Notes under the pieces: generated by a model
What the model was told of the DNA's origin: nothing
Database searches by the model: none
The model's input: only the letters and a program-made list of their open reading frames with translations
Position numbers and translations under genes: made by a program
Shown here: in pieces, positions 1-64,000 of the stretch
Layout of the letters: each line of letters begins with the position of its first letter
How positions within the stretch are numbered: the stretch's first letter is position 1
NCBI RefSeq assembly: GCF_900230225.1
Contig: NZ_OCNH01000004.1
Location: forward strand, 124,001-188,000
DNA from: Spirosoma fluviale
GTDB lineage: Bacteria; Bacteroidota; Bacteroidia; Cytophagales; Spirosomataceae
Direction of reading: 5' to 3'
DNA length: 64,000 nucleotides

Positions 1-1
1 T

Positions 2-325
2 GGGCTGGCCAATCAAAGCTGGATGATGTTTGCCTTCATGATCGTGTATGCCATGGGCGGCATTGCCGGGCCCTCTATTCAGGGCATCATCTCGAATCAG
101 GTACCCGCCAATGAACAGGGCGAGTTGCAGGGAGCACTCACCAGCCTGACCAGCACGACATCCATTTTCGGACCGCTCATCATGACCAACCTATTCTCCT
201 TCTTTACCTCGCCAACTGCGCCGGTTTACCTACCGGGTGCCCCTTTTTACCTGGCTTCGGTACTGGTTGTTATCAGTGCAATCCTGTCCCGACGCGGGCT
301 AAACCGGAGTCTGGCTACTAGTTAA
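2..325 (+). CDS. MFS transporter, TetA/TCR-like, C-terminal fragment (5' end outside window)
   Basis: The reading frame is open from base 2, so the gene begins before the window; about 107 C-terminal residues are visible. They include the stretch GPSIQGIISNQVPANEQGEL, followed by two hydrophobic segments and a short basic tail. The Pro-x-x-Gln, 'NEQGELQG' and later 'GPLIMT' pattern is typical of the last third of tetracycline-resistance-type (TCR/Tet) major facilitator proton antiporters. Those are 12-helix inner-membrane proteins that export small drugs. The true substrate cannot be told from this fragment, and many family members in this phylum are not known resistance genes. The next gene lies convergently 45 bases away. 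Confidence 0.8.
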   Translation, partial: GLANQSWMMFAFMIVYAMGGIAGPSIQGIISNQVPANEQGELQGALTSLTSTTSIFGPLIMTNLFSFFTSPTAPVYLPGAPFYLASVLVVISAILSRRGLNRSLATS

Positions 326-369
326 TTTCACTAAGCACGGCCTTCCTCTTTTACAGAATAAAGAACCCA

Positions 370-1863
370 TTACTCTTTCCGGAACTCCATTCCATCAAAA
401 ATCAGCGACTCGATCTTACCCGACGAACTCAGGTTGAACCGGGCTTTCGCTTTTCCATACCAGGCTTTTCGATAAGGCCCGTAAAATACATCGTGTTGCC
501 AGTGTGGCAGGGTGGCAATCAGTGTATTATCGTTGATGTTCGCAACTAACCGATTGCCCGAAACGCTGATATTAGCCTTTCCATAAAGAGGGCTGTTGTA
601 AGTTCCGGCATACTGATCCAGCGGTAGCGTTGGCGACGTGTTCAACACCCGTTTGGCGTCTGCATTCGCTTTGGCCTGCTTCTCTTCCTGCTTAATTTTT
701 GAGTATAGCTCCTTAAACTCGGTGCTCCAGTCGCGGGTGCCACCCAGCGCAAACCAGTCGAACGCCTTGTACATGAGCGCGTGGCGAAGTTCAGCGTGGT
801 CGTAATTTCCGAAGATGAAAACGCCCAGTTTCTCGTCGGGCAGTTGCCCGGTTATGGCCGTTAGTCCCGACAGGCTACCCGTGTGAAAATTCACCTTCCG
901 GCCTTTGTAGTCGTGCTGATACCAGCCCAGCCCATACGTTCGCCAGTTGGGTTTCAGCAGTTGCATGGTCGGGTATTCATCTTCCGGAAAAAAAGTTTGC
1001 GGTGTAAAAATCTCGGCCCAGGTTTGGGGCTTCAGCAAACGGCCACCGCTATACTTACTACTGTCGAGCATACAAATGACCCACTTGCTAATGTCATCCG
1101 CCGAAGACCAGACCGCCCCCGCTGAACCCACCTCACTATCGGCCCCGTAGTCGATTACGGTAATGGTATCGTTGATGTTGTAATGCGGTTTGGTGAGGTT
1201 GCCATCTTTGATATAGCCCCGTTTGGGAGCCGTTCGATTCATACCCAGCGGCAGAAAAATTCGTTCCCTGATGGCTTCGGCCCAGGTTTTCCCTTCGATC
1301 CGTTCAATGATGCGCCCGGCGGCCGAGTAGAAGGTATTTTGATAGGCAAACCCGGCCCGGAAGGGGTAGCTGGGCTTTACCAGCTCCATCCGTCGGAACA
1401 TTTCATTGACCGGAATCGTCATGGCACCGGTCATAAAGTCGGTACCACCCACGCCGGTGTCGTGAATGAGCAAATCCCGGATACGCAATGCCTGAGTTAC
1501 GTAAGGATCATAGAGTTTGAGTTCGGGCAGGTATCGGGAAACGGGATCGTCCCAGGCGATTTTACCTTCGTCGACCAGTATACCCATGAGCGCAACGGTC
1601 ATGGCTTTGGTTGTCGATGCACAGGCAAAGAGCGTTTGGGTATCCACACGCTCGGGCTTCCCCAGCTCGCGAACGCCGTAGCCTTTCTTGAAAATGACTT
1701 TGTTGTCTTTGACGACCGTGATGGACAGTCCCGGCACCTGCCAGTCTTTCCGGGCGGCCTCTACATAGGCATCGAATGCCTGAATTTGCTGGGGAGAGAT
1801 CTGCTTTTGCGCCAAAGCAGTAAACGCGGTACTGGCAAAAAGCAGGAGTAGTAGGTTCCTCAT
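370..1863 (-). CDS. Serine hydrolase, beta-lactamase/penicillin-binding fold, with C-terminal DUF3471-like domain
   Basis: An exported enzyme of the class C beta-lactamase/D-alanyl carboxypeptidase fold. Numbered from the upstream ATG at 1875, the SxxK motif is S87-T-T-K90 (context FACASTTKAM) and the second motif is Y178-Q-N180. Roughly the last 90 residues look like the DUF3471 domain often attached to this family. The signal peptide is clear (MRNLLLLLFASTAFTALAQ). I prefer the start at 1863 because the ATG at 1875 lies inside a palindromic repeat and the signal peptide begins naturally at the later Met. Family members act as esterases, peptidases or amidases in the periplasm; the substrate is unknown and resistance should not be assumed. 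Confidence 0.85.
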   Translation of the reverse strand: MRNLLLLLFASTAFTALAQKQISPQQIQAFDAYVEAARKDWQVPGLSITVVKDNKVIFKKGYGVRELGKPERVDTQTLFACASTTKAMTVALMGILVDEGKIAWDDPVSRYLPELKLYDPYVTQALRIRDLLIHDTGVGGTDFMTGAMTIPVNEMFRRMELVKPSYPFRAGFAYQNTFYSAAGRIIERIEGKTWAEAIRERIFLPLGMNRTAPKRGYIKDGNLTKPHYNINDTITVIDYGADSEVGSAGAVWSSADDISKWVICMLDSSKYSGGRLLKPQTWAEIFTPQTFFPEDEYPTMQLLKPNWRTYGLGWYQHDYKGRKVNFHTGSLSGLTAITGQLPDEKLGVFIFGNYDHAELRHALMYKAFDWFALGGTRDWSTEFKELYSKIKQEEKQAKANADAKRVLNTSPTLPLDQYAGTYNSPLYGKANISVSGNRLVANINDNTLIATLPHWQHDVFYGPYRKAWYGKAKARFNLSSSGKIESLIFDGMEFRKE

Positions 1864-1872
1864 GGGAGTCAG

Positions 1873-1953
1873 CATTTTTGTTATTCCGACGAAGGAGGAA
1901 TCTTGAAGGTTGTCTTACGATAAGATTCCTCCTTCGTCGGAATGACAAAAATG
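1873..1953. repeat. Long inverted repeat, 32-base arms
   Basis: The arms at 1873-1904 and 1922-1953 are complementary with a single mismatch, and the loop is 17 bases. The core unit is ATTCCGACGAAGGAGGAATC. The element is directly upstream of the serine hydrolase and contains an in-frame ATG (1873-1875) of that gene. It is probably a dispersed palindromic (REP-like) element and not part of the coding region. There is no strong T-tract beyond the arms, so a simple terminator is less likely. Confidence 0.85.
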
Positions 1954-2011
1954 CGCTCTTTTTGGCTTAATTACGAGAAACGACAAGTTAAGCACACTCC
2001 CCACACTCTAT

Positions 2012-2569
2012 TCACAAAGGGAATACCACATTGAACTTAAGTAGCAGGGCATCTTCGGTTTTCAGTCCCATCAGCGATGGACGTTCGATGTTATGATCGC
2101 TCATGTTTACGGGAAACTCGCCGGTCAACGTTAGTTTGCCACCGGCATCTTTGCGCGTTGCCTGTAGCGTAGCGGGTTTGGCGACCCCATGAAACGTGAG
2201 CGTCCCTTTAGCAATCAGCGTACCGTTCTCACCGGGCTTAATATCCGAGCTCACAAAGGTCACGTTCGGAAATTTCAGGCCATCAAGAACTTCAATAGCG
2301 TGCGAATCCCGATTGTTGTTGTCACTGTCGAAGGAAGCCACTTTCAGGGAAACGGCCACTGTCTCGGGCTGTTTTGTCTCGTCGTTGTAGATTACGGCAC
2401 CATTGACATCGTGGCTAACTCCATCCCACTTATGCAGCGGGTGTTTGGCCGAGTACGTTACCGTCGACAGCGCTTTATCGGCCACCAGCTTTCGTTTGGC
2501 CATCGGGCCGACAAAGGCACACAGAAGCCCGATAGCCAGCCAGCAGCTATACTTGATTAGGTTGTTCAT
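2012..2569 (-). CDS. YceI family periplasmic lipocalin-like protein
   Basis: 185 residues with an N-terminal hydrophobic signal segment, followed by the YceI pattern: 'STVTYSAKH' near the start, 'FDSDNNNRD.H' in the middle and 'FHGVAKP' in the second half. YceI proteins are small beta-barrels that bind an isoprenoid or other long-chain lipid, and in several bacteria they are encoded beside b561-type cytochromes. Here the start codon lies 4 bases after the stop of a b561-like membrane protein, so the two are almost certainly co-transcribed. Binding of an isoprenoid quinone-like ligand is a reasonable inference from this neighbourhood but is not shown by the sequence. Confidence 0.9.
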   Translation of the reverse strand: MNNLIKYSCWLAIGLLCAFVGPMAKRKLVADKALSTVTYSAKHPLHKWDGVSHDVNGAVIYNDETKQPETVAVSLKVASFDSDNNNRDSHAIEVLDGLKFPNVTFVSSDIKPGENGTLIAKGTLTFHGVAKPATLQATRKDAGGKLTLTGEFPVNMSDHNIERPSLMGLKTEDALLLKFNVVFPL

Positions 2570-2573
2570 GATA

Positions 2574-3260
2574 TTAGAAAGTTAGGGCAAGAACCGAAGC
2601 CGCGTATGCGCCAAACGTGGTATAGGCAGCCGCCCGGTGATAGGGTTTAAGCGATGAATTATCCTGAATCATGCCCGCCAGAACGTTGGTGGCAACCATC
2701 CCCGTCAGGTGAACGATGGCCAGGTATTTATGCAGTTTAATGGACGTAAATCCCTTGCGGGCTCCCACTACCGGCGGAGGAGCCGTTAGCGAAAGCAAAA
2801 GCGTTGTTCCGTAAGTGACATTAATAAATGTAGCCGACCGTTCATGCCACTTTTTGGTATCGACATAATCCTGCCCTTTGGCGTTATAAAGCTTTGCGCC
2901 AATGATCCCCTGCGCAATGAACCCTGCCAGCGTGACGAAACCGCCGATCTGGTGCGCGATGAGCATCGTCCGCCGAACTTTCAATTCGTGGGCACGGCCT
3001 TCGGGCGTGAGGGGCGCAACATTCATCGACCGCAGCAAGCCTTTGGGTCCCCAGAATGCCCGTTGCGTAAAGATCATTTTATGGGGGAGCAGTTCAGGTT
3101 GCGACTGTGTTGAGTCGCTCAAACCTGCCAGCAGGTCATCCGCCGAAGCATCCGTTGCAGTGGGGGCAATAACGGTATCCCGCCGAACGGCTGTCGAATC
3201 CTGAGCACAGAGGGGACTTATCCCGAGCCACATCAGCAGGGCAAAACAAACATATCTCAT
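2574..3260 (-). CDS. Cytochrome b561-like membrane protein
   Basis: 228 residues. A signal peptide (about 1-20, ending PLCAQ) and a polar linker are followed by four hydrophobic segments at roughly 95-121, 143-160, 175-198 and 209-228. Conserved-looking histidines sit at helix ends (H103, H139, H177, H184, H208), the layout expected of a four-helix di-haem b561-type protein. I cannot prove haem binding. The gene is the middle member of a minus-strand set: Rieske lipoprotein, this protein, YceI. The context suggests electron transfer between the inner-membrane quinone pool and a periplasmic partner. Confidence 0.65.
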   Translation of the reverse strand: MRYVCFALLMWLGISPLCAQDSTAVRRDTVIAPTATDASADDLLAGLSDSTQSQPELLPHKMIFTQRAFWGPKGLLRSMNVAPLTPEGRAHELKVRRTMLIAHQIGGFVTLAGFIAQGIIGAKLYNAKGQDYVDTKKWHERSATFINVTYGTTLLLSLTAPPPVVGARKGFTSIKLHKYLAIVHLTGMVATNVLAGMIQDNSSLKPYHRAAAYTTFGAYAASVLALTF

Positions 3261-3289
3261 CCGATCCGATTTATCAGTTAATAATTAGT

Positions 3290-3316
3290 CTGAAAACCGG
3301 GTCGTCCGGTTTTCAG
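3290..3316 (-). terminator. Hairpin downstream of the Rieske gene
   Basis: A perfect 11-base stem (CTGAAAACCGG / CCGGTTTTCAG) with a 5-base loop lies 30 bases beyond the stop of the Rieske gene and 30 bases before the next start. It lacks a strong T-tract, so it may only weaken transcription into the two downstream genes or protect the mRNA end. Confidence 0.45.
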
Positions 3317-3345
3317 AAGTTGGTCTGCGTTTGTGATCAGGCTGG

Positions 3346-3864
3346 TTACACCGTAACGGTAAGTGAGTTTCCGTCTGCACTCAGGGCTGTTTTGTACTGC
3401 GTTAGCGGGCGGGCAGCTGGACCTACCTCTACCGCACCGGTGGTACTGAACTCGGAGCCATGACTTGTGCAGAAAAAATCATTCTGAGTCGACCGATACT
3501 GCACGTCGGTTCCTTCGTGGGTACACGTTTTGGACAGGGCAACGTACTGCCCGGCGGCTGTTCTGGCCACGATCAGGCTACCAACCAACACATACTGCCC
3601 GGCGGTTTTAAGCTTACTGAAATTTGTGTCGCCCAGGCTCAATGTGAAGTTAATAACTCCTTTAGATACCTCCGAATTACCGGTTATACCCGTGCTGGGT
3701 ACCGGTGTGGTCGTTGACGGTGTAGGATCATCGCTGCCCTTCGACGAGCAGGAACTTAGGGTGGTTCCCATGCAGTAAAACGCCATCAGGGCGGCACTAC
3801 TCATACCCAGGCTGCGGATGAATTCTCCACGATTCATTTGGTCGGCTGTTGGATTGCTTTTCAT
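3346..3864 (-). CDS. Rieske [2Fe-2S] domain lipoprotein
   Basis: 172 residues. The iron-sulfur ligands are visible: C114-T-H116 (TCTHEG) and C132-x-x-H135 (FFCTSHG), the spacing of Rieske proteins, with a following Gly/Pro-rich loop (EVGPAARPLTQ). The N-terminus has a hydrophobic segment ending at C39 (TTLSSC), consistent with a lipoprotein anchored in the membrane. A Ser/Thr/Pro-rich spacer at 40-62 follows. Starts at 3864 or 3837 are possible. It heads the trio with the b561-like and YceI genes. This is a single-domain Rieske protein, not the bc1 subunit or an aromatic dioxygenase, and its partner is unknown. Confidence 0.88.
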   Translation of the reverse strand: MKSNPTADQMNRGEFIRSLGMSSAALMAFYCMGTTLSSCSSKGSDDPTPSTTTPVPSTGITGNSEVSKGVINFTLSLGDTNFSKLKTAGQYVLVGSLIVARTAAGQYVALSKTCTHEGTDVQYRSTQNDFFCTSHGSEFSTTGAVEVGPAARPLTQYKTALSADGNSLTVTV

Positions 3865-3936
3865 TGGTTGTGCTTTGGTTTATTTCGTGTAGTAACAATA
3901 ATTACCAGCCAGCCCGGTTTAATCGGGGATGTGCTT

Positions 3937-5535
3937 TTAAAGTTTGTAGCGAATTGAGAAAAAAGTACCGGTACTCAGCAAATCGATTTTGAAAAACCCA
4001 ACACCCTTCAGTGGCATTTTGATGAAAGGTTCTACCTGCCAGGACAAGCGTTTTGTTAATGTCCGCTCGTAGCCAACAGATAGGTTCAATTGACTGAAGC
4101 CGTAGCCGCCAGTACTATAGCTGGCTTCTTTTCTTACATTATACGTGTGGGGCGGATAAGTATACACATAATCCTCTTTTTTAATATAATAGCTGGTTAC
4201 ACCACCGGACACAAACCATCGGCTCGGTGCCAATCCACTCATCCGGGGGCGAAGTAACACGTCATAGCGAATGTTGATCGGAATATCGAACATGTTACAC
4301 TGCCCATCAATACTAAGCGGTTTAACAATAGTGCCTCCATTATTCCAGGTGCCTTGAGGAGCCCTATATTCCGACCCTAGCGCCTGGTATATTTTCGTAC
4401 TTTGAATAAGTCCAGCCTGCACACTCCAGCGGGAAGCCAGCCGGTACTCCAGGAGTAAACCTACGTTTGTACCGGGCCGGGTGAAGTTTTTCAACCCTAC
4501 CGAACTCAAATCGGGCGCTACGGCCAATCGAACACTAAATCCACGTTCTACGGGTGGCGTTGGCACTACGCTCGGCTCGGCCGGAGCTGGCGGGGAAGCT
4601 ACGACCAGATCCCGACCGATAAATGGCAGCGCTTTAGGCCAGTTTGCAGGCCGGATTGCCAATTCGTTGATAACTGACAATCCGGCTGCTTCTGCTTGAA
4701 CTTCATTAGGTTGGTTAATAGCCTCAGTGGTGTTTGTAAGACTAACAGATACCGATCTTCGATTTCGTTCCGATGAGCGTTTCGTTACCGATGATACTCC
4801 TAAACTCATCTTCGGGTAGTTTACATTATCAATGGTAGCACGTACACCGTTGTTAACACGCTCAGATTTAGTCCGCTTTACCTTGAAAACCGACTCAGTC
4901 ATTGGTTTTGCAGTGCGTTGCTTACCCAGTTTTTCACCAACTGTCGTTACTGGAATACGCTCAGAAGGCATGGCCCGGTTAGGGGTGGCTTCTATACGAT
5001 CCGCTTCGGTTCGTCTGGCACTTACTTCGTACGCAGGCTTTTCCTCTTTCGTTGCATTCGCTTCTACGGACGCTGTCGGCGTTTTCGCCGTTTCCGGCGC
5101 AACGGGTTGAGCATCTTTCTCAACCGACGGCCCCGAGACACTCGTCGATCTGGCGTTGGCTTGCACGGAGTCTATTTCTGAAATTTTTCCCTTCGCCGAT
5201 GGCTGCCGAGTGGGCGGAATCGGTGCAGTCAATGGCGCATTGGTATCTATTGGCGGTAGCACAACGGCCACGACCGATGAGGAATCGCGACCATTGGTAA
5301 CGCTATTATAGGTATAGTAACTACCAAACATCAACAATAAAAGCAGAGAAATGACGGTCCCCCATCGAATAATACTCTTCCAAAGTGGTGTTTTACCGGG
5401 CACAGTCCCATCGTGCTCGTCCAGTCGGCTTTTCATATCCTGCCAGGCAGACGGGTCAAACGGTGGATCAAACTCTTCAGCCGACTTTCTGAAGAGCCCG
5501 TCCAATTGGTCATCGGTTAGCTCTGACATACTCAT
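3937..5535 (-). CDS. Anti-sigma-like N-terminus fused to outer-membrane beta-barrel
   Basis: 532 residues in three parts. Residues 1-56 are acidic and look like the cytoplasmic sigma-binding segment of an anti-sigma factor. Residues 57-77 form one membrane helix. About 80-320 is a Ser/Thr/Ala/Pro-rich linker, and about 325-532 looks like an outer-membrane barrel with alternating aromatic strands (for example SRWSVQAGLIQST) and a terminal strand ending SIRYKL. The start overlaps the end of the ECF sigma gene by 26 bases (20 if the second ATG at 5529 is used), so translation is probably coupled. The inferred role is to hold the sigma factor and respond to an envelope signal. Whether one chain spans both membranes or is cleaved is unknown. 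Confidence 0.7.
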   Translation of the reverse strand: MSMSELTDDQLDGLFRKSAEEFDPPFDPSAWQDMKSRLDEHDGTVPGKTPLWKSIIRWGTVISLLLLLMFGSYYTYNSVTNGRDSSSVVAVVLPPIDTNAPLTAPIPPTRQPSAKGKISEIDSVQANARSTSVSGPSVEKDAQPVAPETAKTPTASVEANATKEEKPAYEVSARRTEADRIEATPNRAMPSERIPVTTVGEKLGKQRTAKPMTESVFKVKRTKSERVNNGVRATIDNVNYPKMSLGVSSVTKRSSERNRRSVSVSLTNTTEAINQPNEVQAEAAGLSVINELAIRPANWPKALPFIGRDLVVASPPAPAEPSVVPTPPVERGFSVRLAVAPDLSSVGLKNFTRPGTNVGLLLEYRLASRWSVQAGLIQSTKIYQALGSEYRAPQGTWNNGGTIVKPLSIDGQCNMFDIPINIRYDVLLRPRMSGLAPSRWFVSGGVTSYYIKKEDYVYTYPPHTYNVRKEASYSTGGYGFSQLNLSVGYERTLTKRLSWQVEPFIKMPLKGVGFFKIDLLSTGTFFSIRYKL

Positions 5536-6088
5536 CGTTGTTTAAGCGCTTTAGTAACGTGCGCAGGTTTTCCCGTGCCCGGGCCAGGTTCGACTTCGAC
5601 GCGCCTACGGAAATGCCGAGTTGACCGGCAATTTCCTCGTGCGTGAATCCATCCATAACATACAAATTAAATACTAGCCGATAGGCCGGTGACAGCCGTT
5701 GAATGAGGCCCATCAGCTCTTCGTGAGCCAACTGCCCAAAGGCATCGGCCGATTCGGTCGCCATGGTCTGTTCAACCTGTTCTACAGCCTCATGGTTATG
5801 ATGCCGCACCTCCTGTCGGTAGTGATCAATGGCCGCATTAATTAAAATTCGCCGAAGCCACCCCTTAAACGGCTGCGTAGAATCGTACTGATCCAATCGG
5901 GTAAATACCTTCAAAAACCCATCATTCAATACTTCCAGCGCTCCCTCCCGAGTGGGGGCGTACCGTAGGCAAACACTCATAGCATAGCCATAGAATTGCT
6001 TATAGAGCAACTCCTGACTTTTCCGCTGGTTGCGTAAGCAGCCAGCCAGAAGGTCATTCAAGGCAAGTATGTTAGGCGCGTTGGACAA
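5510..6088 (-). CDS. RNA polymerase ECF-type sigma-70 factor
   Basis: 192 residues with region 2 at about 22-90 (YKQFYGYAMSVCLRYAPT, then FKGWLRRILINAAIDHYR) and region 4 at about 125-180 (LVFNLYVMDGFTHEEIAGQL, then GASKSNLARARENL). These are the standard two DNA- and core-binding parts of group 4 sigma factors. The only start that keeps region 2 whole is TTG at 6086-6088; a stop lies three codons further upstream. The regulator overlapping its 3' end is the probable anti-sigma. Target promoters are not known. Candidates are this operon itself and the lipoprotein gene upstream. Confidence 0.92.
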   Translation of the reverse strand: MSNAPNILALNDLLAGCLRNQRKSQELLYKQFYGYAMSVCLRYAPTREGALEVLNDGFLKVFTRLDQYDSTQPFKGWLRRILINAAIDHYRQEVRHHNHEAVEQVEQTMATESADAFGQLAHEELMGLIQRLSPAYRLVFNLYVMDGFTHEEIAGQLGISVGASKSNLARARENLRTLLKRLNNDEYVRANR

Positions 6089-6166
6089 AGTAACCCGTTA
6101 GAAAATAGTACTATTGACTTCACAGCAAATCAGTAAACTGGTGGCTCTTATTTTGTGCACGCAATC

Positions 6167-6193
6167 GGTTGGTGGAACTGCTGCTCACCAACC
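6167..6193 (-). terminator. Hairpin after the Lipoprotein_15 gene
   Basis: An 8-base perfect stem (GGTTGGTG / CACCAACC) with an 11-base loop begins 16 bases past the stop codon at 6209. There is no T-tract, so termination is uncertain. Confidence 0.35.
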
Positions 6194-6208
6194 AATGCTC
6201 GTACTCAT

Positions 6209-7057
6209 TTAATCAAGAGCAACGGACGACGTTGTATTCACCACTGGCCAGACACCCGGCCTTGGTACACTTACCCCTAAGGTTTTACCTCTGATGCCCT
6301 GATCCGGTCCAAAATAATAGAGCGGCCAACCTTTATACGTTAGCTGTGTTTTGCCTACTGCTGTAATCGTTTTAAAGTCATTTCTGTCCAGTACTGAGGG
6401 GATTTCGCCAATCGTGGACGGCGTCACAAATATGGGCCAGGTAGCATCATTACTTAAATCCGCCTTTGTGTATTTATTTACGTTTTTCTTGTCGAAAGCG
6501 TATGCATATAAAGTACGTCCAACGCTATCGACTAAAAACAGTGAATTACCAATTCCCTCTTTAGTGTCAAATGTATAGTTTTTCCCATCATTACCAACCA
6601 GTTGTCGGGAAGCCAGCATCACGGTATAATTCGTTTTGGCCGCCATCCATACATTGCCTACTTTATCACCGCTGACATCACCAGCTTTGGCATCGTTTTT
6701 AAAGTAGTAGAGCGGCCAGCCTTTAAACGTCGTTTGTTTACTACCATCGGCCCGCGTAATTGTAGCAAAATCACTCACTTTCAAACCGGTACCCAGCGTA
6801 AGATCCGTCGCTTCTTTGTAAAAAATGGGCCAGTTGTCTTTACAGGTTCCGGTACAGGTGCCGTCTCCGGCCACATCACCAGCGTAAAAATAGAGCGTTT
6901 TTCCCCCTTCGCCCGTCATTACAGTGCCAACAGAGGATGTTGCCAGGGAAATAGCCGGTGATACAACCGCCGGGTTTTCTTCTTTACAGGAAAAAAGGAC
7001 CACGATCAACAGAAGTGCTGCAACCAGGGATGGGTTGACGTAAACGATTCGTTTCAT
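6209..7057 (-). CDS. Lipoprotein with two 'secreted repeat' (Lipoprotein_15, Yx(FWY)xxD) units
   Basis: 282 residues. The lipobox is LFSC with C24 as lipidation site. The body holds two similar halves, at about 35-135 and 150-275. Each has a GxTLYxYAxD element, a 'W-P-I-F' element and the motif KGWPLYYF, matching the family of predicted lipoproteins with a Yx(FWY)xxD motif. The first half has a CTGTC pair that the second half has lost. The family is secreted or surface-exposed; its function is poorly defined. It lies just upstream of, and in the same direction as, the ECF sigma gene, separated by about 120 bases. Confidence 0.82.
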   Translation of the reverse strand: MKRIVYVNPSLVAALLLIVVLFSCKEENPAVVSPAISLATSSVGTVMTGEGGKTLYFYAGDVAGDGTCTGTCKDNWPIFYKEATDLTLGTGLKVSDFATITRADGSKQTTFKGWPLYYFKNDAKAGDVSGDKVGNVWMAAKTNYTVMLASRQLVGNDGKNYTFDTKEGIGNSLFLVDSVGRTLYAYAFDKKNVNKYTKADLSNDATWPIFVTPSTIGEIPSVLDRNDFKTITAVGKTQLTYKGWPLYYFGPDQGIRGKTLGVSVPRPGVWPVVNTTSSVALD

Positions 7058-7156
7058 GTTATCAACTGTGTTTAAAGATGGAAAAAGAACAGTTGAACCG
7101 GTTCGTTCGTCAATACGGGTGGTTTGGCAAACAGGTTGCGTCGATTGCCAAAAAAA

Positions 7157-8350
7157 TCAACTTTCCTTATCGGCGCGCCGGTCAGCACGGATTTCGGGGA
7201 TCGTGTCGGGGTCAATTAATCCTAATGACGCGGCATGTTCGGCAGCAGCAACGGTATCGGCAACCAGCAGCATGGGTACTTTACTGGCCTCGGTGGTTCG
7301 GATGAGTTCGCGGATGGATTCGTCGCGCTGATCGGGAGTTACATCGCGGATGTAAATGGCCAGAATGCGGCCGGGATTTTCGCGTACCACCTGCGTATAG
7401 ATTTCGGGATCCTGCTGTCCACTATCGCCGATGAGCACAAAGGGCAGCTGCGGGTTTACGTCCAGCACTTTCCGAATCATGGACAGTTTGTGCGTATGAT
7501 GCCCCTGAGACGATAGCAGTTTGGCGCTAAGTTCCAACTCACGAAGTAGAATTGGCCCTTTTGGAATGCCCTGAATACGAAAAAAATCGACCAGCAGATC
7601 GTACAGATTCCAGGGGCTGCTCGACACAAAATAAATTGGATTGAACAAGGTCGTAACCGGCCCACTCTGCAACGCCCGGTAAAAAGCGGCTATTCCTTCA
7701 AACGGCAGCCGGGTATAGGCGTTCCCGAGAAACGTGAGTTTGGCGGTTTGCAGTAGATTGGTCGCATCCGTAAAAAGTACCGTATCATCAATATCGGAAA
7801 TAACCCCAAAGCGACTGTACGGGGGCGAAATCATCAAATACCCCTCTTTTACGACTGGCTGGGCCGCACCAGGCGGGGCCACATCAGGCTGAGCCGCATC
7901 AGGCTGGTTACTTTCACTTAGTTCAGTTGCGGGTTGCTCAATGCCATCCAGCGAGTAGCGAACGGGAAACCAGGCCCGTCCCGGTGGCAGATCATTGGGA
8001 GGGTTGATGGTCACCTCAAAAAAGCCATCCTTATCCGTTACGGCCATGTGTGTTTGCCCGAAAGCCTCAATACGTACGGTTACGCCAGACACTTCTCGAC
8101 TGCCAAAGCGTTGGTAGGTTGCCAGAAGGTTTTGCAGGAATGTATCCCGGTCGCTGGGAGTGCTTAAATCTCGCTGGCGCAATACGCGCCCCGTGAGCCA
8201 GACGGCCGTTGGGCTACCGAAGCCTCGGTAATAAATAATTCGGTACGGTTTACGGGCGTCGAGCCGACCAAAGAGCCGGTTCTTAAGTCGGTCGAACTGG
8301 GTTTCGGCATCAGCTGATGCATTTCCTGAAAAATCATCCCAAAAAGCCAT
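7157..8350 (-). CDS. APP1-type (DUF2183) phosphatidate phosphatase-like protein
   Basis: 397 residues. The N-terminal third contains a beta-sandwich-like region (SGVTVRIEAFGQTHMAVTDK). The C-terminal half carries the haloacid-dehalogenase-like catalytic motif ISDIDDTVLFTDATN (around residue 185), then PILLRELEL, then PFVLIGDSGQQDPEIY, the three signatures of the APP1 catalytic domain. In yeast the founding enzyme is a Mg-dependent phosphatidate phosphatase; bacterial members are largely untested. A Pro/Ala/Gln-rich insertion with short repeats (QPDAAQPDVAPPGAAQP) lies just before the catalytic part. No signal peptide is evident, so a cytoplasmic location is likely. Confidence 0.85.
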   Translation of the reverse strand: MAFWDDFSGNASADAETQFDRLKNRLFGRLDARKPYRIIYYRGFGSPTAVWLTGRVLRQRDLSTPSDRDTFLQNLLATYQRFGSREVSGVTVRIEAFGQTHMAVTDKDGFFEVTINPPNDLPPGRAWFPVRYSLDGIEQPATELSESNQPDAAQPDVAPPGAAQPVVKEGYLMISPPYSRFGVISDIDDTVLFTDATNLLQTAKLTFLGNAYTRLPFEGIAAFYRALQSGPVTTLFNPIYFVSSSPWNLYDLLVDFFRIQGIPKGPILLRELELSAKLLSSQGHHTHKLSMIRKVLDVNPQLPFVLIGDSGQQDPEIYTQVVRENPGRILAIYIRDVTPDQRDESIRELIRTTEASKVPMLLVADTVAAAEHAASLGLIDPDTIPEIRADRRADKES

Positions 8351-8541
8351 AATTTGTATTTAATCAAGGGGTTTTGCGGTGCCGAAGTTCGTTTTTGCGA
8401 AGATGCTTGTCCGATTTTCGGCCATCCGGGGGTTTAGTGATAACTTGCAGCCAATTTACTTGTCAGCCTACAGCCAACAATCAGTTATTTTTCCTGTAAT
8501 TACATGATTTGCCTGGCGTAGACTACTCATCATTAAAAACC

Positions 8542-8910
8542 ATGAGCAAACAAATTGTTTATACCGACGACGCTCCGGCTCCCATCGGCCCATACAGTCA
8601 GGCTGTTAAAATTAATGGAACCCTCTTCGTATCGGGCCAGGTAGCTATCGAGCTGTCTATCCAGGGCGATATTCAGGCCGAAACGCAAAAGGTAATGGAA
8701 AATATTGGGGCTATTTTAAAAGCCGCCGGTATGGATTACCCGAACGTGGTCAAGAGTAGTATTTTCGTAAAAGACATGAATAACTTCGCGGCCATCAATG
8801 AAATCTACGGCCGGTTTTTCACCGAAAACCCACCTGCCCGCGAAACCGTAGAAGTAGCCCGCCTACCAAAAGATGTTAACGTTGAAATTTCAGTAATAGC
8901 CGTTCAATAG
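8542..8910 (+). CDS. ridA: RidA family enamine/imine deaminase
   Basis: 122 residues from the ATG at 8542. The longer in-frame start at 8509 would add 11 residues outside the normal family length. Signatures are APAPIGPYSQAV at the N-terminus and the C-terminal ARETVEVARLPKDVNVEIS, which holds the conserved arginine of the active site. RidA forms a trimer in the cytoplasm that hydrolyses reactive 2-aminoacrylate and related imines produced by PLP enzymes. It lies 87 bases upstream of gltX, with a palindrome between them. Confidence 0.92.
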   Translation: MSKQIVYTDDAPAPIGPYSQAVKINGTLFVSGQVAIELSIQGDIQAETQKVMENIGAILKAAGMDYPNVVKSSIFVKDMNNFAAINEIYGRFFTENPPARETVEVARLPKDVNVEISVIAVQ

Positions 8911-8990
8911 TGAATGAGCGAATGAAAGAATGAGTGAATACTGTCAATAGGCCATTCACTCATTCCTTCATTCACTTATTCACTCATTCA
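8911..8990. repeat. Palindrome built of short GAATGA-like units (copy 1)
   Basis: The left arm 8911-8939 and right arm 8953-8990 are imperfectly complementary, and each is a string of degenerate 7-8-base units such as TGAATGAG. The right arm is longer by one unit. The same unit and layout recur at 34367-34450. It fills the gap between ridA and gltX and ends 7 bases before the gltX start. Confidence 0.75.
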
Positions 8991-8997
8991 TACTTAT

Positions 8998-10527
8998 ATG
9001 TCAAGACCCGTTCGCGTTCGTTTCGCGCCCAGCCCTACCGGCCCGCTACACATTGGCGGAGTGCGTACTGCGCTTTATAATTATTTGTTTGCCCGGAAAA
9101 TGGGCGGAAAAATGCTCCTGCGTATCGAAGATACCGACCAGAATCGCTTCGTACCGGGTGCCGAAGAGTATATTCTGGAATCCTTAAAATGGGTTGGTAT
9201 TGAAATCGACGAAGGCCAGGGTACCGGTGGCCCCCATGCGCCCTACCGCCAGTCGGAACGCAGGGAAATTTACCAGAAGGAAGCCCAGCGGTTAGTCAAT
9301 GAAGGCAAAGCCTATTACGCCTTCGACACAGCCGAAGAACTGGATGCCATGCGTAAGCGGCTCGAAGAAGCCAATGCCCCGGCAGCTCAATACAACGCCA
9401 TCACGCGGATGCAGATGCGCAACTCTCTGACCATGAAGCCCGAAGACGTAAGGGCACGCATGGACGCGGGCGAACCGTTTGTGATCCGGCTGAAAACACC
9501 CCGCAAAGAAGAAGTTCGGCTCAACGACATGATTCGTGGTTGGGTAAATGTGCATTCGTCGGCCATTGACGATAAAGTGTTGCTGAAATCTGACGGCTTA
9601 CCGACCTATCACCTCGCCAACATCGTGGACGATCACCTGATGGAAATCACGCACGTGATCCGGGGTGAAGAGTGGTTGCCCTCGGCCCCGCTGCACGTGC
9701 TGCTGTACCGCTATCTGGGTTGGGAAGATACCATGCCGCAATTTGCTCACCTGCCGCTGCTCCTCAAGCCCGAAGGCAATGGCAAACTCAGCAAACGCGA
9801 CGCCGACCTCGGCGGTTTCCCAATCTTTCCGCTCCAGTGGACCGACCCATTCACGGGTGTAACGGCGCGTGGATTCCGGGAAGACGGTTACCTGCCCGAA
9901 GCCACCATCAACTTCCTGGCCCTGCTGGGCTGGAACCCCGGTACAGAACAGGAACTGTTTACGATGGATGAGTTGATCGCCAGCTTCGATATTGCACAGG
10001 TGCATAAAGCGGGAGCGCGTTTCGACATTCAGAAAGCGCAGTGGTTCAACCACCAGTACATTCGCCTGCAACCCGACGCCGACCTGGCCCCCGCCGTTCA
10101 GCAACAGGCCGAAGCCGCTGGTTTTAGCTGTTCTTTGGAGAAAGCCGAGAAGATTACGGCCCTGCTCAAGGGACGCGTCAACTTCGCACACGAAATCTTC
10201 ACGGAAGCCGGTACGATCTTCAACGCGCCAACTACCTACGACGAAGCTATCGTAACTGCCAAATGGAACGACGATGCCAAAAAGGCTGTCGCCGTTTTCC
10301 GGGATGCGCTGCAATCATTTGCTGGTGACTTCATAGCCGATAACATTAAGCACACCCTTGGCAATGCCATGCAGCAGGCGGGTATCAAGCAGGGTAAAAT
10401 CATGCAGGCCATGCGGCTAGCTCTCACCGGTTCCGGAGCTGGTCCCGACCTGATGCTGACGATGGAAATCATTGGCAAAGACGAAACCGTGAAGCGTCTG
10501 GAGAAGTCACTGGCAACGCTGGGGTAA
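8998..10527 (+). CDS. gltX: Glutamyl-tRNA synthetase
   Basis: 509 residues, normal for the enzyme. The class I synthetase signatures are visible: PSPTGPLHIGG at residues 11-21 (the HIGH motif) and GKLSKRDADL at about 261-270 (the KMSKS motif). The connecting domain is intact, and the C-terminal helical anticodon-binding part ends with the Gly/Met-rich segment IKQGKIMQAMRLALTGSGAG. It attaches glutamate to tRNA-Glu in the cytoplasm. The ATG at 8998 precedes the conserved N-terminus immediately, so the start is secure. Confidence 0.97.
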   Translation: MSRPVRVRFAPSPTGPLHIGGVRTALYNYLFARKMGGKMLLRIEDTDQNRFVPGAEEYILESLKWVGIEIDEGQGTGGPHAPYRQSERREIYQKEAQRLVNEGKAYYAFDTAEELDAMRKRLEEANAPAAQYNAITRMQMRNSLTMKPEDVRARMDAGEPFVIRLKTPRKEEVRLNDMIRGWVNVHSSAIDDKVLLKSDGLPTYHLANIVDDHLMEITHVIRGEEWLPSAPLHVLLYRYLGWEDTMPQFAHLPLLLKPEGNGKLSKRDADLGGFPIFPLQWTDPFTGVTARGFREDGYLPEATINFLALLGWNPGTEQELFTMDELIASFDIAQVHKAGARFDIQKAQWFNHQYIRLQPDADLAPAVQQQAEAAGFSCSLEKAEKITALLKGRVNFAHEIFTEAGTIFNAPTTYDEAIVTAKWNDDAKKAVAVFRDALQSFAGDFIADNIKHTLGNAMQQAGIKQGKIMQAMRLALTGSGAGPDLMLTMEIIGKDETVKRLEKSLATLG

Positions 10528-10535
10528 GACTGATG

Positions 10536-10650
10536 GTTGTAAGCTGGCGCGGGTTTGAACCCGTGCCTTTTTATAAAGTCAGTATTCACTGACGCAAGCG
10601 AATGCTTGCCAAATGAAAAGGCACGGGTTCAAACCCGCGCCAACTTACAC
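10536..10650. repeat. Cloverleaf-like palindrome: 35-base outer arms plus two inner hairpins
   Basis: The outer arms (10536-10571 and 10616-10650) are complementary with about two differences. Between them are two small perfect hairpins: 10578-10593 (GTCAGT/ACTGAC) and 10594-10609 (GCAAGC/GCTTGC). Each outer arm contains a near-palindrome, GGGTTTGAACCC. The element starts 8 bases after the gltX stop. It could act as a terminator or RNA stabiliser, but its size and symmetry fit a mobile REP-type element better. Confidence 0.85.
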
Positions 10651-10738
10651 CAGCATCCATTTAATTTTTTAAACTTATACGCCAAACCGGGGTTTCGGTC
10701 TTTGAGACCTTATAGGTTTGTCATAAACCACGAATCTC

Positions 10739-11029
10739 ATGGCAAAGAAAAAAACCAATCCCGACGAGAATGATAAGCCCCGCGTTCATAAAGAACTCGA
10801 AGGTTTCGACATTCAGATAAACTCATTCGGCGAAATCACGACGAGTTTTGACATTGACCGGATCAATCAGTTCCTGAACAAAACGGTTGATGATAAGAAG
10901 CTTCGTCACCGTACCGATCTGAATCTGAAAGGTGAGCCGGATGAAGACCAGAAAGACGAGGAATCCGACGATGATCACCTCTTCGATGAGACGGACAACG
11001 ATTTACCCGACGACATCAACCAACGCTAA
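10739..11029 (+). CDS. Small acidic hypothetical protein
   Basis: 96 residues. A basic start (MAKKKTNPDENDKPRVHKEL) precedes a short conserved-looking core (GFDIQINSFGEITTSFDIDR, then INQFLNKTVDDKKL), and a strongly acidic tail is rich in Asp and Glu (residues about 64-96). There is no signal peptide and no membrane segment. I do not recognise a named family. The codon use matches its neighbours and a terminator follows directly, so I take it as a real monocistronic gene. Confidence 0.75.
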   Translation: MAKKKTNPDENDKPRVHKELEGFDIQINSFGEITTSFDIDRINQFLNKTVDDKKLRHRTDLNLKGEPDEDQKDEESDDDHLFDETDNDLPDDINQR

Positions 11030-11032
11030 AAA

Positions 11033-11068
11033 CCCGACCCGCTAAAACGCCCGGTCGGGCTTTTTTTG
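11033..11068 (+). terminator. Rho-independent terminator
   Basis: A stem CCCGACC / GGTCGGG with a GC-rich loop is followed by CTTTTTTT, 4 bases after the stop codon at 11029. Confidence 0.85.
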
Positions 11069-11157
11069 GGCCGTTCGTCAGAAAATTTACCAGTAAACTG
11101 CGTGCCATTCATTAGTTTTCGCCCATTATTACCCGTTTAGGCTAACCAAAACTGACT

Positions 11158-11937
11158 ATGTACGCTCACGAAATCGACTACAAGATTATTGGCGAAGACA
11201 TCCAGATCGTTGAAATAGAACTGGACCCAAACGAAACCGTTATTGCCGAAGCGGGTTCGATGCTCTATATGGAAGACGGCATCACTTTCGAAACCAAAAT
11301 GGGCGACGGCTCGCAGCCTGACCAGGGATTTCTGGGCAAGCTCCTTCAGGCCGGTTCGCGCATGGTTATGGGTGAGTCGCTGTTCATGACGCACTTCACC
11401 AACCGGGGAATTGGCAAGCGGAAAGTCGCTTTTTCGGCTCCTTACCCCGGCACGATCATGCCGATCAACATGGCGAATGTGTATGGGAATACCCTTATCG
11501 TTCAGAAAGATGCTTTCCTCTGCGCGGCTCTGGGCACGAAACTAAGCATTCACTTTAATCAAAAAATAGGCGCGGGCTTGTTCGGTGGCGAAGGCTTTAT
11601 CCTGGAAAAAGTTCAAAGCGACGGTATGGCCTTTATTCACGCCGGTGGTGTGGTCATCGAAAGAACATTGAACAACGAAGTCCTGCGTGTCGATACAGGG
11701 TGTGTCGTGGGTTTCGAGCCAAGCATCAACTTCGATGTTCAACGGGCGGGTGGCCTGCGCAGCATGGTTTTTGGTGGAGAAGGCCTGTTTCTGGCTACGT
11801 TGCGCGGCTCCGGTAAAGTCTGGATTCAGTCGATGCCAATCTCTAAACTAGTCCAGCGCCTATCGACCGGCAGTGCCCAAAGCCATAAAGAAGGCGGCTC
11901 CGTGCTGGGTCAGTTGGGAAATCTGTTTGAAGGCTGA
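11158..11937 (+). CDS. TIGR00266/AIM24 family protein
   Basis: 259 residues. The start [20 protein letters not shown], then [12 protein letters not shown], and later [14 protein letters not shown] are characteristic of the AIM24/TIGR00266 family. This soluble all-beta protein is widespread in bacteria and is related to a yeast mitochondrial inner-membrane organising protein. Its biochemical role is unknown. There is no signal peptide and the length is typical. It stands alone, flanked by a terminator and by a long palindrome. Confidence 0.9.
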
Positions 11938-11946
11938 CCGATCTCA

Positions 11947-12060
11947 ATAGAACACAGATTTTTATGATCTATATGATTACGTGGATGTTTGGTAGGGTCG
12001 GCTACATATAGTCGTTTCCACAGTAGTCAATCATAATTATCATAAAAATCTGTGTTCTAT
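11947..12060. repeat. Inverted repeat with AT-rich arms
   Basis: The arm at 11947-11968 (ATAGAACACAGATTTTTATG plus AT) is perfectly repeated in reverse at 12039-12060, and pairing continues imperfectly inward. The loop is about 70 bases. It begins 9 bases after the AIM24 stop. With its T-run it could terminate in either direction. Confidence 0.8.
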
Positions 12061-12177
12061 TTTAGGACATTTGTCATCAAATTAGTGTTAACCACCAAAA
12101 TCCGTTCGGATTTTCAGGAGGTTTCTGCTGCAATCAAGAAAATCCTTTGAATCTGATAAATCCCGGTTCAGACAACT

Positions 12178-12468
12178 ATGGAAGTTATTTGCACAAACGA
12201 CAATTTTCCGGCACCCGTGCTGGCCTTTTATGCTGAGTTTGGCATACAGACGCCAAAACGCGACCAGATGTATACCATTCGGCAGGTAAAACGCCATACC
12301 ACTGGCGACACGGGCGTATTACTGAACGAAATCAAGAACCCCGATGTGCCGGTAAAACACCCGGTCATGGGCGAAGTCTGGTTTGAACCTACCTTCAACA
12401 TCAACCGGTTTGCTACCCTGATGAGCCAGCCGGTTATGAAAGAAGAGCTGGAAGACGTGAATGCTTAA
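12178..12468 (+). CDS. Conserved-looking hypothetical protein, 96 aa
   Basis: 96 residues, soluble, no signal or membrane segment. The C-terminal half has a compact pattern (HPVMGEVWFEPTFNINRFAT) with many aromatic residues, suggesting a folded domain. I do not recognise the family. A good terminator lies 26 bases downstream, and the reading frame has normal third-position GC bias, so it is likely a real single-gene unit. Confidence 0.7.
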   Translation: MEVICTNDNFPAPVLAFYAEFGIQTPKRDQMYTIRQVKRHTTGDTGVLLNEIKNPDVPVKHPVMGEVWFEPTFNINRFATLMSQPVMKEELEDVNA

Positions 12469-12494
12469 TTGACATCGGTATATTCTTTATGCAC

Positions 12495-12521
12495 AGCCCG
12501 GCACGAAACCGCCGGGCTTTT
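12495..12521 (+). terminator. Rho-independent terminator
   Basis: An 8-base stem (AGCCCGGC / GCCGGGCT) with an 8-base loop and trailing T residues, downstream of the 96-aa gene. Confidence 0.85.
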
Positions 12522-12531
12522 GCGTTTAGAT

Positions 12532-12602
12532 GTAGCCCGGACGGCCACGTCCGGGATAGAAAGTCATGATTTTAGCTACCCGGACGTGGCCGTCCGGGCT
12601 AC
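12532..12602. repeat. Perfect GC-rich inverted repeat just upstream of gldD
   Basis: Two perfect 24-base arms, 12532-12555 and 12579-12602 (GTAGCCCGGACGGCCACGTC at the left end), have a 23-base loop. The right arm ends 9 bases before the GTG start of gldD. A transcript reading through would place a very stable hairpin over the ribosome-binding zone, so it either carries a promoter inside or damps expression from upstream. Confidence 0.85.
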
Positions 12603-12611
12603 CTATACTCT

Positions 12612-13199
12612 GTGATAAAATACGCACTCATTCTGCTGACCGGACTGGTTTTAGCCGCCTGTGGCAACGACGCTTCGGAAAATTACGTACCGAAACCAAA
12701 GGGTTACCCCCGTTTTGATCTGCCTACGCCTAACTATAAACTGATCGACCCGACGCACCCGTACCAGTTCGAATACAACTCAATTGCTAAAATTCTGCCC
12801 GATACCTTCGCCCGATCGGAGCCGCACTGGATTTTCATTCACTATCCTCAGTTCAAGGCCAGCGTTCAATTGACGTACAAACCGGTAAACAACGACGTGA
12901 ACCGACTGCGGGCCATGCTTGAGGATGCCTACAAACTGGCAGCCCGACACAATATCAAAGCGTACGCCATCGAGCAGCGTAAAATCCGGTTGAAATCCGG
13001 TCTGGAAGCCAGTGTCATTGATTTAGCGGGTGAGGTGCCCAGCCAGGTGCAGTTTGTTACGACCGACTCAACAACCCATTTTCTGCGCGGGGCCTTGTAC
13101 TTTAACACGGCAACTGAAAACGATTCACTGCAACCCGTTATTCAGTACATTCGCAAGGATATTATGCACATGCTGAATACGCTGAAATGGCGTAAATAG
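12612..13199 (+). CDS. gldD: Gliding motility lipoprotein GldD
   Basis: 195 residues from a GTG start. The signal peptide has lipobox LAAC (C17), and the mature part begins with the family hallmark YVPKPKGYPRFDLP. GldD is an outer-envelope lipoprotein required for gliding in Flavobacterium johnsoniae and is linked to type IX secretion and gliding machinery. No other gld gene is adjacent; gldG lies 12 kb away. No in-frame ATG stands nearer to the signal peptide, which supports the GTG start. Confidence 0.92.
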   Translation: MIKYALILLTGLVLAACGNDASENYVPKPKGYPRFDLPTPNYKLIDPTHPYQFEYNSIAKILPDTFARSEPHWIFIHYPQFKASVQLTYKPVNNDVNRLRAMLEDAYKLAARHNIKAYAIEQRKIRLKSGLEASVIDLAGEVPSQVQFVTTDSTTHFLRGALYFNTATENDSLQPVIQYIRKDIMHMLNTLKWRK

Positions 13200-13268
13200 G
13201 CCCCTGCTTGACGGCACCGTTTACAACCATTCAATACTCCAACCGGTTATTTAGAAAACATTGCCCTA

Positions 13269-13694
13269 ATGAAATTACTCACCACGTTATTCCTCTGCCT
13301 CTCGCTTTCCGGTGCCATCGCTCAAACAAAGAAACCAGCGACGAAAGTAGCCGCCAAACCAGCCGTTGCAGCTACGAAAACGCCCGGACAGCTTATTTAC
13401 GAACAAAACTGTCTTACCTGCCATCAGGCTACCGGCTCCGGCGTACCCAATCTGAATCCGCCTTTACGAGGAACGGACTGGGTTCTGGGCGATAAGACCC
13501 GACTGATCAATGTGCTGCTGAAAGGACTGGAGGGGCAGGAAATTGAAGGCGATATGTACGACAACGCCATGCCCGCCCATGACTTTCTGAACGACACGCA
13601 AATTGCCGATGTGCTCACCTATATCCGAAGCAACTTCGGCAACAAGGCCGATGCCGTAACTGCCGATGAAGTGAAGGCGTTGCGGGGTAAGTGA
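13269..13694 (+). CDS. Periplasmic c-type cytochrome
   Basis: 141 residues. The signal peptide is MKLLTTLFLCLSLSGAIAQ, and an Ala/Lys-rich spacer follows. There is one haem-binding motif, C48-L-T-C51-H52. A likely axial methionine is M101 (NAMPAHDF). The mono-haem class I fold (about 85 residues) ends with a helix containing 'VLTYIRSNFGN'. It is probably a soluble or membrane-tethered electron carrier. It follows gldD by 69 bases in the same direction but with no obvious functional link. Confidence 0.93.
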   Translation: MKLLTTLFLCLSLSGAIAQTKKPATKVAAKPAVAATKTPGQLIYEQNCLTCHQATGSGVPNLNPPLRGTDWVLGDKTRLINVLLKGLEGQEIEGDMYDNAMPAHDFLNDTQIADVLTYIRSNFGNKADAVTADEVKALRGK

Positions 13695-13703
13695 GGCCAA
13701 CAT

Positions 13704-13787
13704 GTACTAAACAGCTTCTAGCTGTTTGAGAGTTGCAATCTGAACCCAATTAGCCTTCGGCTCAAACAGCCAGAGGCTGTTTGGTAC
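13704..13787. repeat. Inverted repeat between convergent genes
   Basis: The arms at 13704-13730 and 13761-13787 pair at 24 of 27 positions. Each arm is itself nearly palindromic (AAACAGC...GCTGTTT). It lies between the convergent cytochrome and carboxylase genes, where it could serve both as a terminator-like structure. Confidence 0.8.
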
Positions 13788-13796
13788 CTACATAAA

Positions 13797-15407
13797 CTAC
13801 GTCTGAATCACGCCCACCGAAAACCGCTTCGTGATGGGCGCATGATTAGCTGCCGAAATACCTTCCGATAGAATTTTGCGGGTATCGAGCGGGTCGATGA
13901 CCGCGTCGACCCACAAACGGGCGGCTGCGTAATAGGGCGACAGCTGGGCGTTGTACTGATCCGTTATTTTGTCCAGTTGCGCCTGTTCTTCTTCGGGTGT
14001 CATGGGCTGGCCCTTGGCTTTCTGAGCCGCCACCTGAATCTGAAGCAACGTTTTAGCGGCCGATGCGCCACTCATCACGGCCATTTGTGCCGTTGGCCAG
14101 GCCAGCATCAGCCGGGGGTCATAGGCTTTGCCGCACATGGCGTAATTACCCGCCCCGTAACTATTGCCGACCACCACCGTAAATTTGGGCACGACCGAGT
14201 TTGCCATCGCGCTAACCATCTTGGCACCGTCTTTTATGATGCCTCCCTGCTCGGCCCGGCTGCCGACCATAAAGCCCGACACGTCTTGCAAAAACACCAG
14301 CGGAATCCGTTTCTGATTGCAGTTCATGATGAACCGGGCGGCTTTGTCGGCGGCATCGCCGTAAATAACCCCGCCCATCTGCATTTCTGTTGGTTGCCCC
14401 GTCCTCCCTTTAGCTTTTACCACCTTTCGCTGATTGGCGACGATACCCACCGCCCAGCCGTCAATTCGTGCATAACCACAAATCAGCGACTGCCCATAAC
14501 CGGGTTTATACGCATCGAAGGCCGAGTTATCCACAAGTCTATCCACAATCTCCTGCATGTCGTAGGGCTTTACCCGATCGGCAGGAAGGATCTGGTAAAT
14601 GTCGGCGGGATTTTTAGTGGGCAGTGCCGGTTCGACCCGGTCGAAGCCAGCGGTTAGTTGATGGCCCGTTTTATCGAAAATACGCTTGATGGCATCCAGA
14701 CAGCTTTTATCGTCCGGGTAGCGGTTGTCGATCACGCCGGAAATATCGGTGTGCGTAACCGCCCCACCCAGCGTTTCGGCATCCACATCTTCGCCAATCG
14801 ACGCTTTGACCAGATACGGACCCGCCAGAAATATCGATCCGGTCCCTTCCACGATCAGCGCTTCGTCGGACATGATGGGCAGGTAAGCCCCACCGGCTAC
14901 GCAGCTGCCCATAACGGCCGCCACCTGTAAAACACCCATTGCAGAAAGGTGGGCATTGTTCCGAAACGTCCGGCCAAAGTGCTCTTTATCGGCAAATACC
15001 TCGTCCTGCAAGGGCAGATACACGCCCGCGCTGTCGACCAGGTAGATAATGGGGAGTTGATTCTCCATAGCAATTTCCTGCGCCCGAAGGTTCTTCTTAG
15101 CCGTAATCGGAAACCAGGCACCCGCTTTCACCGTGGCATCGTTGGCGACAATAACACATTGCCGCCCCGACACATAGCCAACACCCACAACCACCCCACC
15201 CGACGGACAACCGCCATGTTCGGCATACATGCCCTCGCCGGTAAAAAGACCGATCTCGACAAACGGCCTCCCTTCATCGGTCAGGTAAGCGATGCGTTCG
15301 CGGGCAGTCAGTTTCCCTTTTTTGTGTTGGTCATCTATCTTCTTTTGTCCGCCACCAAGCCGGGTTTTCGTGGTGCGCTGGGCAAGTTCGTCGAGGAGGA
15401 TTTGCAT
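13797..15407 (-). CDS. Acyl-CoA carboxylase, carboxyltransferase (beta) subunit
   Basis: 536 residues covering both crotonase-like halves of the biotin-dependent carboxyltransferase. The N-terminal half has GKLTARERIAYL and 'YAEHGGCPSGG'; the C-terminal half has GGVIYGDAADKAARF and the Gly-rich GNSYGAGNYAMCGKAYDPRL. It transfers carboxyl from carboxybiotin to an acyl-CoA. Length and motifs are closest to methylcrotonyl-CoA carboxylase beta (leucine breakdown), but propionyl-CoA or geranyl-CoA type activity is not excluded. The biotin-carrying alpha subunit is not in the window. Confidence 0.9.
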   Translation of the reverse strand: MQILLDELAQRTTKTRLGGGQKKIDDQHKKGKLTARERIAYLTDEGRPFVEIGLFTGEGMYAEHGGCPSGGVVVGVGYVSGRQCVIVANDATVKAGAWFPITAKKNLRAQEIAMENQLPIIYLVDSAGVYLPLQDEVFADKEHFGRTFRNNAHLSAMGVLQVAAVMGSCVAGGAYLPIMSDEALIVEGTGSIFLAGPYLVKASIGEDVDAETLGGAVTHTDISGVIDNRYPDDKSCLDAIKRIFDKTGHQLTAGFDRVEPALPTKNPADIYQILPADRVKPYDMQEIVDRLVDNSAFDAYKPGYGQSLICGYARIDGWAVGIVANQRKVVKAKGRTGQPTEMQMGGVIYGDAADKAARFIMNCNQKRIPLVFLQDVSGFMVGSRAEQGGIIKDGAKMVSAMANSVVPKFTVVVGNSYGAGNYAMCGKAYDPRLMLAWPTAQMAVMSGASAAKTLLQIQVAAQKAKGQPMTPEEEQAQLDKITDQYNAQLSPYYAAARLWVDAVIDPLDTRKILSEGISAANHAPITKRFSVGVIQT

Positions 15408-15695
15408 GAATGCGGGCGAAGTGTACCAATGTTAGGCAAGTGAAAAACCCTAAAGTAAGCGAGTTGTTGTCATCCCAAAAATGTAATCGTCAAAACTAGT
15501 TAGAACAAGCTTAGCTATTTATAGCTATACCGAAACAATCATATTTGGATATTCCAAGATTTTTCAAAATTTTATAGCGAAATAAAAACCAAAACTGAAA
15601 CAAAATTACAAGCATTCATTAAGTTTGATAAAATTACAGAGATCAGTCGTTTGCCGAGTTGCAGCCAGTTGATAAGCTAAAAATTCTATTCTCCT
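15408..15695. other. Divergent intergenic region (288 bases)
   Basis: This AT-rich gap separates two divergent genes and must hold both their promoters. I see no strong palindrome and no convincing match to the phylum's TTTG / TAnnTTTG promoter pair that I would stake a position on. Confidence 0.4.
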
Positions 15696-18600
15696 ATGCA
15701 GAAGTCTTTCCTTTACTTTTTTCTTACGCTGCTCGTTAGCCAGATCGTCGTAGGGCAATCGCCGAAAGCCCCGGCAACGACAGCCGTTGAACCAGCGACC
15801 TATGAAGGCTTACGCTGGCGCGAACTGGGGCCGTTTCGGGGCGGGCGCTCCTGCACCGTTACGGGCGTAAAAGACAACCCCAACTTGTATTACATGGGCA
15901 CCGTGGGCGGGGGCGTCTGGCGCACGACCGATGGCGGACAGACCTGGGGAAGCATCACCGATAATTACTTTGGCGGAACGATTGGCGCCGTTGCCGTTGC
16001 CGAAAGTGACCCCAATGTCATTTATGTGGGCGAAGGCGAGCAGACCTTACGCAATAACGTGGCTTCGGGCACGGGTATGTGGCGCTCGACGGATGCGGGT
16101 ACAAGCTGGAAACGCATTGGCCTGACCGACTCGAAACACATTGCCCGTATTCGTATCCATCCCAAAAATCCCGATGTAGTTTATGTAGCGGCTATGGGTA
16201 ATCTGTGGAAACCCAACGAAATGCGGGGTATCTTCCGCAGCACCGATGGCGGTCAAACCTGGAAAAAGGTGCTTTATATCAACGATCAGGCAGGTGCCGC
16301 CGATCTGGTCCTCGACCCCAACAACCCACGCATCATGTATGCCAGCACCTGGAACATGAAGCGCAACGGTTACCGAATGGATAGCGGTGGTCCCGACTCC
16401 AAGCTGTGGAAAAGCACCGACGGGGGCGACACCTGGGAAAACCTGTCGGATAAGTCGGGCATGCCGTCGGGTACCAACGGCATTATTGGCGTGACTGTTT
16501 CGCCGAAGAACTCCAACCGGGTTTGGGCCATTATCGAGAACAAGGACGCCGGTGGTGTTTACCGCTCCGACGATGCCGGGAAAAGCTGGACCAAAATCAA
16601 TCAGGACCGTGCCTTGCTGCAACGGGCCTGGTACTACTGCCGCATTTACGCCGACTCGCAAAACGAAGATATTGTGTATGTCATGAACGTCAGTTACGGC
16701 GTGTCGAAAGATGGCGGCAAAACCTTCGAGCTGAAGAATGCGCCCCACGGCGACCACCACGACCTCTGGATCGACCCCAACAACAACAAACGCATGGCCA
16801 TTGCCGATGACGGGGGCGCTCAGATTTCGACCGATGGCGGCAACAACTGGACTACCTACCACAACCAGCCAACCGCCCAGTTCTACCGCGTTTCGACCGA
16901 TAACCATTTTCCGTACCGTATTTACGGAGCCCAACAGGACAACACCAGCGTTCGAATCTCCCACCGGACGGGCAGCACATCCGTTACCGAAAAAGATTGG
17001 GTAGCCCTGGCCATTGGCGAAAGTGCCCACCTGGCTCCCGACCCGCTGAACAGTGAGGTCGTCTTCGGTGGCGATTACAAAGGGTATATGACCATGCAGG
17101 ACATTGCCACCGGGCAGGAACGCTCTACGAACATTTACCCCGACCTGCCCGCCGGTTCCGGTGCCGACGCGATGAAATACCGTTTCAACTGGAATTACCC
17201 GGTCTTTTTCAGCCCCCACAACCCGAAGAAAATCTACGCTGGCTCGAACCACCTGCATGTGAGTTACACGGGTGGCGAAAGCTGGGAAGTGATCAGCCCC
17301 GACTTATCGAGAGGAGAGCCCGAAACCATCAAATCGTCGGGTGGGCCGATCACGCAGGACAACACCGGGGCCGAATACTACGCCAACGTGTTTGCCGCTG
17401 CCGAGTCGCCCTACACCGAAGGCGAAATCTGGACGGGTTCCGATGACGGGCTGGTACATGTGACCACGGATGGCGGCAAGAACTGGAAAAACGTTACCCC
17501 GCCCACGTCGCCAAAGTACAATATGATGAACTCGGTGGAGGTCAATCCCTTCGTGAAAGGGGGCGCTTACGTGGCGGCCACGTCATACAAGTTCGGCGAT
17601 TACACGCCCTACATTTACAAAACGCTGGATTACGGCAAAACCTGGACGGTAATGACCAAAGGCATCCCGAAAGATGAGTTTGTGCGGGTCGTTCGGGCCG
17701 ATCCCAAGCGCAAGGGGCTACTTTATGCCGGTACCGAACGGGGGGTGTGGGTATCGTTCGACGATGCCGAAAGCTGGTCTAAGCTCCAGCTCAATCTGCC
17801 GCCGGTACCTATTCATGATTTAGCCATTAAAAATGATAACCTCATTGCCGCTACGCACGGCCGTAGTTTCTGGCTGATCGACGACCTGACACCACTTCAC
17901 CAGCTCAAAAGCGAGGTCGCTTCGAAAGATGTTATTCTGTACCAGCCAATGGCCACCTACCGCATGGCTGGTTCTGACAAACGGGAAGCGGCTCTGGAAG
18001 GCGAAAATCACCCCAATGGCGTGATGATTCATTACTTTATCAAAAAAGCCGACCCGGCCACGGAGGTCAAACTGGAAATCCTGGAAAGCAACGGGACACT
18101 AATTCGCTCGTTCAGCAGCAAAGCCAAAGAAAAAGCAGACTTATTGAAAGTGAAATCCGGGGGCGACCGCTTCGTGTGGGATATGCGCTATCCCGGCTAC
18201 AAGACCTTTCCCGGCATGGTGTTCTATGGCTCGCCCAACCTCGGCCCCAAAGCCGTACCGGGCAAATACCAGGTCAGACTAACGATAAACGGCCAATCCC
18301 AGACCCAACCGTTCGAGATCATCAAAGACCCGCGCCTGAAAACCACGCCGGAAGACTACCAGGCTCAGTTCGATTTCCTGATGAAGGTCCGCAACAAGGT
18401 AACGGAGGCAAATGAGGGGATTATTGGTCTCCGCAAGATAAAGGAAGACCTGACGTACCTGAAAAACAAGATGGGGTCTGACGAGAAGAACAAGGACATT
18501 AACGACGTGATCAAAAAGTTTGAAGATGAGCTTAAAACCATCGAAAACGACATTCACCAGACCAAAAATATGAGCGTTCAGGACCCGCTCAACTACGGCA

Positions 18601-18803
18601 TCAAGCTCAATAACCGGCTGGCCCACCTTATGAGCGAGCAGGCCCAGGGCGACTTCCGCCCAACGAAACAGGGCGAAGAAGTGCGGGGGAAACTAACGCA
18701 GGAAGTGGACGCTCAGTTAGGAAAGCTGAAAATGACGATCGAAACCAACCTCATGCGCATCAACCAGATGGCGAAAGAGAAAGGGGTTGTGCTGGTAAAC
18801 TAG
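15696..18803 (+). CDS. Large exported BNR/sortilin (VPS10)-like beta-propeller protein
   Basis: 1035 residues with signal peptide MQKSFLYFFLTLLVSQIVVGQ. The first roughly 700 residues contain many BNR/Asp-box repeats of the form STDGGxTWxxV (for example TTDGGQTWGS, STDGGQTWKK, STDGGDTWEN, TTDGGKNWKN), which form a beta-propeller related to VPS10/sortilin and family 74 glycoside hydrolases. The last 250 residues hold a beta-domain and a charged helical tail. Annotated relatives are called glycosyl hydrolase, but catalytic acids cannot be assigned here. It is probably periplasmic or surface-exposed. Confidence 0.88.
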   Translation: MQKSFLYFFLTLLVSQIVVGQSPKAPATTAVEPATYEGLRWRELGPFRGGRSCTVTGVKDNPNLYYMGTVGGGVWRTTDGGQTWGSITDNYFGGTIGAVAVAESDPNVIYVGEGEQTLRNNVASGTGMWRSTDAGTSWKRIGLTDSKHIARIRIHPKNPDVVYVAAMGNLWKPNEMRGIFRSTDGGQTWKKVLYINDQAGAADLVLDPNNPRIMYASTWNMKRNGYRMDSGGPDSKLWKSTDGGDTWENLSDKSGMPSGTNGIIGVTVSPKNSNRVWAIIENKDAGGVYRSDDAGKSWTKINQDRALLQRAWYYCRIYADSQNEDIVYVMNVSYGVSKDGGKTFELKNAPHGDHHDLWIDPNNNKRMAIADDGGAQISTDGGNNWTTYHNQPTAQFYRVSTDNHFPYRIYGAQQDNTSVRISHRTGSTSVTEKDWVALAIGESAHLAPDPLNSEVVFGGDYKGYMTMQDIATGQERSTNIYPDLPAGSGADAMKYRFNWNYPVFFSPHNPKKIYAGSNHLHVSYTGGESWEVISPDLSRGEPETIKSSGGPITQDNTGAEYYANVFAAAESPYTEGEIWTGSDDGLVHVTTDGGKNWKNVTPPTSPKYNMMNSVEVNPFVKGGAYVAATSYKFGDYTPYIYKTLDYGKTWTVMTKGIPKDEFVRVVRADPKRKGLLYAGTERGVWVSFDDAESWSKLQLNLPPVPIHDLAIKNDNLIAATHGRSFWLIDDLTPLHQLKSEVASKDVILYQPMATYRMAGSDKREAALEGENHPNGVMIHYFIKKADPATEVKLEILESNGTLIRSFSSKAKEKADLLKVKSGGDRFVWDMRYPGYKTFPGMVFYGSPNLGPKAVPGKYQVRLTINGQSQTQPFEIIKDPRLKTTPEDYQAQFDFLMKVRNKVTEANEGIIGLRKIKEDLTYLKNKMGSDEKNKDINDVIKKFEDELKTIENDIHQTKNMSVQDPLNYGIKLNNRLAHLMSEQAQGDFRPTKQGEEVRGKLTQEVDAQLGKLKMTIETNLMRINQMAKEKGVVLVN

Positions 18804-18859
18804 TTTAAATGAGGGCTCTAGCAATTGAAATCCAAGACTTTAAGTGCCGTAGGCACGAT

Positions 18860-18914
18860 ATGTTTGTAGCAAAAGTAGCCCGTTGAATCAACGGGCTACT
18901 TTTGCTACAAACAT
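18860..18914. repeat. Perfect 55-base palindrome with flanking mini-hairpins
   Basis: 27-base arms (18860-18886 and 18888-18914) are perfectly complementary around a single central base. Small hairpins flank it: GTGCC/GGCAC at 18844-18856 on the left, and GCCGC-TA-CGCGGC just right of it. Such long perfect symmetry suggests a dispersed palindromic element. Confidence 0.85.
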
Positions 18915-18966
18915 TAAGCCGCTACGCGGCCATTATTCACGTTAATTAGTGGAAGTAAGCGCATAA

Positions 18967-19007
18967 AGAAGGCGTGATTTTGTCATTCTGACAAAATCAC
19001 GCCTTCT
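18967..19007. terminator. Bidirectional terminator-like hairpin
   Basis: A perfect 18-base stem (AGAAGGCGTGATTTTGTC and its complement) with a 5-base loop lies between the convergent BNR-protein and MlaD genes. It starts 16 bases before the MlaD stop on the opposite strand and is well placed to end both transcripts. Confidence 0.7.
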
Positions 19008-19023
19008 AATTTTCTTCCCGTTC

Positions 19024-20019
19024 CTATTTTGTCGAATCCACCCGGCTGGTCATACCGGTTGTACTGATGGGTGCCGTTTCGGTGGCAGGAGCAGGCTTAT
19101 CTTTCTTACCGAAAATTGAGAAATGCACGTAACGTTTTGGGTTCTCCCGAAGATCGGTCAGGAGTTTTTCGAGACTGGCCGTCGTGGCGTTTACGTTGCG
19201 GTACAGGGCTTCGTCCGACGCTAGTTTGCCCAGCGACCCCTCGCCTTTGTTGATCGCCCCCAGAATCTTTTGAAGGTTGTCGACCGTTTTGTTGACGCTC
19301 CCCAAAGTCTGTTTCAATTGAAGTCCCTGGAGCGAGTCAGCGAAAGTATCCGCTTTAGCCAGAATGGGCTTGAGTTGCTTTTCTGTTTCGATCAATGACG
19401 ATGACAGTTTATTCACATTGGCCAGCGTTGCCTTAAGTCCCGCCCGATTTTCGGCAATTGTCAAATCAAGCGTACCCACAGCTGCATTAGCGCTACGGAG
19501 CGTCTGATTGAGCACAATGCCCGTTTGGTCGAACTGCGACACGACGCGGTTGAGCTGGTAGGTCAGCGAATCAACGTTATTCAGAACAGGCAGGGTTTTT
19601 TCGCGAATCAGCGCCGACAGGCCCGACTCATTAGCCGCCACCAGCATCCCACCGTCCGCAAGCTCCGGCTTACCGTAGTTGATGCCCAGCCGGATCAGTT
19701 TGCCACCCAGCAGACCGTCGTCGGCCAGTACAGCCCGTGTTCCCTGCGTAACAACAATGCCTTTTTTAATTTCAAGCGTCACTAACAGCTTGTTTTTCTG
19801 GTCTTGCAGAATCTCGATATTTTTGACCTGACCTACCGTTAAACCATTGATGCTAACTGGATTAGAAGCAACCAGCCCATCAATATTACTGTAAATAACC
19901 TGGTATTTATGCGTTGAGGAAAAGAAATCGGAGCCTTTCAAAAACCTAAATCCAAAGTAGAGCATCATCAGCGAGATGACAGCCAACAACCCTACTCTTA
20001 CTTCCTTGGAAACTTTCAT
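19024..20019 (-). CDS. MlaD/MCE family lipid-transport substrate-binding protein
   Basis: 331 residues. There is one N-terminal membrane anchor (about 8-27), then the MCE domain (about 38-115; NIDGLVASNPVSINGLTVGQ). The rest is a long helical stretch (about 140-300) with repeated 'L..VN..L..L' spacing and a Pro/Thr-rich tail. MlaD proteins form a hexameric ring on the periplasmic side of an ABC transporter moving phospholipids between membranes. The ATPase and permease are not next to it. It follows the amidase gene in the same direction, 144 bases downstream. Confidence 0.9.
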   Translation of the reverse strand: MKVSKEVRVGLLAVISLMMLYFGFRFLKGSDFFSSTHKYQVIYSNIDGLVASNPVSINGLTVGQVKNIEILQDQKNKLLVTLEIKKGIVVTQGTRAVLADDGLLGGKLIRLGINYGKPELADGGMLVAANESGLSALIREKTLPVLNNVDSLTYQLNRVVSQFDQTGIVLNQTLRSANAAVGTLDLTIAENRAGLKATLANVNKLSSSLIETEKQLKPILAKADTFADSLQGLQLKQTLGSVNKTVDNLQKILGAINKGEGSLGKLASDEALYRNVNATTASLEKLLTDLRENPKRYVHFSIFGKKDKPAPATETAPISTTGMTSRVDSTK

Positions 20020-20163
20020 GTGTGTATAAAGGGGGACGGTCTGTGCTCACGGACCTATCCGGTTGATTGATCCTATAACCAACTTTGGTCTGTGTTTGTC
20101 CCGTAAAAACTGGAAAAAGCGCCAAAGGTAAAGGCAAGAGTAGTGTGATAGCTGGTCGTTTGT

Positions 20164-21006
20164 TTACTCTCCGGCTTCTATTTCCTGTTTATATTGCAGG
20201 AAAGCCTTATAAATAGCAGTCGATATTTCGTCCTGCCCCTCATCCGACCGAAGGTAATCTTCTTCGGCCGGGTTCGTTAAATAGCCTGATTCAATCAGAA
20301 CACTGGGCATTGTCGCTTTCCAGAGAACGATAAAACCAGCCTGTTTAACCCCGTTGCTTTTCCGATCGGCATTGTGTCGAAAGCTCCGTTCAATTTTTTC
20401 GGCAAAATTGATACTACTTCCCATAAAGGCATGCTGGTAGTTAGCCAGCATGATGGTAGCCAGCGGTGAGTTGGGATCGAAGCCTTTATAGGTTTGCTGA
20501 TAATTTTTTTCCTGTAAAATAACCGCGTTCTCCCGACGAGCCACATCCAGATTACGCTGGGTTCTGTGCAACCCCAGGGTATAGGTTTCTGTCCCGTACA
20601 CCTGGTTGCTGGAGGGACTGGCATTGCAGTGAATAGAAATGAATAAGTCGGCCCGATTGCGATTGGCGATGGCCCCTCGCTCGATCAAATCGACGAAGTG
20701 ATCGGACGACCGGGTATAAATAACCCGAACATTTGGATGCTTATTCTTAATTTTCCGTCCTAGTTGAAGAATCAGCGCCAGATTAACGGTTTTTTCCTTT
20801 ACATAACGACCATGTGTACCGGGGTCTTTCCCGCCGTGGCCAGCATCGAGCACAACCGTTCGTACCTGGTTTGGGCCGTCGTTGGGGGCCGTTTCCAGCT
20901 CCTGTGATCCGGCACGACGGATGGTGTCCTGCGTTACACCAGGCAATAATCCTCCCGGTGTAGTGAGGGCCAGCAAGGGCAGGATCAATAAGACCGCTGT
21001 TGTCAT
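20164..21006 (-). CDS. N-acetylmuramoyl-L-alanine amidase (Amidase_3)
   Basis: 280 residues from the ATG at 21006. Zinc ligands are visible as H57 (VVLDAGHGGKDPG), E71 and H126 (FISIHCNAS), and the catalytic glutamate is E239 (SVLIESGYLTNP). The enzyme cleaves the amide between MurNAc and the peptide stem of peptidoglycan in the periplasm. The N-terminal 17 residues form a signal or anchor. The frame stays open upstream to 21447, but that part would overlap the oppositely oriented lptD and has no in-frame ATG, so the shorter start is preferred. It is transcribed divergently from lptD and leads into the MlaD gene. Confidence 0.9.
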   Translation of the reverse strand: MTTAVLLILPLLALTTPGGLLPGVTQDTIRRAGSQELETAPNDGPNQVRTVVLDAGHGGKDPGTHGRYVKEKTVNLALILQLGRKIKNKHPNVRVIYTRSSDHFVDLIERGAIANRNRADLFISIHCNASPSSNQVYGTETYTLGLHRTQRNLDVARRENAVILQEKNYQQTYKGFDPNSPLATIMLANYQHAFMGSSINFAEKIERSFRHNADRKSNGVKQAGFIVLWKATMPSVLIESGYLTNPAEEDYLRSDEGQDEISTAIYKAFLQYKQEIEAGE

Positions 21007-21184
21007 TATTCCGGGAGATGTTGCCGAAATAGGGATACCGGTTGATTTAATAATTTTTAACGACCAAAAACGTTTCAATGCGGTAGCGGAATAACTGTTC
21101 GTGAATACCTTTGTAAGCCATAGACTTAACGGCCTTTTGGCAAATATAATTTTTTTAATAATCCTGAAAAAAGCATACTTTATT
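21007..21184. promoter_or_regulatory. Divergent promoter region between amidase and lptD
   Basis: The two envelope genes start back to back, so both promoters must lie in or near this AT-rich stretch, which includes TTTGGCAAATATAATTTTTT at about 21134. The exact promoter positions are not resolved. Confidence 0.4.
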
Positions 21185-24100
21185 TTGCGGCCCTCGCTGA
21201 TACGACCAACATGGATAAAAGCATCGTGCTTTCTTATCTGTCTACTCTGGACGTTGACCGCGTTGGGACAGAGCAAAGAAACGCCCCGGCAGCCATCTAA
21301 AGGCGGCTTACCACCCGCTGGAACACCAGCGCAGCGGGTACCTGATGCTACCTTCGAGACGGTCACCGATAGCACGCCCGCCCCGGCCTCCGGCCAGAAG
21401 AAACCCGCTGGTCGGGTTATCGTTGGCCCTTCATCCGGTACCGCCACTATACAACCAAGCCCGGCAGCAACCGGTCAGGAAAGTGATCTGGAACGCCAGC
21501 TCAATAATACCTATCAAGCCCCCAACCGGCTCGGTACCGATACAAAGCGACTAAGTAAGCCACTGCCATCGCCCATCGCTCGCCCTGCCAGCCGGGATAC
21601 AGTTCGTTTACGTCCGGCAAAACGGGTAGCTACGACAACGGCCCCGGCAAAACTTACACCGATTCGGCTCGACTCCCTGCGGTCTTTGCAGCCTAAACCA
21701 ATCCGTCTGGTGCAAACCCGATCCGGCCTACTGCCTGTTACCGGCATTGCGATCGGCAAAGGCATTGTTGCCGTTAAGGCAAACACTCCCCAGCCACCTG
21801 TTCGTTTATCGGCCCGGAAGCGGGCCCGTGCGGCTAAACAACGCCAACAGGATGCCCTTGCCCAACAGAAAGCGTCCGTAAAGCAGGTATCTGTTGAGCC
21901 CGGACTGGTATCGCCCAACGTTGTTCGGCCGGAGAGTCAAACAGCTATAAGCGCAGTAGCCGCTAAAGCCGATTCGCTGCAAATGGCCGTGCGCGATTCG
22001 ATTGCCAAAGATTCTCTGCAAAGCTCCGATTCCTTTGCGACAACGGTTAAATACCAGTCAAAAGACTCCACGTTCTATTCAGCAGATGGTCGAACGGTCG
22101 AGTTGTTCGGTGATGCCAGCGTCGTTTACGGGGATATTTCGCTCAAAGCTGACTATATCCGGCTGAATTACCTAACGAATGAGGTCTATGCCATAGGCCG
22201 TTATGATTCAACGGCGAAGAAACTGATTGGGCGCCCCATTTTCCAGGATGGCGAGGGGAAATACGATGCCAAAGAGATTCGCTATAATTTCAAATCCCGA
22301 AAAGGAAGAATTCAGGGAGTCATCACCCAGCAGGGTGAAGGCAACATCCGGGGGCAGACGGTCAAGAAAGACAATGAAGACAACCTCTACATCGGTAAAG
22401 CGATTTACACAACCTGTAATCTGGCCACACCGCACTTCCACATCAACGCCAGCAAGCTAAAGGTAATCCACAACACGCAGGTGGTGGCCGGGCCGTTCAA
22501 TCTGGTCATCAATCAGATTCCGCTACCCATTGGGCTACCGTTTGGGTTCTTCCCCTTTCCGAAACGGAAAGAGATTGGGGTGTCGGGTATTATTGTGCCG
22601 CAGTATGGCGAAGAACCCAATGGGCGGGGTTTTTACCTGCGCGATGGTGGCTATTACTGGGCGGTGAGCGAAAACCTGGGGTTGCAGTTCAAAGGTCAGA
22701 TCTATTCGCGCGGTAGCTGGGGGCTGGGCCTTTCGTCGGCCTACAGCAAACGGTATCGCTACAGCGGTAGTCTGAACCTGCAATTCAACCGCAACCGCTC
22801 CGGCGACCGGGTTGATACGACGCAGACGCCCCGGAATGATTTTTCGTTTACCTGGTCGCACTCGCCAGTTCCGCGCGGTCGGGGCAGCTTCTCGGCCAAT
22901 GTGAATGTGAGCAGCAACAGTTACAACCAGTTCAATTCGTATAATACCAGCCAGTATATTTCCAATGTAGCGGGTTCATCGGTACAGTACAGCCGCAGTT
23001 TCGGGCAGTACGCACGGGCGGGAGCTAACTTCCGGGTTAACCAGCAGTTTGGTCAGGTAAACCAGCGAACGGGGGTTCGGGAAAACGGCAAGACCGACGT
23101 ATCCTCGGATTTTAACTTTGGCATCAACCAGATTTCGCCCTTCGCCCTGAAGGGAGGTAGTGGGCGCTGGTACGAAAGTTTCCGCGTGGGCCTGGATGTG
23201 AGCGGGTCGATTACGGTGAGCAACACCATTCGCCGACAGATTGACACCACCGGGCTTGGCTTTGCGGTTATATCCAACATTGCCACGGTAAGTACCCTTC
23301 AGCGCATTGAAGATAGTATCCGGCGGGCAAACAACATTCGATTCGGCATTGTGGAAGCAGACCCGAACCTGATTGCGTTTAGTATGCAAAACGCCAACCG
23401 AATCTGGAACAACCGGGTGGTTCAGGCGCGGTACAGCATCCCTATTTCACTGCCCAATGTCAAGCTGCTGCGGTACATTAACCTGACGCCCGGTTTTTCC
23501 ATACAGGGGGATATTTACACGAAAAAACTTAGTTATGAGTACGTAGCCGACCGGAATGCAGTTCGGGTCGATACGACGAAGGGCTTTTTCCCATCCTATA
23601 ATTTCTCGGTCAATGCCAGCATGAACACACGCTTTTATGGCACGTTCTTCATCCGGAGCAAGCGTATCGAGGCTATCCGGCACACGGTGGCACCGTCTAT
23701 ATCGTTCAGTTACGTTCCTGATTTTACGAACCCGGCCTTTGGGCAGTTTCAGGTACTACCCGCCGTGGGTACGCTGGCCGGTTTGCCGGACTACCGCCGG
23801 ACGCTATCCGTGTTCCGGGGATTGGGCGGCAGTGCCGGGAGCGCATCGAGTACACAATCGGCGTTCATCACGTTTGGTATCGTAAACCAGCTGGAGATGA
23901 AAGTACGGACCCGCAGCGATTCATCCGGGCAGGAGTTCAAGAAGATACCGATTTTCGACAACCTTAGCATAAACGGCAGTTATAACCTGCTGGCCCCCGA
24001 TTATAAACTGTCACCGATCTCGCTGAGCGCCAACACGCAGGTTTTCAAGAATATTAGTTTCAATCTCTCGTCTACCTTCGATCCGTACGCGTACCGGGCT

Positions 24101-24736
24101 TATGGTGGAACTGCCCAGTATTATTTCCCAACAACAACCGTAACCCCGCTCTCCTATTCGCCTTCGATCCTGACCATACGGGACTACACGAATCAGGAAT
24201 ATATTCGCGTACCTAGTCTGTATGCGTTCCAGGCGGGGCAGGGCCTGCTGCGCATGACGAATTTACAGGCCTACGTTAGTGCCCGATTTGCGCCAAAACA
24301 GGCCGACAAAAAGAAAAGCAGCCCGAATGCATCCGATGCGACGCTCAAGGCGATCAACAACAACCCGGAGCTGTATGTCGACTTCAACGTCCCCTGGTCC
24401 ATGAACGTCAGTTACACCTTCGGCCTGACCAAGTTGACACCGGAACAGTCGCAGGTGATTCAGGCGCTGACCTTAACGGGCGACTTGAGCCTGACACCCA
24501 AATGGAAAATAACGGTCAATACGGGGTATGATTTTGCCTTTAAAAGCCCGACGCTGACGACAATCGGTATCAACCGGGATCTGCACTGCTGGGAAATGGC
24601 GTTTAACTGGACGCCTTATTCGGGCAACAACTTCCGGTCGGGCAACTACTCGTTCGATTTGCGCGCCCGGTCGTCCATTTTGCAAGAGCTTAAACTCAGC
24701 CGTCGCCGGAGCTTCTACGACCGGGGAGGTTTTTAA
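21185..24736 (+). CDS. lptD: LPS assembly protein LptD-like outer-membrane protein
   Basis: About 1183 residues. A signal peptide (IKASCFLICLLWTLTALGQ) precedes a 250-residue Pro/Thr/Ala/Lys-rich linker, then the OstA/LptA-like periplasmic domain (VELFGDASVVYGDISLKADY, later AIYTTCNLATPHFHI), then the large LptD barrel (from GLPFGFFPFPKRKEIGVSGI to the end). It inserts lipopolysaccharide into the outer leaflet. The start is uncertain: I chose TTG at 21185 just ahead of the signal peptide; GTG at 21101 is in frame and gives 28 more residues. The long low-complexity linker makes the protein larger than proteobacterial LptD. Confidence 0.88.
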   Translation: MRPSLIRPTWIKASCFLICLLWTLTALGQSKETPRQPSKGGLPPAGTPAQRVPDATFETVTDSTPAPASGQKKPAGRVIVGPSSGTATIQPSPAATGQESDLERQLNNTYQAPNRLGTDTKRLSKPLPSPIARPASRDTVRLRPAKRVATTTAPAKLTPIRLDSLRSLQPKPIRLVQTRSGLLPVTGIAIGKGIVAVKANTPQPPVRLSARKRARAAKQRQQDALAQQKASVKQVSVEPGLVSPNVVRPESQTAISAVAAKADSLQMAVRDSIAKDSLQSSDSFATTVKYQSKDSTFYSADGRTVELFGDASVVYGDISLKADYIRLNYLTNEVYAIGRYDSTAKKLIGRPIFQDGEGKYDAKEIRYNFKSRKGRIQGVITQQGEGNIRGQTVKKDNEDNLYIGKAIYTTCNLATPHFHINASKLKVIHNTQVVAGPFNLVINQIPLPIGLPFGFFPFPKRKEIGVSGIIVPQYGEEPNGRGFYLRDGGYYWAVSENLGLQFKGQIYSRGSWGLGLSSAYSKRYRYSGSLNLQFNRNRSGDRVDTTQTPRNDFSFTWSHSPVPRGRGSFSANVNVSSNSYNQFNSYNTSQYISNVAGSSVQYSRSFGQYARAGANFRVNQQFGQVNQRTGVRENGKTDVSSDFNFGINQISPFALKGGSGRWYESFRVGLDVSGSITVSNTIRRQIDTTGLGFAVISNIATVSTLQRIEDSIRRANNIRFGIVEADPNLIAFSMQNANRIWNNRVVQARYSIPISLPNVKLLRYINLTPGFSIQGDIYTKKLSYEYVADRNAVRVDTTKGFFPSYNFSVNASMNTRFYGTFFIRSKRIEAIRHTVAPSISFSYVPDFTNPAFGQFQVLPAVGTLAGLPDYRRTLSVFRGLGGSAGSASSTQSAFITFGIVNQLEMKVRTRSDSSGQEFKKIPIFDNLSINGSYNLLAPDYKLSPISLSANTQVFKNISFNLSSTFDPYAYRAYGGTAQYYFPTTTVTPLSYSPSILTIRDYTNQEYIRVPSLYAFQAGQGLLRMTNLQAYVSARFAPKQADKKKSSPNASDATLKAINNNPELYVDFNVPWSMNVSYTFGLTKLTPEQSQVIQALTLTGDLSLTPKWKITVNTGYDFAFKSPTLTTIGINRDLHCWEMAFNWTPYSGNNFRSGNYSFDLRARSSILQELKLSRRRSFYDRGGF

Positions 24737-24740
24737 TTGA

Positions 24741-24840
24741 TTAATGGTGATTGGGTTATTGGTGATTAGTAATTGATTGAATATAACGGGCATCAGCTAT
24801 TCACTAAATAACCATTACCCTAATCACTAATCACCATTAA
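24741..24840. repeat. Palindrome of GGTGATTAGT-like units
   Basis: The left arm 24741-24770 and right arm 24809-24840 share TTAATGGTGATT in inverted orientation, and each consists of degenerate 10-base units (GGTGATTAGT, GGTAATGGTT). It is similar in design, but not in sequence, to the GAATGA palindromes. It lies directly after lptD. Confidence 0.7.
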
Positions 24841-24894
24841 CTATTCACTCACTAAAATCCGTATCTTGCCTGTCAATTCTCACCGGAAACCATT

Positions 24895-25143
24895 ATGACT
24901 GAGCGCGATAAACAACGCCTTGATGAGTTGGAAGTAAAAACGGCTTACCTGCTTCAGCGGCAGGATGAACAGGATGCCCGGATGAACCAGATCCTGTCCC
25001 GGCTTGCCTATCTGGAAGCGAAACAGTACCGGTTGATGAAAGAATTAGGTATCGCACCGGACAAGCTGGATACCCCGCAAACAGCTCAGGACGATGCGAA
25101 AACAATTAACCTGACCGCTATTCCGGAGCAACGCTTAAATTAA
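24895..25143 (+). CDS. Small coiled-coil hypothetical protein
   Basis: 82 residues. The first 60 are charged with heptad-like leucine spacing (LDELEVKTAYLLQRQDEQDA, then MNQILSRLAYLEAKQYRLMK), which predicts a coiled coil. The tail is Thr/Asp/Gln-rich. There is no membrane segment. It lies 70 bases ahead of gldG in the same direction and may share its transcript. I do not recognise a family. Confidence 0.7.
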   Translation: MTERDKQRLDELEVKTAYLLQRQDEQDARMNQILSRLAYLEAKQYRLMKELGIAPDKLDTPQTAQDDAKTINLTAIPEQRLN

Positions 25144-25213
25144 AAACTGAGAAACCGGCTTTCTTACATTATCCGAAAGACCATTTCAGTTTCGTTGTTC
25201 GTTAAAGTCCCGT

Positions 25214-26881
25214 ATGAAATCCCCTTCGTTGCGCACACTCCTGCTTATTGCCGCGTTAATCGGCATCAATGTTTTGTCGGCATTCGTGTTTTTTCGAGTC
25301 GATCTAACGCAGGAAAAACGCTTTACCCTGTCGGACGCCACGCAAATGCTCCTCACCGACTTACCCGATGACATTCACGTTGACGTTTACCTGACGGGCG
25401 ATTTGCCGCCGGGATTCAAACGGCTGGAAAATGCCGTTCGTGAAACGCTGGACGAGTTTCAGGCCCGTGCCGGGAAGACAGTTACCTACCGGTTCATTGA
25501 TCCGGATCAGATCACTAATCCTGAGGAAAAGAATAAACTCATTGACAAACTCCAACAGCGGGGTTTACTGCCTACCAACCTATTTGCAAATGAAGCGGGC
25601 AAACGAACCGAAAAACTAGTCTTTCCGGGAGCTATCGTCTCCTACAAAGGTCAGGAAACGGCGGCTCTCTTTCTGAAAGGCAACAAGACCGCATCGCCGG
25701 AGGAACAGCTTAATCAATCGTACGAAGGGGTTGAATTTCAACTGGCATCGACTATACGCAGGCTAACTCAAACGGCTGAAAACCGCCGTCGTGTTGGTTT
25801 ACTTTACGACCATACGCAGGTACCTCCCTCCCGCTTCGCCGACTTACTGGCCTCGGTTCAGCAGAACTACGACCTGTTTTTCATTGATATGAGCAAACCC
25901 GGTCCCATTGCCGGGCTCGATGTTATGCTGGTGCCCAAGCCCGATAAACCCTTTACGGAAGAGGAGATTTTCAAGATTGATCAATACGTGGTCAATGGCG
26001 GACGAGCCTTGTTTTTCGTGGATGGGCAGCGCGTCGACAGCGTCAGCAATGAAGGCACCTACGCTCAGCCCATCAGCCTGAACCTCGACGATTTATTTTT
26101 CCGCTGGGGTGTTCGGCTTAATCGGGATGTGGTGAAGGATTTCTACTGTGCGCCCATCCCGCTCAACGTGGGCAACCTGGGCGACAAACCCAACATTCAA
26201 CTCCTCCCCTGGCGGTTTTACCCCTTGCTCAACAACTTCGGCACCTCCGGGAATCCCATTGTACGCAACCTCGATGCCGTACTAGCCCGATTTACCAGTA
26301 CACTCGATACCGTTCGGGCACCCGGCATTCAGAAAACACCGTTGTTACTAACATCGCCCTACACAAAGGTGCTCAAGGCCCCTGCCCTGATTTCGTACAA
26401 CGAAGCCCGGCAACAGCCCGATCCCAAAACGTATAACGAAGGAACCAAAATCATCGGCTGTCTGCTCGAAGGGCGTTTTCAGTCGCTGTTCGCCAACCGG
26501 ATTTTACCCGGCGATCCCCGTGCCAATGGATTTCGGCCCGAGGGCGTGGCGTCGCGGGTGTTGATTTGCTCGGATGGCGATTTGATTGTCAACGATGTGG
26601 ATTACAAACGCAATGCGCCCTATCCGCTGGGTTTCGACCGTTTCACCCGCAACACATTTGGCAACAAAGACTTTGCGCTGAACGCTATCGACTACCTGGT
26701 CGACCCGGCGGGAGTGATTGCAGCCCGCGCCCGGACAATTACCCTTCGTCCGTTAGACAAGATCAAAGTCGACGCCAACCGAACGGGCTGGCAACTCCTC
26801 AACCTGCTGGGTCCGCTGGCACTGGTTGGGCTGGTAGGGTTCATCTGGCAGGCGGTCCGACACCGGAAGTACGGAAAATGA
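25214..26881 (+). CDS. gldG: Gliding-associated ABC transporter protein GldG
   Basis: 555 residues. An N-terminal membrane helix (LLLIAALIGINVLSAFVFF) is followed by a large periplasmic part of the ABC-transporter-auxiliary type (LTQEKRFTLSDATQMLLTDL, later 'PDKPFTEEEIFKIDQYV', then 'FVDGQRVDS'). A C-terminal helix (about 527-548) precedes a short basic end. GldG is a component, with GldF and GldA, of an ABC transporter required for gliding in Flavobacterium. The membrane partner gldF is not next to it here, at least in this window. Confidence 0.92.
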   Translation: MKSPSLRTLLLIAALIGINVLSAFVFFRVDLTQEKRFTLSDATQMLLTDLPDDIHVDVYLTGDLPPGFKRLENAVRETLDEFQARAGKTVTYRFIDPDQITNPEEKNKLIDKLQQRGLLPTNLFANEAGKRTEKLVFPGAIVSYKGQETAALFLKGNKTASPEEQLNQSYEGVEFQLASTIRRLTQTAENRRRVGLLYDHTQVPPSRFADLLASVQQNYDLFFIDMSKPGPIAGLDVMLVPKPDKPFTEEEIFKIDQYVVNGGRALFFVDGQRVDSVSNEGTYAQPISLNLDDLFFRWGVRLNRDVVKDFYCAPIPLNVGNLGDKPNIQLLPWRFYPLLNNFGTSGNPIVRNLDAVLARFTSTLDTVRAPGIQKTPLLLTSPYTKVLKAPALISYNEARQQPDPKTYNEGTKIIGCLLEGRFQSLFANRILPGDPRANGFRPEGVASRVLICSDGDLIVNDVDYKRNAPYPLGFDRFTRNTFGNKDFALNAIDYLVDPAGVIAARARTITLRPLDKIKVDANRTGWQLLNLLGPLALVGLVGFIWQAVRHRKYGK

Positions 26882-26950
26882 ACCCGCCTGGACGTCTAAT
26901 CGTTTTTACGATGATTACCGTTATCTTTGCCTGAACGTCAAGCTATTACT

Positions 26951-27166
26951 ATGGAAACGAACCAGCAACCAGCGCCTGTCCTGACCCCTTCCGAACTTGC
27001 CCGACACGAACGCGCTTGGGGGATTATAAGGCGCTTAGTCGACGATAAGCGACAAGCCGAAAAAGACATCGTTGATAATTTTCACACCGACCCGCTGATT
27101 CAGGCAGCAGTGGCTAAACTCAAGGCAGAAAATGAGCGAAGAGGAACCGCCGTTGTCCCGCTATAA
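26951..27166 (+). CDS. Small protein paired with a DUF6169-like gene (possible antitoxin-type partner)
   Basis: 71 residues from the ATG at 26951 (a longer non-ATG start at 26927 is less likely). It is charged and probably helical (LARHERAWGIIRRLVDDKRQ), with no signal or membrane segment. Its 3' end overlaps the start of the next gene by 35 bases in another frame, which implies coupled translation. Small size, helical charge pattern and order (small gene first) resemble antitoxins, but no known antitoxin DNA-binding motif is visible. I cannot assign a family. Confidence 0.65.
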   Translation: METNQQPAPVLTPSELARHERAWGIIRRLVDDKRQAEKDIVDNFHTDPLIQAAVAKLKAENERRGTAVVPL

Positions 27167-27653
27167 TTTCGATTTTGCTGGCGGCATCCAAAATAGTTAC
27201 CTCTTCGTTACTCAGAAACAAATCATTTACGAAATTCTGTTTAAGCCAACGCCTTATCTATTCGGCGAGGGCTTTGTGCTGTCCGATGAAATTGTCGAAT
27301 TGGTTATTAAAGTAGCCGATAATCCAACGGACCGACGTCCCTCGCTCGATGTGCTCATTGCCCCAACGGTAGCAGCCATCATTAAGGACTTTTACGAAAA
27401 GAGTAGTTTAACGATTACTATTTTCATCTGTGACACAGCCGACAGGCGGCATGAAGCCCGCTGGCGAAAATTCAATCGTTGGTACGAGCATTTCGCAGCC
27501 AGCGATTACATTCGCATTGATGACTCCCTACGGGATAAAAAGGAAGAAGTACTCTATCATTGGGCTCTGATCGCCAAAAATAATAATCCTTATCTACGGG
27601 AAGTCGGTTTAGCGTTCCTGGATCTCATGGCAGACCTAAGAATAGGTAAGTAA
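27132..27653 (+). CDS. DUF6169 family-like protein
   Basis: 173 residues, soluble. The N-terminal pattern 'YNFDFAGGIQNSYLFVTQKQ' followed by IIYEILFKPTPYLF resembles the Bacteroidota-specific DUF6169 family as I remember it. The central part has ITIFICDTADRRHEARWRKF and a later helical half (EEVLYHWALIAKNNNPYL). The function is unknown. It overlaps the preceding 71-residue gene and ends 10 bases from the convergent nuoM, at the point where nuoN would normally follow. Confidence 0.7.
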   Translation: MSEEEPPLSRYNFDFAGGIQNSYLFVTQKQIIYEILFKPTPYLFGEGFVLSDEIVELVIKVADNPTDRRPSLDVLIAPTVAAIIKDFYEKSSLTITIFICDTADRRHEARWRKFNRWYEHFAASDYIRIDDSLRDKKEEVLYHWALIAKNNNPYLREVGLAFLDLMADLRIGK

Positions 27654-27663
27654 TCAACCCACT

Positions 27664-29343
27664 TTACTCCACGGCAAACTTCACCAGCCACTGGGTTACG
27701 GTAGCATTTGTCAGGTTGAAGACCAGATTAGGAAATAGACCCAATACAAGCGCCATAGCTCCCAGCGGAATCAACATTAACTTTTCCCGAAGGGTCAGAT
27801 CGGCGATAACAGGCTCGATACCGGATTTCGTTTCGAAAGGCCCAAGCCAGGGTGCGCCAAAAAACATTCGCTGAAACGTCCAGAGGAAGTAAGCCGCAGC
27901 CAGCAGAATACCCAGCGTAGCCACCGCCGTGAACCAGCCGGGCAGCCACTCCGACTGAAAGCTGCCCATCAGGGTGAACAACTCGCCCACAAAGCCCGAA
28001 AAACCGGGTAATCCCAGCGAACCAAAGAACGCGATTGCCGTGAGGGTAGCATACTGCGGCATCAATTGCAGCAGGCCCCGGTACGACTCGATCCGGCGGT
28101 CATGGGTACGGTCATATACTACGCCCACAATCAGGAAGAGCATGGCCGACAGAATGCCGTGGCTTACCATCTGATAAATTGCCCCGTTGATACCCTCGGC
28201 CGTTAACGAGGCCACGCCTAAGAGTACAAAACCCATGTGCGACACCGATGAATAGGCGATCATCTTCTTGAGATCAGCCTGGGCCAGCGCGCTCAGGCCG
28301 CCGTACACGATCGACAACACTCCAAGCCCGGCCAGTACCTGTGCGTACTGAGCGGCTCCATCGGGAAAGAAATCCCAGGCAATCCGGATAAACCCGTAAC
28401 CACCGATTTTGAGAAGTACCCCGGCCAGAATGACCGATACGGGCGTGGGCGCTTCTACGTGGGCATCGGGAAGCCAGGTGTGCAGCGGGACGATGGGTAA
28501 TTTAATTGCAAAGCCAATAAAGATGGCCCAAAAGGCCAGCATTCGCGCCGGAAGGCCCAGAACAATTGGCTCGGTAGCGGGATTCAGGAACGTATTGGGC
28601 AGGTAATTACGACCATCAGCCAGATACCGCATATCGAACGTATGCACCACCTGCGACGTATTTAACTGACCGTTCTGAAGAAACGACTGGATACTGCGGA
28701 TCACGTCATCCGTTACGGCCGATGAATCCGAAACGAGTCCGGCAACGACCGCTGTGCTCACCGGGTCCATAACGGACAGATACAGCGCAATCATGACCAG
28801 CAAGATCAGTAGCGAGCCTAGCAGCGTATAAAGAAAGAACTTGATGGACGCGTACTCCCGCCGTGGCCCGCCCCACAAGCCGATCAGGAAGTACATTGGC
28901 AGAAGCATGAACTCAAAAAACAGGAAGAACAGAAAGAAATCGAGCGCCACGAAGCAGCCCATAATAGTGCCCGTGAGTAGCAGATAAAGCGAATAATACG
29001 CTTTCTGCCGGTGCGTCATGGGCCAGGAAGATACTACGCCGATGAGCATCACCACCGCCGACAAGACGACCAGCGGCAGGCTGATCCCGTCTACCCCAAC
29101 CAGGTAATCAATGGACACGACGCCCAGATTCCCCAACGGCAGTGTAATCCAATCGACCTGTTGGAGGAATTGATACCCGGCTTCGGCTTTGTCGAACCCT
29201 GCCCAGGCCATGCCCGCCAGCACTACTTCGACCAGCGTTACGGCCAGTGCAATCCATCGAAACAGACCGGTCTGACGTTCGGGCAGCAGCGCCACCACAA
29301 GCGAGCCGATTAAGGGAATAAAAATGAGTAACGAAAGAATCAT
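27664..29343 (-). CDS. nuoM: NADH-quinone oxidoreductase subunit M
   Basis: 559 residues, about 14 membrane helices. It has the antiporter-like subunit pattern: PLHTWLPDAHVEAPTPVSVI, then KKMIAYSSVSHMGFVLLG and the SLGLPGFSGFVGE segment near the C-terminal third. It is one of three proton-pumping antiporter-like chains of complex I in the inner membrane. It is the last gene of the cluster here. The gene after it on the same strand is not nuoN. Confidence 0.96.
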   Translation of the reverse strand: MILSLLIFIPLIGSLVVALLPERQTGLFRWIALAVTLVEVVLAGMAWAGFDKAEAGYQFLQQVDWITLPLGNLGVVSIDYLVGVDGISLPLVVLSAVVMLIGVVSSWPMTHRQKAYYSLYLLLTGTIMGCFVALDFFLFFLFFEFMLLPMYFLIGLWGGPRREYASIKFFLYTLLGSLLILLVMIALYLSVMDPVSTAVVAGLVSDSSAVTDDVIRSIQSFLQNGQLNTSQVVHTFDMRYLADGRNYLPNTFLNPATEPIVLGLPARMLAFWAIFIGFAIKLPIVPLHTWLPDAHVEAPTPVSVILAGVLLKIGGYGFIRIAWDFFPDGAAQYAQVLAGLGVLSIVYGGLSALAQADLKKMIAYSSVSHMGFVLLGVASLTAEGINGAIYQMVSHGILSAMLFLIVGVVYDRTHDRRIESYRGLLQLMPQYATLTAIAFFGSLGLPGFSGFVGELFTLMGSFQSEWLPGWFTAVATLGILLAAAYFLWTFQRMFFGAPWLGPFETKSGIEPVIADLTLREKLMLIPLGAMALVLGLFPNLVFNLTNATVTQWLVKFAVE

Positions 29344-29414
29344 ATAGCTAGCTGGGCCAACTTCCTGTTTGGCCCGTGTTTACCAGAGATCAGGCAATGG
29401 CCTGGTCTGTAATA

Positions 29415-31322
29415 TTAAAGCAACCACCAAAGTATTACCAGCAATCCCATTACAGCCGCCGTAATGTACGACTGCACCCTACCATTCTGCACCGACCGGG
29501 TCAACTGCCCCAACCGGCCAGCCAGCCAGGCGGCACCATTCACCAGGCCATCCACGCCCACCCGGTCCAGCAAACTGGTCAGATGCGCTAGCACAACGGT
29601 AGCAACACCAGCTCCGTTGACAACCCCGTCGATCGCACGCTGGTCGGTACGGTTAAGGAATGTTGCCAGCCGAACCGTTGGCCGGATAGCGAGTCGGTCG
29701 TAAAAGAGATCCAGAAAACCGTAATTAACCGAAAGCTGTACGTAAGAGCGATCTGCATTGGGTTCCTGTAATCGAAAGCCAGCCCATCCACCCAGTAAAA
29801 CGAGGGCAATAGAGACGGGAGCCAGCCACCAAAAATGAGGTTCATCGGCCAGGGGTAGTAGCCGGAAAAACCAGCCACCTGAGCCGGATAATGGATTTAT
29901 GGAGAACCAGACCCATAATGACAAAACCGCCAGGATCACCACTGGACCACGCATCAGCCAGCCGGGTTCATGGGCTGCTGACAAGAGCGTTGTTTCGCTT
30001 CGGTACGTGCCAAAGAATACCAGCCGCCATTGCCGGGCCATATAAAAAGCCGTCAGACCCGAGGAGAGCAGTACCAGTACGGGTATACTCAGGGCCAAAC
30101 CGGAACCCTGCGCTTCGGCCCAGCCAAACGCTCCGCCCAAAATGGCTTCTTTCGAAAGAAAGCCGGATAAAAATGGTAAACCGGATAAGGCTGCGGCACA
30201 AATTGTATAGGCAATAAATGTTGTTGGCAATACCTTACGCAAGCCGCCCATTTGCCGCATATCCTGGCTGTGAACGGCATGAATGATAGCCCCCGCACTA
30301 AGGAACAAACCTGCTTTGAAAAAGGCGTGGGTCAGCAAATGGAACATGGCCCCGGTAACATTCCCCGTTCCCATCCCCACCACCATAAGCCCCAATTGTG
30401 ATACCGTTGAAAAGGCAAGTACTTTCTTGATGTCGGTTTGAAAAACAGCCGAATACCCTCCCCAGAGTGTGGTTATGGTACCAACAACGGTAATAACAAC
30501 CAGCGCATCGGGCGACAGCAGCGGGTGAACACGCGCCAGCAGGAAGATACCCGCAGCGACCATCGTGGCCGCATGAAGCAAGGCCGATACCGGTGTGGGG
30601 CCTTCCATGGCATCGGGAAGCCAGGTCAGCAGCGGAAACTGCGCTGATTTACCGACGCAGCCCATAAATAAGCAAAGACCAAGGATGGTGGGCGTAATAC
30701 TATCTGCCCCTTTGTCGGCCAGAATCGTAAAATCAAGCGTGTCGAAGTAATAATAGGTCAGGAAAATACCAATCAGGAAACCAATATCCCCCACGCGGTT
30801 CATCAGAAACGCCTTCTTGGCAGCCTGAGACGCGGCAGGGCGTTCGGCGTAAAACCCGATGAGCAAGTAAGAGGCCAGACCTACCAGTTCCCAGAAGCCA
30901 TACATGACCAGCAAATTTCCGGCGAGGATGATTCCCAGCATAGCGCCTACAAACACCTGTAAGTACGAGAAATAACGACGCAGCTTCGGTTCATCGTGCA
31001 GGTAAGAAATGGAGTAAACTTGTACCAGCAACGCGACGAAGTGCACCAGCAGAAGCATCAACACCGCCAGCGCATCAGCCCGAAACGTAACCGGGAAGGA
31101 AACACCGGACAGAACGGCCCAATCACTTTGGAGCACAACCGCCTGTTCGGGCAGGTTCAGGGCTAGTAAAACAGACAGCATCAGGCCCGTCCCCGTCAGT
31201 AAAACCGCGATGAGCTGCGCCACCCGGCGACTAGCCATTGTCAACACCAGAAACCCGGCAAAGGGTAACAGAAGTATAATAGCCGTTAAGAGGTGAGGCA
31301 GTTGGAAGGGGTTGGCGGGCAT
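29415..31322 (-). CDS. nuoL: NADH-quinone oxidoreductase subunit L
   Basis: 635 residues, roughly 16 membrane helices. Signatures are LLTWLPDAMEGPTPVSALLH (the conserved proton-channel loop), 'KKVLAFSTVSQLGLMVVG', and FLSGFLSKEAILGGAF. The C-terminal part fits the long lateral helix region. It is the distal proton pump of complex I. There are 71 bases to nuoM. The start ATG at 31322 gives the normal N-terminus. Confidence 0.96.
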   Translation of the reverse strand: MPANPFQLPHLLTAIILLLPFAGFLVLTMASRRVAQLIAVLLTGTGLMLSVLLALNLPEQAVVLQSDWAVLSGVSFPVTFRADALAVLMLLLVHFVALLVQVYSISYLHDEPKLRRYFSYLQVFVGAMLGIILAGNLLVMYGFWELVGLASYLLIGFYAERPAASQAAKKAFLMNRVGDIGFLIGIFLTYYYFDTLDFTILADKGADSITPTILGLCLFMGCVGKSAQFPLLTWLPDAMEGPTPVSALLHAATMVAAGIFLLARVHPLLSPDALVVITVVGTITTLWGGYSAVFQTDIKKVLAFSTVSQLGLMVVGMGTGNVTGAMFHLLTHAFFKAGLFLSAGAIIHAVHSQDMRQMGGLRKVLPTTFIAYTICAAALSGLPFLSGFLSKEAILGGAFGWAEAQGSGLALSIPVLVLLSSGLTAFYMARQWRLVFFGTYRSETTLLSAAHEPGWLMRGPVVILAVLSLWVWFSINPLSGSGGWFFRLLPLADEPHFWWLAPVSIALVLLGGWAGFRLQEPNADRSYVQLSVNYGFLDLFYDRLAIRPTVRLATFLNRTDQRAIDGVVNGAGVATVVLAHLTSLLDRVGVDGLVNGAAWLAGRLGQLTRSVQNGRVQSYITAAVMGLLVILWWLL

Positions 31323-31383
31323 TCGTCGTTCGTCAGAATTGGCCGCAAATATCCCGATTCTGCTCTATGGAAACAAACGTCTA

Positions 31384-31992
31384 CTAATTCGTTTTTAACC
31401 AGCCCGTCACGCTCAGGCGTTCGCGGATGGCGGGCAGTACCTCGTGTTCAAGCCGGGCGCTCTCGAAACACACCAGCCGCCCCCCAATCGGTGCGACTGT
31501 AACCTGACGCTCGGCGTTGTTTTCTGCGTCGGGCAGATAAAGCGCCAGTTGCCCGCCATCGGTCTCCTGCCAGTCGGTATTGAGGTAGCAGATGACGGAT
31601 AGCTTCCGGCGGGAATCGCTGCGAAACTGGTCCAGATGGCGTTTGTAGAACGTGCCGGGCGGATAGAGCGCATAGTGAAATTCGTAATCCCGCAGGCCGA
31701 GGTAACATGTTTGATTAACATAATCCACAAATGAGCCAATCCGTTGCAGGAAAACGGCTTCATCGGCGGTAGCGCTGGCCTCATCCAGCCACAGTATTTC
31801 GTCACCCCGAATGGTCTGTTCAATAGTTACCTGCTGATTGCCGATACCAGCCACTTTAAATTGCCCCGCTTCGCGCCGTTGACGGAGTCGGGAAGCCAGG
31901 GCGGCTACTTCGTCGGTCGTCAGAAAGTTGTCGATCAGGCCGTAGCCTTCGTTGAGAATACCGTCGATAATCGGCTCAAATAAATCGTTCAC
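31384..31992 (-). CDS. 2-oxoglutarate/Fe(II)-dependent oxygenase (prolyl-4-hydroxylase-like)
   Basis: 202 residues from a GTG start. The facial-triad ligands are H119 and D121 (YKRHLDQFR) and H183 (ARLEHEVLP), with R192 two residues before a serine (ERLSVTGW) as the likely 2-oxoglutarate anchor. The body fits the prolyl-4-hydroxylase/PKHD fold (ICYLNTDWQETDGGQLALYL). It overlaps the nuoK stop by 4 bases (GTGA) and lies 61 bases before nuoL, so it is inside the complex I operon. The target could be a protein residue, but this is unknown. Confidence 0.85.
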   Translation of the reverse strand: MNDLFEPIIDGILNEGYGLIDNFLTTDEVAALASRLRQRREAGQFKVAGIGNQQVTIEQTIRGDEILWLDEASATADEAVFLQRIGSFVDYVNQTCYLGLRDYEFHYALYPPGTFYKRHLDQFRSDSRRKLSVICYLNTDWQETDGGQLALYLPDAENNAERQVTVAPIGGRLVCFESARLEHEVLPAIRERLSVTGWLKTN

Positions 31993-32300
31993 TGCTTCAG
32001 TTCGTTCAATTCATCCAACTGCGCCGTGCGGAAATGGCGATAAACCTGCATCACAATGGCCAGCGCAACGGCCGACTCAGCAGCGGCCACGACCATGACG
32101 AATAAGCTCAACATCTGCCCCTGCAAGCGGTTAGGGTCGTATTGACTGAACGCAACGAGGTTGATATTAACGGCATTGAGCATCAGTTCGATACCCATCA
32201 GCACCACGATAGCATGGCGTTTAAGCAGCACCACGGCCAGCCCAATGCTGAAAAGACCAGCCCCGACCAGTAAAAACAGATGGCTGTTAACGGGTTGCAT
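31989..32300 (-). CDS. nuoK: NADH-quinone oxidoreductase subunit K
   Basis: 103 residues from the ATG at 32300, the normal length; an open extension to 32375 would run into nuoJ. Three membrane helices carry the conserved glutamate in VLMGIELMLNAVNI and the second in 'AAAESAVALAIV'. The subunit forms part of the proton path of complex I. Its start overlaps the nuoJ end by 14 bases, and its stop overlaps the 2OG-oxygenase start. Confidence 0.95.
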   Translation of the reverse strand: MQPVNSHLFLLVGAGLFSIGLAVVLLKRHAIVVLMGIELMLNAVNINLVAFSQYDPNRLQGQMLSLFVMVVAAAESAVALAIVMQVYRHFRTAQLDELNELKQ

Positions 32301-32844
32301 GTCGGGAGGGTTTAGTGTGAGAAGCAGCCAGGTATGTAGCGCCAACGAGAGACGCCAGCAGTAAAATTCCGGCAATCTCGAAGGGAACGACGTACTCTGT
32401 CATGAGCTGTTTACCAATAACGGGTGTCGTATTCTGCCAGCCAGCCGGTTGATCGAGCAGGCTGAAGTTCGCCCGGGCCAGCAACGTTTGTAACGCAACA
32501 AACAAAGCCCCCACAACCAGAACGGGAATAATCCACCCGGCTCCCTTCGCAAATCGGCTCGCCGATATGATGCGGTTAGGCTGCTGGCTGTTCGTATCCG
32601 CCGGACGTTCCGGTTTGTGCGTAAGCATGACGCCAAAAATTACCAGCACCAATACGCCCCCAACATAAATCATGATCTGCGCGATGGCCAGAAAATCGGC
32701 ACTGGCCAAAACGAACAACCCGGCCACACCAAAGAGCGTGAGCAATAGAAAAAAAGCCGCGTAAAGCACATTTCGCGTCAGCAAAACAGCCAACGCACCG
32801 CCTAATGTCAACGCAGCAAAAAAATAAAAGGCAAGTTGAACCAC
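32287..32844 (-). CDS. nuoJ: NADH-quinone oxidoreductase subunit J
   Basis: 185 residues, GTG start, about five membrane helices. The N-terminal helix pair with NVLYAAFFLLLTLFGVAGLF and the 'AIAQIMIYVGGVLVLVIFG' segment is typical of NuoJ. A short polar insertion (residues about 78-88) and a periplasmic loop precede the last helix. It lies 5 bases after nuoI and overlaps nuoK. Confidence 0.94.
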   Translation of the reverse strand: MVQLAFYFFAALTLGGALAVLLTRNVLYAAFFLLLTLFGVAGLFVLASADFLAIAQIMIYVGGVLVLVIFGVMLTHKPERPADTNSQQPNRIISASRFAKGAGWIIPVLVVGALFVALQTLLARANFSLLDQPAGWQNTTPVIGKQLMTEYVVPFEIAGILLLASLVGATYLAASHTKPSRHATR

Positions 32845-32849
32845 TGGTT

Positions 32850-34361
32850 TTATTGGTCTGATTGAGAAGGAGTATCCGATGCGTCGTCGGCTTTGGGCCG
32901 GGGCTTCATCGTTGGTCGAAAGGCGGCTGGCTTCGGCTTGACTGGTTCGCTATCCGGTATCGTCGGCTCCTCCGCCTTTAGTTCAGGTGCTGGTAACGGG
33001 GCCGGACTTTCCTCCACGGGGGGCTGCGGAACAACCGCAGGTTTCATCGTTGGTCGAAAGGCCGGTTTCGGTTTCGGTGTTTCTGCCGGTGACGATGATT
33101 CCGGTTCGGCGGGTTTAGGCGGCTTCATCGTTGGTTTGAAAGCCGGTTTCGCCTTCGGGACTTCGGGCTCGGGCGAAGGAGCCTGTGGCGCATCCGGCTC
33201 CGTTTTAGCAACCGTAGGCGGTTTCATTGTCGGCCGGAAAGCTGGCTTTTTCGGCGCTTCGACCGCTGGTGCAGCAGCCTCCGGCTGAACGTCTTCTTGC
33301 GGCTCGGCAGCTTTCGCAACCGGTGGTTTCATCGTTGGCCGGAAAGCCGGTTTGGGTTTGGGCGCTTCGGCCGGTGCAGGAGCTTCTGGCTGAAGCTCCG
33401 CTAGTGGCTCGGCCGGTTTGGTAACGGGCGGCTTCATCGTTGGCCGGAAACCGGGCGGCTTGGCAGCGGGCTTCGGCGTTTCCGGCACATCGGCAAGTGT
33501 GGGCTGCGATGCGGGCAGGTCGTTGGCAGGCACGTCAGTTACGCTTACCTCAGGCTTTTTGGTAGGCCGGAACACAGGGCGTTTCGCAGCTTCAAGTCCA
33601 CCCTGGGCAATTTGCTGCATTTCATCCGGCGTAGCATCGGTGAGCGGATGTTCAATGGATGACCCTTCGGAATTAGCCGGTTCATGCGGTTCGGCTGGCG
33701 GAGCAGCGGGTTTAGCCGTTGGCTTGAATACCGGCCGTTTGGGTGCCGGAGCACTCGCGCCCGCTTCCGGAGTGGCTGCGGCTTTGGCGGCTACCTGAGC
33801 GGCCCTGGCCTCGTCTTTCTCCCGAAGAAACTGCTCGTACAAGGTCCGTTTTTCATCTGCCTGCTCGGGGGTTAGGTTCGAGAAATTATAGGTCAGCTTA
33901 CCGAGTTCGAATTCACTGTAATCGAATTTCTTGTCCATTGTCAGGCACTCGGTGGGGCATACCACCGTACACAGGCCGCAATAGCAGCACTTGGCCATAT
34001 CAATGTCAAATTTTGCCGCATACAGGCGTATCGGCGATCCATCGGAAGCCCGACCAACCTCTTCCGTAGCTTTTATGGCATCAATGGTAATGCAGTCAAC
34101 GGGGCAGACTTTGGCGCATTTATCGCAGACGATGCAATCCTCAATTTCATTCCGAAGCCGGTAGCGACCGTTGTCGGGAATAGGCAATTGTTCGTACGGA
34201 TACTGAAGCGTAACTAGGCCATTCTGCAAATCGAAGTACGAATCGCTGGCTATTCCTTCGGCCGTTCGTCGTTTCGTGGCGTTCCGAAGGTGCCTCAACG
34301 TCAGGCTCAGCCCCTTCAGCGTTGTCCGGATACCCGACTGTATGTCCTTGAAGTATGACAT
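32850..34361 (-). CDS. nuoI: NADH-quinone oxidoreductase subunit I with long repetitive Pro/Lys tail
   Basis: 503 residues; the usual subunit is only about 150-200. Residues 1-190 are a normal NuoI with two 4Fe-4S clusters: C76-C79-C82-C86 and C125-C128-C131-C135 (both CxxCxxCxxxCP). From about residue 205 to the end the chain is low-complexity, Pro/Ala/Glu/Lys-rich, and contains eight copies of an F-[RK]-P-T-x-K-P motif (Phe at 212, 264, 305, 340, 375, 408, 434 and 481). The reading frame is continuous and codon bias is the same as in the head, so it is probably made. The tail's role is unknown. Confidence 0.92.
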   Translation of the reverse strand: MSYFKDIQSGIRTTLKGLSLTLRHLRNATKRRTAEGIASDSYFDLQNGLVTLQYPYEQLPIPDNGRYRLRNEIEDCIVCDKCAKVCPVDCITIDAIKATEEVGRASDGSPIRLYAAKFDIDMAKCCYCGLCTVVCPTECLTMDKKFDYSEFELGKLTYNFSNLTPEQADEKRTLYEQFLREKDEARAAQVAAKAAATPEAGASAPAPKRPVFKPTAKPAAPPAEPHEPANSEGSSIEHPLTDATPDEMQQIAQGGLEAAKRPVFRPTKKPEVSVTDVPANDLPASQPTLADVPETPKPAAKPPGFRPTMKPPVTKPAEPLAELQPEAPAPAEAPKPKPAFRPTMKPPVAKAAEPQEDVQPEAAAPAVEAPKKPAFRPTMKPPTVAKTEPDAPQAPSPEPEVPKAKPAFKPTMKPPKPAEPESSSPAETPKPKPAFRPTMKPAVVPQPPVEESPAPLPAPELKAEEPTIPDSEPVKPKPAAFRPTMKPRPKADDASDTPSQSDQ

Positions 34362-34366
34362 TTTCT

Positions 34367-34450
34367 CAATGATAGAATGAGCGAATGATAGAATGAGTGA
34401 ATAGGTTAACCTGACTTGGGTTATTCATTCATTCTATCATTCGCTCATTC
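34367..34450. repeat. Palindrome of GAATGA-like units (copy 2)
   Basis: The left arm 34376-34404 and right arm 34421-34450 pair at all but one or two positions. Units such as GAATGAGCGAATGATAGAAT are the same type as at 8911-8990. It fills the gap between the E1 dehydrogenase and nuoI and ends 5 bases from the E1 stop codon. Confidence 0.8.
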
Positions 34451-34454
34451 AAAA

Positions 34455-36860
34455 TTAAATGGTTGGAAACCGCTCTGGCTCGGCTTCGCTCATGATGGCG
34501 TAAACGGTTTCGATTACATCATCAACGTTTGGCTTAGAGAAATAATCTCCATCGGAGCCATAAGGAGGCCGGTGGGCTTTGGCCGATAAGGTCATCGGAG
34601 CCGAATCCAGGTAGCGGTAAGCATTCTGGCTTTCGATCACCTGCTGCATCATGTAGGCCGATGCGCCACCGGGCACGTCTTCATCGGCGAACAAAACCCG
34701 GTTTGTTTTCTTAATTGACTTGACAATCTGGTGATTCACGTCGAATGGCAACAAGGTTTGCACGTCGATCACCTCCACGCTGATACCTAAAGCGGCCAGT
34801 TGTCCGGCGGCTTCCAGCACAATCCGGCACATGGAGCCATAGGTAACCACCGTCACGTCGGAACCAGACTGTAATACCTCCGGTACGCCCAGCGGCACAC
34901 AGAACTCATCCAGATTCGTGGGTAATTGCTCTTTCAGGCGGTATCCGTTCAGAGACTCGATCAGCAGGGCGGGGTCATCGCCTTTCATGAGGGTGTTGTA
35001 AAAGCCAACGGCCTGCGTCATGTTGCGGGGTACCAGCACATGAAGGCCGCGCAAACTACTCAGCATCGTGCCCATAGGCGAGCCCGAATGCCAGATGCCT
35101 TCCAGCCGGTGGCCGCGCGTCCGAACAATAAGGGGTGCTTTCTGCCCGCCTTTGGTCCGGTATTGCAGCGTAGCCAGATCGTCCGTCAGGGTAGCCAGCG
35201 TATAATAAACGTAGTCGAAATACTGAATTTCAACAATGGGCCGAAGTCCGCGCATAGCCATGCCGATTCCCTGCCCGATAATGGTAGTCTCGCGAATGCC
35301 CGTATCGGTAATGCGTATCTCGCCGAACTTTTCCTGCAAGCCCGCAAAACCCTGATTCACATCGCCAATGTGGCCAACATCTTCACCCAGCGCCACAACG
35401 CGCGGGTCGCGGCTGAACAAGCCGTCGAAATAATGCTGAAGCAACTGATACCCGTCGAGTACGGTACCTTCCTCGTCATACTGCGCAGGGACGGCCTGTA
35501 CCAGCATTGGCGAATCGGGCGACTGGCTGTAAAGGTGAGAGCTAAACCGATCGGCGTTTTCGGTATTTGTCCGGTCGAGCCAGGCTTTCAGGCGTTGCCG
35601 CCCAGCACCGGTATCGGCCCGTAACAGGCGAAGTGCTTTTCGAATGGCCGACACCGCATCCCGACGTACGGGCGAGAAGGTTTTCCGAAGTTCTTCCCGA
35701 ATCGCCATTAATTCGGCCGCTTTCGGGTGGTGGCGGGCCGTTAGCTGAAGCAGATCGAGGGCTTCCGTAAAGTCCCCTTTCATAGATGCCTGATACGCAT
35801 CCCAGGCATCAATCCGTGCTTTTTTGGCGGTTTGTTTGGCTTCCGCTTCAATGGCTTCGAGTTCTTCGCTGGTAGCATACCCATTTTCCAGAATCCACCG
35901 CCGGAACAGTACGTTGCAGTCATGTTCTGCTTCCCAGGCAAGGCGCTGCTTCGATTTATACCGTTCATGCGAGCCCGAGGTCGAGTGGCCCTGTGGCTGG
36001 GTAAGTTCCTGTACATGAACCAGTACGGGAACATGCTCTGTCCGGCAAATATGAGCGGCCTGCTGGTAGGTTTCCAGCAATGCCGGATAATCCCACCCTT
36101 TTACGGTGAATATCTCCATGCCTTTATCATCGCTGTCGCGCTGAAAACCAGCCAGAGCTTTTGAAATACTCCCCTTAATTGTCTGGTATTCAACCGGTAC
36201 AGATATACCGTAACCATCGTCCCATACAGACATCAGGAGCGGCACCTGCAACACACCAGCGGCATTCATGGCTTCCCAGAACATTCCCTGGGAGGTAGAT
36301 GCATCGCCAATGGTCGAGAAAACGATTTCGTTACCATTGTGCGAAAAAGTAGTCAGGTCGCCTAGTTCAGGATTATTACGAAAAAGTTTGGAGGCATAGG
36401 CCAGCCCAAGCGAGCGGGGCACCTGCCCGGCTGTTGGTGCAATATCACAGACAGAATTATAGAGTTCGGTTTGGTTCCGCCACAACCCCTGTTCATCGAG
36501 CCAGCGGGTAGCGAAGTGTCCATTCATTGACCGGCCTGCGGTATTGGGCTCGGCCTCCAGATCGGTGTGGGCATAGAGTTGCGCAAAAAACTCCGTCCAG
36601 CGTAGCTCTCCCAAAGCGGCCACGAACGTTTGGTCCCGGTAATAGCCGGAACGAAAATCGCCCCGATTAAAAGCACTAGCCACTGCCAATTGTGCCAGCT
36701 CTTTCCCATCGCCAAATATGCCGAATTTAGCCCTTCCTCCCATCACATCACGCCGACCCAACAAGCTCACCTGTCGGCTTTCGCAAGCCAATAGGTAATC
36801 TGACAGGATTTTTTCGCGACTTATAATATCAGTCGAGCGGAGTTGTTCGTTTGCTATCAC
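34455..36860 (-). CDS. 2-oxoacid dehydrogenase E1, fused alpha and beta subunits
   Basis: 801 residues from a GTG start. Residues about 1-380 are the alpha half with the thiamine-diphosphate site (GDASTSQGMFWEAMNAAGVL at 185-204, then VWDDGYGIS). Residues about 460-800 are the beta half (VALGEDVGHIGDV, later GSPMGTMLSSLRGLHVLVPR, 'DVQTLLPFD'). Such single-chain E1 proteins act on branched-chain 2-oxoacids or pyruvate, decarboxylating them and passing the acyl group to E2. E2 and E3 are not nearby. The usual Asn-Asn of the thiamine site reads Asp-Asp-Gly here, perhaps a lineage trait. Confidence 0.88.
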   Translation of the reverse strand: MIANEQLRSTDIISREKILSDYLLACESRQVSLLGRRDVMGGRAKFGIFGDGKELAQLAVASAFNRGDFRSGYYRDQTFVAALGELRWTEFFAQLYAHTDLEAEPNTAGRSMNGHFATRWLDEQGLWRNQTELYNSVCDIAPTAGQVPRSLGLAYASKLFRNNPELGDLTTFSHNGNEIVFSTIGDASTSQGMFWEAMNAAGVLQVPLLMSVWDDGYGISVPVEYQTIKGSISKALAGFQRDSDDKGMEIFTVKGWDYPALLETYQQAAHICRTEHVPVLVHVQELTQPQGHSTSGSHERYKSKQRLAWEAEHDCNVLFRRWILENGYATSEELEAIEAEAKQTAKKARIDAWDAYQASMKGDFTEALDLLQLTARHHPKAAELMAIREELRKTFSPVRRDAVSAIRKALRLLRADTGAGRQRLKAWLDRTNTENADRFSSHLYSQSPDSPMLVQAVPAQYDEEGTVLDGYQLLQHYFDGLFSRDPRVVALGEDVGHIGDVNQGFAGLQEKFGEIRITDTGIRETTIIGQGIGMAMRGLRPIVEIQYFDYVYYTLATLTDDLATLQYRTKGGQKAPLIVRTRGHRLEGIWHSGSPMGTMLSSLRGLHVLVPRNMTQAVGFYNTLMKGDDPALLIESLNGYRLKEQLPTNLDEFCVPLGVPEVLQSGSDVTVVTYGSMCRIVLEAAGQLAALGISVEVIDVQTLLPFDVNHQIVKSIKKTNRVLFADEDVPGGASAYMMQQVIESQNAYRYLDSAPMTLSAKAHRPPYGSDGDYFSKPNVDDVIETVYAIMSEAEPERFPTI

Positions 36861-37104
36861 AACAGAGCTACGGATTGAAATCGTCTAACAATCAATTTAT
36901 CGATGAAGTAGCTGGCCTGAAAAATAAGCCAGTTACCAAGTGAAAGTAAAAGTAAGGCAAAACAAGTCAGCTTTCAAAAAAACGATTTTTTGAGTTTATT
37001 TGTTGACCGAATGAAATCAACAGCGTGTTTGGCAAACAGTTTGCTATAGGTGCTGATTATAAGGCTTAGTATTTTAAAACCAAACCATAATTCCGTCTAG
37101 TCCA

Positions 37105-37560
37105 ATGAAAAAGATTTTTTCACTTTTCGTAGCTTTGTTTGTGTTTGTCGCAGTTAGCTACGCCCAGAAAGGGGTTCTGAAATTTGCGAAAGAAACCCAC
37201 GATTTCGGCAAAGTTGAGCAAGGTAAGCCGGTTACGCACGTATTTGAGTTCAAAAACACAGGTACCGACCCAGTCGTTATTAACGACGCTCAAGCTTCCT
37301 GCGGTTGCACGAAACCAAGTTTCTCACGTGAGCCAATCATGCCGGGCAAAACGGGATCGATTTCCGCAACCTACAATGCTGCTGCTGCCGGTCCATTCAA
37401 CAAATCGGTAACGGTAACAAGCAACGCTGAAGCAGGCCAAGCGGTGCTGTACCTGAAAGGCGAAGTTGTAGCGGCTGGCGCTGCAGCTGAAACAGCAGCC
37501 ACACCGGCTCCTGCACCTGCGGCTAAAGACAAGAAGAAAAGTACGAAAACTTCACGCTAA
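37105..37560 (+). CDS. DUF1573 (Ig-like, ASPM-SPD-2-Hydin type) secreted protein
   Basis: 151 residues. The signal peptide is MKKIFSLFVALFVFVAVSYA. The mature domain has THDFGKVEQGKPVTHVFEFK and the cysteine pair ASCGCTKP, the DUF1573 hallmark. The Ala/Pro/Lys-rich tail (about 125-151) may contact another component. It is exported, small, and common in Bacteroidota, with no assigned function. A terminator follows. Codon use suggests good expression. Confidence 0.9.
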   Translation: MKKIFSLFVALFVFVAVSYAQKGVLKFAKETHDFGKVEQGKPVTHVFEFKNTGTDPVVINDAQASCGCTKPSFSREPIMPGKTGSISATYNAAAAGPFNKSVTVTSNAEAGQAVLYLKGEVVAAGAAAETAATPAPAPAAKDKKKSTKTSR

Positions 37561-37589
37561 TCTACTGAAGGGTTAATAGTGTGGTTAAG

Positions 37590-37624
37590 AAAGGCATCTG
37601 GTAGTCTACCGGATGCCTTTTTTT
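37590..37624 (+). terminator. Rho-independent terminator
   Basis: A 12-base stem with one mismatch (AAGGCATCTGGT / ACCGGATGCCTT), a 5-base loop and TTTTTTT, 30 bases after the DUF1573 stop. Confidence 0.88.
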
Positions 37625-37873
37625 GTGTCCCTGATTATTGGTCATCCTGCCTCTCAACCGACTGGCATATCCCCCGCCCGTTCTTCCCGCTTTACTTTTT
37701 TACAAGCTGATTATCACCTACGTTTGGCTCGTCTTAAGACTCCAAACTGTATATGACTCCGCCACAGCGCCGGTAGGTTGCCCCTCCAATTACACCGTAT
37801 TTTTTTACAATCTCTTCACCCGGCCACTCTTCTGCTCTTTTCGCAGATCGTCGCCTTGTCTTACCCTAAAGCT

Positions 37874-38779
37874 ATGTTTTTTATCACCCTTGGCATTCTG
37901 GTGCTCATCGCCGGATTTGCGATCAATACCCCTGCATTAACATTTTCACGCTATTCAAGACCCGCCAAAGTAGTTGGCGTTATTTTAATGGTACTTGGCT
38001 TTCTTACATCGAGTATACGCCAAATTGACGCCGGGCAGGTAGGTGTTATCTCGCTCTTTGGTAATGTAAGCGACCGAACGCTGAGTTCTGGCCTGAACTT
38101 CGTGAACCCGCTGGCAACAATAACAGAATTTAATTTACAGACACAGAATTATACTATGTCGGCTTCACATGGCGAGGGTCAGAAAGAGGGCGATGACGCC
38201 ATTCGTGTACTCACAGCCGATGGCCTGGAAGTGGTTATTGATCTAACCGTATTGTATAGAGTAGTAGCCGCCGATGCGCCAAAAATTTACAGTCAAATTG
38301 GTACAGATTATACCGACAAGGTTGTCCGTCCCATTACCCGTACCCGTATTCGCGACAACGCTGTTTATTACGATGCGGTTGCTCTATACTCAACCCGGCG
38401 CGATGAATTTCAGGCTCGTATTTATAAGACGATTGAAGCCGATTTTCAGAAACGAGGGCTTATGCTGGAGCAATTGCTGATTCGAAATATTGACCTGCCC
38501 GCATCTGTCAAGAAATCTATCGAGTCGAAAATCAATGCCGAACAGGACGCTCAGAAAATGCAATTCGTCCTGCAAAAAGAAAAACAGGAAGCTGAGCGGA
38601 AACGGGTAGAAGCCCAGGGCATTGCCGACTACCAAAAGATTCTGTCTACGGGTCTAAGCGACAAGCAATTGCAGTACGAGCAGATCAAAGCACAACGGGA
38701 ACTGGCGGCATCGCCAAACGCCAAGATCGTCATCATGGGCGGACGAGGAAATGTCCCGCTGATTCTTAATGAGAAGTAA
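37874..38779 (+). CDS. Prohibitin/SPFH family membrane protein
   Basis: 301 residues from the ATG at 37874 (an open extension upstream to 37778 adds nothing family-like). Two short hydrophobic segments (about 1-16 and 30-45) are followed by the SPFH/Band 7 domain (QIDAGQVGVISLFGNVSDRT, then TADGLEVVIDLTVLYRVV). A long helix (about 215-280) and a conserved tail (ASPNAKIVIMGGRG) follow. Prohibitins form large ring or cage assemblies in the membrane and influence proteases such as FtsH in other systems. No such partner is adjacent. Confidence 0.9.
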   Translation: MFFITLGILVLIAGFAINTPALTFSRYSRPAKVVGVILMVLGFLTSSIRQIDAGQVGVISLFGNVSDRTLSSGLNFVNPLATITEFNLQTQNYTMSASHGEGQKEGDDAIRVLTADGLEVVIDLTVLYRVVAADAPKIYSQIGTDYTDKVVRPITRTRIRDNAVYYDAVALYSTRRDEFQARIYKTIEADFQKRGLMLEQLLIRNIDLPASVKKSIESKINAEQDAQKMQFVLQKEKQEAERKRVEAQGIADYQKILSTGLSDKQLQYEQIKAQRELAASPNAKIVIMGGRGNVPLILNEK

Positions 38780-38904
38780 GAACAGGACTTTCTGTTACTA
38801 TCGCCTTTGGCAGAATTTACCCTCTATGTAAGTAAATAACAGGGTTAAGTGTGGTGTGGAAACTATAACCCCATAATGCCTACACTTCTTCTTTCTCACC
38901 AAAA

Positions 38905-39063
38905 AGCCCTGTTAGGGGCGACCTGTCAATAGAAAAGTAAGGGTAAATTTCCATAAAGCGCCGTAGGTGCGACCCTCCATGAACAAGAGCAGGTCGCACC
39001 TACGGCGCTTCAGCTAAGGCCGAAGCTCGATTAACTATTGACAGGCCGCCCTTATAGAGGGCT
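38905..39063. repeat. Nested inverted repeat (outer and inner arms)
   Basis: The outer arms 38905-38932 and 39035-39063 pair with a few mismatches (sharing CCTGTCAATAG). The inner arms 38956-38974 and 38992-39010 pair perfectly over 19 bases (AAGCGCCGTAGGTGCGACC). The two pairs are concentric, giving a long hairpin with an internal bubble. Confidence 0.85.
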
Positions 39064-39180
39064 ACTTGGCCCAGGCCAAAGATGTATACACTCGATTTGA
39101 CCTGACACCAGCCACCGAACAGGTAGTTGATAGCCTGATGACCAAACAAAATATACCGTTATTCACGTTAAACAATTTTT
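39061..39180 (+). pseudogene. Possible coding remnant downstream of the palindrome
   Basis: A stop-free stretch with codon use like local genes reads YLAQAKDVYTRFDLTPATEQ, followed by 'VVDSLMTKQNIPLFTLN' at about 39064-39173. It has no start codon of its own and runs into the following palindrome. I cannot name the parent gene, and it could be a chance open frame. Confidence 0.3.
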
Positions 39181-39182
39181 TT

Positions 39183-39236
39183 TCAACCACAGAGCGGTGC
39201 GCCGTTGCGACACAACGTGTACCGCTCTGTGGTTGA
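39183..39236. terminator. Bidirectional terminator-like palindrome
   Basis: Perfect 16-base arms (TCAACCACAGAGCGGT and complement) have T-runs on both outer sides and a small CGTTG/CAACG hairpin in the loop. It lies 5 bases past the esterase stop, which is on the minus strand. Confidence 0.75.
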
Positions 39237-39241
39237 TTTTT

Positions 39242-40159
39242 TTATTTCGCACTACCCAGATTCATCAGCCAGGCTTTGCAGGCGTCGGGCCACATATTGA
39301 GTGAGCCGAATTTTGCCGTGCGCATGCCAAAGCCATGACCACCGGTTGGGTACAAATGCATTTCGGCCGGAACGCCGTTTTTCAGGCAGGCCAGGTAAAA
39401 GTTAATACTGTTTTCAACAGGAACGGCTTTATCATCTTCCGCATGAACCAGAAACGTTGGGGGCGTTTTGCTGCTCACCTGTAGCTCGTTGGAGTAATAG
39501 GCGATCAGTTCGGGCGACGAGGCCTTTCCTAACAGGTTATTGCGGGAACCTGCGTGTGCTTTCTCGCCAAATGTGATGACCGGGTACAACAGAATCGCGA
39601 AATTCGGCTTTGCCTGTTTGCTGGCTTTAGGTCCCTTGTCGTAATGGGTGGCGAGCGTAGACGCCAAATGCCCGCCCGCCGAAAAACCCATAACCCCAAT
39701 CTTATTCAGGTCGATATTATACTTCGATGCATTCTGCCGAATCAGTGTCATTCCCTGCATAGCGTCGAGCAAAGGAACCTCCTGCTGGTTGGTCATAATA
39801 GCCGGATTGGGAAGCCGGTATTTCAGTACGAAGGCCGCAACGCCCATTTCATTGAACCATTTGGCAATGTCTGATCCTTCATGACTGGCTGCCAGGATTC
39901 CGTACCCACCGCCGGGACAAATCATGACGGCTGCGCCGGTCGCTTTCTCTTTGGGTGGCAGAAAAACCGTTAATGTAGGCACCGAGACATTACTGATCCG
40001 GAGAATACCATTGGCGTCCGTTTCTGATTTTTCGGTTAGCTGTGCACCAGCTATGGCATTGGGAATGGCACCGTCGGGCCAAAGTTTGACAATATCCTGC
40101 GACAGGACAAGCTGGGGTAGTAGAGTGGCCGAAAGCATACAAAGCAGTACGAAACGCAT
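39242..40159 (-). CDS. Exported alpha/beta hydrolase, acetyl-esterase type
   Basis: 305 residues with signal peptide MRFVLLCMLSATLLPQLVLS. The oxyanion region is CPGGGYGILA (81-90), the nucleophile is S160 in GFSAGGHLAS, the acid is D242 or D243 in HAEDDKAVPV, and H275 lies in GGHGFGM. This arrangement is that of esterases related to xylan or acetyl esterases (BD-FAE group). It probably deacetylates or cleaves small esters in the periplasm. It lies about 70 bases downstream of a beta-lactamase-fold gene on the same strand, but a terminator lies between them. Confidence 0.88.
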   Translation of the reverse strand: MRFVLLCMLSATLLPQLVLSQDIVKLWPDGAIPNAIAGAQLTEKSETDANGILRISNVSVPTLTVFLPPKEKATGAAVMICPGGGYGILAASHEGSDIAKWFNEMGVAAFVLKYRLPNPAIMTNQQEVPLLDAMQGMTLIRQNASKYNIDLNKIGVMGFSAGGHLASTLATHYDKGPKASKQAKPNFAILLYPVITFGEKAHAGSRNNLLGKASSPELIAYYSNELQVSSKTPPTFLVHAEDDKAVPVENSINFYLACLKNGVPAEMHLYPTGGHGFGMRTAKFGSLNMWPDACKAWLMNLGSAK

Positions 40160-40201
40160 AAAAATGGTATGGCTCCCAGAGCCGGGTTAGACATAAATCG
40201 C

Positions 40202-40226
40202 AAAAAGCCGACCGTTAGGTCGGCTC
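40202..40226 (-). terminator. Rho-independent terminator after the second serine hydrolase
   Basis: Read on the minus strand, the stem AGCCGACC / GGTCGGCT with a 4-base loop is followed by TTTTTG. It begins just after the stop at 40230 and separates the two hydrolase genes. Confidence 0.8.
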
Positions 40227-40229
40227 TAC

Positions 40230-41489
40230 TCATATTTCTACCTCGCTCTCTTCGGACGAAACCTTGCTGTTGGCTCCGCCGTGAAGGACATCGATCAGTT
40301 CTTTGACCCGGTATACGGTTGTATTGTACCGATTACCCAGAATAATAATTACATACTCATCTTTTGGGCTGAACCAGAACATGGTATTGTAACCCTTCCA
40401 CCAGCCCGAATGATAAATATACTCCGGCTGCTTGGTATCATTCAGCATCATTCGGAAACCATATCCGTAATTCTTTGCCCCTTTCCGTTCGAAACTTCGG
40501 GGAATAAACGCTTCGGCGAGCATCTTTTTGGGTAACAGGCAATCGGCGTTCAATGCCCGGTACCAGCGGAACAAGTCGCCCGTGGTTGAATAAATTCCTT
40601 TGTCGCCCACAACATCGTCGTAATAGTCTTTGGGAATACGCCGATTCCATTGATAACCGGCCGTTCGATGGTGGTTGATGGAGTCGTTTTTTGTCGTGGC
40701 CACGAACGTCTGGTGCATACCCAGTGGCTCGAATATGTTCTTGTGAATAAAGGTCTCGTAGGTTTGACCGGTCACCTTCTCGATAATGGAAGCCAGCACC
40801 ATGTAGTTGGTATTGCTGTAGCTAAACCCTCGACCGGGAATGTTATAGGGCCTGGGAGTTGGCTTAACCGTAGCAAACCAGTGCATAATCGTTGCGTTGG
40901 TCGGATAAGGTTTTTCTTTTTTGTAGAAATTCACCTTCATGCTGTCGTCGAAGGCGTACTGGTAGTTGGGCAGACCACTGCGGTGGCTGAGCAGTTCGCG
41001 AATGGAAATGCCGTGATACGGAAAATCGGGGTAAAATTTCTGGATAGTATCCTCAAACGTAAGCTTTCCGGCTTCGATCAGCTTTAGCGTACCAACGGCC
41101 GTAAACGTCTTTGACAGCGATGCCAGCTGGAATTTGGAATCTTCGACCAGTGTATCGCGCTGGCTTCGTTCAAAATGGCCCAGACCAAAGCAATTCTTAT
41201 AGAGAACCATGCCCTTTTGCGCCACCAATACATTCCCGTTCAGGCCACCCCGTACTTTCTGCCGGAAAATTTCAGCAATCTGACGGGACTTTTCATCGGC
41301 ATTAATTTGCTGTCGAATGGCCGTCTGTTGGGCTTCTGTGAGAATTTGCTCATCGGCACAATTCCGCAACGCCCGTGCTGACTGCTTAAGATTAGTTTGG
41401 TTTTGCCCACAGGACACCCCTAATCCAACTAAGACAACAATGCTAAACCAATTTAAAAATTTATTTATCCGCACCATCCAAACCCACAT
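40230..41489 (-). CDS. Serine hydrolase, beta-lactamase/penicillin-binding fold, lipoprotein
   Basis: 419 residues; ATG at 41489, with a second possible start four codons later. The lipobox is GVSC (C27). The SxxK motif is S124-L-S-K127 (FQLASLSKTFTAV) and the YxN motif is in GFSYSNTNYMVL. Near the end, 'YHSGWWKGYNTMFWF' fits the third motif region (HxG). It is a class C-type fold enzyme, probably anchored to a membrane facing the periplasm. Unlike the first serine hydrolase it has no DUF3471-like tail. The substrate is unknown. Confidence 0.87.
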   Translation of the reverse strand: MWVWMVRINKFLNWFSIVVLVGLGVSCGQNQTNLKQSARALRNCADEQILTEAQQTAIRQQINADEKSRQIAEIFRQKVRGGLNGNVLVAQKGMVLYKNCFGLGHFERSQRDTLVEDSKFQLASLSKTFTAVGTLKLIEAGKLTFEDTIQKFYPDFPYHGISIRELLSHRSGLPNYQYAFDDSMKVNFYKKEKPYPTNATIMHWFATVKPTPRPYNIPGRGFSYSNTNYMVLASIIEKVTGQTYETFIHKNIFEPLGMHQTFVATTKNDSINHHRTAGYQWNRRIPKDYYDDVVGDKGIYSTTGDLFRWYRALNADCLLPKKMLAEAFIPRSFERKGAKNYGYGFRMMLNDTKQPEYIYHSGWWKGYNTMFWFSPKDEYVIIILGNRYNTTVYRVKELIDVLHGGANSKVSSEESEVEI

Positions 41490-41615
41490 GTTTACGCTAC
41501 TATACTATACAATTCAAGTTCTGACAAAAATAGTCGTTGCGGCTATACCGTTTTCAGCGGTAGATTAAAATTGCCTGAAAGTTTACGACCAGTCCATTTA
41601 AACACCAAATGCCCA

Positions 41616-43136
41616 TCAGTAGGCTCTACGGGGCGAGACGGATGCCCGCCGACTCCCACCAAGCAACCCCGTCTTTCGTATGGCTATATATGCCCCTACA
41701 CTATTGGGCAATAACTCACCCGTATCAACTGCGACTGACCCATTCAGGGTGGTTCCTCCCAATAGATTCGTAGGGACGGACGCGGTAAGTAAACCGGAAA
41801 ACTGAGCCGGAATCGTCAAATAAGGTATTGGATAAGAGCCCGCATTTCGACTGAAAGACAACCGGGTAGTGATATCCACTTTATTCAGCACCAACGCACT
41901 CAACCCAAGGTGAAAAAGACTCACCCGGTTGTTGGCAATACCGAAGCGGGACGGTAACGAGGGCCGTACCTCACTTAGGGGTGTAATAAACGGGGTGCCA
42001 ATTGTACGGCCGAAATACGTCCAGCCATCCTGGTACTGGCTGTTGGTGAAATAATCGTCCCGTCCCCGTTTTTGCGGATTTTCAAGAATGAACAAATCAC
42101 CACCCTGACTGCCGGTAAACATGTATTCAAGAGTAATTTGCCTTACGAAAAGAGCAGCCCCCGTCGGCTGATCTTTATTTCGAATGCGTAAGCCGTTCAG
42201 CCCATCGTCCAGATTGGTACCATAAAACAGGGAGCCATCATCGTACATGAATTGACGATAGGCAAACAAATTCCAGCGGTTCAGATTTACTTCAACAGCA
42301 AAGTCGACAGAACCCAAATGATTACCAATCCGATTTTCTTCAAAATGACTGATTGTCTGGATGGCCTTATCGTCAGGATATGGATTTCGGGTGCCTAATA
42401 CGACCGCCGGAAAGTACTTGATATTCGAGGGAAGTTTGCCGTTTGTGGCTACAGTAGGGTCCAGGTAATCCGAATGGCCTGCCCACATGACCTGGTGATT
42501 GAAGCCACCATACAAACGAACCCGCCAGGACGGCTTACCCAAACGGCCATAAAACGAAGATTGATGGAGGTAAGAATCCTTTACTAGTCGATCGCCATTT
42601 TCGAACCAGCCATGCGAGAAAGTACCCATAACCGAAATGACTCCTCCAGTGAGGGGAATAGGAGTAAAAACGGGAATAGCCAGTTGGATTTTTGGGAAAG
42701 GCAGCGCATTACCCGACCAGATGTATGACCCACTCGTCAGCAGCGTATCGACAAGGCCAATAATTTCTTTGCGTCGACCTGCGTAGAGTTCAAATGCTCC
42801 AATACGCCCTTTAATGTACGCTTCGGGAAGAAGAAACTGGCTTGTCGAACCTAAGTTGCCGACTACATTGATTCCATACCCCCAATCGACTTTTGGCCGA
42901 TGGCCCGTACTATCAGCGGGGCGGTACCCAGCCTGAATGCCAGCATTGAGTCGTAGAGCCGGGTTCGTTAATGGAACTGTACCATACTGATTGGCACGCA
43001 ACCAGAAGGGTGTCTGATCGGACGAACCTAGTCCACCTACTTCGAGCTGGTACTGATTAATACGTTGTCCATAGACTAACTCACTTCCAAAGCAAACAAA
43101 TGCTCCATACGCAATCCATACCAAGAAAAATCTCAT
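41616..43136 (-). CDS. Capsule assembly Wzi-family outer-membrane protein
   Basis: 506 residues from the ATG at 43136 (a TTG further upstream is less likely). The signal peptide is MRFFLVWIAYGAFVCFGSEL, cleaved near VYGQ. The barrel pattern holds TPFWLRANQYGTVPL and 'GNALPFPKIQLAIP', shared with the paralogue at 44736-46277. Wzi proteins bind extracellular polysaccharide at the outer membrane. It lies 40 bases downstream of the sugar transferase gene, in the same direction, making a likely operon. Confidence 0.87.
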   Translation of the reverse strand: MRFFLVWIAYGAFVCFGSELVYGQRINQYQLEVGGLGSSDQTPFWLRANQYGTVPLTNPALRLNAGIQAGYRPADSTGHRPKVDWGYGINVVGNLGSTSQFLLPEAYIKGRIGAFELYAGRRKEIIGLVDTLLTSGSYIWSGNALPFPKIQLAIPVFTPIPLTGGVISVMGTFSHGWFENGDRLVKDSYLHQSSFYGRLGKPSWRVRLYGGFNHQVMWAGHSDYLDPTVATNGKLPSNIKYFPAVVLGTRNPYPDDKAIQTISHFEENRIGNHLGSVDFAVEVNLNRWNLFAYRQFMYDDGSLFYGTNLDDGLNGLRIRNKDQPTGAALFVRQITLEYMFTGSQGGDLFILENPQKRGRDDYFTNSQYQDGWTYFGRTIGTPFITPLSEVRPSLPSRFGIANNRVSLFHLGLSALVLNKVDITTRLSFSRNAGSYPIPYLTIPAQFSGLLTASVPTNLLGGTTLNGSVAVDTGELLPNSVGAYIAIRKTGLLGGSRRASVSPRRAY

Positions 43137-43176
43137 AGAAAACAGGCCGGTTATACTCCTGGTCAAACACTAGCCA

Positions 43177-44556
43177 TTACTTACCACGGCCCTGGGCCAT
43201 TACCCGAAGTGTTTGGGCGATGATCCACATGTCGAACAGAAAAGAGCGACGTCGTGGATACAGCAGATCGTATCGTAATCGTTGTACCATTTCATCAATA
43301 TTGGCCGCATAGCCGTATTTTATCTGCCCAATAGACGTAATCCCCGGCTTCACTTTTAGTAAAGACCGGTATTCAGGGGCGATTTCGACAATCTGATCAA
43401 TAAAGTACTGGCGTTCCGGTCGGGGACCTACCACAGACATGTCCCCAATCAGAACATTGTAAAACTGGGGCATTTCATCGAGCCGGGTCTTGCGCATAAA
43501 CCGCCCCCAGGGCGTAATGCGGTCATCGAGCAAACCACCCGACAGCACCGGTCCCGACCGTTCCGAATCGACATACATACTTCGGAACTTAAAAATCTTA
43601 AATGGTTTACCGCCCTGCCCAATACGCTCCTGGGCATAAAAAATCGGGCCGGACGATGTAAGCTTGGTTATGGCTGCCAAAATGAGTAGCATGGGCATGC
43701 CTAATCCCAGCGCAGCCAGAGAGAACAGAATATCAAATAACCTCTTGAGCGTATTTACCTGAAAATTGGCCAGCATCTGCGAGGACACATTGAGTACCGG
43801 CAGGAAATCATGGTATTCGACAGATGCACCGCGCGCCATAAATCCCCGAAAGTCGACCAGTAACTTTACCTGGTAATCGACCGACTCAGCTTCTTCAACA
43901 ATCGTTTTTAACCGATTATTATCAATGTAGGGCATGCAGCAGTATACACAATCAATCCCTTCCAACTGAATATGTGCGGGTAAGTCGTCATAACTTCCCC
44001 TGATTAAATGCTTATTTTCGATTGATGGCTCATCAAAATAACCATGGAAACGAAATCCCATCTCGGGATGAGCCTCGTAAAATCGTTGGATGGATACGGC
44101 TAACTTTCCATAACCAACAATTACGTACCGACGATTATTATACCCTCTGGCCCGGTATTCTTTCAAAAAAACCAATCCCCCCAACCGAAACACCACGGCC
44201 AGACCGGTAAATAAGAGGTAGGTAATGAGTAGATGCTCGCGCGAAAAATAGTAGCCCTTTACTGCTACCCAGTAAATAGAAATGACAGCCATGTGAATAG
44301 CCATCAGAATTAATAATTTTTTTATTAGATGGTCTGCTTTAAAGAGTTGACGGGGAAAGATATAAGGCTTGAGAATTAGTATTTCAATAAACCACACTAA
44401 ATTAAATATTGCCCAAAGAGACGCATAGGGGGGCTCTGCAACCGGTTCGACGGCCTGGAATTTAAGAATGTATGCCCCAACAAAGGCTGCATTCAGGCTC
44501 AGGAAATCAACGATTACATGAAGCGGAAAAAATAGTATGGAATACCGGTGCCTCAT
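43177..44556 (-). CDS. Undecaprenyl-phosphate sugar phosphotransferase (WcaJ/WbaP-like)
   Basis: 459 residues from the ATG at 44556. The N-terminal half has four to five membrane helices and a Rossmann-like middle (YVIVGYGKLAVSIQRFYEAH). The C-terminal bacterial sugar transferase domain (from about 262) contains KIFKFRSMYVDSE, RLDEMPQFYNVLIGDMSVVG and PRPERQYF. It starts polysaccharide assembly by moving a sugar-1-phosphate onto the lipid carrier in the inner membrane. Which sugar cannot be read off. It sits between the two Wzi-like genes. Confidence 0.92.
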   Translation of the reverse strand: MRHRYSILFFPLHVIVDFLSLNAAFVGAYILKFQAVEPVAEPPYASLWAIFNLVWFIEILILKPYIFPRQLFKADHLIKKLLILMAIHMAVISIYWVAVKGYYFSREHLLITYLLFTGLAVVFRLGGLVFLKEYRARGYNNRRYVIVGYGKLAVSIQRFYEAHPEMGFRFHGYFDEPSIENKHLIRGSYDDLPAHIQLEGIDCVYCCMPYIDNNRLKTIVEEAESVDYQVKLLVDFRGFMARGASVEYHDFLPVLNVSSQMLANFQVNTLKRLFDILFSLAALGLGMPMLLILAAITKLTSSGPIFYAQERIGQGGKPFKIFKFRSMYVDSERSGPVLSGGLLDDRITPWGRFMRKTRLDEMPQFYNVLIGDMSVVGPRPERQYFIDQIVEIAPEYRSLLKVKPGITSIGQIKYGYAANIDEMVQRLRYDLLYPRRRSFLFDMWIIAQTLRVMAQGRGK

Positions 44557-44735
44557 ACTTACTAAATTTACTCTCAACTCTTTTTGCCCAAAGGCTTTTT
44601 TGACTATCTACGCTAAATTAAAGCATACAGTTGATGTGTTGACGCGAATATTATCTTACGGTTCACCAACCGGACCGCAAATTAGCGCGAAATGCCAGCT
44701 TAAAAAAATCCAAAATGCCATTACTTACTTTAAGC

Positions 44736-46277
44736 TCAATTGGCAGGCTGTCTGTTTTGCCATACCTTTCGTAAACTGATGTAAGTTCCAACACTATTTT
44801 GATACAGGCTTCCGGCGTCGGTTGCAACGCTGGCCGAAAGCTGTACCCCTCCCAGAATAGACAAAGGTGCCGCCACACTGGCATAGCCCGAAAACTGATC
44901 CCGTACGGTTTGAAAAGGATTATTATACGTTCCCAGGTTTCGGCTGAACGACAGCTTGAGCTGATACGACAGCGGTCCGGACAACGCCCGTCCGTGCGAA
45001 GGGAAGCTTCCGGCGATTCCGGTATGAAACACATATACCCGGTTATTGGCCGTAAACGTACCCGTTGGGTACTGGTCCTGCGGCCCCAATGCGGGCGGAA
45101 TAAAAGGGGTACCTAGTGTATGCTGGCGATAGGCCCATCCATCACGAAACTGCTGATGATTAAAATAGTCATCTTTACCCCTTTTGTTTGGGTCATCAAT
45201 AATGAACTCCGGTCCGCCCTGGCTGGTCGTATTTAAAAACTCAAATAGAATATCGCGCACAATTGCCTTTGCATTATTTCGGCGAATACGCAGGCCATTG
45301 AGCCCATCGGCAATATTTATCAGGTAAAACAGGGAACCATCCTCATATATATTCTGACGGTAAAAATACACGGTATGTCGCACCAGATCAAACTCAACGG
45401 CCATATCCACCGTTCCAAGATGGTTACCCACCCGGTTGGTTAAGTCAAAGTAATTGTATTGACTCGTGTCTGTTTGCCGGGGGTATAGGGTTGATATAAC
45501 ATATAGATAATTCCGAAAACCCGCAGGCAATTTACCATCATGTTGAATACTGGACGGAATATTGGCGGGGTCAGCAATTTTACCACCCCACACCGCCTGA
45601 TGATTTATTCCCCCGTAAACACGCACCACATCCTGCACCCGGCCGAAACGCAAATACAGCGATTTCTGATGGAGCATGGCATTCTTGATGTACCCATTGC
45701 CATCCATATAGCCGTGTGCAAATGTCCCCTGCACAGCTACCCATCCTTTTGTAAAGCCAATTGGTACAAATGTTGGAATAGAAAGTTGAATTTTAGGCAC
45801 AGGCATGGCATTGCCCGACCAGGCATAAGATCCCGTCGATAACGTTGAATCGGCAAGCCCAAACTTTTCACGTCTTCGCCCAGCGTAGATTTCCCATATT
45901 CCCCGTCTAACTTTTACGTAGGCTTCGGGCAGCAATACGTTTCGTTCATACGGCAATTGGTTTGGGTTGGCATTTGCCACAACATTCAGGCCATATCCAA
46001 CGTCGTACTTCGATTTACGCCATTGGCCCGTACTTTGCCTTGTTGCGTCATAATCGCTGTAAAGGCCCATCCGGAACGTTGCCGAAGGGGATTGATTGGG
46101 AACAATACCATATTGGTTGGCTCGTAACCAGAACGGCGTTTCTGTCGATGAAGAAAGATACGTACCAAGTTCGGCAGAGTATCGTGTAGGCTTACGGATC
46201 GGCTGTGCCTGAGAAGAAGAAACAATCGTCAATAAAAAGAATACGTAAAACAAGCTTGACTTTTCGCAAATAGGCAT
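44736..46277 (-). CDS. Capsule assembly Wzi-family outer-membrane protein (paralogue)
   Basis: 513 residues from the ATG at 46277 (signal peptide MPICEKSSLFYVFFLLTIVS, cleaved near SSQAQ). It has the same signatures as the downstream paralogue: TPFWLRANQYGIVPN, 'GNAMPVPKIQLSIP' and the terminal strand NSVGTYISLRKVW. The two share clear blocks but differ in loops, so they may bind the polysaccharide at different sites or bind different polymers. About 180 bases separate it from the sugar transferase start. Confidence 0.87.
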   Translation of the reverse strand: MPICEKSSLFYVFFLLTIVSSSQAQPIRKPTRYSAELGTYLSSSTETPFWLRANQYGIVPNQSPSATFRMGLYSDYDATRQSTGQWRKSKYDVGYGLNVVANANPNQLPYERNVLLPEAYVKVRRGIWEIYAGRRREKFGLADSTLSTGSYAWSGNAMPVPKIQLSIPTFVPIGFTKGWVAVQGTFAHGYMDGNGYIKNAMLHQKSLYLRFGRVQDVVRVYGGINHQAVWGGKIADPANIPSSIQHDGKLPAGFRNYLYVISTLYPRQTDTSQYNYFDLTNRVGNHLGTVDMAVEFDLVRHTVYFYRQNIYEDGSLFYLINIADGLNGLRIRRNNAKAIVRDILFEFLNTTSQGGPEFIIDDPNKRGKDDYFNHQQFRDGWAYRQHTLGTPFIPPALGPQDQYPTGTFTANNRVYVFHTGIAGSFPSHGRALSGPLSYQLKLSFSRNLGTYNNPFQTVRDQFSGYASVAAPLSILGGVQLSASVATDAGSLYQNSVGTYISLRKVWQNRQPAN

Positions 46278-46396
46278 CGAGCGGTTGATATAAGGTAAAG
46301 AAGAAGGGCACAACAGGCCATTGCGCTTGCCTCTTTCTACGAAGTGATCTTTGTTTTTTTACCGGAACGGAAATACAAAACTAATGAAGCCTACAT

Positions 46397-46433
46397 AAAA
46401 AGAGACCCGTTTGCTACTAACGGGTCTCTTTTT
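46397..46433 (-). terminator. Rho-independent terminator after the T9SS gene
   Basis: On the minus strand, AGAGACCCGTT / AACGGGTCTCT with a 7-base loop and trailing T residues lies 23 bases past the stop at 46456. The plus strand also ends in T residues. Confidence 0.85.
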
Positions 46434-46455
46434 GAATGATTTATTAAGCCGAAAA

Positions 46456-46992
46456 CTATTTTTTCACTAGCCTCCCTACCGCTTTCTTTTGATTATGCTC
46501 AATAACGGGTATATACATCCCAGCCTTTAAGGCCGTAGAATTCCATTCAATCTGATGTTTTCCTGCCGCCTGATTTTCATCCTTCATCAACTGACTAATG
46601 ACTTTTCCCTGCGCATCTGTAATTACAATTGTTACCTTCCCATCTGCCGGCAGATAATAATCAATCATTGTCGACTCATCGAAAGGATTTGGGTAAGCTT
46701 TTAGCTGCAACGACAATTCGTTACCTCCGCTGGTCACAGGCTTAATATCAGCAGTGAATAAGCTACCCTGGCTAGCCTGAAAGCCGGGCAGCAACGTTAT
46801 TGAGCGGCCTGCCTGGTAAGCAACTGTACTGGTTTTACCTACTGTGTTAGCGGCAACTATTGTTTCTACTGCCTGTTCCAGATGTTGACCACCTTTATCG
46901 TAGCTTACCAGAACCCGCATCGATTGAGGTATAGTTTGGGCAAACGTAAGTAAGGATAAACAGCATCCTACTACTACTAGTATCACTTTCAT
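46456..46992 (-). CDS. T9SS-sorted secreted protein with 3-coathanger stack and C-terminal sorting domain
   Basis: 178 residues: a signal peptide (MKVILVVVGCCLSLLTFAQ), then a small repeat region with 'LLPGFQASQGSLFTADI' (3-coathanger stack type), then the type IX sorting domain from about 105 (LKAYPNPFDESTMIDYYLPA) to the end (VGRLVKK). It is expected to pass through the type IX secretion pore and stay attached to the cell surface. It is separated by one base from the preceding head-repeat gene, so the two are co-expressed. Confidence 0.85.
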   Translation of the reverse strand: MKVILVVVGCCLSLLTFAQTIPQSMRVLVSYDKGGQHLEQAVETIVAANTVGKTSTVAYQAGRSITLLPGFQASQGSLFTADIKPVTSGGNELSLQLKAYPNPFDESTMIDYYLPADGKVTIVITDAQGKVISQLMKDENQAAGKHQIEWNSTALKAGMYIPVIEHNQKKAVGRLVKK

Positions 46993-46993
46993 A

Positions 46994-48682
46994 TTACTTA
47001 CGTGCTTTTGCCTGTAATTTGTTCACCCGGTTCTCCAGTCGCGTACTCTTTTGTTGTAAAGCCTCATTCTGCTTTTTCAATTCAATAACATACAAGGTAA
47101 GCTCTTCAACCTTCTCAAGTAGTTTGGCCTGCATTTTGCCGACATCTACACCTTCCTTCACCACTTCCTCGGCTGACGGTATGCCGGGCAGGTGTTTCTC
47201 GCGATTGATGTACGTCTCTACCTCATTTAAACCCCGGAGGTGATATCCTTTTTCAAATACCCGGTCCGACCAGTCGTTGGAGCTTTTAACCGCTACTTTC
47301 ACTTTTTCCGTCAACACGCCATCTGCGACATACAACCGATAACCGGCTGGTGTCTGACCTACCCCCGGTCCGATAATAACCCCTCCAGCATTCGTATTTT
47401 GGATATTTTTCCCATCTGATGACCACATTGACTCTACCTCTGCCGCAGCTCGTACATTGGCGGCTCCAGACGTTGCCAGAATAACATCGCCCGTAGCATT
47501 TACTGTCAAAAACTTGGTTGTCATGGCCGTTGTACTGACAGCACTGGTAAGGTTCGTTAAGCGCAATCCGGATGTACCCGTAGTACTGGACACCACCTCT
47601 AATTTTGCAGCAGGGGCCGATGTACCAATGCCAACGTTGGCATTACTACCGAGAATAAGTGCGTTGGAAATAGCTACTTGCGCATTGGCTCCAATAGCAC
47701 TTGCGTTCGTAAGGTTACTTGCGCCATTGCTTACATTAGCTCCAAAACCAATGAATACGTTATAGGATCCTGTAAGATTACTTATACCCGCATATTGACC
47801 AATACTAGTATTACGATCACCACTGGTAGTCAGTAAGCTAGAACCATCACCAACAGCCGTATTGCCGAGACCAGTAGTTAAATTACTGCCAGAACCATTA
47901 CCCATAAACAGATTATAATTACCCGTCCTATTATTGACACCTGCCTGTTGCCCTAAAAACAAGTTACCTAAACCTGTTGTATTATTTAGACCTGCTGATA
48001 AACCAATAAATACATTATAGCCACCAGACTGGTTGTTCTTGCCAGCTTCAGCTCCTAGGAAAGTGTTACCAACACCTGTACTTGCAGTACCTGTATTAGC
48101 ACCTAAAAACGTATTCTGTACCGCTGTACCATTTGATGAGCCTGAAAATGAACCGATAAATGTATTCCCGACTCCGGTAGTATTACCTCCACCCGCATCA
48201 GCCCCCATAAAGGTATTGTCATTTCCCTGCGTATTGGAATATCCAGCACCTGAGCCAAAAAATGAGTTATTGTTACCTTGGGTATTGAAAAAACCCGATT
48301 TAGCACCAATAAACGAATTGTTAAACCCACTAGAATTATAATACCCACTTTCAGCTCCCTGAAATGTATTGCTATTTCCTGTTGCATTACTATAACCTGA
48401 GCTAAATCCCACAAACGAGTTTTTTTGTCCAGATGAATTTTGACTACCTGCTGAAGCGCCAAGAAAAACGTTTTGGGTTCCAGCCATATTTAATATACCT
48501 GTACCCCTACCGATAAACAAGTTACTAGCTCCACTCATATTCAGGTTACCAGCTCCTACACCTACAAGAGTGTTATCAGAACCAGGTGTAGCAGACGACG
48601 GCGTCGTAGATACATAGTTCATTTGTGCCATTGAAAGCTTTGGCAACAATAGCAACACAAAAAAAAGTACAATATTCTTCAT
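46994..48682 (-). CDS. Exported protein with about 17 YadA-head-like repeats and coiled-coil C-terminus
   Basis: 562 residues from the ATG at 48682. The signal peptide is MKNIVLFFVLLLLPKLSMAQ. Residues about 36-325 hold 17 repeats, mostly 17 residues long (for example NVFLGASAGSQNSSGQK, NTFMGADAGGGNTTGVG), the left-handed coil pattern of trimeric adhesin heads. Residues about 340-480 are mixed, and the last 90 residues (HLPGIPSAEEVVKEG, then a leucine-zipper coil to the end) resemble the chaperone-like end of phage-tail-fibre-type proteins common in this phylum. It lacks a type IX sorting tail itself. It is probably a surface filament or adhesin. Confidence 0.83.
   Translation of the reverse strand: MKNIVLFFVLLLLPKLSMAQMNYVSTTPSSATPGSDNTLVGVGAGNLNMSGASNLFIGRGTGILNMAGTQNVFLGASAGSQNSSGQKNSFVGFSSGYSNATGNSNTFQGAESGYYNSSGFNNSFIGAKSGFFNTQGNNNSFFGSGAGYSNTQGNDNTFMGADAGGGNTTGVGNTFIGSFSGSSNGTAVQNTFLGANTGTASTGVGNTFLGAEAGKNNQSGGYNVFIGLSAGLNNTTGLGNLFLGQQAGVNNRTGNYNLFMGNGSGSNLTTGLGNTAVGDGSSLLTTSGDRNTSIGQYAGISNLTGSYNVFIGFGANVSNGASNLTNASAIGANAQVAISNALILGSNANVGIGTSAPAAKLEVVSSTTGTSGLRLTNLTSAVSTTAMTTKFLTVNATGDVILATSGAANVRAAAEVESMWSSDGKNIQNTNAGGVIIGPGVGQTPAGYRLYVADGVLTEKVKVAVKSSNDWSDRVFEKGYHLRGLNEVETYINREKHLPGIPSAEEVVKEGVDVGKMQAKLLEKVEELTLYVIELKKQNEALQQKSTRLENRVNKLQAKARK
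47707..48574. repeat. 51-base-period coding repeats (head-repeat region)
   Basis: About 17 units with a period of 51 bases encode the 17-residue head repeats. The DNA copies differ from each other, so the array is old and not a recent slippage expansion. Confidence 0.75.
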
Positions 48683-49193
48683 ATTTATCTCAATTAAGTA
48701 CAACTTGATTTTACTATTCAAAGAAATTACAAAACAAAACTTAATCAAATAGATAATGTATTGAAATTAATTCTAACAATAATGATGCCGCACACAGATG
48801 ATTATTAGCACACATAAGTATACCTATAAGTAATATAGGCACAATCAATGAGTTTGTGTGTCACATGAAGGTCAGATTAAACATAGTCATTCCACCTTTT
48901 TATAGCAGAAAGCGCGGGAAAAGCTTATTCAATAGATCTATAACCTTGTACACCAGACCATTAGCTCATTAGATTTCGAAAAATATAAATCTAATGAGAA
49001 TTCATACGGTACCTTACTTCGTTTGACATAAGATATACTGTCACAAATCACGTCCATTATTCTTAAGCGAGCCAATTCCTATATGTTTGATCATTTAGAA
49101 ACCCACCGTCAGACAAACTTGTAGCGACGGTCCTACGAACTCAGAAAGTAAATATCATGCATACTTAATACAACTATATTAGATCCGCAGGTA
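48683..49193. other. Intergenic region, 511 bases, AT-rich
   Basis: No reading frame of convincing quality. It contains one perfect 12-base hairpin at 48965-48998 (CTCATTAGATTT / AAATCTAATGAG, 10-base loop) without a strong T-tract. It must hold the promoter for the head-repeat gene at its left end. The base composition here changes to the AT-rich style of the rest of the locus. Confidence 0.5.
48965..48998. terminator. Hairpin, possible terminator
   Basis: A perfect 12-base stem with a 10-base loop, about 196 bases beyond the methyltransferase stop. No T-run, so assignment is weak. Confidence 0.35.
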
Positions 49194-50033
49194 TTAATCT
49201 TTGTAAGCAAGGACAATATCCTGAAAAGAGGTGAACCGTTCTCGGCTACACCAAGAACCAGGATATATAGTAGCCGTCATACCATTCTGCTTAAATAGGT
49301 CAATTATGTATGATTCATCAAATCCAACACATACTTCAGGATCATCTGGGTAGGCAATATAACGTCCTTCCGTAAAATACTGAATATTATGAGCACTTTT
49401 AGAGGACTTCATTAATTCACGTGACTCTTCATTTAATAGGAAGAATGTTACTAAACATCGTCCTCCCGGTTTGAGTACCCTGCCAATCTCAGCCACGTAA
49501 TGATCTACCTCTGGCTTCGGCATATGTGTAAAAACAGACGTTAAAAAGGCAAAATCGAAACTTCCATTGCTAAATGGAAAGGCGTATTTCGATGCTTCAT
49601 AACGGCCCTTCGGATTGTAATGATCATTATGAATATCGGCTAGTTGAAATTTAAAATTAGGAAACCGAGTCGTAATATTTGACTGACACCACAAAATGCC
49701 GTCTTCGACTATGTCGAACCCTTCGTACGAACCCCCATTTTTAAGATAACTGGTTAATGGTGCTGCCATTCTTCCAATACCACAGCCAATATCCAATACT
49801 TGTTCTTCTGGCTTCAATTTTGCTAAGTCAACAAACAACTTCAAGAAATCCAACCCTGTTTGTCTGAAGTCACCGCCACCAATGAAAATTTTTGTACGAG
49901 GGGGAACCAACGGATCTCTAAGATTCAGTATACTATCCTTAAAGTCTAGTATACTATAGTATCCTTTTTGTAAAGTCTTTAATGTCGGTTTGAGCGTTTT
50001 ATACAAAACAGGGGGGACAGATTTTCTAAACAT
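49194..50033 (-). CDS. Class I SAM-dependent methyltransferase
   Basis: 279 residues from the ATG at 50033. The SAM-binding motif I is EQVLDIGCGIGRMA, followed by the acidic 'GFDIVEDGI' and by FDFAFLTSVFTHMPKPEVDH, as in methyltransferase type 11/25 proteins. A long N-terminal basic segment precedes the domain. In this locus it could methylate a sugar or a polysaccharide end group, but a small-molecule or lipid target is not excluded. Confidence 0.88.
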   Translation of the reverse strand: MFRKSVPPVLYKTLKPTLKTLQKGYYSILDFKDSILNLRDPLVPPRTKIFIGGGDFRQTGLDFLKLFVDLAKLKPEEQVLDIGCGIGRMAAPLTSYLKNGGSYEGFDIVEDGILWCQSNITTRFPNFKFQLADIHNDHYNPKGRYEASKYAFPFSNGSFDFAFLTSVFTHMPKPEVDHYVAEIGRVLKPGGRCLVTFFLLNEESRELMKSSKSAHNIQYFTEGRYIAYPDDPEVCVGFDESYIIDLFKQNGMTATIYPGSWCSRERFTSFQDIVLAYKD

Positions 50034-50140
50034 AGAACTCAAATTTTTGATTTTATCAACTAATCAATCGGCCAAAGATAAGCTTAATAGAAAGAAATTT
50101 ACTAGTTTGATAGTAGCGGCAGAAGTTTACTAACCTAGTA

Positions 50141-51622
50141 TCACTTACGATTATGGATGATTTGCAACGACTGTGTTCTATCTAACATGCTCTCTCCTCT
50201 CAACACGCCTTTTACATTCCAACCACTCATCCGGCCGGAAACATTGTTGAAAGCATAGCCATGCTGATGTAAAACATTTTTACGAGTATCTATAACTGTA
50301 TTTGCATTAGCCCAGAGGGCTGTACAATTCCAGACTTCCACAACGTCCCCATTAAGACTCTGCTGTGGAACAGCACCTGAACAGTTCATAAACTTATTAT
50401 TTGTGATATGAAGATTATCCACCAGATTCGCGAAAAAACCGTTAGCACCTGAACCATTAATTGTATTACCAATTACCTTAATAGTAGATAATCGCTTAGT
50501 TTCACCTTGATTTAATTGATTTCTAGCCCCCAATGAAAGAATACAGATAGCGGCTCTTCCTGTCGAGGCTTGTCCATAATTTGAATACGACATCTCATTG
50601 ATGGAAGCTGTTGTACAAGCATTAGTGATAACATTATTTTGAATGAGGCATTTTTTAGCTGAAGCATTACCTCCTGGATACATTTCTTGTGCATTAAAAA
50701 TGGAGATAGCAGCTATTACAGTATTAGTAAATTTGTTATTAAGAACGGAAACGTTAGAAGATCCTATTGAGCCAAATCCCTGATAGCAATTTTTCACTAT
50801 GTTCCCTTGCGCTAGTAAATTAGTAGCCTGTTTGTATCCATACTTAAGGAGTGGTTTTTTCTGCTCATCGAGCCCATAATCATGAAAAGACATGGCATCA
50901 TCTTTAATATTACTATAGGTATTATACAAGTAATTAACATTAGCTGAGTAATGAGAATAGGTGCCATCACGGAACGTATGCTCAATCCTTGAGTTTTTCA
51001 CAGTAACCCTGTTACTATTTGTAATAGCAATTCCCATTTCGGGAGAATTTTTAACATGTATGTTATTTAGCAGAACATCCTGACAATCATCAAATTGAAA
51101 AACGTGTTGACTACCATTACCGTTGGTATTCGGTGTATTAACATAGCCGTACTTCCCCCCATAAATCTTAATATTATTACATCGTTGAAAGAAAAATGTA
51201 GCTTTGGTTAAATCACTATTTAAAAAAACTGCTCCTGTAGCTATGAGCTTTTTCTTATTTATATTACTAACAACTATTTTATCAGATACTTTATAATAAG
51301 ACTTACTTTTTTGAGCATATACAACAGGAACAGGTGAATTTAATGCTTTAATAATTGCCTGGGTATCATCTGTTTTACCATCCCCCTTTGCACCGAATTG
51401 CTCTAAAGATTTGAATTCCTCAATTAATGATACATTTTTTAACTTACTATCAGGTGATTTATGATATTCATTTCTTGTTTTTATATCTAATCTTCGTAGA
51501 GTTTCAACCGATACTGATACCTTCATAGGCATATCAATAACAAGCAATCTTAAAAGCAGCCTTGTGCACCATGTCCCATTTAAAAAGTATGTACATAGTA
51601 AAACCCCTAAGAACTTTTTCAT
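50141..51622 (-). CDS. Right-handed parallel beta-helix protein, pectate-lyase superfamily
   Basis: 493 residues. An N-terminal hydrophobic segment (about 1-28) is followed by FGAKGDGKTDDTQAI, the start motif of pectate-lyase-3/polygalacturonase-type beta helices, and then many Asn-rich turns (for example NNIHVKNSPEMGIAITNSNR). Such proteins cut or bind polysaccharides, often the one made by their own locus. Catalytic residues cannot be assigned with confidence. Its place between the glycosyltransferases and the methyltransferase suggests a polymer-processing role. Confidence 0.8.
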   Translation of the reverse strand: MKKFLGVLLCTYFLNGTWCTRLLLRLLVIDMPMKVSVSVETLRRLDIKTRNEYHKSPDSKLKNVSLIEEFKSLEQFGAKGDGKTDDTQAIIKALNSPVPVVYAQKSKSYYKVSDKIVVSNINKKKLIATGAVFLNSDLTKATFFFQRCNNIKIYGGKYGYVNTPNTNGNGSQHVFQFDDCQDVLLNNIHVKNSPEMGIAITNSNRVTVKNSRIEHTFRDGTYSHYSANVNYLYNTYSNIKDDAMSFHDYGLDEQKKPLLKYGYKQATNLLAQGNIVKNCYQGFGSIGSSNVSVLNNKFTNTVIAAISIFNAQEMYPGGNASAKKCLIQNNVITNACTTASINEMSYSNYGQASTGRAAICILSLGARNQLNQGETKRLSTIKVIGNTINGSGANGFFANLVDNLHITNNKFMNCSGAVPQQSLNGDVVEVWNCTALWANANTVIDTRKNVLHQHGYAFNNVSGRMSGWNVKGVLRGESMLDRTQSLQIIHNRK

Positions 51623-51719
51623 AATAATATGTCAAATTCCAATATTAGAAGTAAATACAATTGATATACTCCGTAAAATTTAACTACTAAACAGTCTGTG
51701 TAACTTCTCTGTTATTCTA

Positions 51720-52625
51720 TTACTGCCAGAACGAACGATGCATACTTAATTGACGTTTTAAAAAATTTGGGAAAAAGTTCTCTAAACTACCAAGTTTGTA
51801 CCCAACGTATTTAGCTACCGTACGGACCAGTTGTGAAGGTATTAGTGTAGTATATCCATGTCGTCTAAGATAACTCCATTCGTCCATCACATACTTAATA
51901 CCTTCCGACTCAGCTTGCGAAAACTCTTTAAGTACCTCCTTCTGTTCATTATGGAATACCCCAATATCAAAATAGCGTTTAAACTCTTCTAACAAAGTAT
52001 AATCATGTGAATGAAAGACTTCAGCCTCTGCACAGTAAGCCACTGCTTGTCCACGTAATATAAAGCGAGCAGCAACAGAAACATCCTCACCCAAAATTGT
52101 GTCGGACGGAAATCCACCAACTGTAGTAAGATCTACTTTTCGATAGGCAGCAAAAGAATTTGAGCATGAACACGTCTTGATGCCCATTTTTGGAATTAAA
52201 GCTTTCGTCTTGATTAAGCTACCAGCCGGGTAATTTGTTAGTCTGGCAAAATGGCCAAAAACACCCGTTTCGGGATAAGGTAGCTGCCTACCATACGCCA
52301 TGGCAATATCCTCCCTACTATGTAGCATAGCAATTAAGCGCTCTAAAGTATATGGAGAAGCTGGTAACGCATCCTGTGTTAGAAATACCACAACCTCATA
52401 ACTAGCTATCTGCACACCGAGATTACGCGTAGAGCCATGGTTGAATTGTGACTTTTGTATATTGATGAGTTTAAGGTCTTCAAGACTAGCTAATTCTTTA
52501 GTCCGATCTGTTGACTCAGAATCAATTATGATTAACTCATGTGATAGAGTCTGCTCCTTCAGCTGTTTAAGTAGTTGAGGTAGGTAAGATTCCGCATTAT
52601 GGGTTGGGACGATAACAGATATCAT
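51720..52625 (-). CDS. Glycosyltransferase family 2
   Basis: 301 residues, GT-A fold. The nucleotide-sugar start is MISVIVPTHNAESYLPQLLK, then IIDSESTDRTKEL, and QDALP replaces the usual DxD. A later 'GEDVSVAARFILRGQ' and 'EVFHSHDYT' segment follows. It is closest to rhamnosyltransferase-like enzymes of O-antigen clusters. It probably adds one sugar of the repeat unit on the cytoplasmic face of the membrane. The acceptor and sugar are unknown. Confidence 0.88.
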   Translation of the reverse strand: MISVIVPTHNAESYLPQLLKQLKEQTLSHELIIIDSESTDRTKELASLEDLKLINIQKSQFNHGSTRNLGVQIASYEVVVFLTQDALPASPYTLERLIAMLHSREDIAMAYGRQLPYPETGVFGHFARLTNYPAGSLIKTKALIPKMGIKTCSCSNSFAAYRKVDLTTVGGFPSDTILGEDVSVAARFILRGQAVAYCAEAEVFHSHDYTLLEEFKRYFDIGVFHNEQKEVLKEFSQAESEGIKYVMDEWSYLRRHGYTTLIPSQLVRTVAKYVGYKLGSLENFFPNFLKRQLSMHRSFWQ

Positions 52626-52650
52626 TAATTTAAGCTATAAGTTGGCAAAA

Positions 52651-53352
52651 TTACCCCCACAAGCGTTTAGCAACGCTTACAAACAATAGAAGACGGTTAA
52701 CAATCTTTACTTGAAAGCTGTAACCTTCTTCACTTGTAGGCGAGGCATTGCTCCCATGACGGGTGTAGTTGATTAATGGTTTATTATAAAAATATGTTCG
52801 CCCTTTTGCTTCTACCAATAGCCCAATCCACCAGTCGTGCATGTGAATAGCGGATGGGAAAGGTAATGCATAGTCCAATACATCACGTCTAAAGGCCATA
52901 CAACAGCCATTATATGAGTTTTTATACAGGTTTCTCCAAAATCCAGGTTTACTGTTTCGGTAGTGAAAGAACGATTCATAAATTAACTTCCCTTTCTTAT
53001 CGACAACTTGGCAATCAGATAGTACTAAATCATAATCTTCTAATAGAGCTATAGTTTCATTGACTTTACCAGGTAGCCATTCATCATCCTGATCAGCCAA
53101 AAAGATGATATTTCCTAATGCTGTACGAAGTGCATTTTCGAAGTTTCCCACTGGCCCGCTTTTATGGGTATTCTTTAGAAGCCGTATACGAGGATCTTGT
53201 AAACTATTAATTATTTGGCATGTAGAGTCGACTGAATTATCATCTGATATTATAACTTCGTCGTCAACACTTAATTGTATAAGTATAGAACTTAACTGAC
53301 GTTCAATAAACAAAGCTCCATTATAAGTAGCTATACACACACTAATACTCAT
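52651..53352 (-). CDS. Glycosyltransferase family 2
   Basis: 233 residues. The motifs are SISVCIATYNGALFIERQLS, 'VIISDDNSVDSTC' and LADQDDEWLPGK (the DxD-like site). The segment 'AIHMHDWWIGLL' near the C-terminus is typical of O-antigen rhamnosyl- or related transferases. It is shorter than the neighbour and lacks its extra C-terminal region. It lies 25 bases upstream of the next glycosyltransferase in the same direction. Confidence 0.88.
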   Translation of the reverse strand: MSISVCIATYNGALFIERQLSSILIQLSVDDEVIISDDNSVDSTCQIINSLQDPRIRLLKNTHKSGPVGNFENALRTALGNIIFLADQDDEWLPGKVNETIALLEDYDLVLSDCQVVDKKGKLIYESFFHYRNSKPGFWRNLYKNSYNGCCMAFRRDVLDYALPFPSAIHMHDWWIGLLVEAKGRTYFYNKPLINYTRHGSNASPTSEEGYSFQVKIVNRLLLFVSVAKRLWG

Positions 53353-53363
53353 AAATTTAAATA

Positions 53364-54572
53364 TTAAATTTTTATAGTGATTCGAGGTATAATTAACTTT
53401 ATTTTTTTTGTCTTAAAATAATATCTTCCAATATACCCTAATAAGAATGGATATACCAGCTGAAAACTTAAGCCAGTAAAACGAATCATATTATCGAATG
53501 TACTAAACAATGCCATTGTGCACAGAATGGCAATAGTTGTTGAAAAATATGGCTTATCAGCTTTAATTAAAATCGGTACAAATGCCATTATTACCATCAA
53601 CCACACAAAAATTATTATTACTCCAAACCATCCCATCCTTCTAAACGGATCATAGTATATACTACCAACTGTCAAGAACTTAGCAATTAAATATTTATCA
53701 CCTTCAACTTTATCTGGATCAATGGCAGGGTCTATTATACGTTTTGTAACAAAATCAGGTATTAATTCACTACCAGTAAAAACAAGCAAATTGTACCTTA
53801 TTTGACTAGCTTCATTCACAGCATTTTGAAAGTTGGCAATAGGAGAAGAAGCATACAGATAAAACCAAAAAAATTCTCCTGGTATCAAACTTTCTCTAAA
53901 GCTATCTTTGGCTTCTGCTATTTCAAATAAATAATCTTCATGATCTTTAAAAGATCTAGCAAACCCAATGAATCCAAACATATAAAATACAAACAATAAT
54001 GCTATAATAAGAGCAGAAAAGGCCTTATAACTTATAAATTGCTTCTTTTGACAGTAAATAACTAAGCATGACATTAACGTCATTAAGGTAGAGCCTCTGT
54101 TTACAACTAATACACTGAGGAAAAATAAAATCACTAAGTAAAAAATAAGATTTTTATTCTTACTACTAATATACTGGTGATATAAATAGATCGTATAAAA
54201 CGGAGCTATTGTTTGTAAAAACACATGAAAAGTGGGAATACCAAAATCGTAATGAGAATAAGCGTCACCTTGAAAAATCAGAAAAAGTGGTATTCCTTTA
54301 TTATATATAAACTCCACAATGTAGCCCAAAACAATAAGAGCAGTAAATGCAAAATTGTAATTATTTACTTTCACATCTTTATAAAGGTACTTTTTTTGAA
54401 AAATAATTCCTAAAATTAAAGAAACTACAATAGTGCTTACTATAAATAAAAATACATTTATTTCAATCTTTGGGTACAAAGTAGACCAACTCCATGTATA
54501 TACAAACAAAACCAGGCTAAAGCCCATTGCATAACAATAAAATGGATTACTAATAAATTTAACATTTATCAT
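53364..54572 (-). CDS. Wzy-like O-antigen/oligosaccharide repeat polymerase
   Basis: 402 residues with about ten to twelve hydrophobic segments and a larger polar loop in the second half (about 215-300), the shape of Wzy-type polymerases. Sequence similarity in this family is low, so the call rests on topology plus its position among glycosyltransferases. It would join lipid-linked repeat units at the periplasmic face. It lies 11 bases before the next gene. Confidence 0.7.
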   Translation of the reverse strand: MINVKFISNPFYCYAMGFSLVLFVYTWSWSTLYPKIEINVFLFIVSTIVVSLILGIIFQKKYLYKDVKVNNYNFAFTALIVLGYIVEFIYNKGIPLFLIFQGDAYSHYDFGIPTFHVFLQTIAPFYTIYLYHQYISSKNKNLIFYLVILFFLSVLVVNRGSTLMTLMSCLVIYCQKKQFISYKAFSALIIALLFVFYMFGFIGFARSFKDHEDYLFEIAEAKDSFRESLIPGEFFWFYLYASSPIANFQNAVNEASQIRYNLLVFTGSELIPDFVTKRIIDPAIDPDKVEGDKYLIAKFLTVGSIYYDPFRRMGWFGVIIIFVWLMVIMAFVPILIKADKPYFSTTIAILCTMALFSTFDNMIRFTGLSFQLVYPFLLGYIGRYYFKTKKIKLIIPRITIKI

Positions 54573-54592
54573 GTCTTAATAAAATAAAGGGC

Positions 54593-55468
54593 TCAATAAT
54601 CTACTCTACCCATTTTACCACGTGATCCATCTATAAAGGCCCTGACTGTCAGAACTATACGCTTTCTTTTATTATCTTCCAATAATAGAGATTTTGATGT
54701 CTCTACTAAATTCAAATAAAGTAGTTTCATACAGAATGATGGCCTTACTAAAAAATACTTCTTAGCTATATAGATTCCATTTCTAACCAAGTAGTAGAGT
54801 CTTATAGGACTATGAGATATAAAATAAAATTTATTACCAAATAATGTAGATACTTTATTTACTCCCAATTTGTGATTTAATTTAACATAAGATAATTCAA
54901 TTATTTCATAATCACCAAGATTGAGTCTTAAATTATACTCATGGTCAACGTGGTCTATGAATAAGATATCATCAAATGGCCCCACATCTTTATATGCATC
55001 AAGGCTCAATAAGTTACCGGACGTCATAGTAAAACATACTTTTTTGTATGAGTAATTACTTAAAGGCTTGCTGTGGGCTACTGAAATAATACCAATCTTC
55101 TCGGGTGCAAAATATTGCAATAGAAAATCCCTCATCAACTTAACCAAATCTTTAGGAGCCTTACTATCATCATCCATTGTTAGCAAGTGTGTAAAACCGT
55201 CTTTGATAGCATGATTAGCCGCAACATTAAGTGCATAAGCAATACCTTTATTACTACCAATCGATATGTATTTAATCGAATGAATAGAACTAATTTCCTC
55301 AACCAACCCAATATCTACTATGTCTGAATTATCGATTATATATAACAAATCTACTTGATTTACATAGCTAAGGATATTATCTATGACACTCCTTTTACTG
55401 TTGTATAATACTACAACCCCAGCTATTAAAATACAATTGTTATGCAATTTGTTGAATCGAATTTTCAT
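54593..55468 (-). CDS. Glycosyltransferase family 2, rhamnosyltransferase-like
   Basis: 291 residues. It has CILIAGVVVLYNSKRSVIDN, 'LLYIIDNSD', and LLTMDDDSKAPKDLVKLMRD containing the metal-binding Asp cluster. The later 'DHVDHEYNLRLNLGD' is seen in RfbN/rhamnosyltransferase-type enzymes. It probably acts on the cytoplasmic side in repeat-unit assembly. It is AT-rich like its neighbours. Confidence 0.87.
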   Translation of the reverse strand: MKIRFNKLHNNCILIAGVVVLYNSKRSVIDNILSYVNQVDLLYIIDNSDIVDIGLVEEISSIHSIKYISIGSNKGIAYALNVAANHAIKDGFTHLLTMDDDSKAPKDLVKLMRDFLLQYFAPEKIGIISVAHSKPLSNYSYKKVCFTMTSGNLLSLDAYKDVGPFDDILFIDHVDHEYNLRLNLGDYEIIELSYVKLNHKLGVNKVSTLFGNKFYFISHSPIRLYYLVRNGIYIAKKYFLVRPSFCMKLLYLNLVETSKSLLLEDNKRKRIVLTVRAFIDGSRGKMGRVDY

Positions 55469-55499
55469 TTATGGAAATCTCTTTACAGATTTTAGTATA

Positions 55500-56258
55500 T
55501 TAAACACGATGACCATATAGTACATATCGAAGCCTCTTCTGTAAATAGTACAATGCCAAGGTAAAAGACAGGAATATATTAGTTATTTTACTCATTATAT
55601 AACGCCTTCTAACTTTATTTGTTTCTGTCCAAGACAAATAAAGATCGCTGCTAGCTCCTCCTGTAGCACAGCTCGCAATCACTAAAGGAACACGACAAAA
55701 CGGCATATTTCCTAAATATATCCGAAGATTAAGCTCATAATCTGCCAGTATTTTTAAGTTAGTATCATAGCGAAACTCTAAAAAATTAGAATTATGATAA
55801 AAAGCACTTTGGTGATGTAAAGTATTTTGTAACATTGTCCTAGACCCTAAAAAGCAAGGCATACGATAATTATTGTCAAATTCCACGTCACCAAAAACGA
55901 CTTTATACTTATTATCCAAAAATGGATACAGCTTTTCAAACACGTTAGGACATAATCTATCATCAGCGCCTAAGAAGAATAGCCACTCTCCTTTAGCTCT
56001 ATCTATCCCTTTATTCATTGCGTCATATATACCCATGTCTCTTTCACTGATTAACACATCTATACTAGGAATAAATTCTTTGACTATATCTAAAGACTTA
56101 TCCTTACTATAACCGTCAACTATAATTAGTTCATAATCAGTAAAGCTCTGCGAAACAATACTTTCAAGAGCCATTCTTAACCATTTCTCAGCATTATATA
56201 CAGGTACTATCACCGATATAGTAGGCTTCATTTTAGTTTTCTTCTGCCTTTGTTGCAT
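55500..56258 (-). CDS. Glycosyltransferase family 2, WcaA-like
   Basis: 252 residues from ATG 56258; the downstream ATG at 56231 would give a start right before the domain. The motifs are ISVIVPVYNAEKWLRMALES, then IIVDGYSKDKSL, 'GIYDAMNKGIDRAKGEW' and FFLGADDRL. The segment 'GIYDAxNKG' is shared with the divergent gene at 56314, so the two are close paralogues. Probably an inverting transferase of the repeat-unit pathway. Confidence 0.88.
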   Translation of the reverse strand: MQQRQKKTKMKPTISVIVPVYNAEKWLRMALESIVSQSFTDYELIIVDGYSKDKSLDIVKEFIPSIDVLISERDMGIYDAMNKGIDRAKGEWLFFLGADDRLCPNVFEKLYPFLDNKYKVVFGDVEFDNNYRMPCFLGSRTMLQNTLHHQSAFYHNSNFLEFRYDTNLKILADYELNLRIYLGNMPFCRVPLVIASCATGGASSDLYLSWTETNKVRRRYIMSKITNIFLSFTLALYYLQKRLRYVLYGHRV

Positions 56259-56313
56259 TTTAAATATATGCTATATATTTGTATTGGTAATATTCAAAAA
56301 ATGATTTACAAAA
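56259..56313. promoter_or_regulatory. Divergent promoter region between two glycosyltransferases
   Basis: Only 55 AT-rich bases separate the two start codons, so both promoters must overlap or lie partly inside the genes. The exact positions are not resolved. Confidence 0.35.
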
Positions 56314-57105
56314 ATGCCAGGCATCCAAGATCAGTTAAATGGTTACGAATCAGAGAAACAACCACTGGTTAGTATTATAAGCGCCGTTTATAATGCAGAA
56401 AAATATCTCGAAGAGTCTATACTAAGCATAACTGCACAAAGCTACAAGAATTTCGAGTATATAATTATTGACGGCGGTTCAACTGACAATACTTTGAATA
56501 TTATCAACAAATATCAAGATAAAATTACCTATTGGATTAGCGAACCCGACAATGGTATCTATGATGCATGGAATAAAGGCTTAGAAAAGTGCAAAGGAGA
56601 TTGGATCGCTTTTATTGGTGCAGATGATTTACTATATCCAAATAGTTTACAAATTTATATAGAACACATAACACAACATCCAAAACGTCAGGAATTAGAA
56701 TTCGTTTCATCACTTATAGAGTTAGTTGATGAAAGACTAACACCTCTTCGTATTGTGGGTGAGGCATGGTCATGGAACCACTTTAAAAAAAATATGTCTA
56801 CTTGGCATGTCGGTATGTTTCACTCAAAAAATTTATTTCTAAAGTATGGAATGTTCGACAGTACATTTAAAGTTTCAGGAGATTATGAACTCTTATTACG
56901 CCCCAAAGATAAACTTATGGCTTCATTTGTTAACCAACCTACCGCAAAAATGCGAACTGGTGGTATAAGTAGCCTTTTATTATTGAAAGCAAGTAAAGAA
57001 ACGTATAGGGCTAAAGTTAAAAATGGTATTTTATCAAAGACAAAAAGTCAATTGTTGAGTATCATCGATATACTTCGTTTGAATTATAGAGGATTATTTT
57101 CATAA
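56314..57105 (+). CDS. Glycosyltransferase family 2, WcaA-like (plus strand)
   Basis: 263 residues, with VSIISAVYNAEKYLEESILS, then IIIDGGSTDNTLNIINKYQD, 'GIYDAWNKGLEKCKGDW' and FIGADDLLYPNSL. It is the only plus-strand gene of the polysaccharide locus and is a paralogue of the neighbouring minus-strand transferase. Its orientation suggests insertion or inversion inside the operon. It is followed by 404 bases with no clear gene. Confidence 0.9.
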   Translation: MPGIQDQLNGYESEKQPLVSIISAVYNAEKYLEESILSITAQSYKNFEYIIIDGGSTDNTLNIINKYQDKITYWISEPDNGIYDAWNKGLEKCKGDWIAFIGADDLLYPNSLQIYIEHITQHPKRQELEFVSSLIELVDERLTPLRIVGEAWSWNHFKKNMSTWHVGMFHSKNLFLKYGMFDSTFKVSGDYELLLRPKDKLMASFVNQPTAKMRTGGISSLLLLKASKETYRAKVKNGILSKTKSQLLSIIDILRLNYRGLFS

Positions 57106-57509
57106 TTATTAAGCCCTAAACAAGTTAAATATGTTTGACAACGTCATTTGATATAATGTAATACTGAAGCTCGATTTCAATCGCTAGACGGTATCGTGTT
57201 TAAAATTTTCATGAACACAATAAAACTAGTAAACAGCTCAAAATATGAAATCATCAAGAAAATTACTTTAAAAAAATTCTTCATAACAAAAAAAGTTACT
57301 TTTTCTTTATTTAAAGATTTGCTAAAATAAGTGTTTCAGAAAAACGATTAAAAGATATAAGACATAGTCCTATTAAACTTAACCTACCTTATGAATCGAA
57401 AGCTATAAATCTAAAAATACTATGCAATTATATGAATCTACTTAATCGAAACAACCTTCTAAATAAAAAAATAAATTATACTAATTGTATTTAAACCACA
57501 TTATATAGT
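57106..57509. other. Intergenic region, 404 bases, very AT-rich
   Basis: It holds a 39-codon frame (57211-57330, MNTIKLVNSSKYEIIKKITL...) rich in Lys and Ile, with no recognisable domain and no clear coding bias. I do not call it a gene. No palindrome or repeat stands out. It lies between the only plus-strand gene of the locus and the SGNH gene and may be decayed sequence. Confidence 0.45.
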
Positions 57510-58445
57510 TTAAGGAACATTGTTGATATTAGCCTTTCTAATCAACTGTAACATTATCTCCGTTCGTTTCTGAATTCCAATGCTATCAAGATGGTAAACA
57601 GTATCAAAAAAATATTTATCATCAAAGACAAAAGTTTCCATACTACCCAGTATTGGGCAAACTAATTCTTTATCATATTGATTAGCTAAACTATTCAACT
57701 TTTCCTTATTTAAATTATATGTAGATCGTTGAAAAGCAGGATAAGTAAAATAAACCTTAGCTCCTTTTATTTTAACACTCTCTATAAATTTATTTATTTC
57801 TTTAATTCCATTAACATAGTCAGTATTTGTAAATACAACACTACCACTGGGAGCAGTTGGTTTTTTTTGATTAAAATGTGTCTTTAAATCGCCATACTTA
57901 TTAAAACCTTCTCTGTAATAAATTGGATCATCTTGCTTGTTAATAATTTTATAAAAAGTACTACTTAAACACAATTGTAATTGAGATACTAATATTCTGA
58001 GTCTATCTGATAAAGAAAGTTTCATCTTTGATATAGCGGACGGATTAACATCTGCTAACTGGGCCATTAGCTTTTTATTGCCATCTTCTAGAAAATACTC
58101 AATTGATAGTATGACTGTATCTCCATATTTTACTCCTGATAAGGCTTCATTTAGAATAAAATTTAAGCCTAACCCTGCATGTAAACCCATATTTACTACA
58201 TTAACATGAGTATGTTTACTCAAGGCTTGACAATCAACCCCTAAAGCTAAATTTGAACCGCCCACTAAAACAATTCTTGGAGACATAGCCACTTCTAATC
58301 TATTCTCTTTATCCAATGAAGCGGCAACATAGCTCGACTTGTTACGAATGAAAGGAGCTGTTAAAGCAAGAATGACATAGACGGTCACTATAATCAGAGT
58401 TGATAGAAGAATTGTTGGTTTTATTAATGCCACAAGCTGTTTCAT
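57510..58445 (-). CDS. SGNH/DltD-AlgJ-like acyltransfer partner protein
   Basis: 311 residues from the ATG at 58445 (the adjacent TTG adds one residue). An N-terminal membrane anchor (about 10-33) is followed by VLVGGSNLALGVDCQALSKH (block I with the likely nucleophile Ser) and a late 'FFDTVYHLDSIG' (Asp and His of an SGNH-type triad). The last base of the MBOAT stop codon is the first base of this ATG. In alginate, cellulose and teichoic-acid systems such proteins complete O-acetyl transfer outside the membrane. The role here is inferred from the pairing. Confidence 0.75.
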   Translation of the reverse strand: MKQLVALIKPTILLSTLIIVTVYVILALTAPFIRNKSSYVAASLDKENRLEVAMSPRIVLVGGSNLALGVDCQALSKHTHVNVVNMGLHAGLGLNFILNEALSGVKYGDTVILSIEYFLEDGNKKLMAQLADVNPSAISKMKLSLSDRLRILVSQLQLCLSSTFYKIINKQDDPIYYREGFNKYGDLKTHFNQKKPTAPSGSVVFTNTDYVNGIKEINKFIESVKIKGAKVYFTYPAFQRSTYNLNKEKLNSLANQYDKELVCPILGSMETFVFDDKYFFDTVYHLDSIGIQKRTEIMLQLIRKANINNVP

Positions 58446-59893
58446 CAAAATTGAAAGTAGATAAATTGCTCCTGTACGTCGAACGATCCGAACAGTAAAA
58501 TAAACATAACAAGTAAATAGTAAATTAGTAATCTTGTAGCAATTTTCTGTTGCTTAAGCCACAAGCTAATTGAAATACGACTATTTAAATATTCTGTACC
58601 CAGCAGAATTATCAAAGCTAATGTGCCTATTATATAATCATATTGAGTAGAGCCTAACAAACTAGGCTTTAATAGTTTAATGCTTGACTGAAGATTTGAG
58701 AACAAATGTTCCACAATATAAATGGCATCCTGAACCGTTTTCGCTCTAAAGAATATCCATGAAAAACATGTCAAAACAAACGTACTGAATAATCCTACTG
58801 CTTTTTTTCTCTTAGCCAAGAAATCTGAAGAAAGATATAACTTATTAACAATACCTTTTGTTAAGCTTTCTGTAATCAAGTAAATTCCATTTAAGCTTCC
58901 CCAGATTACATATGTCCAGTTTGCTCCGTGCCATAATCCGCTGACAAGAAAAGTAATAAATAGGTTAAAATACCATCTATAAGTAGTAACACGATTCCCA
59001 CCTAAAGGAATATACAGATAATCGCGGAACCATGTTGATAAAGAAATATGCCATCTTTTCCAAAATTCTGATATAGATGACGAAAAATATGGAGAATTAA
59101 AATTTTTCATTAATTTATATCCAATTACTCTAGCTGTACCTAAAGCAATATCTGAGTACCCCGAAAAATCACAGTAAATTTGAAATGCGAACAAAAATGT
59201 AGCAAAAATCAGTGGCCATCCTTCAAACTCTGATGGGTTATTATAAACTTTATTGACAACTACTGCAAACCTATCAGCGATAACAACTTTCTTAAATAAT
59301 CCCCAAGCTATTAATTTTAATCCTTCAGATATATTCTCAGCTTTGAATGTATGTTTTTCATAAAATTGATGTAAAATATTCTGAGGCCGCTCAATGGGAC
59401 CAGCTACTAATTGAGGATAAAACATTACATAAAGAGCGTAAATACCAAAATTTCTTTCTGCTGGCTGCTTACCTCGATATACTTCTATTGTGTAGCTCAT
59501 GGCCTGGAACGTATGAAAAGACAGACCAATAGGAAGTAGTATTCTTAAAATAGGAAAAGGAGTGTTATAGTTAAATTGATTCAGAACTGAGCTAATGTTA
59601 CTATTTAGGAAATTATAATATTTAAATACACATAAGACAAAAATATTAGCCAATAAACTAATTATTAAGAATAATTTTCTCTTTTTACCCTCGGCTCTCG
59701 CAATATGGATACCAGCTAAATAATCTACAATTATAGTAAAGCCTAATATTAGAATATAAATGGGCACGAAAGCCATATAAAAATAACAGCTTCCTGTTAA
59801 CAAAAGAATCCATCTATAGCGATAGGGCAATAAATAATATGTGCATGTAATGCAAATAAAAAAAACTATAAAGTGAAGAGAGTTGAAGAGCAT
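58445..59893 (-). CDS. MBOAT family membrane-bound O-acyltransferase (AlgI/DltB-like)
   Basis: 482 residues, about ten to twelve membrane helices. Signatures are RDYLYIPLGGNRVTTYRWYF and the active-site His in SGLWHGANWTYVIWGSLNG (about residue 322), as in AlgI and DltB. It moves an acyl (usually acetyl) group across the membrane for attachment to a polysaccharide. It runs directly into the SGNH gene with a one-base overlap, so the two work together. It begins 215 bases downstream of the GT4 gene. Confidence 0.92.
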   Translation of the reverse strand: MLFNSLHFIVFFICITCTYYLLPYRYRWILLLTGSCYFYMAFVPIYILILGFTIIVDYLAGIHIARAEGKKRKLFLIISLLANIFVLCVFKYYNFLNSNISSVLNQFNYNTPFPILRILLPIGLSFHTFQAMSYTIEVYRGKQPAERNFGIYALYVMFYPQLVAGPIERPQNILHQFYEKHTFKAENISEGLKLIAWGLFKKVVIADRFAVVVNKVYNNPSEFEGWPLIFATFLFAFQIYCDFSGYSDIALGTARVIGYKLMKNFNSPYFSSSISEFWKRWHISLSTWFRDYLYIPLGGNRVTTYRWYFNLFITFLVSGLWHGANWTYVIWGSLNGIYLITESLTKGIVNKLYLSSDFLAKRKKAVGLFSTFVLTCFSWIFFRAKTVQDAIYIVEHLFSNLQSSIKLLKPSLLGSTQYDYIIGTLALIILLGTEYLNSRISISLWLKQQKIATRLLIYYLLVMFILLFGSFDVQEQFIYFQF

Positions 59894-60108
59894 TAATACT
59901 TGAAATCTATTTTATAAATAGTTAGTTGTACTATTTATAATTTATTTAATTTATGAAGGTTGAGAGTTAAATTGTTGATTTAAATTTAAGAGATCTTAAC
60001 CAGTCTAAACTAACTGCATAGATGAATGGAATAGAGAATCTACTTTTCATCTGGTTAAGCAGTATTTGTTTTTGGTTTACCCGTTGAATTAAGTATACAA
60101 CGGAATTT

Positions 60109-61299
60109 TTATGAGCTACTACTCAAATCAGCTATCGCCTGAGTAAACTTGGTTAATGCATTAGTGTTCCTCAACTTCCGAGCCTGCTTTTGGCTATTCT
60201 CTAAATTATTTTCTCTATACTGCTGATCAAAAAAAATCTTTCTAATCTTATCAGCAATTTCAGGAATATTATTTGGAGGGAAAATATAATTTTTATCGCC
60301 GATCGTTTCTGGTAACGAAGTCACATTGGAACAAATAACCGGAATACCCATTAAAATACTTTCCATTAATGGGAAGCTACCGGCTTCATATGTAGTTGGT
60401 ACTACTACAGCCTGCGCTGCGTGGTACAGAGAGTAAAGTACTTGCTCATTGACCACACCTAAGAAATGAACTTGATCTGATATGTCTATCTTCGAAACTT
60501 CATCTTTGATCTTTTCATAGTATTCTGTAGTATGACCTGAGAATACAACATTTATATTAATATTATGTGTATCTCGCAAATAAGCAATAGCCTGAATTAA
60601 ACTTATATGATTTTTGTGAGGCCAAGTAACAGCTGGATAGAAGACAAATTTATCTGGTAGTTTATAACTTGCCAGACTCATTCTGTGTTCCGGCAAAAAT
60701 TTATCAAACCATAAATTTTGCATATCAAGTAAGCAAACTAATATACTGTCAGCGGGTCGTTGGAAGTATTTAATCAAATCTTCCTTTACATGTTCATAAC
60801 TAACTACTATTAATGAGCTTCCCTCGGCTATTATATTATGTTGCAAGGTTCGTGCCAGGCGTTCTTTCGGCGAGAAAAACTCCGGAAAATGTAACTCCTG
60901 AACATCATGCAGTGTGACTATTGTTTTACGAGAAGTCGAGGGTAAATGCTGGTATGGGCAACAAAGGATATCTATATTATACCGCTTACACAACTGTTCT
61001 GTATGACTGAACACTTTTATATTAGTCAATACACCAACTTTTATTAAAAGTTTATTTATCAAACTTAACGTATACCACAGGAGTTTTTCAACCTTTCTCT
61101 CTCGACCAACTTTAACAGGTATTAACGTAAGGTTTGAGTGATCTTCTATGATTGAAAGAATAACAGGCTCATATAAATTGTGTAATATAAAGTACTGATT
61201 ATTCTCGTCTTTTGCCAAAATCTTTAATAACGCACATGCATATTGCAGGACACCTCCATTTTTTTGGGTTATATCTGGTACATAATAGAGAATTTTCAT
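60109..61299 (-). CDS. Glycosyltransferase family 4/1 (GT-B fold)
   Basis: 396 residues. The N-terminal half starts MKILYYVPDITQKNGGVLQY. The C-terminal half has FVFYPAVTWPHKNHISLIQA (nucleotide-sugar domain), then VVVPTTYEAGSFPLMESILM and GIPVICSNVTSLPE, containing the E-x7-E motif of the family. It is a GT-B enzyme, probably transferring a sugar such as mannose from a GDP-sugar, but the donor is not proven. Its start overlaps the GNAT stop by 4 bases (ATGA). Confidence 0.92.
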   Translation of the reverse strand: MKILYYVPDITQKNGGVLQYACALLKILAKDENNQYFILHNLYEPVILSIIEDHSNLTLIPVKVGRERKVEKLLWYTLSLINKLLIKVGVLTNIKVFSHTEQLCKRYNIDILCCPYQHLPSTSRKTIVTLHDVQELHFPEFFSPKERLARTLQHNIIAEGSSLIVVSYEHVKEDLIKYFQRPADSILVCLLDMQNLWFDKFLPEHRMSLASYKLPDKFVFYPAVTWPHKNHISLIQAIAYLRDTHNININVVFSGHTTEYYEKIKDEVSKIDISDQVHFLGVVNEQVLYSLYHAAQAVVVPTTYEAGSFPLMESILMGIPVICSNVTSLPETIGDKNYIFPPNNIPEIADKIRKIFFDQQYRENNLENSQKQARKLRNTNALTKFTQAIADLSSSS

Positions 61300-61721
61300 G
61301 GCACTTGGTATTGATATTGGTAATGGGTTTCTTTTTCTAAGACACGGACGAAGTTATAGTGTTCGTAAAGCTTTATCGCTCTCAAGTTATTTTTATCAAC
61401 AGTTAACGCAATAGACTTTTCTTTTTTATTTTGGGCATATTTTATAAGATACTCCATCACTTTTTTCCCTAGTCCAAGCCCTTGAGCCTTCTCGGCCACA
61501 GCAATACCTAGCCACAAATTTTCGCCTTCACGGTCCAAGTGCCCATAAGCAATGGGCTTATTCGTCTCATCCGTTAGTACAACCGCCAACACATGTTTTA
61601 GGACTGTTTCAACGGGTCTCTTATCGAAATATCGGAATGATTCAGCGCCACTTCCCAGTTCAAGCAGAAAATCCTTAACTAGATCAATATTTTCTGTCTG
61701 AATGTGCTGGTACTTATACAT
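61296..61721 (-). CDS. GNAT family N-acetyltransferase
   Basis: 141 residues from the ATG at 61721. Motif A is VAEKAQGLGLGKKVMEYLI (acetyl-CoA phosphate binding QGLGLG), preceded by 'DREGENLWLGIAV' and followed by ALTVDKNNLRAIKLYEHYNF. The start overlaps the end of the aminotransferase by 8 bases. A plausible role is acetylating the amino sugar made by that enzyme, but a different small amine could be the substrate. Confidence 0.88.
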   Translation of the reverse strand: MYKYQHIQTENIDLVKDFLLELGSGAESFRYFDKRPVETVLKHVLAVVLTDETNKPIAYGHLDREGENLWLGIAVAEKAQGLGLGKKVMEYLIKYAQNKKEKSIALTVDKNNLRAIKLYEHYNFVRVLEKETHYQYQYQVP

Positions 61722-62832
61722 TTCCAAAAAATGATTTTATACTATTAACAACATATTCAACATCCTCTTTAGTTAATCCAGGGTAACTTGGCAGATTCAT
61801 ACCACGCCATCCTAAGTCCTCTGCCGTTTTGAATCGAGCAAATTTTTGCGAGTACATAGGCATGGTATGTACGGGATAGAAAAGAGGACGCGTCTCAATT
61901 CCTTTCTTTGCCAGATGATTGCGTAATGGATCGCGATCTTTTGCTGAAGCGACCAATATAGAGCACATCCAATAGGAATGATAAACATCGCCAATAGGCT
62001 CGTGAAATGTTACACTAGTATCTGCAAACCCTTCTCTATACCAGCCAGCTACCTGTTTCTTCTGATTTAAAAAGACATCAATATTTTCCAGTTGGGCAAG
62101 CCCTATAGCCGCGCATATATTTGTCATTCGATAATTGTAGCCGACAACATCATGCCAGTACTGACGATGCTTTGCTAATCCTTGGCCTTTAAAGTGAACA
62201 CAACGATCATATAACGTTTCGTCGTTCATTACAACCATCCCACCTTCACCCGTTGTAATGGTTTTGTTACCATAGAAACTAAATGTAGCAATATCTCCAA
62301 AACTGCCAGTGTGCTGCCCCTTGTATAAACTTCCGAATGACTCGGCACAGTCTTCTACGACGAATAGATCATGCTCTCTTGCAATTGGCATAATAGCATC
62401 CATATCGCATGGATGTCCGTATAAATGAACGCATAAAACAGCTTTTGTTCTTTTAGTGATTTTACGTTCTAAATCAGCAGGATCCATTTGCCAGCTATCA
62501 GCCTGCGAATCAATAAATATTGGTGTAGCTCCTGTATAGGTAATAGCATTAACCGAAGCGATATAGGTTAGTGTTGGCACAATAACTTCGTCGCCTTCAC
62601 CAATACCCAAGGCTAATAAGGCTAGATGTATAGCTACTGTTCCGTTGCAAACTGCTGCGGCATGATTCACGCCCAAATACTTGGCAACACCTTCCTCAAA
62701 CAGATCAATGTATTTGCCTTTTGAGGATATCCAGGATGAATCAAGACAGTCTATTACATATTTTTTTTCATTACCAATTAATGACGGCTGGTAGACTGGC
62801 AATTGCTTTAAAACTTGAACAGAGTTTTCCAT
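61714..62832 (-). CDS. DegT/DnrJ/EryC1/StrS aminotransferase, GDP-perosamine-synthase-like
   Basis: 372 residues. The PLP lysine is K190 in FSFYGNKTITTGEGG. Further signatures are 'NGTVAIHLALLALGIGEGDE', VHLYGHPCDMDAI, EDCAESFGSLY and 'YNYRMTNICAAIGLAQLE', which fit the perosamine-synthase branch of sugar aminotransferases best. It would convert a GDP-4-keto-6-deoxymannose to its 4-amino form using glutamate. GMD-type enzymes making the substrate are not in the window, so the exact product is an inference. The GNAT gene follows with an 8-base overlap. Confidence 0.88.
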   Translation of the reverse strand: MENSVQVLKQLPVYQPSLIGNEKKYVIDCLDSSWISSKGKYIDLFEEGVAKYLGVNHAAAVCNGTVAIHLALLALGIGEGDEVIVPTLTYIASVNAITYTGATPIFIDSQADSWQMDPADLERKITKRTKAVLCVHLYGHPCDMDAIMPIAREHDLFVVEDCAESFGSLYKGQHTGSFGDIATFSFYGNKTITTGEGGMVVMNDETLYDRCVHFKGQGLAKHRQYWHDVVGYNYRMTNICAAIGLAQLENIDVFLNQKKQVAGWYREGFADTSVTFHEPIGDVYHSYWMCSILVASAKDRDPLRNHLAKKGIETRPLFYPVHTMPMYSQKFARFKTAEDLGWRGMNLPSYPGLTKEDVEYVVNSIKSFFGNV

Positions 62833-62869
62833 AGTTATTGATAATTGATTATACCGCTTAGCTCATCGT

Positions 62870-64000
62870 TTACTTATCCCAAATTCCATTGGCATTACCC
62901 GTAGATAACTTCCACGCCTGTATTCCTCCAATAACTGAGCCTATTAACAAAGAAAAACTGGTCGCTATTATCACACCAGAGCTCCCTAATCCAAGCGTTT
63001 TACCAAAAAAGATGGATAAAGGTATATTCACTAACGCAGCGATGACTGAAAGGTAAAGCTGAAGCTTAACCTTTCCAAGACCGTTTATTATTGTGACAGT
63101 CACACTATTCCAGCAACTGATTATCACAAAAATTCCCATACATGCACTTAATGTAAAGGATATGTCTACCCTGTCACCTATCCAGATTGAATAAATTGGC
63201 TTTGATAATGCTATCATTAGTATAACAACAATAACCAAGCCTACCCATAACTTCTGTAAATATTTGTATGTCTGCTTCATCCAATTCCAATCACTTTTGG
63301 CGTAAGCTTCCGTAAAAGCAGACCAGTAAGGTGTAAGGACAATAGCAAATACAGTGTTAATTGAGTTGAAGTAGCGAAAGGCTACATTGTACGTTGTTAC
63401 TTCAGCAGGCCCAAATAGTTGCGTAATGATCAGATTATCTGTATAAAACAATACGATAACCGCCATTTGGATAAAGAAAAATTTATAGCCAAGCGATAGT
63501 AAACTTTTTGCGTACTGAAAATCGGCTAGTTTAAGAGATGGCCGGTACATTTTCAATTTGCCTTCGTAGAGAATAAACCCGCTAGTCAGTAAAATAATTA
63601 CCGGGCTAAGTACAGTTACTGCACCTAAGTACAATAAGTTTCCGTGACTGAATTTTGTAAGTAGATATGTGCCTACTAGAATTACAATGTTTGAAAGCAG
63701 ATTAATAAAACCTGCTAAACCTGACTCCTGAATGGCAAAGAGAACATACGATAAAATATCTAGCAGCATTTTAACCGCCATAGCCACAGCAGTCATTAAA
63801 ATTACCAGTTGGAGATGATCGTTATTAATACTTGTGTTCAGCAGTTTTTGCCAAGGTACATAATTGAACAAGGCTATAAACAGCAAGCTGAAACCAACCT
63901 GTAGCAATCCAAAAATAGCATAAGCTGTACTTACATATACACGAGCAAGTGCCATATCCTGTTTGGTTACAGCTTCAGATAATTTGTTACGCAACCCATT
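62870..64000 (-). CDS. Wzx-type polysaccharide flippase, 5' end outside window
   Basis: 376 residues visible; the frame continues past the window edge, so the N-terminus is missing. It begins inside the family segment NGLRNKLSEAV, and an in-frame TTG at 63994 is not the real start. About ten hydrophobic segments are visible, matching the oligosaccharide flippase (MATE-like/MVF) family. It turns lipid-linked repeat units over to the periplasmic face. It lies 37 bases upstream of the aminotransferase, in the same direction. Confidence 0.9.
   Translation of the reverse strand, partial: NGLRNKLSEAVTKQDMALARVYVSTAYAIFGLLQVGFSLLFIALFNYVPWQKLLNTSINNDHLQLVILMTAVAMAVKMLLDILSYVLFAIQESGLAGFINLLSNIVILVGTYLLTKFSHGNLLYLGAVTVLSPVIILLTSGFILYEGKLKMYRPSLKLADFQYAKSLLSLGYKFFFIQMAVIVLFYTDNLIITQLFGPAEVTTYNVAFRYFNSINTVFAIVLTPYWSAFTEAYAKSDWNWMKQTYKYLQKLWVGLVIVVILMIALSKPIYSIWIGDRVDISFTLSACMGIFVIISCWNSVTVTIINGLGKVKLQLYLSVIAALVNIPLSIFFGKTLGLGSSGVIIATSFSLLIGSVIGGIQAWKLSTGNANGIWDK

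Follow-up and report, generated by a model that had tools for sequence, protein, structure and literature searches.

A repeated-motif tail on the NuoI subunit of an apparent 11-subunit complex I in Spirosoma fluviale and its relatives

Complex I of 11 subunits, without NuoE, NuoF and NuoG, occurs for example in Desulfitobacterium hafniense and Bacteroides fragilis, according to the available portions of two papers (PMC11238625, PMC7002350). In the text available from the first, the donor of this complex is an open question and no common donating protein was found (PMC11238625); the portion available from the second speaks of an 'unknown electron donor' (PMC7002350). Cyanobacterial NDH-1, which is without the NADH module, is described in the available part of another paper as binding ferredoxin in a basic pocket to which NdhI, the homologue of NuoI, contributes (PMC7021789). 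The flexible, Lys-bearing C-terminus of NdhS has been proposed to fly-cast ferredoxin in NDH-1 (PMC13249358, available portion).

We analyzed a 64,000-nucleotide stretch of the Spirosoma fluviale genome (the window) that encodes a NuoI protein with a long C-terminal tail. The gene belongs to one of two sets of complex I genes in this genome, which we call set A and set B. The features of the locus are as follows.

27664-29343, minus strand: nuoM of set B, 559 aa; TIGR01972, above cut-off
29415-31322, minus strand: nuoL of set B; TIGR01974, above cut-off
31384-31992, minus strand: 2OG-Fe(II) oxygenase gene (Pfam PF13640), between set B nuoK and nuoL
31989-32375, minus strand: nuoK of set B; Pfam PF00420; given from the first possible start, the true start being probably further in
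32287-32844, minus strand: nuoJ of set B; Pfam PF00499; first possible start 5 nt past the nuoI stop
32850-34361, minus strand: nuoI of set B, head and tail, 503 aa; single uninterrupted open reading frame
32850-33791, minus strand: Pro/Ala/Lys/Glu-rich tail, residues 191-503, stop codon included; defined by composition, kept in relatives
33591-33653, minus strand: second conserved tail element EHPLTDATPDEMQQIAQGGLE (EHPLTDATPxEMQQIAQGGLE), residues 237-257; shared by most rows of the genus and also by rows of Larkinella
33792-34361, minus strand: NuoI head, residues 1-190, with two [4Fe-4S] motifs; Pfam Fer4_7, conserved over 49 rows
34455-36860, minus strand: fused E1 alpha-beta 2-oxoacid dehydrogenase gene, directly upstream of nuoI

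The preliminary description of this DNA had read the gene as a two-cluster NuoI head continued in the same frame by a long tail. The single frame of 503 residues bears this out, with Fer4_7 at residues 76-139 of the head (Pfam) and the two [4Fe-4S] motifs of a NuoI. Against TIGR01971 the protein scores 82 bits, below the curated cut-off of 113.05, while the NuoI of set A reaches 132.9; its top NCBIfam matches are NuoI models, all under cut-off. The gene order that follows is that of a nuoI context, with nuoJ, K, L and M and the oxygenase gene between K and L. We call the protein a divergent NuoI homologue, a name taken from context and not from model score. The oxygenase gene sits between nuoK and nuoL in at least 13 of 80 named loci, as counted with a narrow motif probe on cut loci that missed the relative L054. 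In the NuoM of set B, the match to the NuoM model is split in two, suggestive of an insertion before residue 264.

The genome contains two copies each of NuoI, NuoC, NuoD and NuoH, and one NuoF, which adjoins the tail-less NuoI. Set A lies on contig C8, where A, B, C, D, E, F, a short G, H, I and J are found together and K, L, M and N are located about 60 kb off the A end of the cluster (A, B, J and K were named by eye). Its NuoI has 188 aa and no tail. In set A, NuoG has just 363 aa (L113:14838-15929, minus strand), and its match to the NuoG model, which has 606 positions, covers only positions 1-263; a gene for a 507-aa membrane protein lies between set A nuoF and nuoG. Set B is scattered. 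The tailed NuoI, J, K, L and M are in the window, C is at 390.6 kb of contig C13, D on C7, H on C4 and N at 941.7 kb of C8. A second NuoF was not found in the genome, and set B possibly shares the sole NuoF, that of set A. The preliminary description had assumed an ordinary complex I; the tailed NuoI belongs instead to a second set without a NuoF of its own.

Set B thus resembles the 11-subunit complex I, no NuoF having been found for it and C, D and H to N having been located. It differs by its long motif-bearing NuoI arm, which is not mentioned in the available portions of the two descriptions (PMC11238625, PMC7002350). The likeness to cyanobacterial and plastid NDH-1 consists in a core without NADH module, and in NDH-1 the homologue of NuoI is the point of electron entry (PMC7021789, available portion). 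In the available account of NDH-1 the flexible tail is on NdhS and has five Lys, whereas here it is on NuoI, is about 300 aa long and carries a repeated motif. The 14-subunit, NADH-dependent complex I of the E. coli type, here represented by set A, has homologous core subunits, but combines E, F and G with a tail-less NuoI. Among solved structures, the head matches chloroplast NdhI first (67 bits), followed by mitochondrial NuoI (59) and cyanobacterial NdhI (57). As a sign of ferredoxin use this likeness is weak, since cyanobacterial NdhI scores no better than mitochondrial NuoI.

The combination of a tailed NuoI with the absence of NuoF recurs in relatives. NuoF is absent at E<=1e-20 in 11 of 46 hand-picked relatives, each of which has exactly one NuoD; ten of these genomes are at least 96% complete and one, G230, is 84% complete. 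Tails of at least 92 aa are present in eight of the 11, while G203 and G251 have about 40 aa and G336 has none; NuoF-less complexes can therefore do without a long arm. In G310, the genes for A, B, C, D, H, tailed I, J, K, L, M and N occupy one 20-kb stretch without E, F and G (read by eye, with A, B and I identified by Pfam). The remaining 35 relatives have NuoF, and tails occur in NuoF-bearing genomes too. An exception to a clean rule is G365: its single NuoD falls in the score class of set B, yet it also has a NuoF-like gene (one), so that an NADH module might serve its tailed complex. Taken together, the NuoF-less set and the NuoF-less relatives with tails point to an apparent complex I of 11 subunits, devoid of an NADH module, in which the arm is on the subunit where electrons enter.

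The tail comprises 313 aa (Pro 25%, Ala 18%, Lys 10%, Glu 9%) and is net neutral as a whole. It contains eight copies of the motif F[RK]PTxKP.

33708-33728, minus strand: motif 1, FKPTAKP, residue 212
33552-33572, minus strand: motif 2, FRPTKKP, residue 264
33429-33449, minus strand: motif 3, FRPTMKP, residue 305
33324-33344, minus strand: motif 4, FRPTMKP, residue 340
33219-33239, minus strand: motif 5, FRPTMKP, residue 375
33120-33140, minus strand: motif 6, FKPTMKP, residue 408
33039-33059, minus strand: motif 7, FRPTMKP, residue 435
32901-32921, minus strand: motif 8, FRPTMKP, residue 481

The count of eight and seven of the positions agree with the preliminary description, which had placed motif 7 at residue 434; the separation it gave as 26-52 residues is 27-52 when measured from start to start. 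Shuffling the tail 20,000 times gives a mean of 0.0004 motifs and a maximum of 1, against the 8 observed. All eight Phe residues of the tail are within motifs. The FxPTMKP coding pattern has 6 sites in the 7.8-Mb genome, all inside nuoI, and the reversed-pattern control has 0, which rules out the motif as a general genome signal. In this gene, the net charge is +3 to +5 in each 14-residue block around a motif and -3 to -8 in the intervening stretches. A short helix is predicted at residues 245-252 within the EHPLTDATPDEMQQIAQGGLE element by a low-confidence model; this element may be a second binding site. Two AlphaFold models of the whole chain have mean pLDDT values of 47 and 54 with large parts of the head also below 50, and are unusable as evidence for disorder of the tail because the head itself is poorly modelled.

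A search with the head matches 191 of 200 family genomes at E<=1e-20 and none of the other 9. All 34 sampled members of the genus match, S. fluviale included, with open frames of 310-609 aa. A search for long NuoI proteins (over 300 aa) with the motif had been proposed, and long frames are common: 143 among the best 150 of the 191 family matches have at least 300 aa. The proposed grounds for refutation were absence of the tail in close relatives together with a frameshift or assembly error; the relatives have the tail and the frame is uninterrupted. Because the tail is kept in relatives, a frameshift or assembly error in one record is ruled out as its source. Proximity of nuoJ is weak as proof that the tail is translated: a nuoJ-like frame is at most 120 nt away in 120 of 159 rows, the gap having a median of 18 nt and measuring at most 15 nt in 51 (nuoJ recognised by a crude pattern).

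In 101 unique closed family rows (loci L003-L112 and L137-L152), the median tail length is 280 aa (87-499). At least one strict motif is present in 87 of them, at least three copies of the looser pattern F-x-P-x(x)-[KR] in 97 and at least one in all 101. The looser-pattern count started from 185 proteins, of which 159 were left after removal of duplicates and of rows with unread residues; rows open at the locus end were excluded. Unread bases inside the tail are found at L160 and L193 (genomes G212 and G052), and both rows are excluded from the tail counts. Copy number, which the preliminary description had suggested comparing between strains, varies from 0 to 13 strict motifs per relative in a first count with a narrow pattern that missed 22 of 112 loci, one of these being the tail-less set A locus.

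Across the order, this NuoI is present in 154 of 241 genomes, with open frames of 180-832 aa among the matches listed. At E<=1e-15, a match is present in 179 of the 395 genomes sampled from the phylum. Seven of the 18 phylum rows fetched have tails of at most 27 aa, and some carry another repeat, such as KKLPPMMAAKLAAKK. Outside Cytophagales, at L242-L245 and L248-L250, NuoI has a tail with a quite different repeated unit of this kind, as if such arms arose or were rewritten more than once. Within the order, no tail is present in the fetched rows of families f12 (2) and f21 (1), and the two rows of family f5 have a tail of about 40 aa with a single repeat cluster.

Within the genus, motifs and spacers evolve at very different rates. 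In 30 genus rows (L003-L032), amino acid identity is 0.917 in the motifs, 0.895 in the head and 0.401 in the spacers; the corresponding pN/pS values are 0.075, 0.084 and 0.551. The motif pN is biased low, the columns being defined by the motif pattern itself, and F-x-P columns and residue-matched identity serve as controls. In the same 30 rows, 215 of 219 tail Phe residues are in F-x-P, and R/K, T, K/R and P dominate those columns. Residue-matched identity in motif versus spacer is 0.99 versus 0.59 for Pro, 0.94 versus 0.25 for Thr and 0.88 versus 0.52 for Lys. This substitution pattern indicates that the motifs of the genus are under strong purifying selection, while the spacers drift. The motif copies inside one gene are old, with a pS of 0.726 and a pN of 0.084 between them; windows 9-15 residues downstream of motif starts have a pN of 0.620 between copies. 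Recent tandem duplication of DNA is therefore ruled out as the whole cause in the genus. The longest remaining DNA array in nuoI consists of 2.3 copies of 105 nt with a 78% match.

Pro/Ala/Lys tails are prone to expansion, and the tail could be a low-complexity repeat expansion of little or no function. The range of tail lengths in the family and the drift of the spacers fit such an origin, as does the tree of 70 heads, on which the label 'tail >=60 aa' needs seven changes (12.2 on average with shuffled labels). We regard this explanation as highly improbable, given that the pN/pS of the motifs equals that of the enzyme head at high synonymous divergence and that long frames are kept in all 34 sampled genus members.

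The letters of the motif change between lineages. Spirosoma has FRPTMKPP, Larkinella FRPTLKPK and Dyadobacter FRPTMKPK; the repeat is KPVFVPKKP in Runella and KPVFKPTFKP in Emticicia, and Siphonobacter has RPAFKPGFKK and KSFKPVFKK. Many further Cytophagales families have kept a tail whose motif is spelled differently; their rows contain repeats such as KPVMKPVMKP, KPVIKKP, KPFKPIIKRK, KPIKIKLP and AKPWLKSST. Among rows with a tail of at least 60 aa, the neighbourhood of bulky hydrophobic residues is basic (p<=0.01) in 72 of 104 family, 28 of 30 other-Cytophagales and 9 of 11 other-phylum rows. A basic context shared despite changed letters would suit a loosely specific target such as lipid. 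The tail might then be a membrane-surface tether, with basic, hydrophobic stickers that would hold the peripheral arm or neighbouring complexes on anionic lipids at the inner face, and the KKLPPMMAAKLAAKK-type repeats of distant relatives look amphipathic by eye. We consider a tether unlikely, however: the T, M and P of the genus motif are kept at 94-99%, which is stricter than lipid binding should need, and the stickers are rich in proline.

The alternation of positive and negative blocks in this gene, together with the variable copy number, would also be compatible with a sticker-and-spacer chain that links complexes to each other, by homotypic clustering or in a supercomplex. Charge blockiness is not general, being significant in 30 of 104 family, 4 of 30 other-Cytophagales and 0 of 11 other-phylum rows, and the genome has no further FxPTMKP coding site outside nuoI. 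Such a linkage of complexes is distinctly unlikely in our view.

The reading that we prefer, tentatively but as quite a possible one, takes the tail for a flexible arm that offers multivalent docking to a putative soluble electron donor of the NADH-module-less complex I. Each motif would be a short basic sticker, flanked by proline and bearing a bulky hydrophobic residue, and the acidic, drifting spacers would keep the stickers apart. The presumably disordered arm would most likely catch a soluble, probably acidic donor (ferredoxin, flavodoxin or a donor enzyme), and its capture would raise the local concentration of the donor by the iron-sulfur clusters of the NuoI head. In favour of this reading are the conservation of the motifs, the tie of the tail to a set without NuoF, the basic setting of bulky hydrophobic residues in other families and the precedent of the fly-casting proposed for NdhS. 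Against it stand the net neutrality of the tail, the restricted occurrence of charge blockiness, the NuoF-less relatives with a short tail or none, the tails in NuoF-bearing genomes, the case of G365 and the weak likeness of the head to NdhI. A multivalent binding arm had been suggested in the preliminary description, and motif selection, varying copy number and spacer drift support it indirectly.

The suggested purpose of that arm, to gather other enzymes, found no direct support. Since the set of the tailed NuoI has no NuoF of its own, capture of an electron donor is the likelier use. A candidate partner for enzyme gathering is the neighbouring fused 2-oxoacid dehydrogenase E1. Its gene precedes nuoI in 30 of the 78 named loci that extend far enough upstream, and inspection by eye places it there in the distant genome G127 (L238) as well. 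The other 48 named loci gave no E1 at this place; it was not found in the Dyadobacter and Runella loci. E1 complexes usually yield NADH, which should not be readable by a set without NuoF. Recruitment of metabolic enzymes by the tail is therefore improbable.

The 11-subunit complex I is already known. A narrow search of titles and abstract starts among open papers found no paper on a NuoI tail or arm. We know of no other bacterial respiratory complex with a multivalent arm of short motifs; the docking arm, if confirmed, would provide one.

The preferred docking reading can be extended beyond the genus. Across much of Cytophagales and in some deeper relatives, an evolvable motif array on NuoI may have replaced the missing input module and may select the donor, its letters co-evolving with the donor of each lineage. 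We hold this extension to be doubtful, though conceivable. A conserved arm on the electron-entry subunit offers a concrete bait for the donor of the 11-subunit complex I, and if the letters of each lineage do co-evolve with its donor, the tail would be a ready bait with which to identify it.
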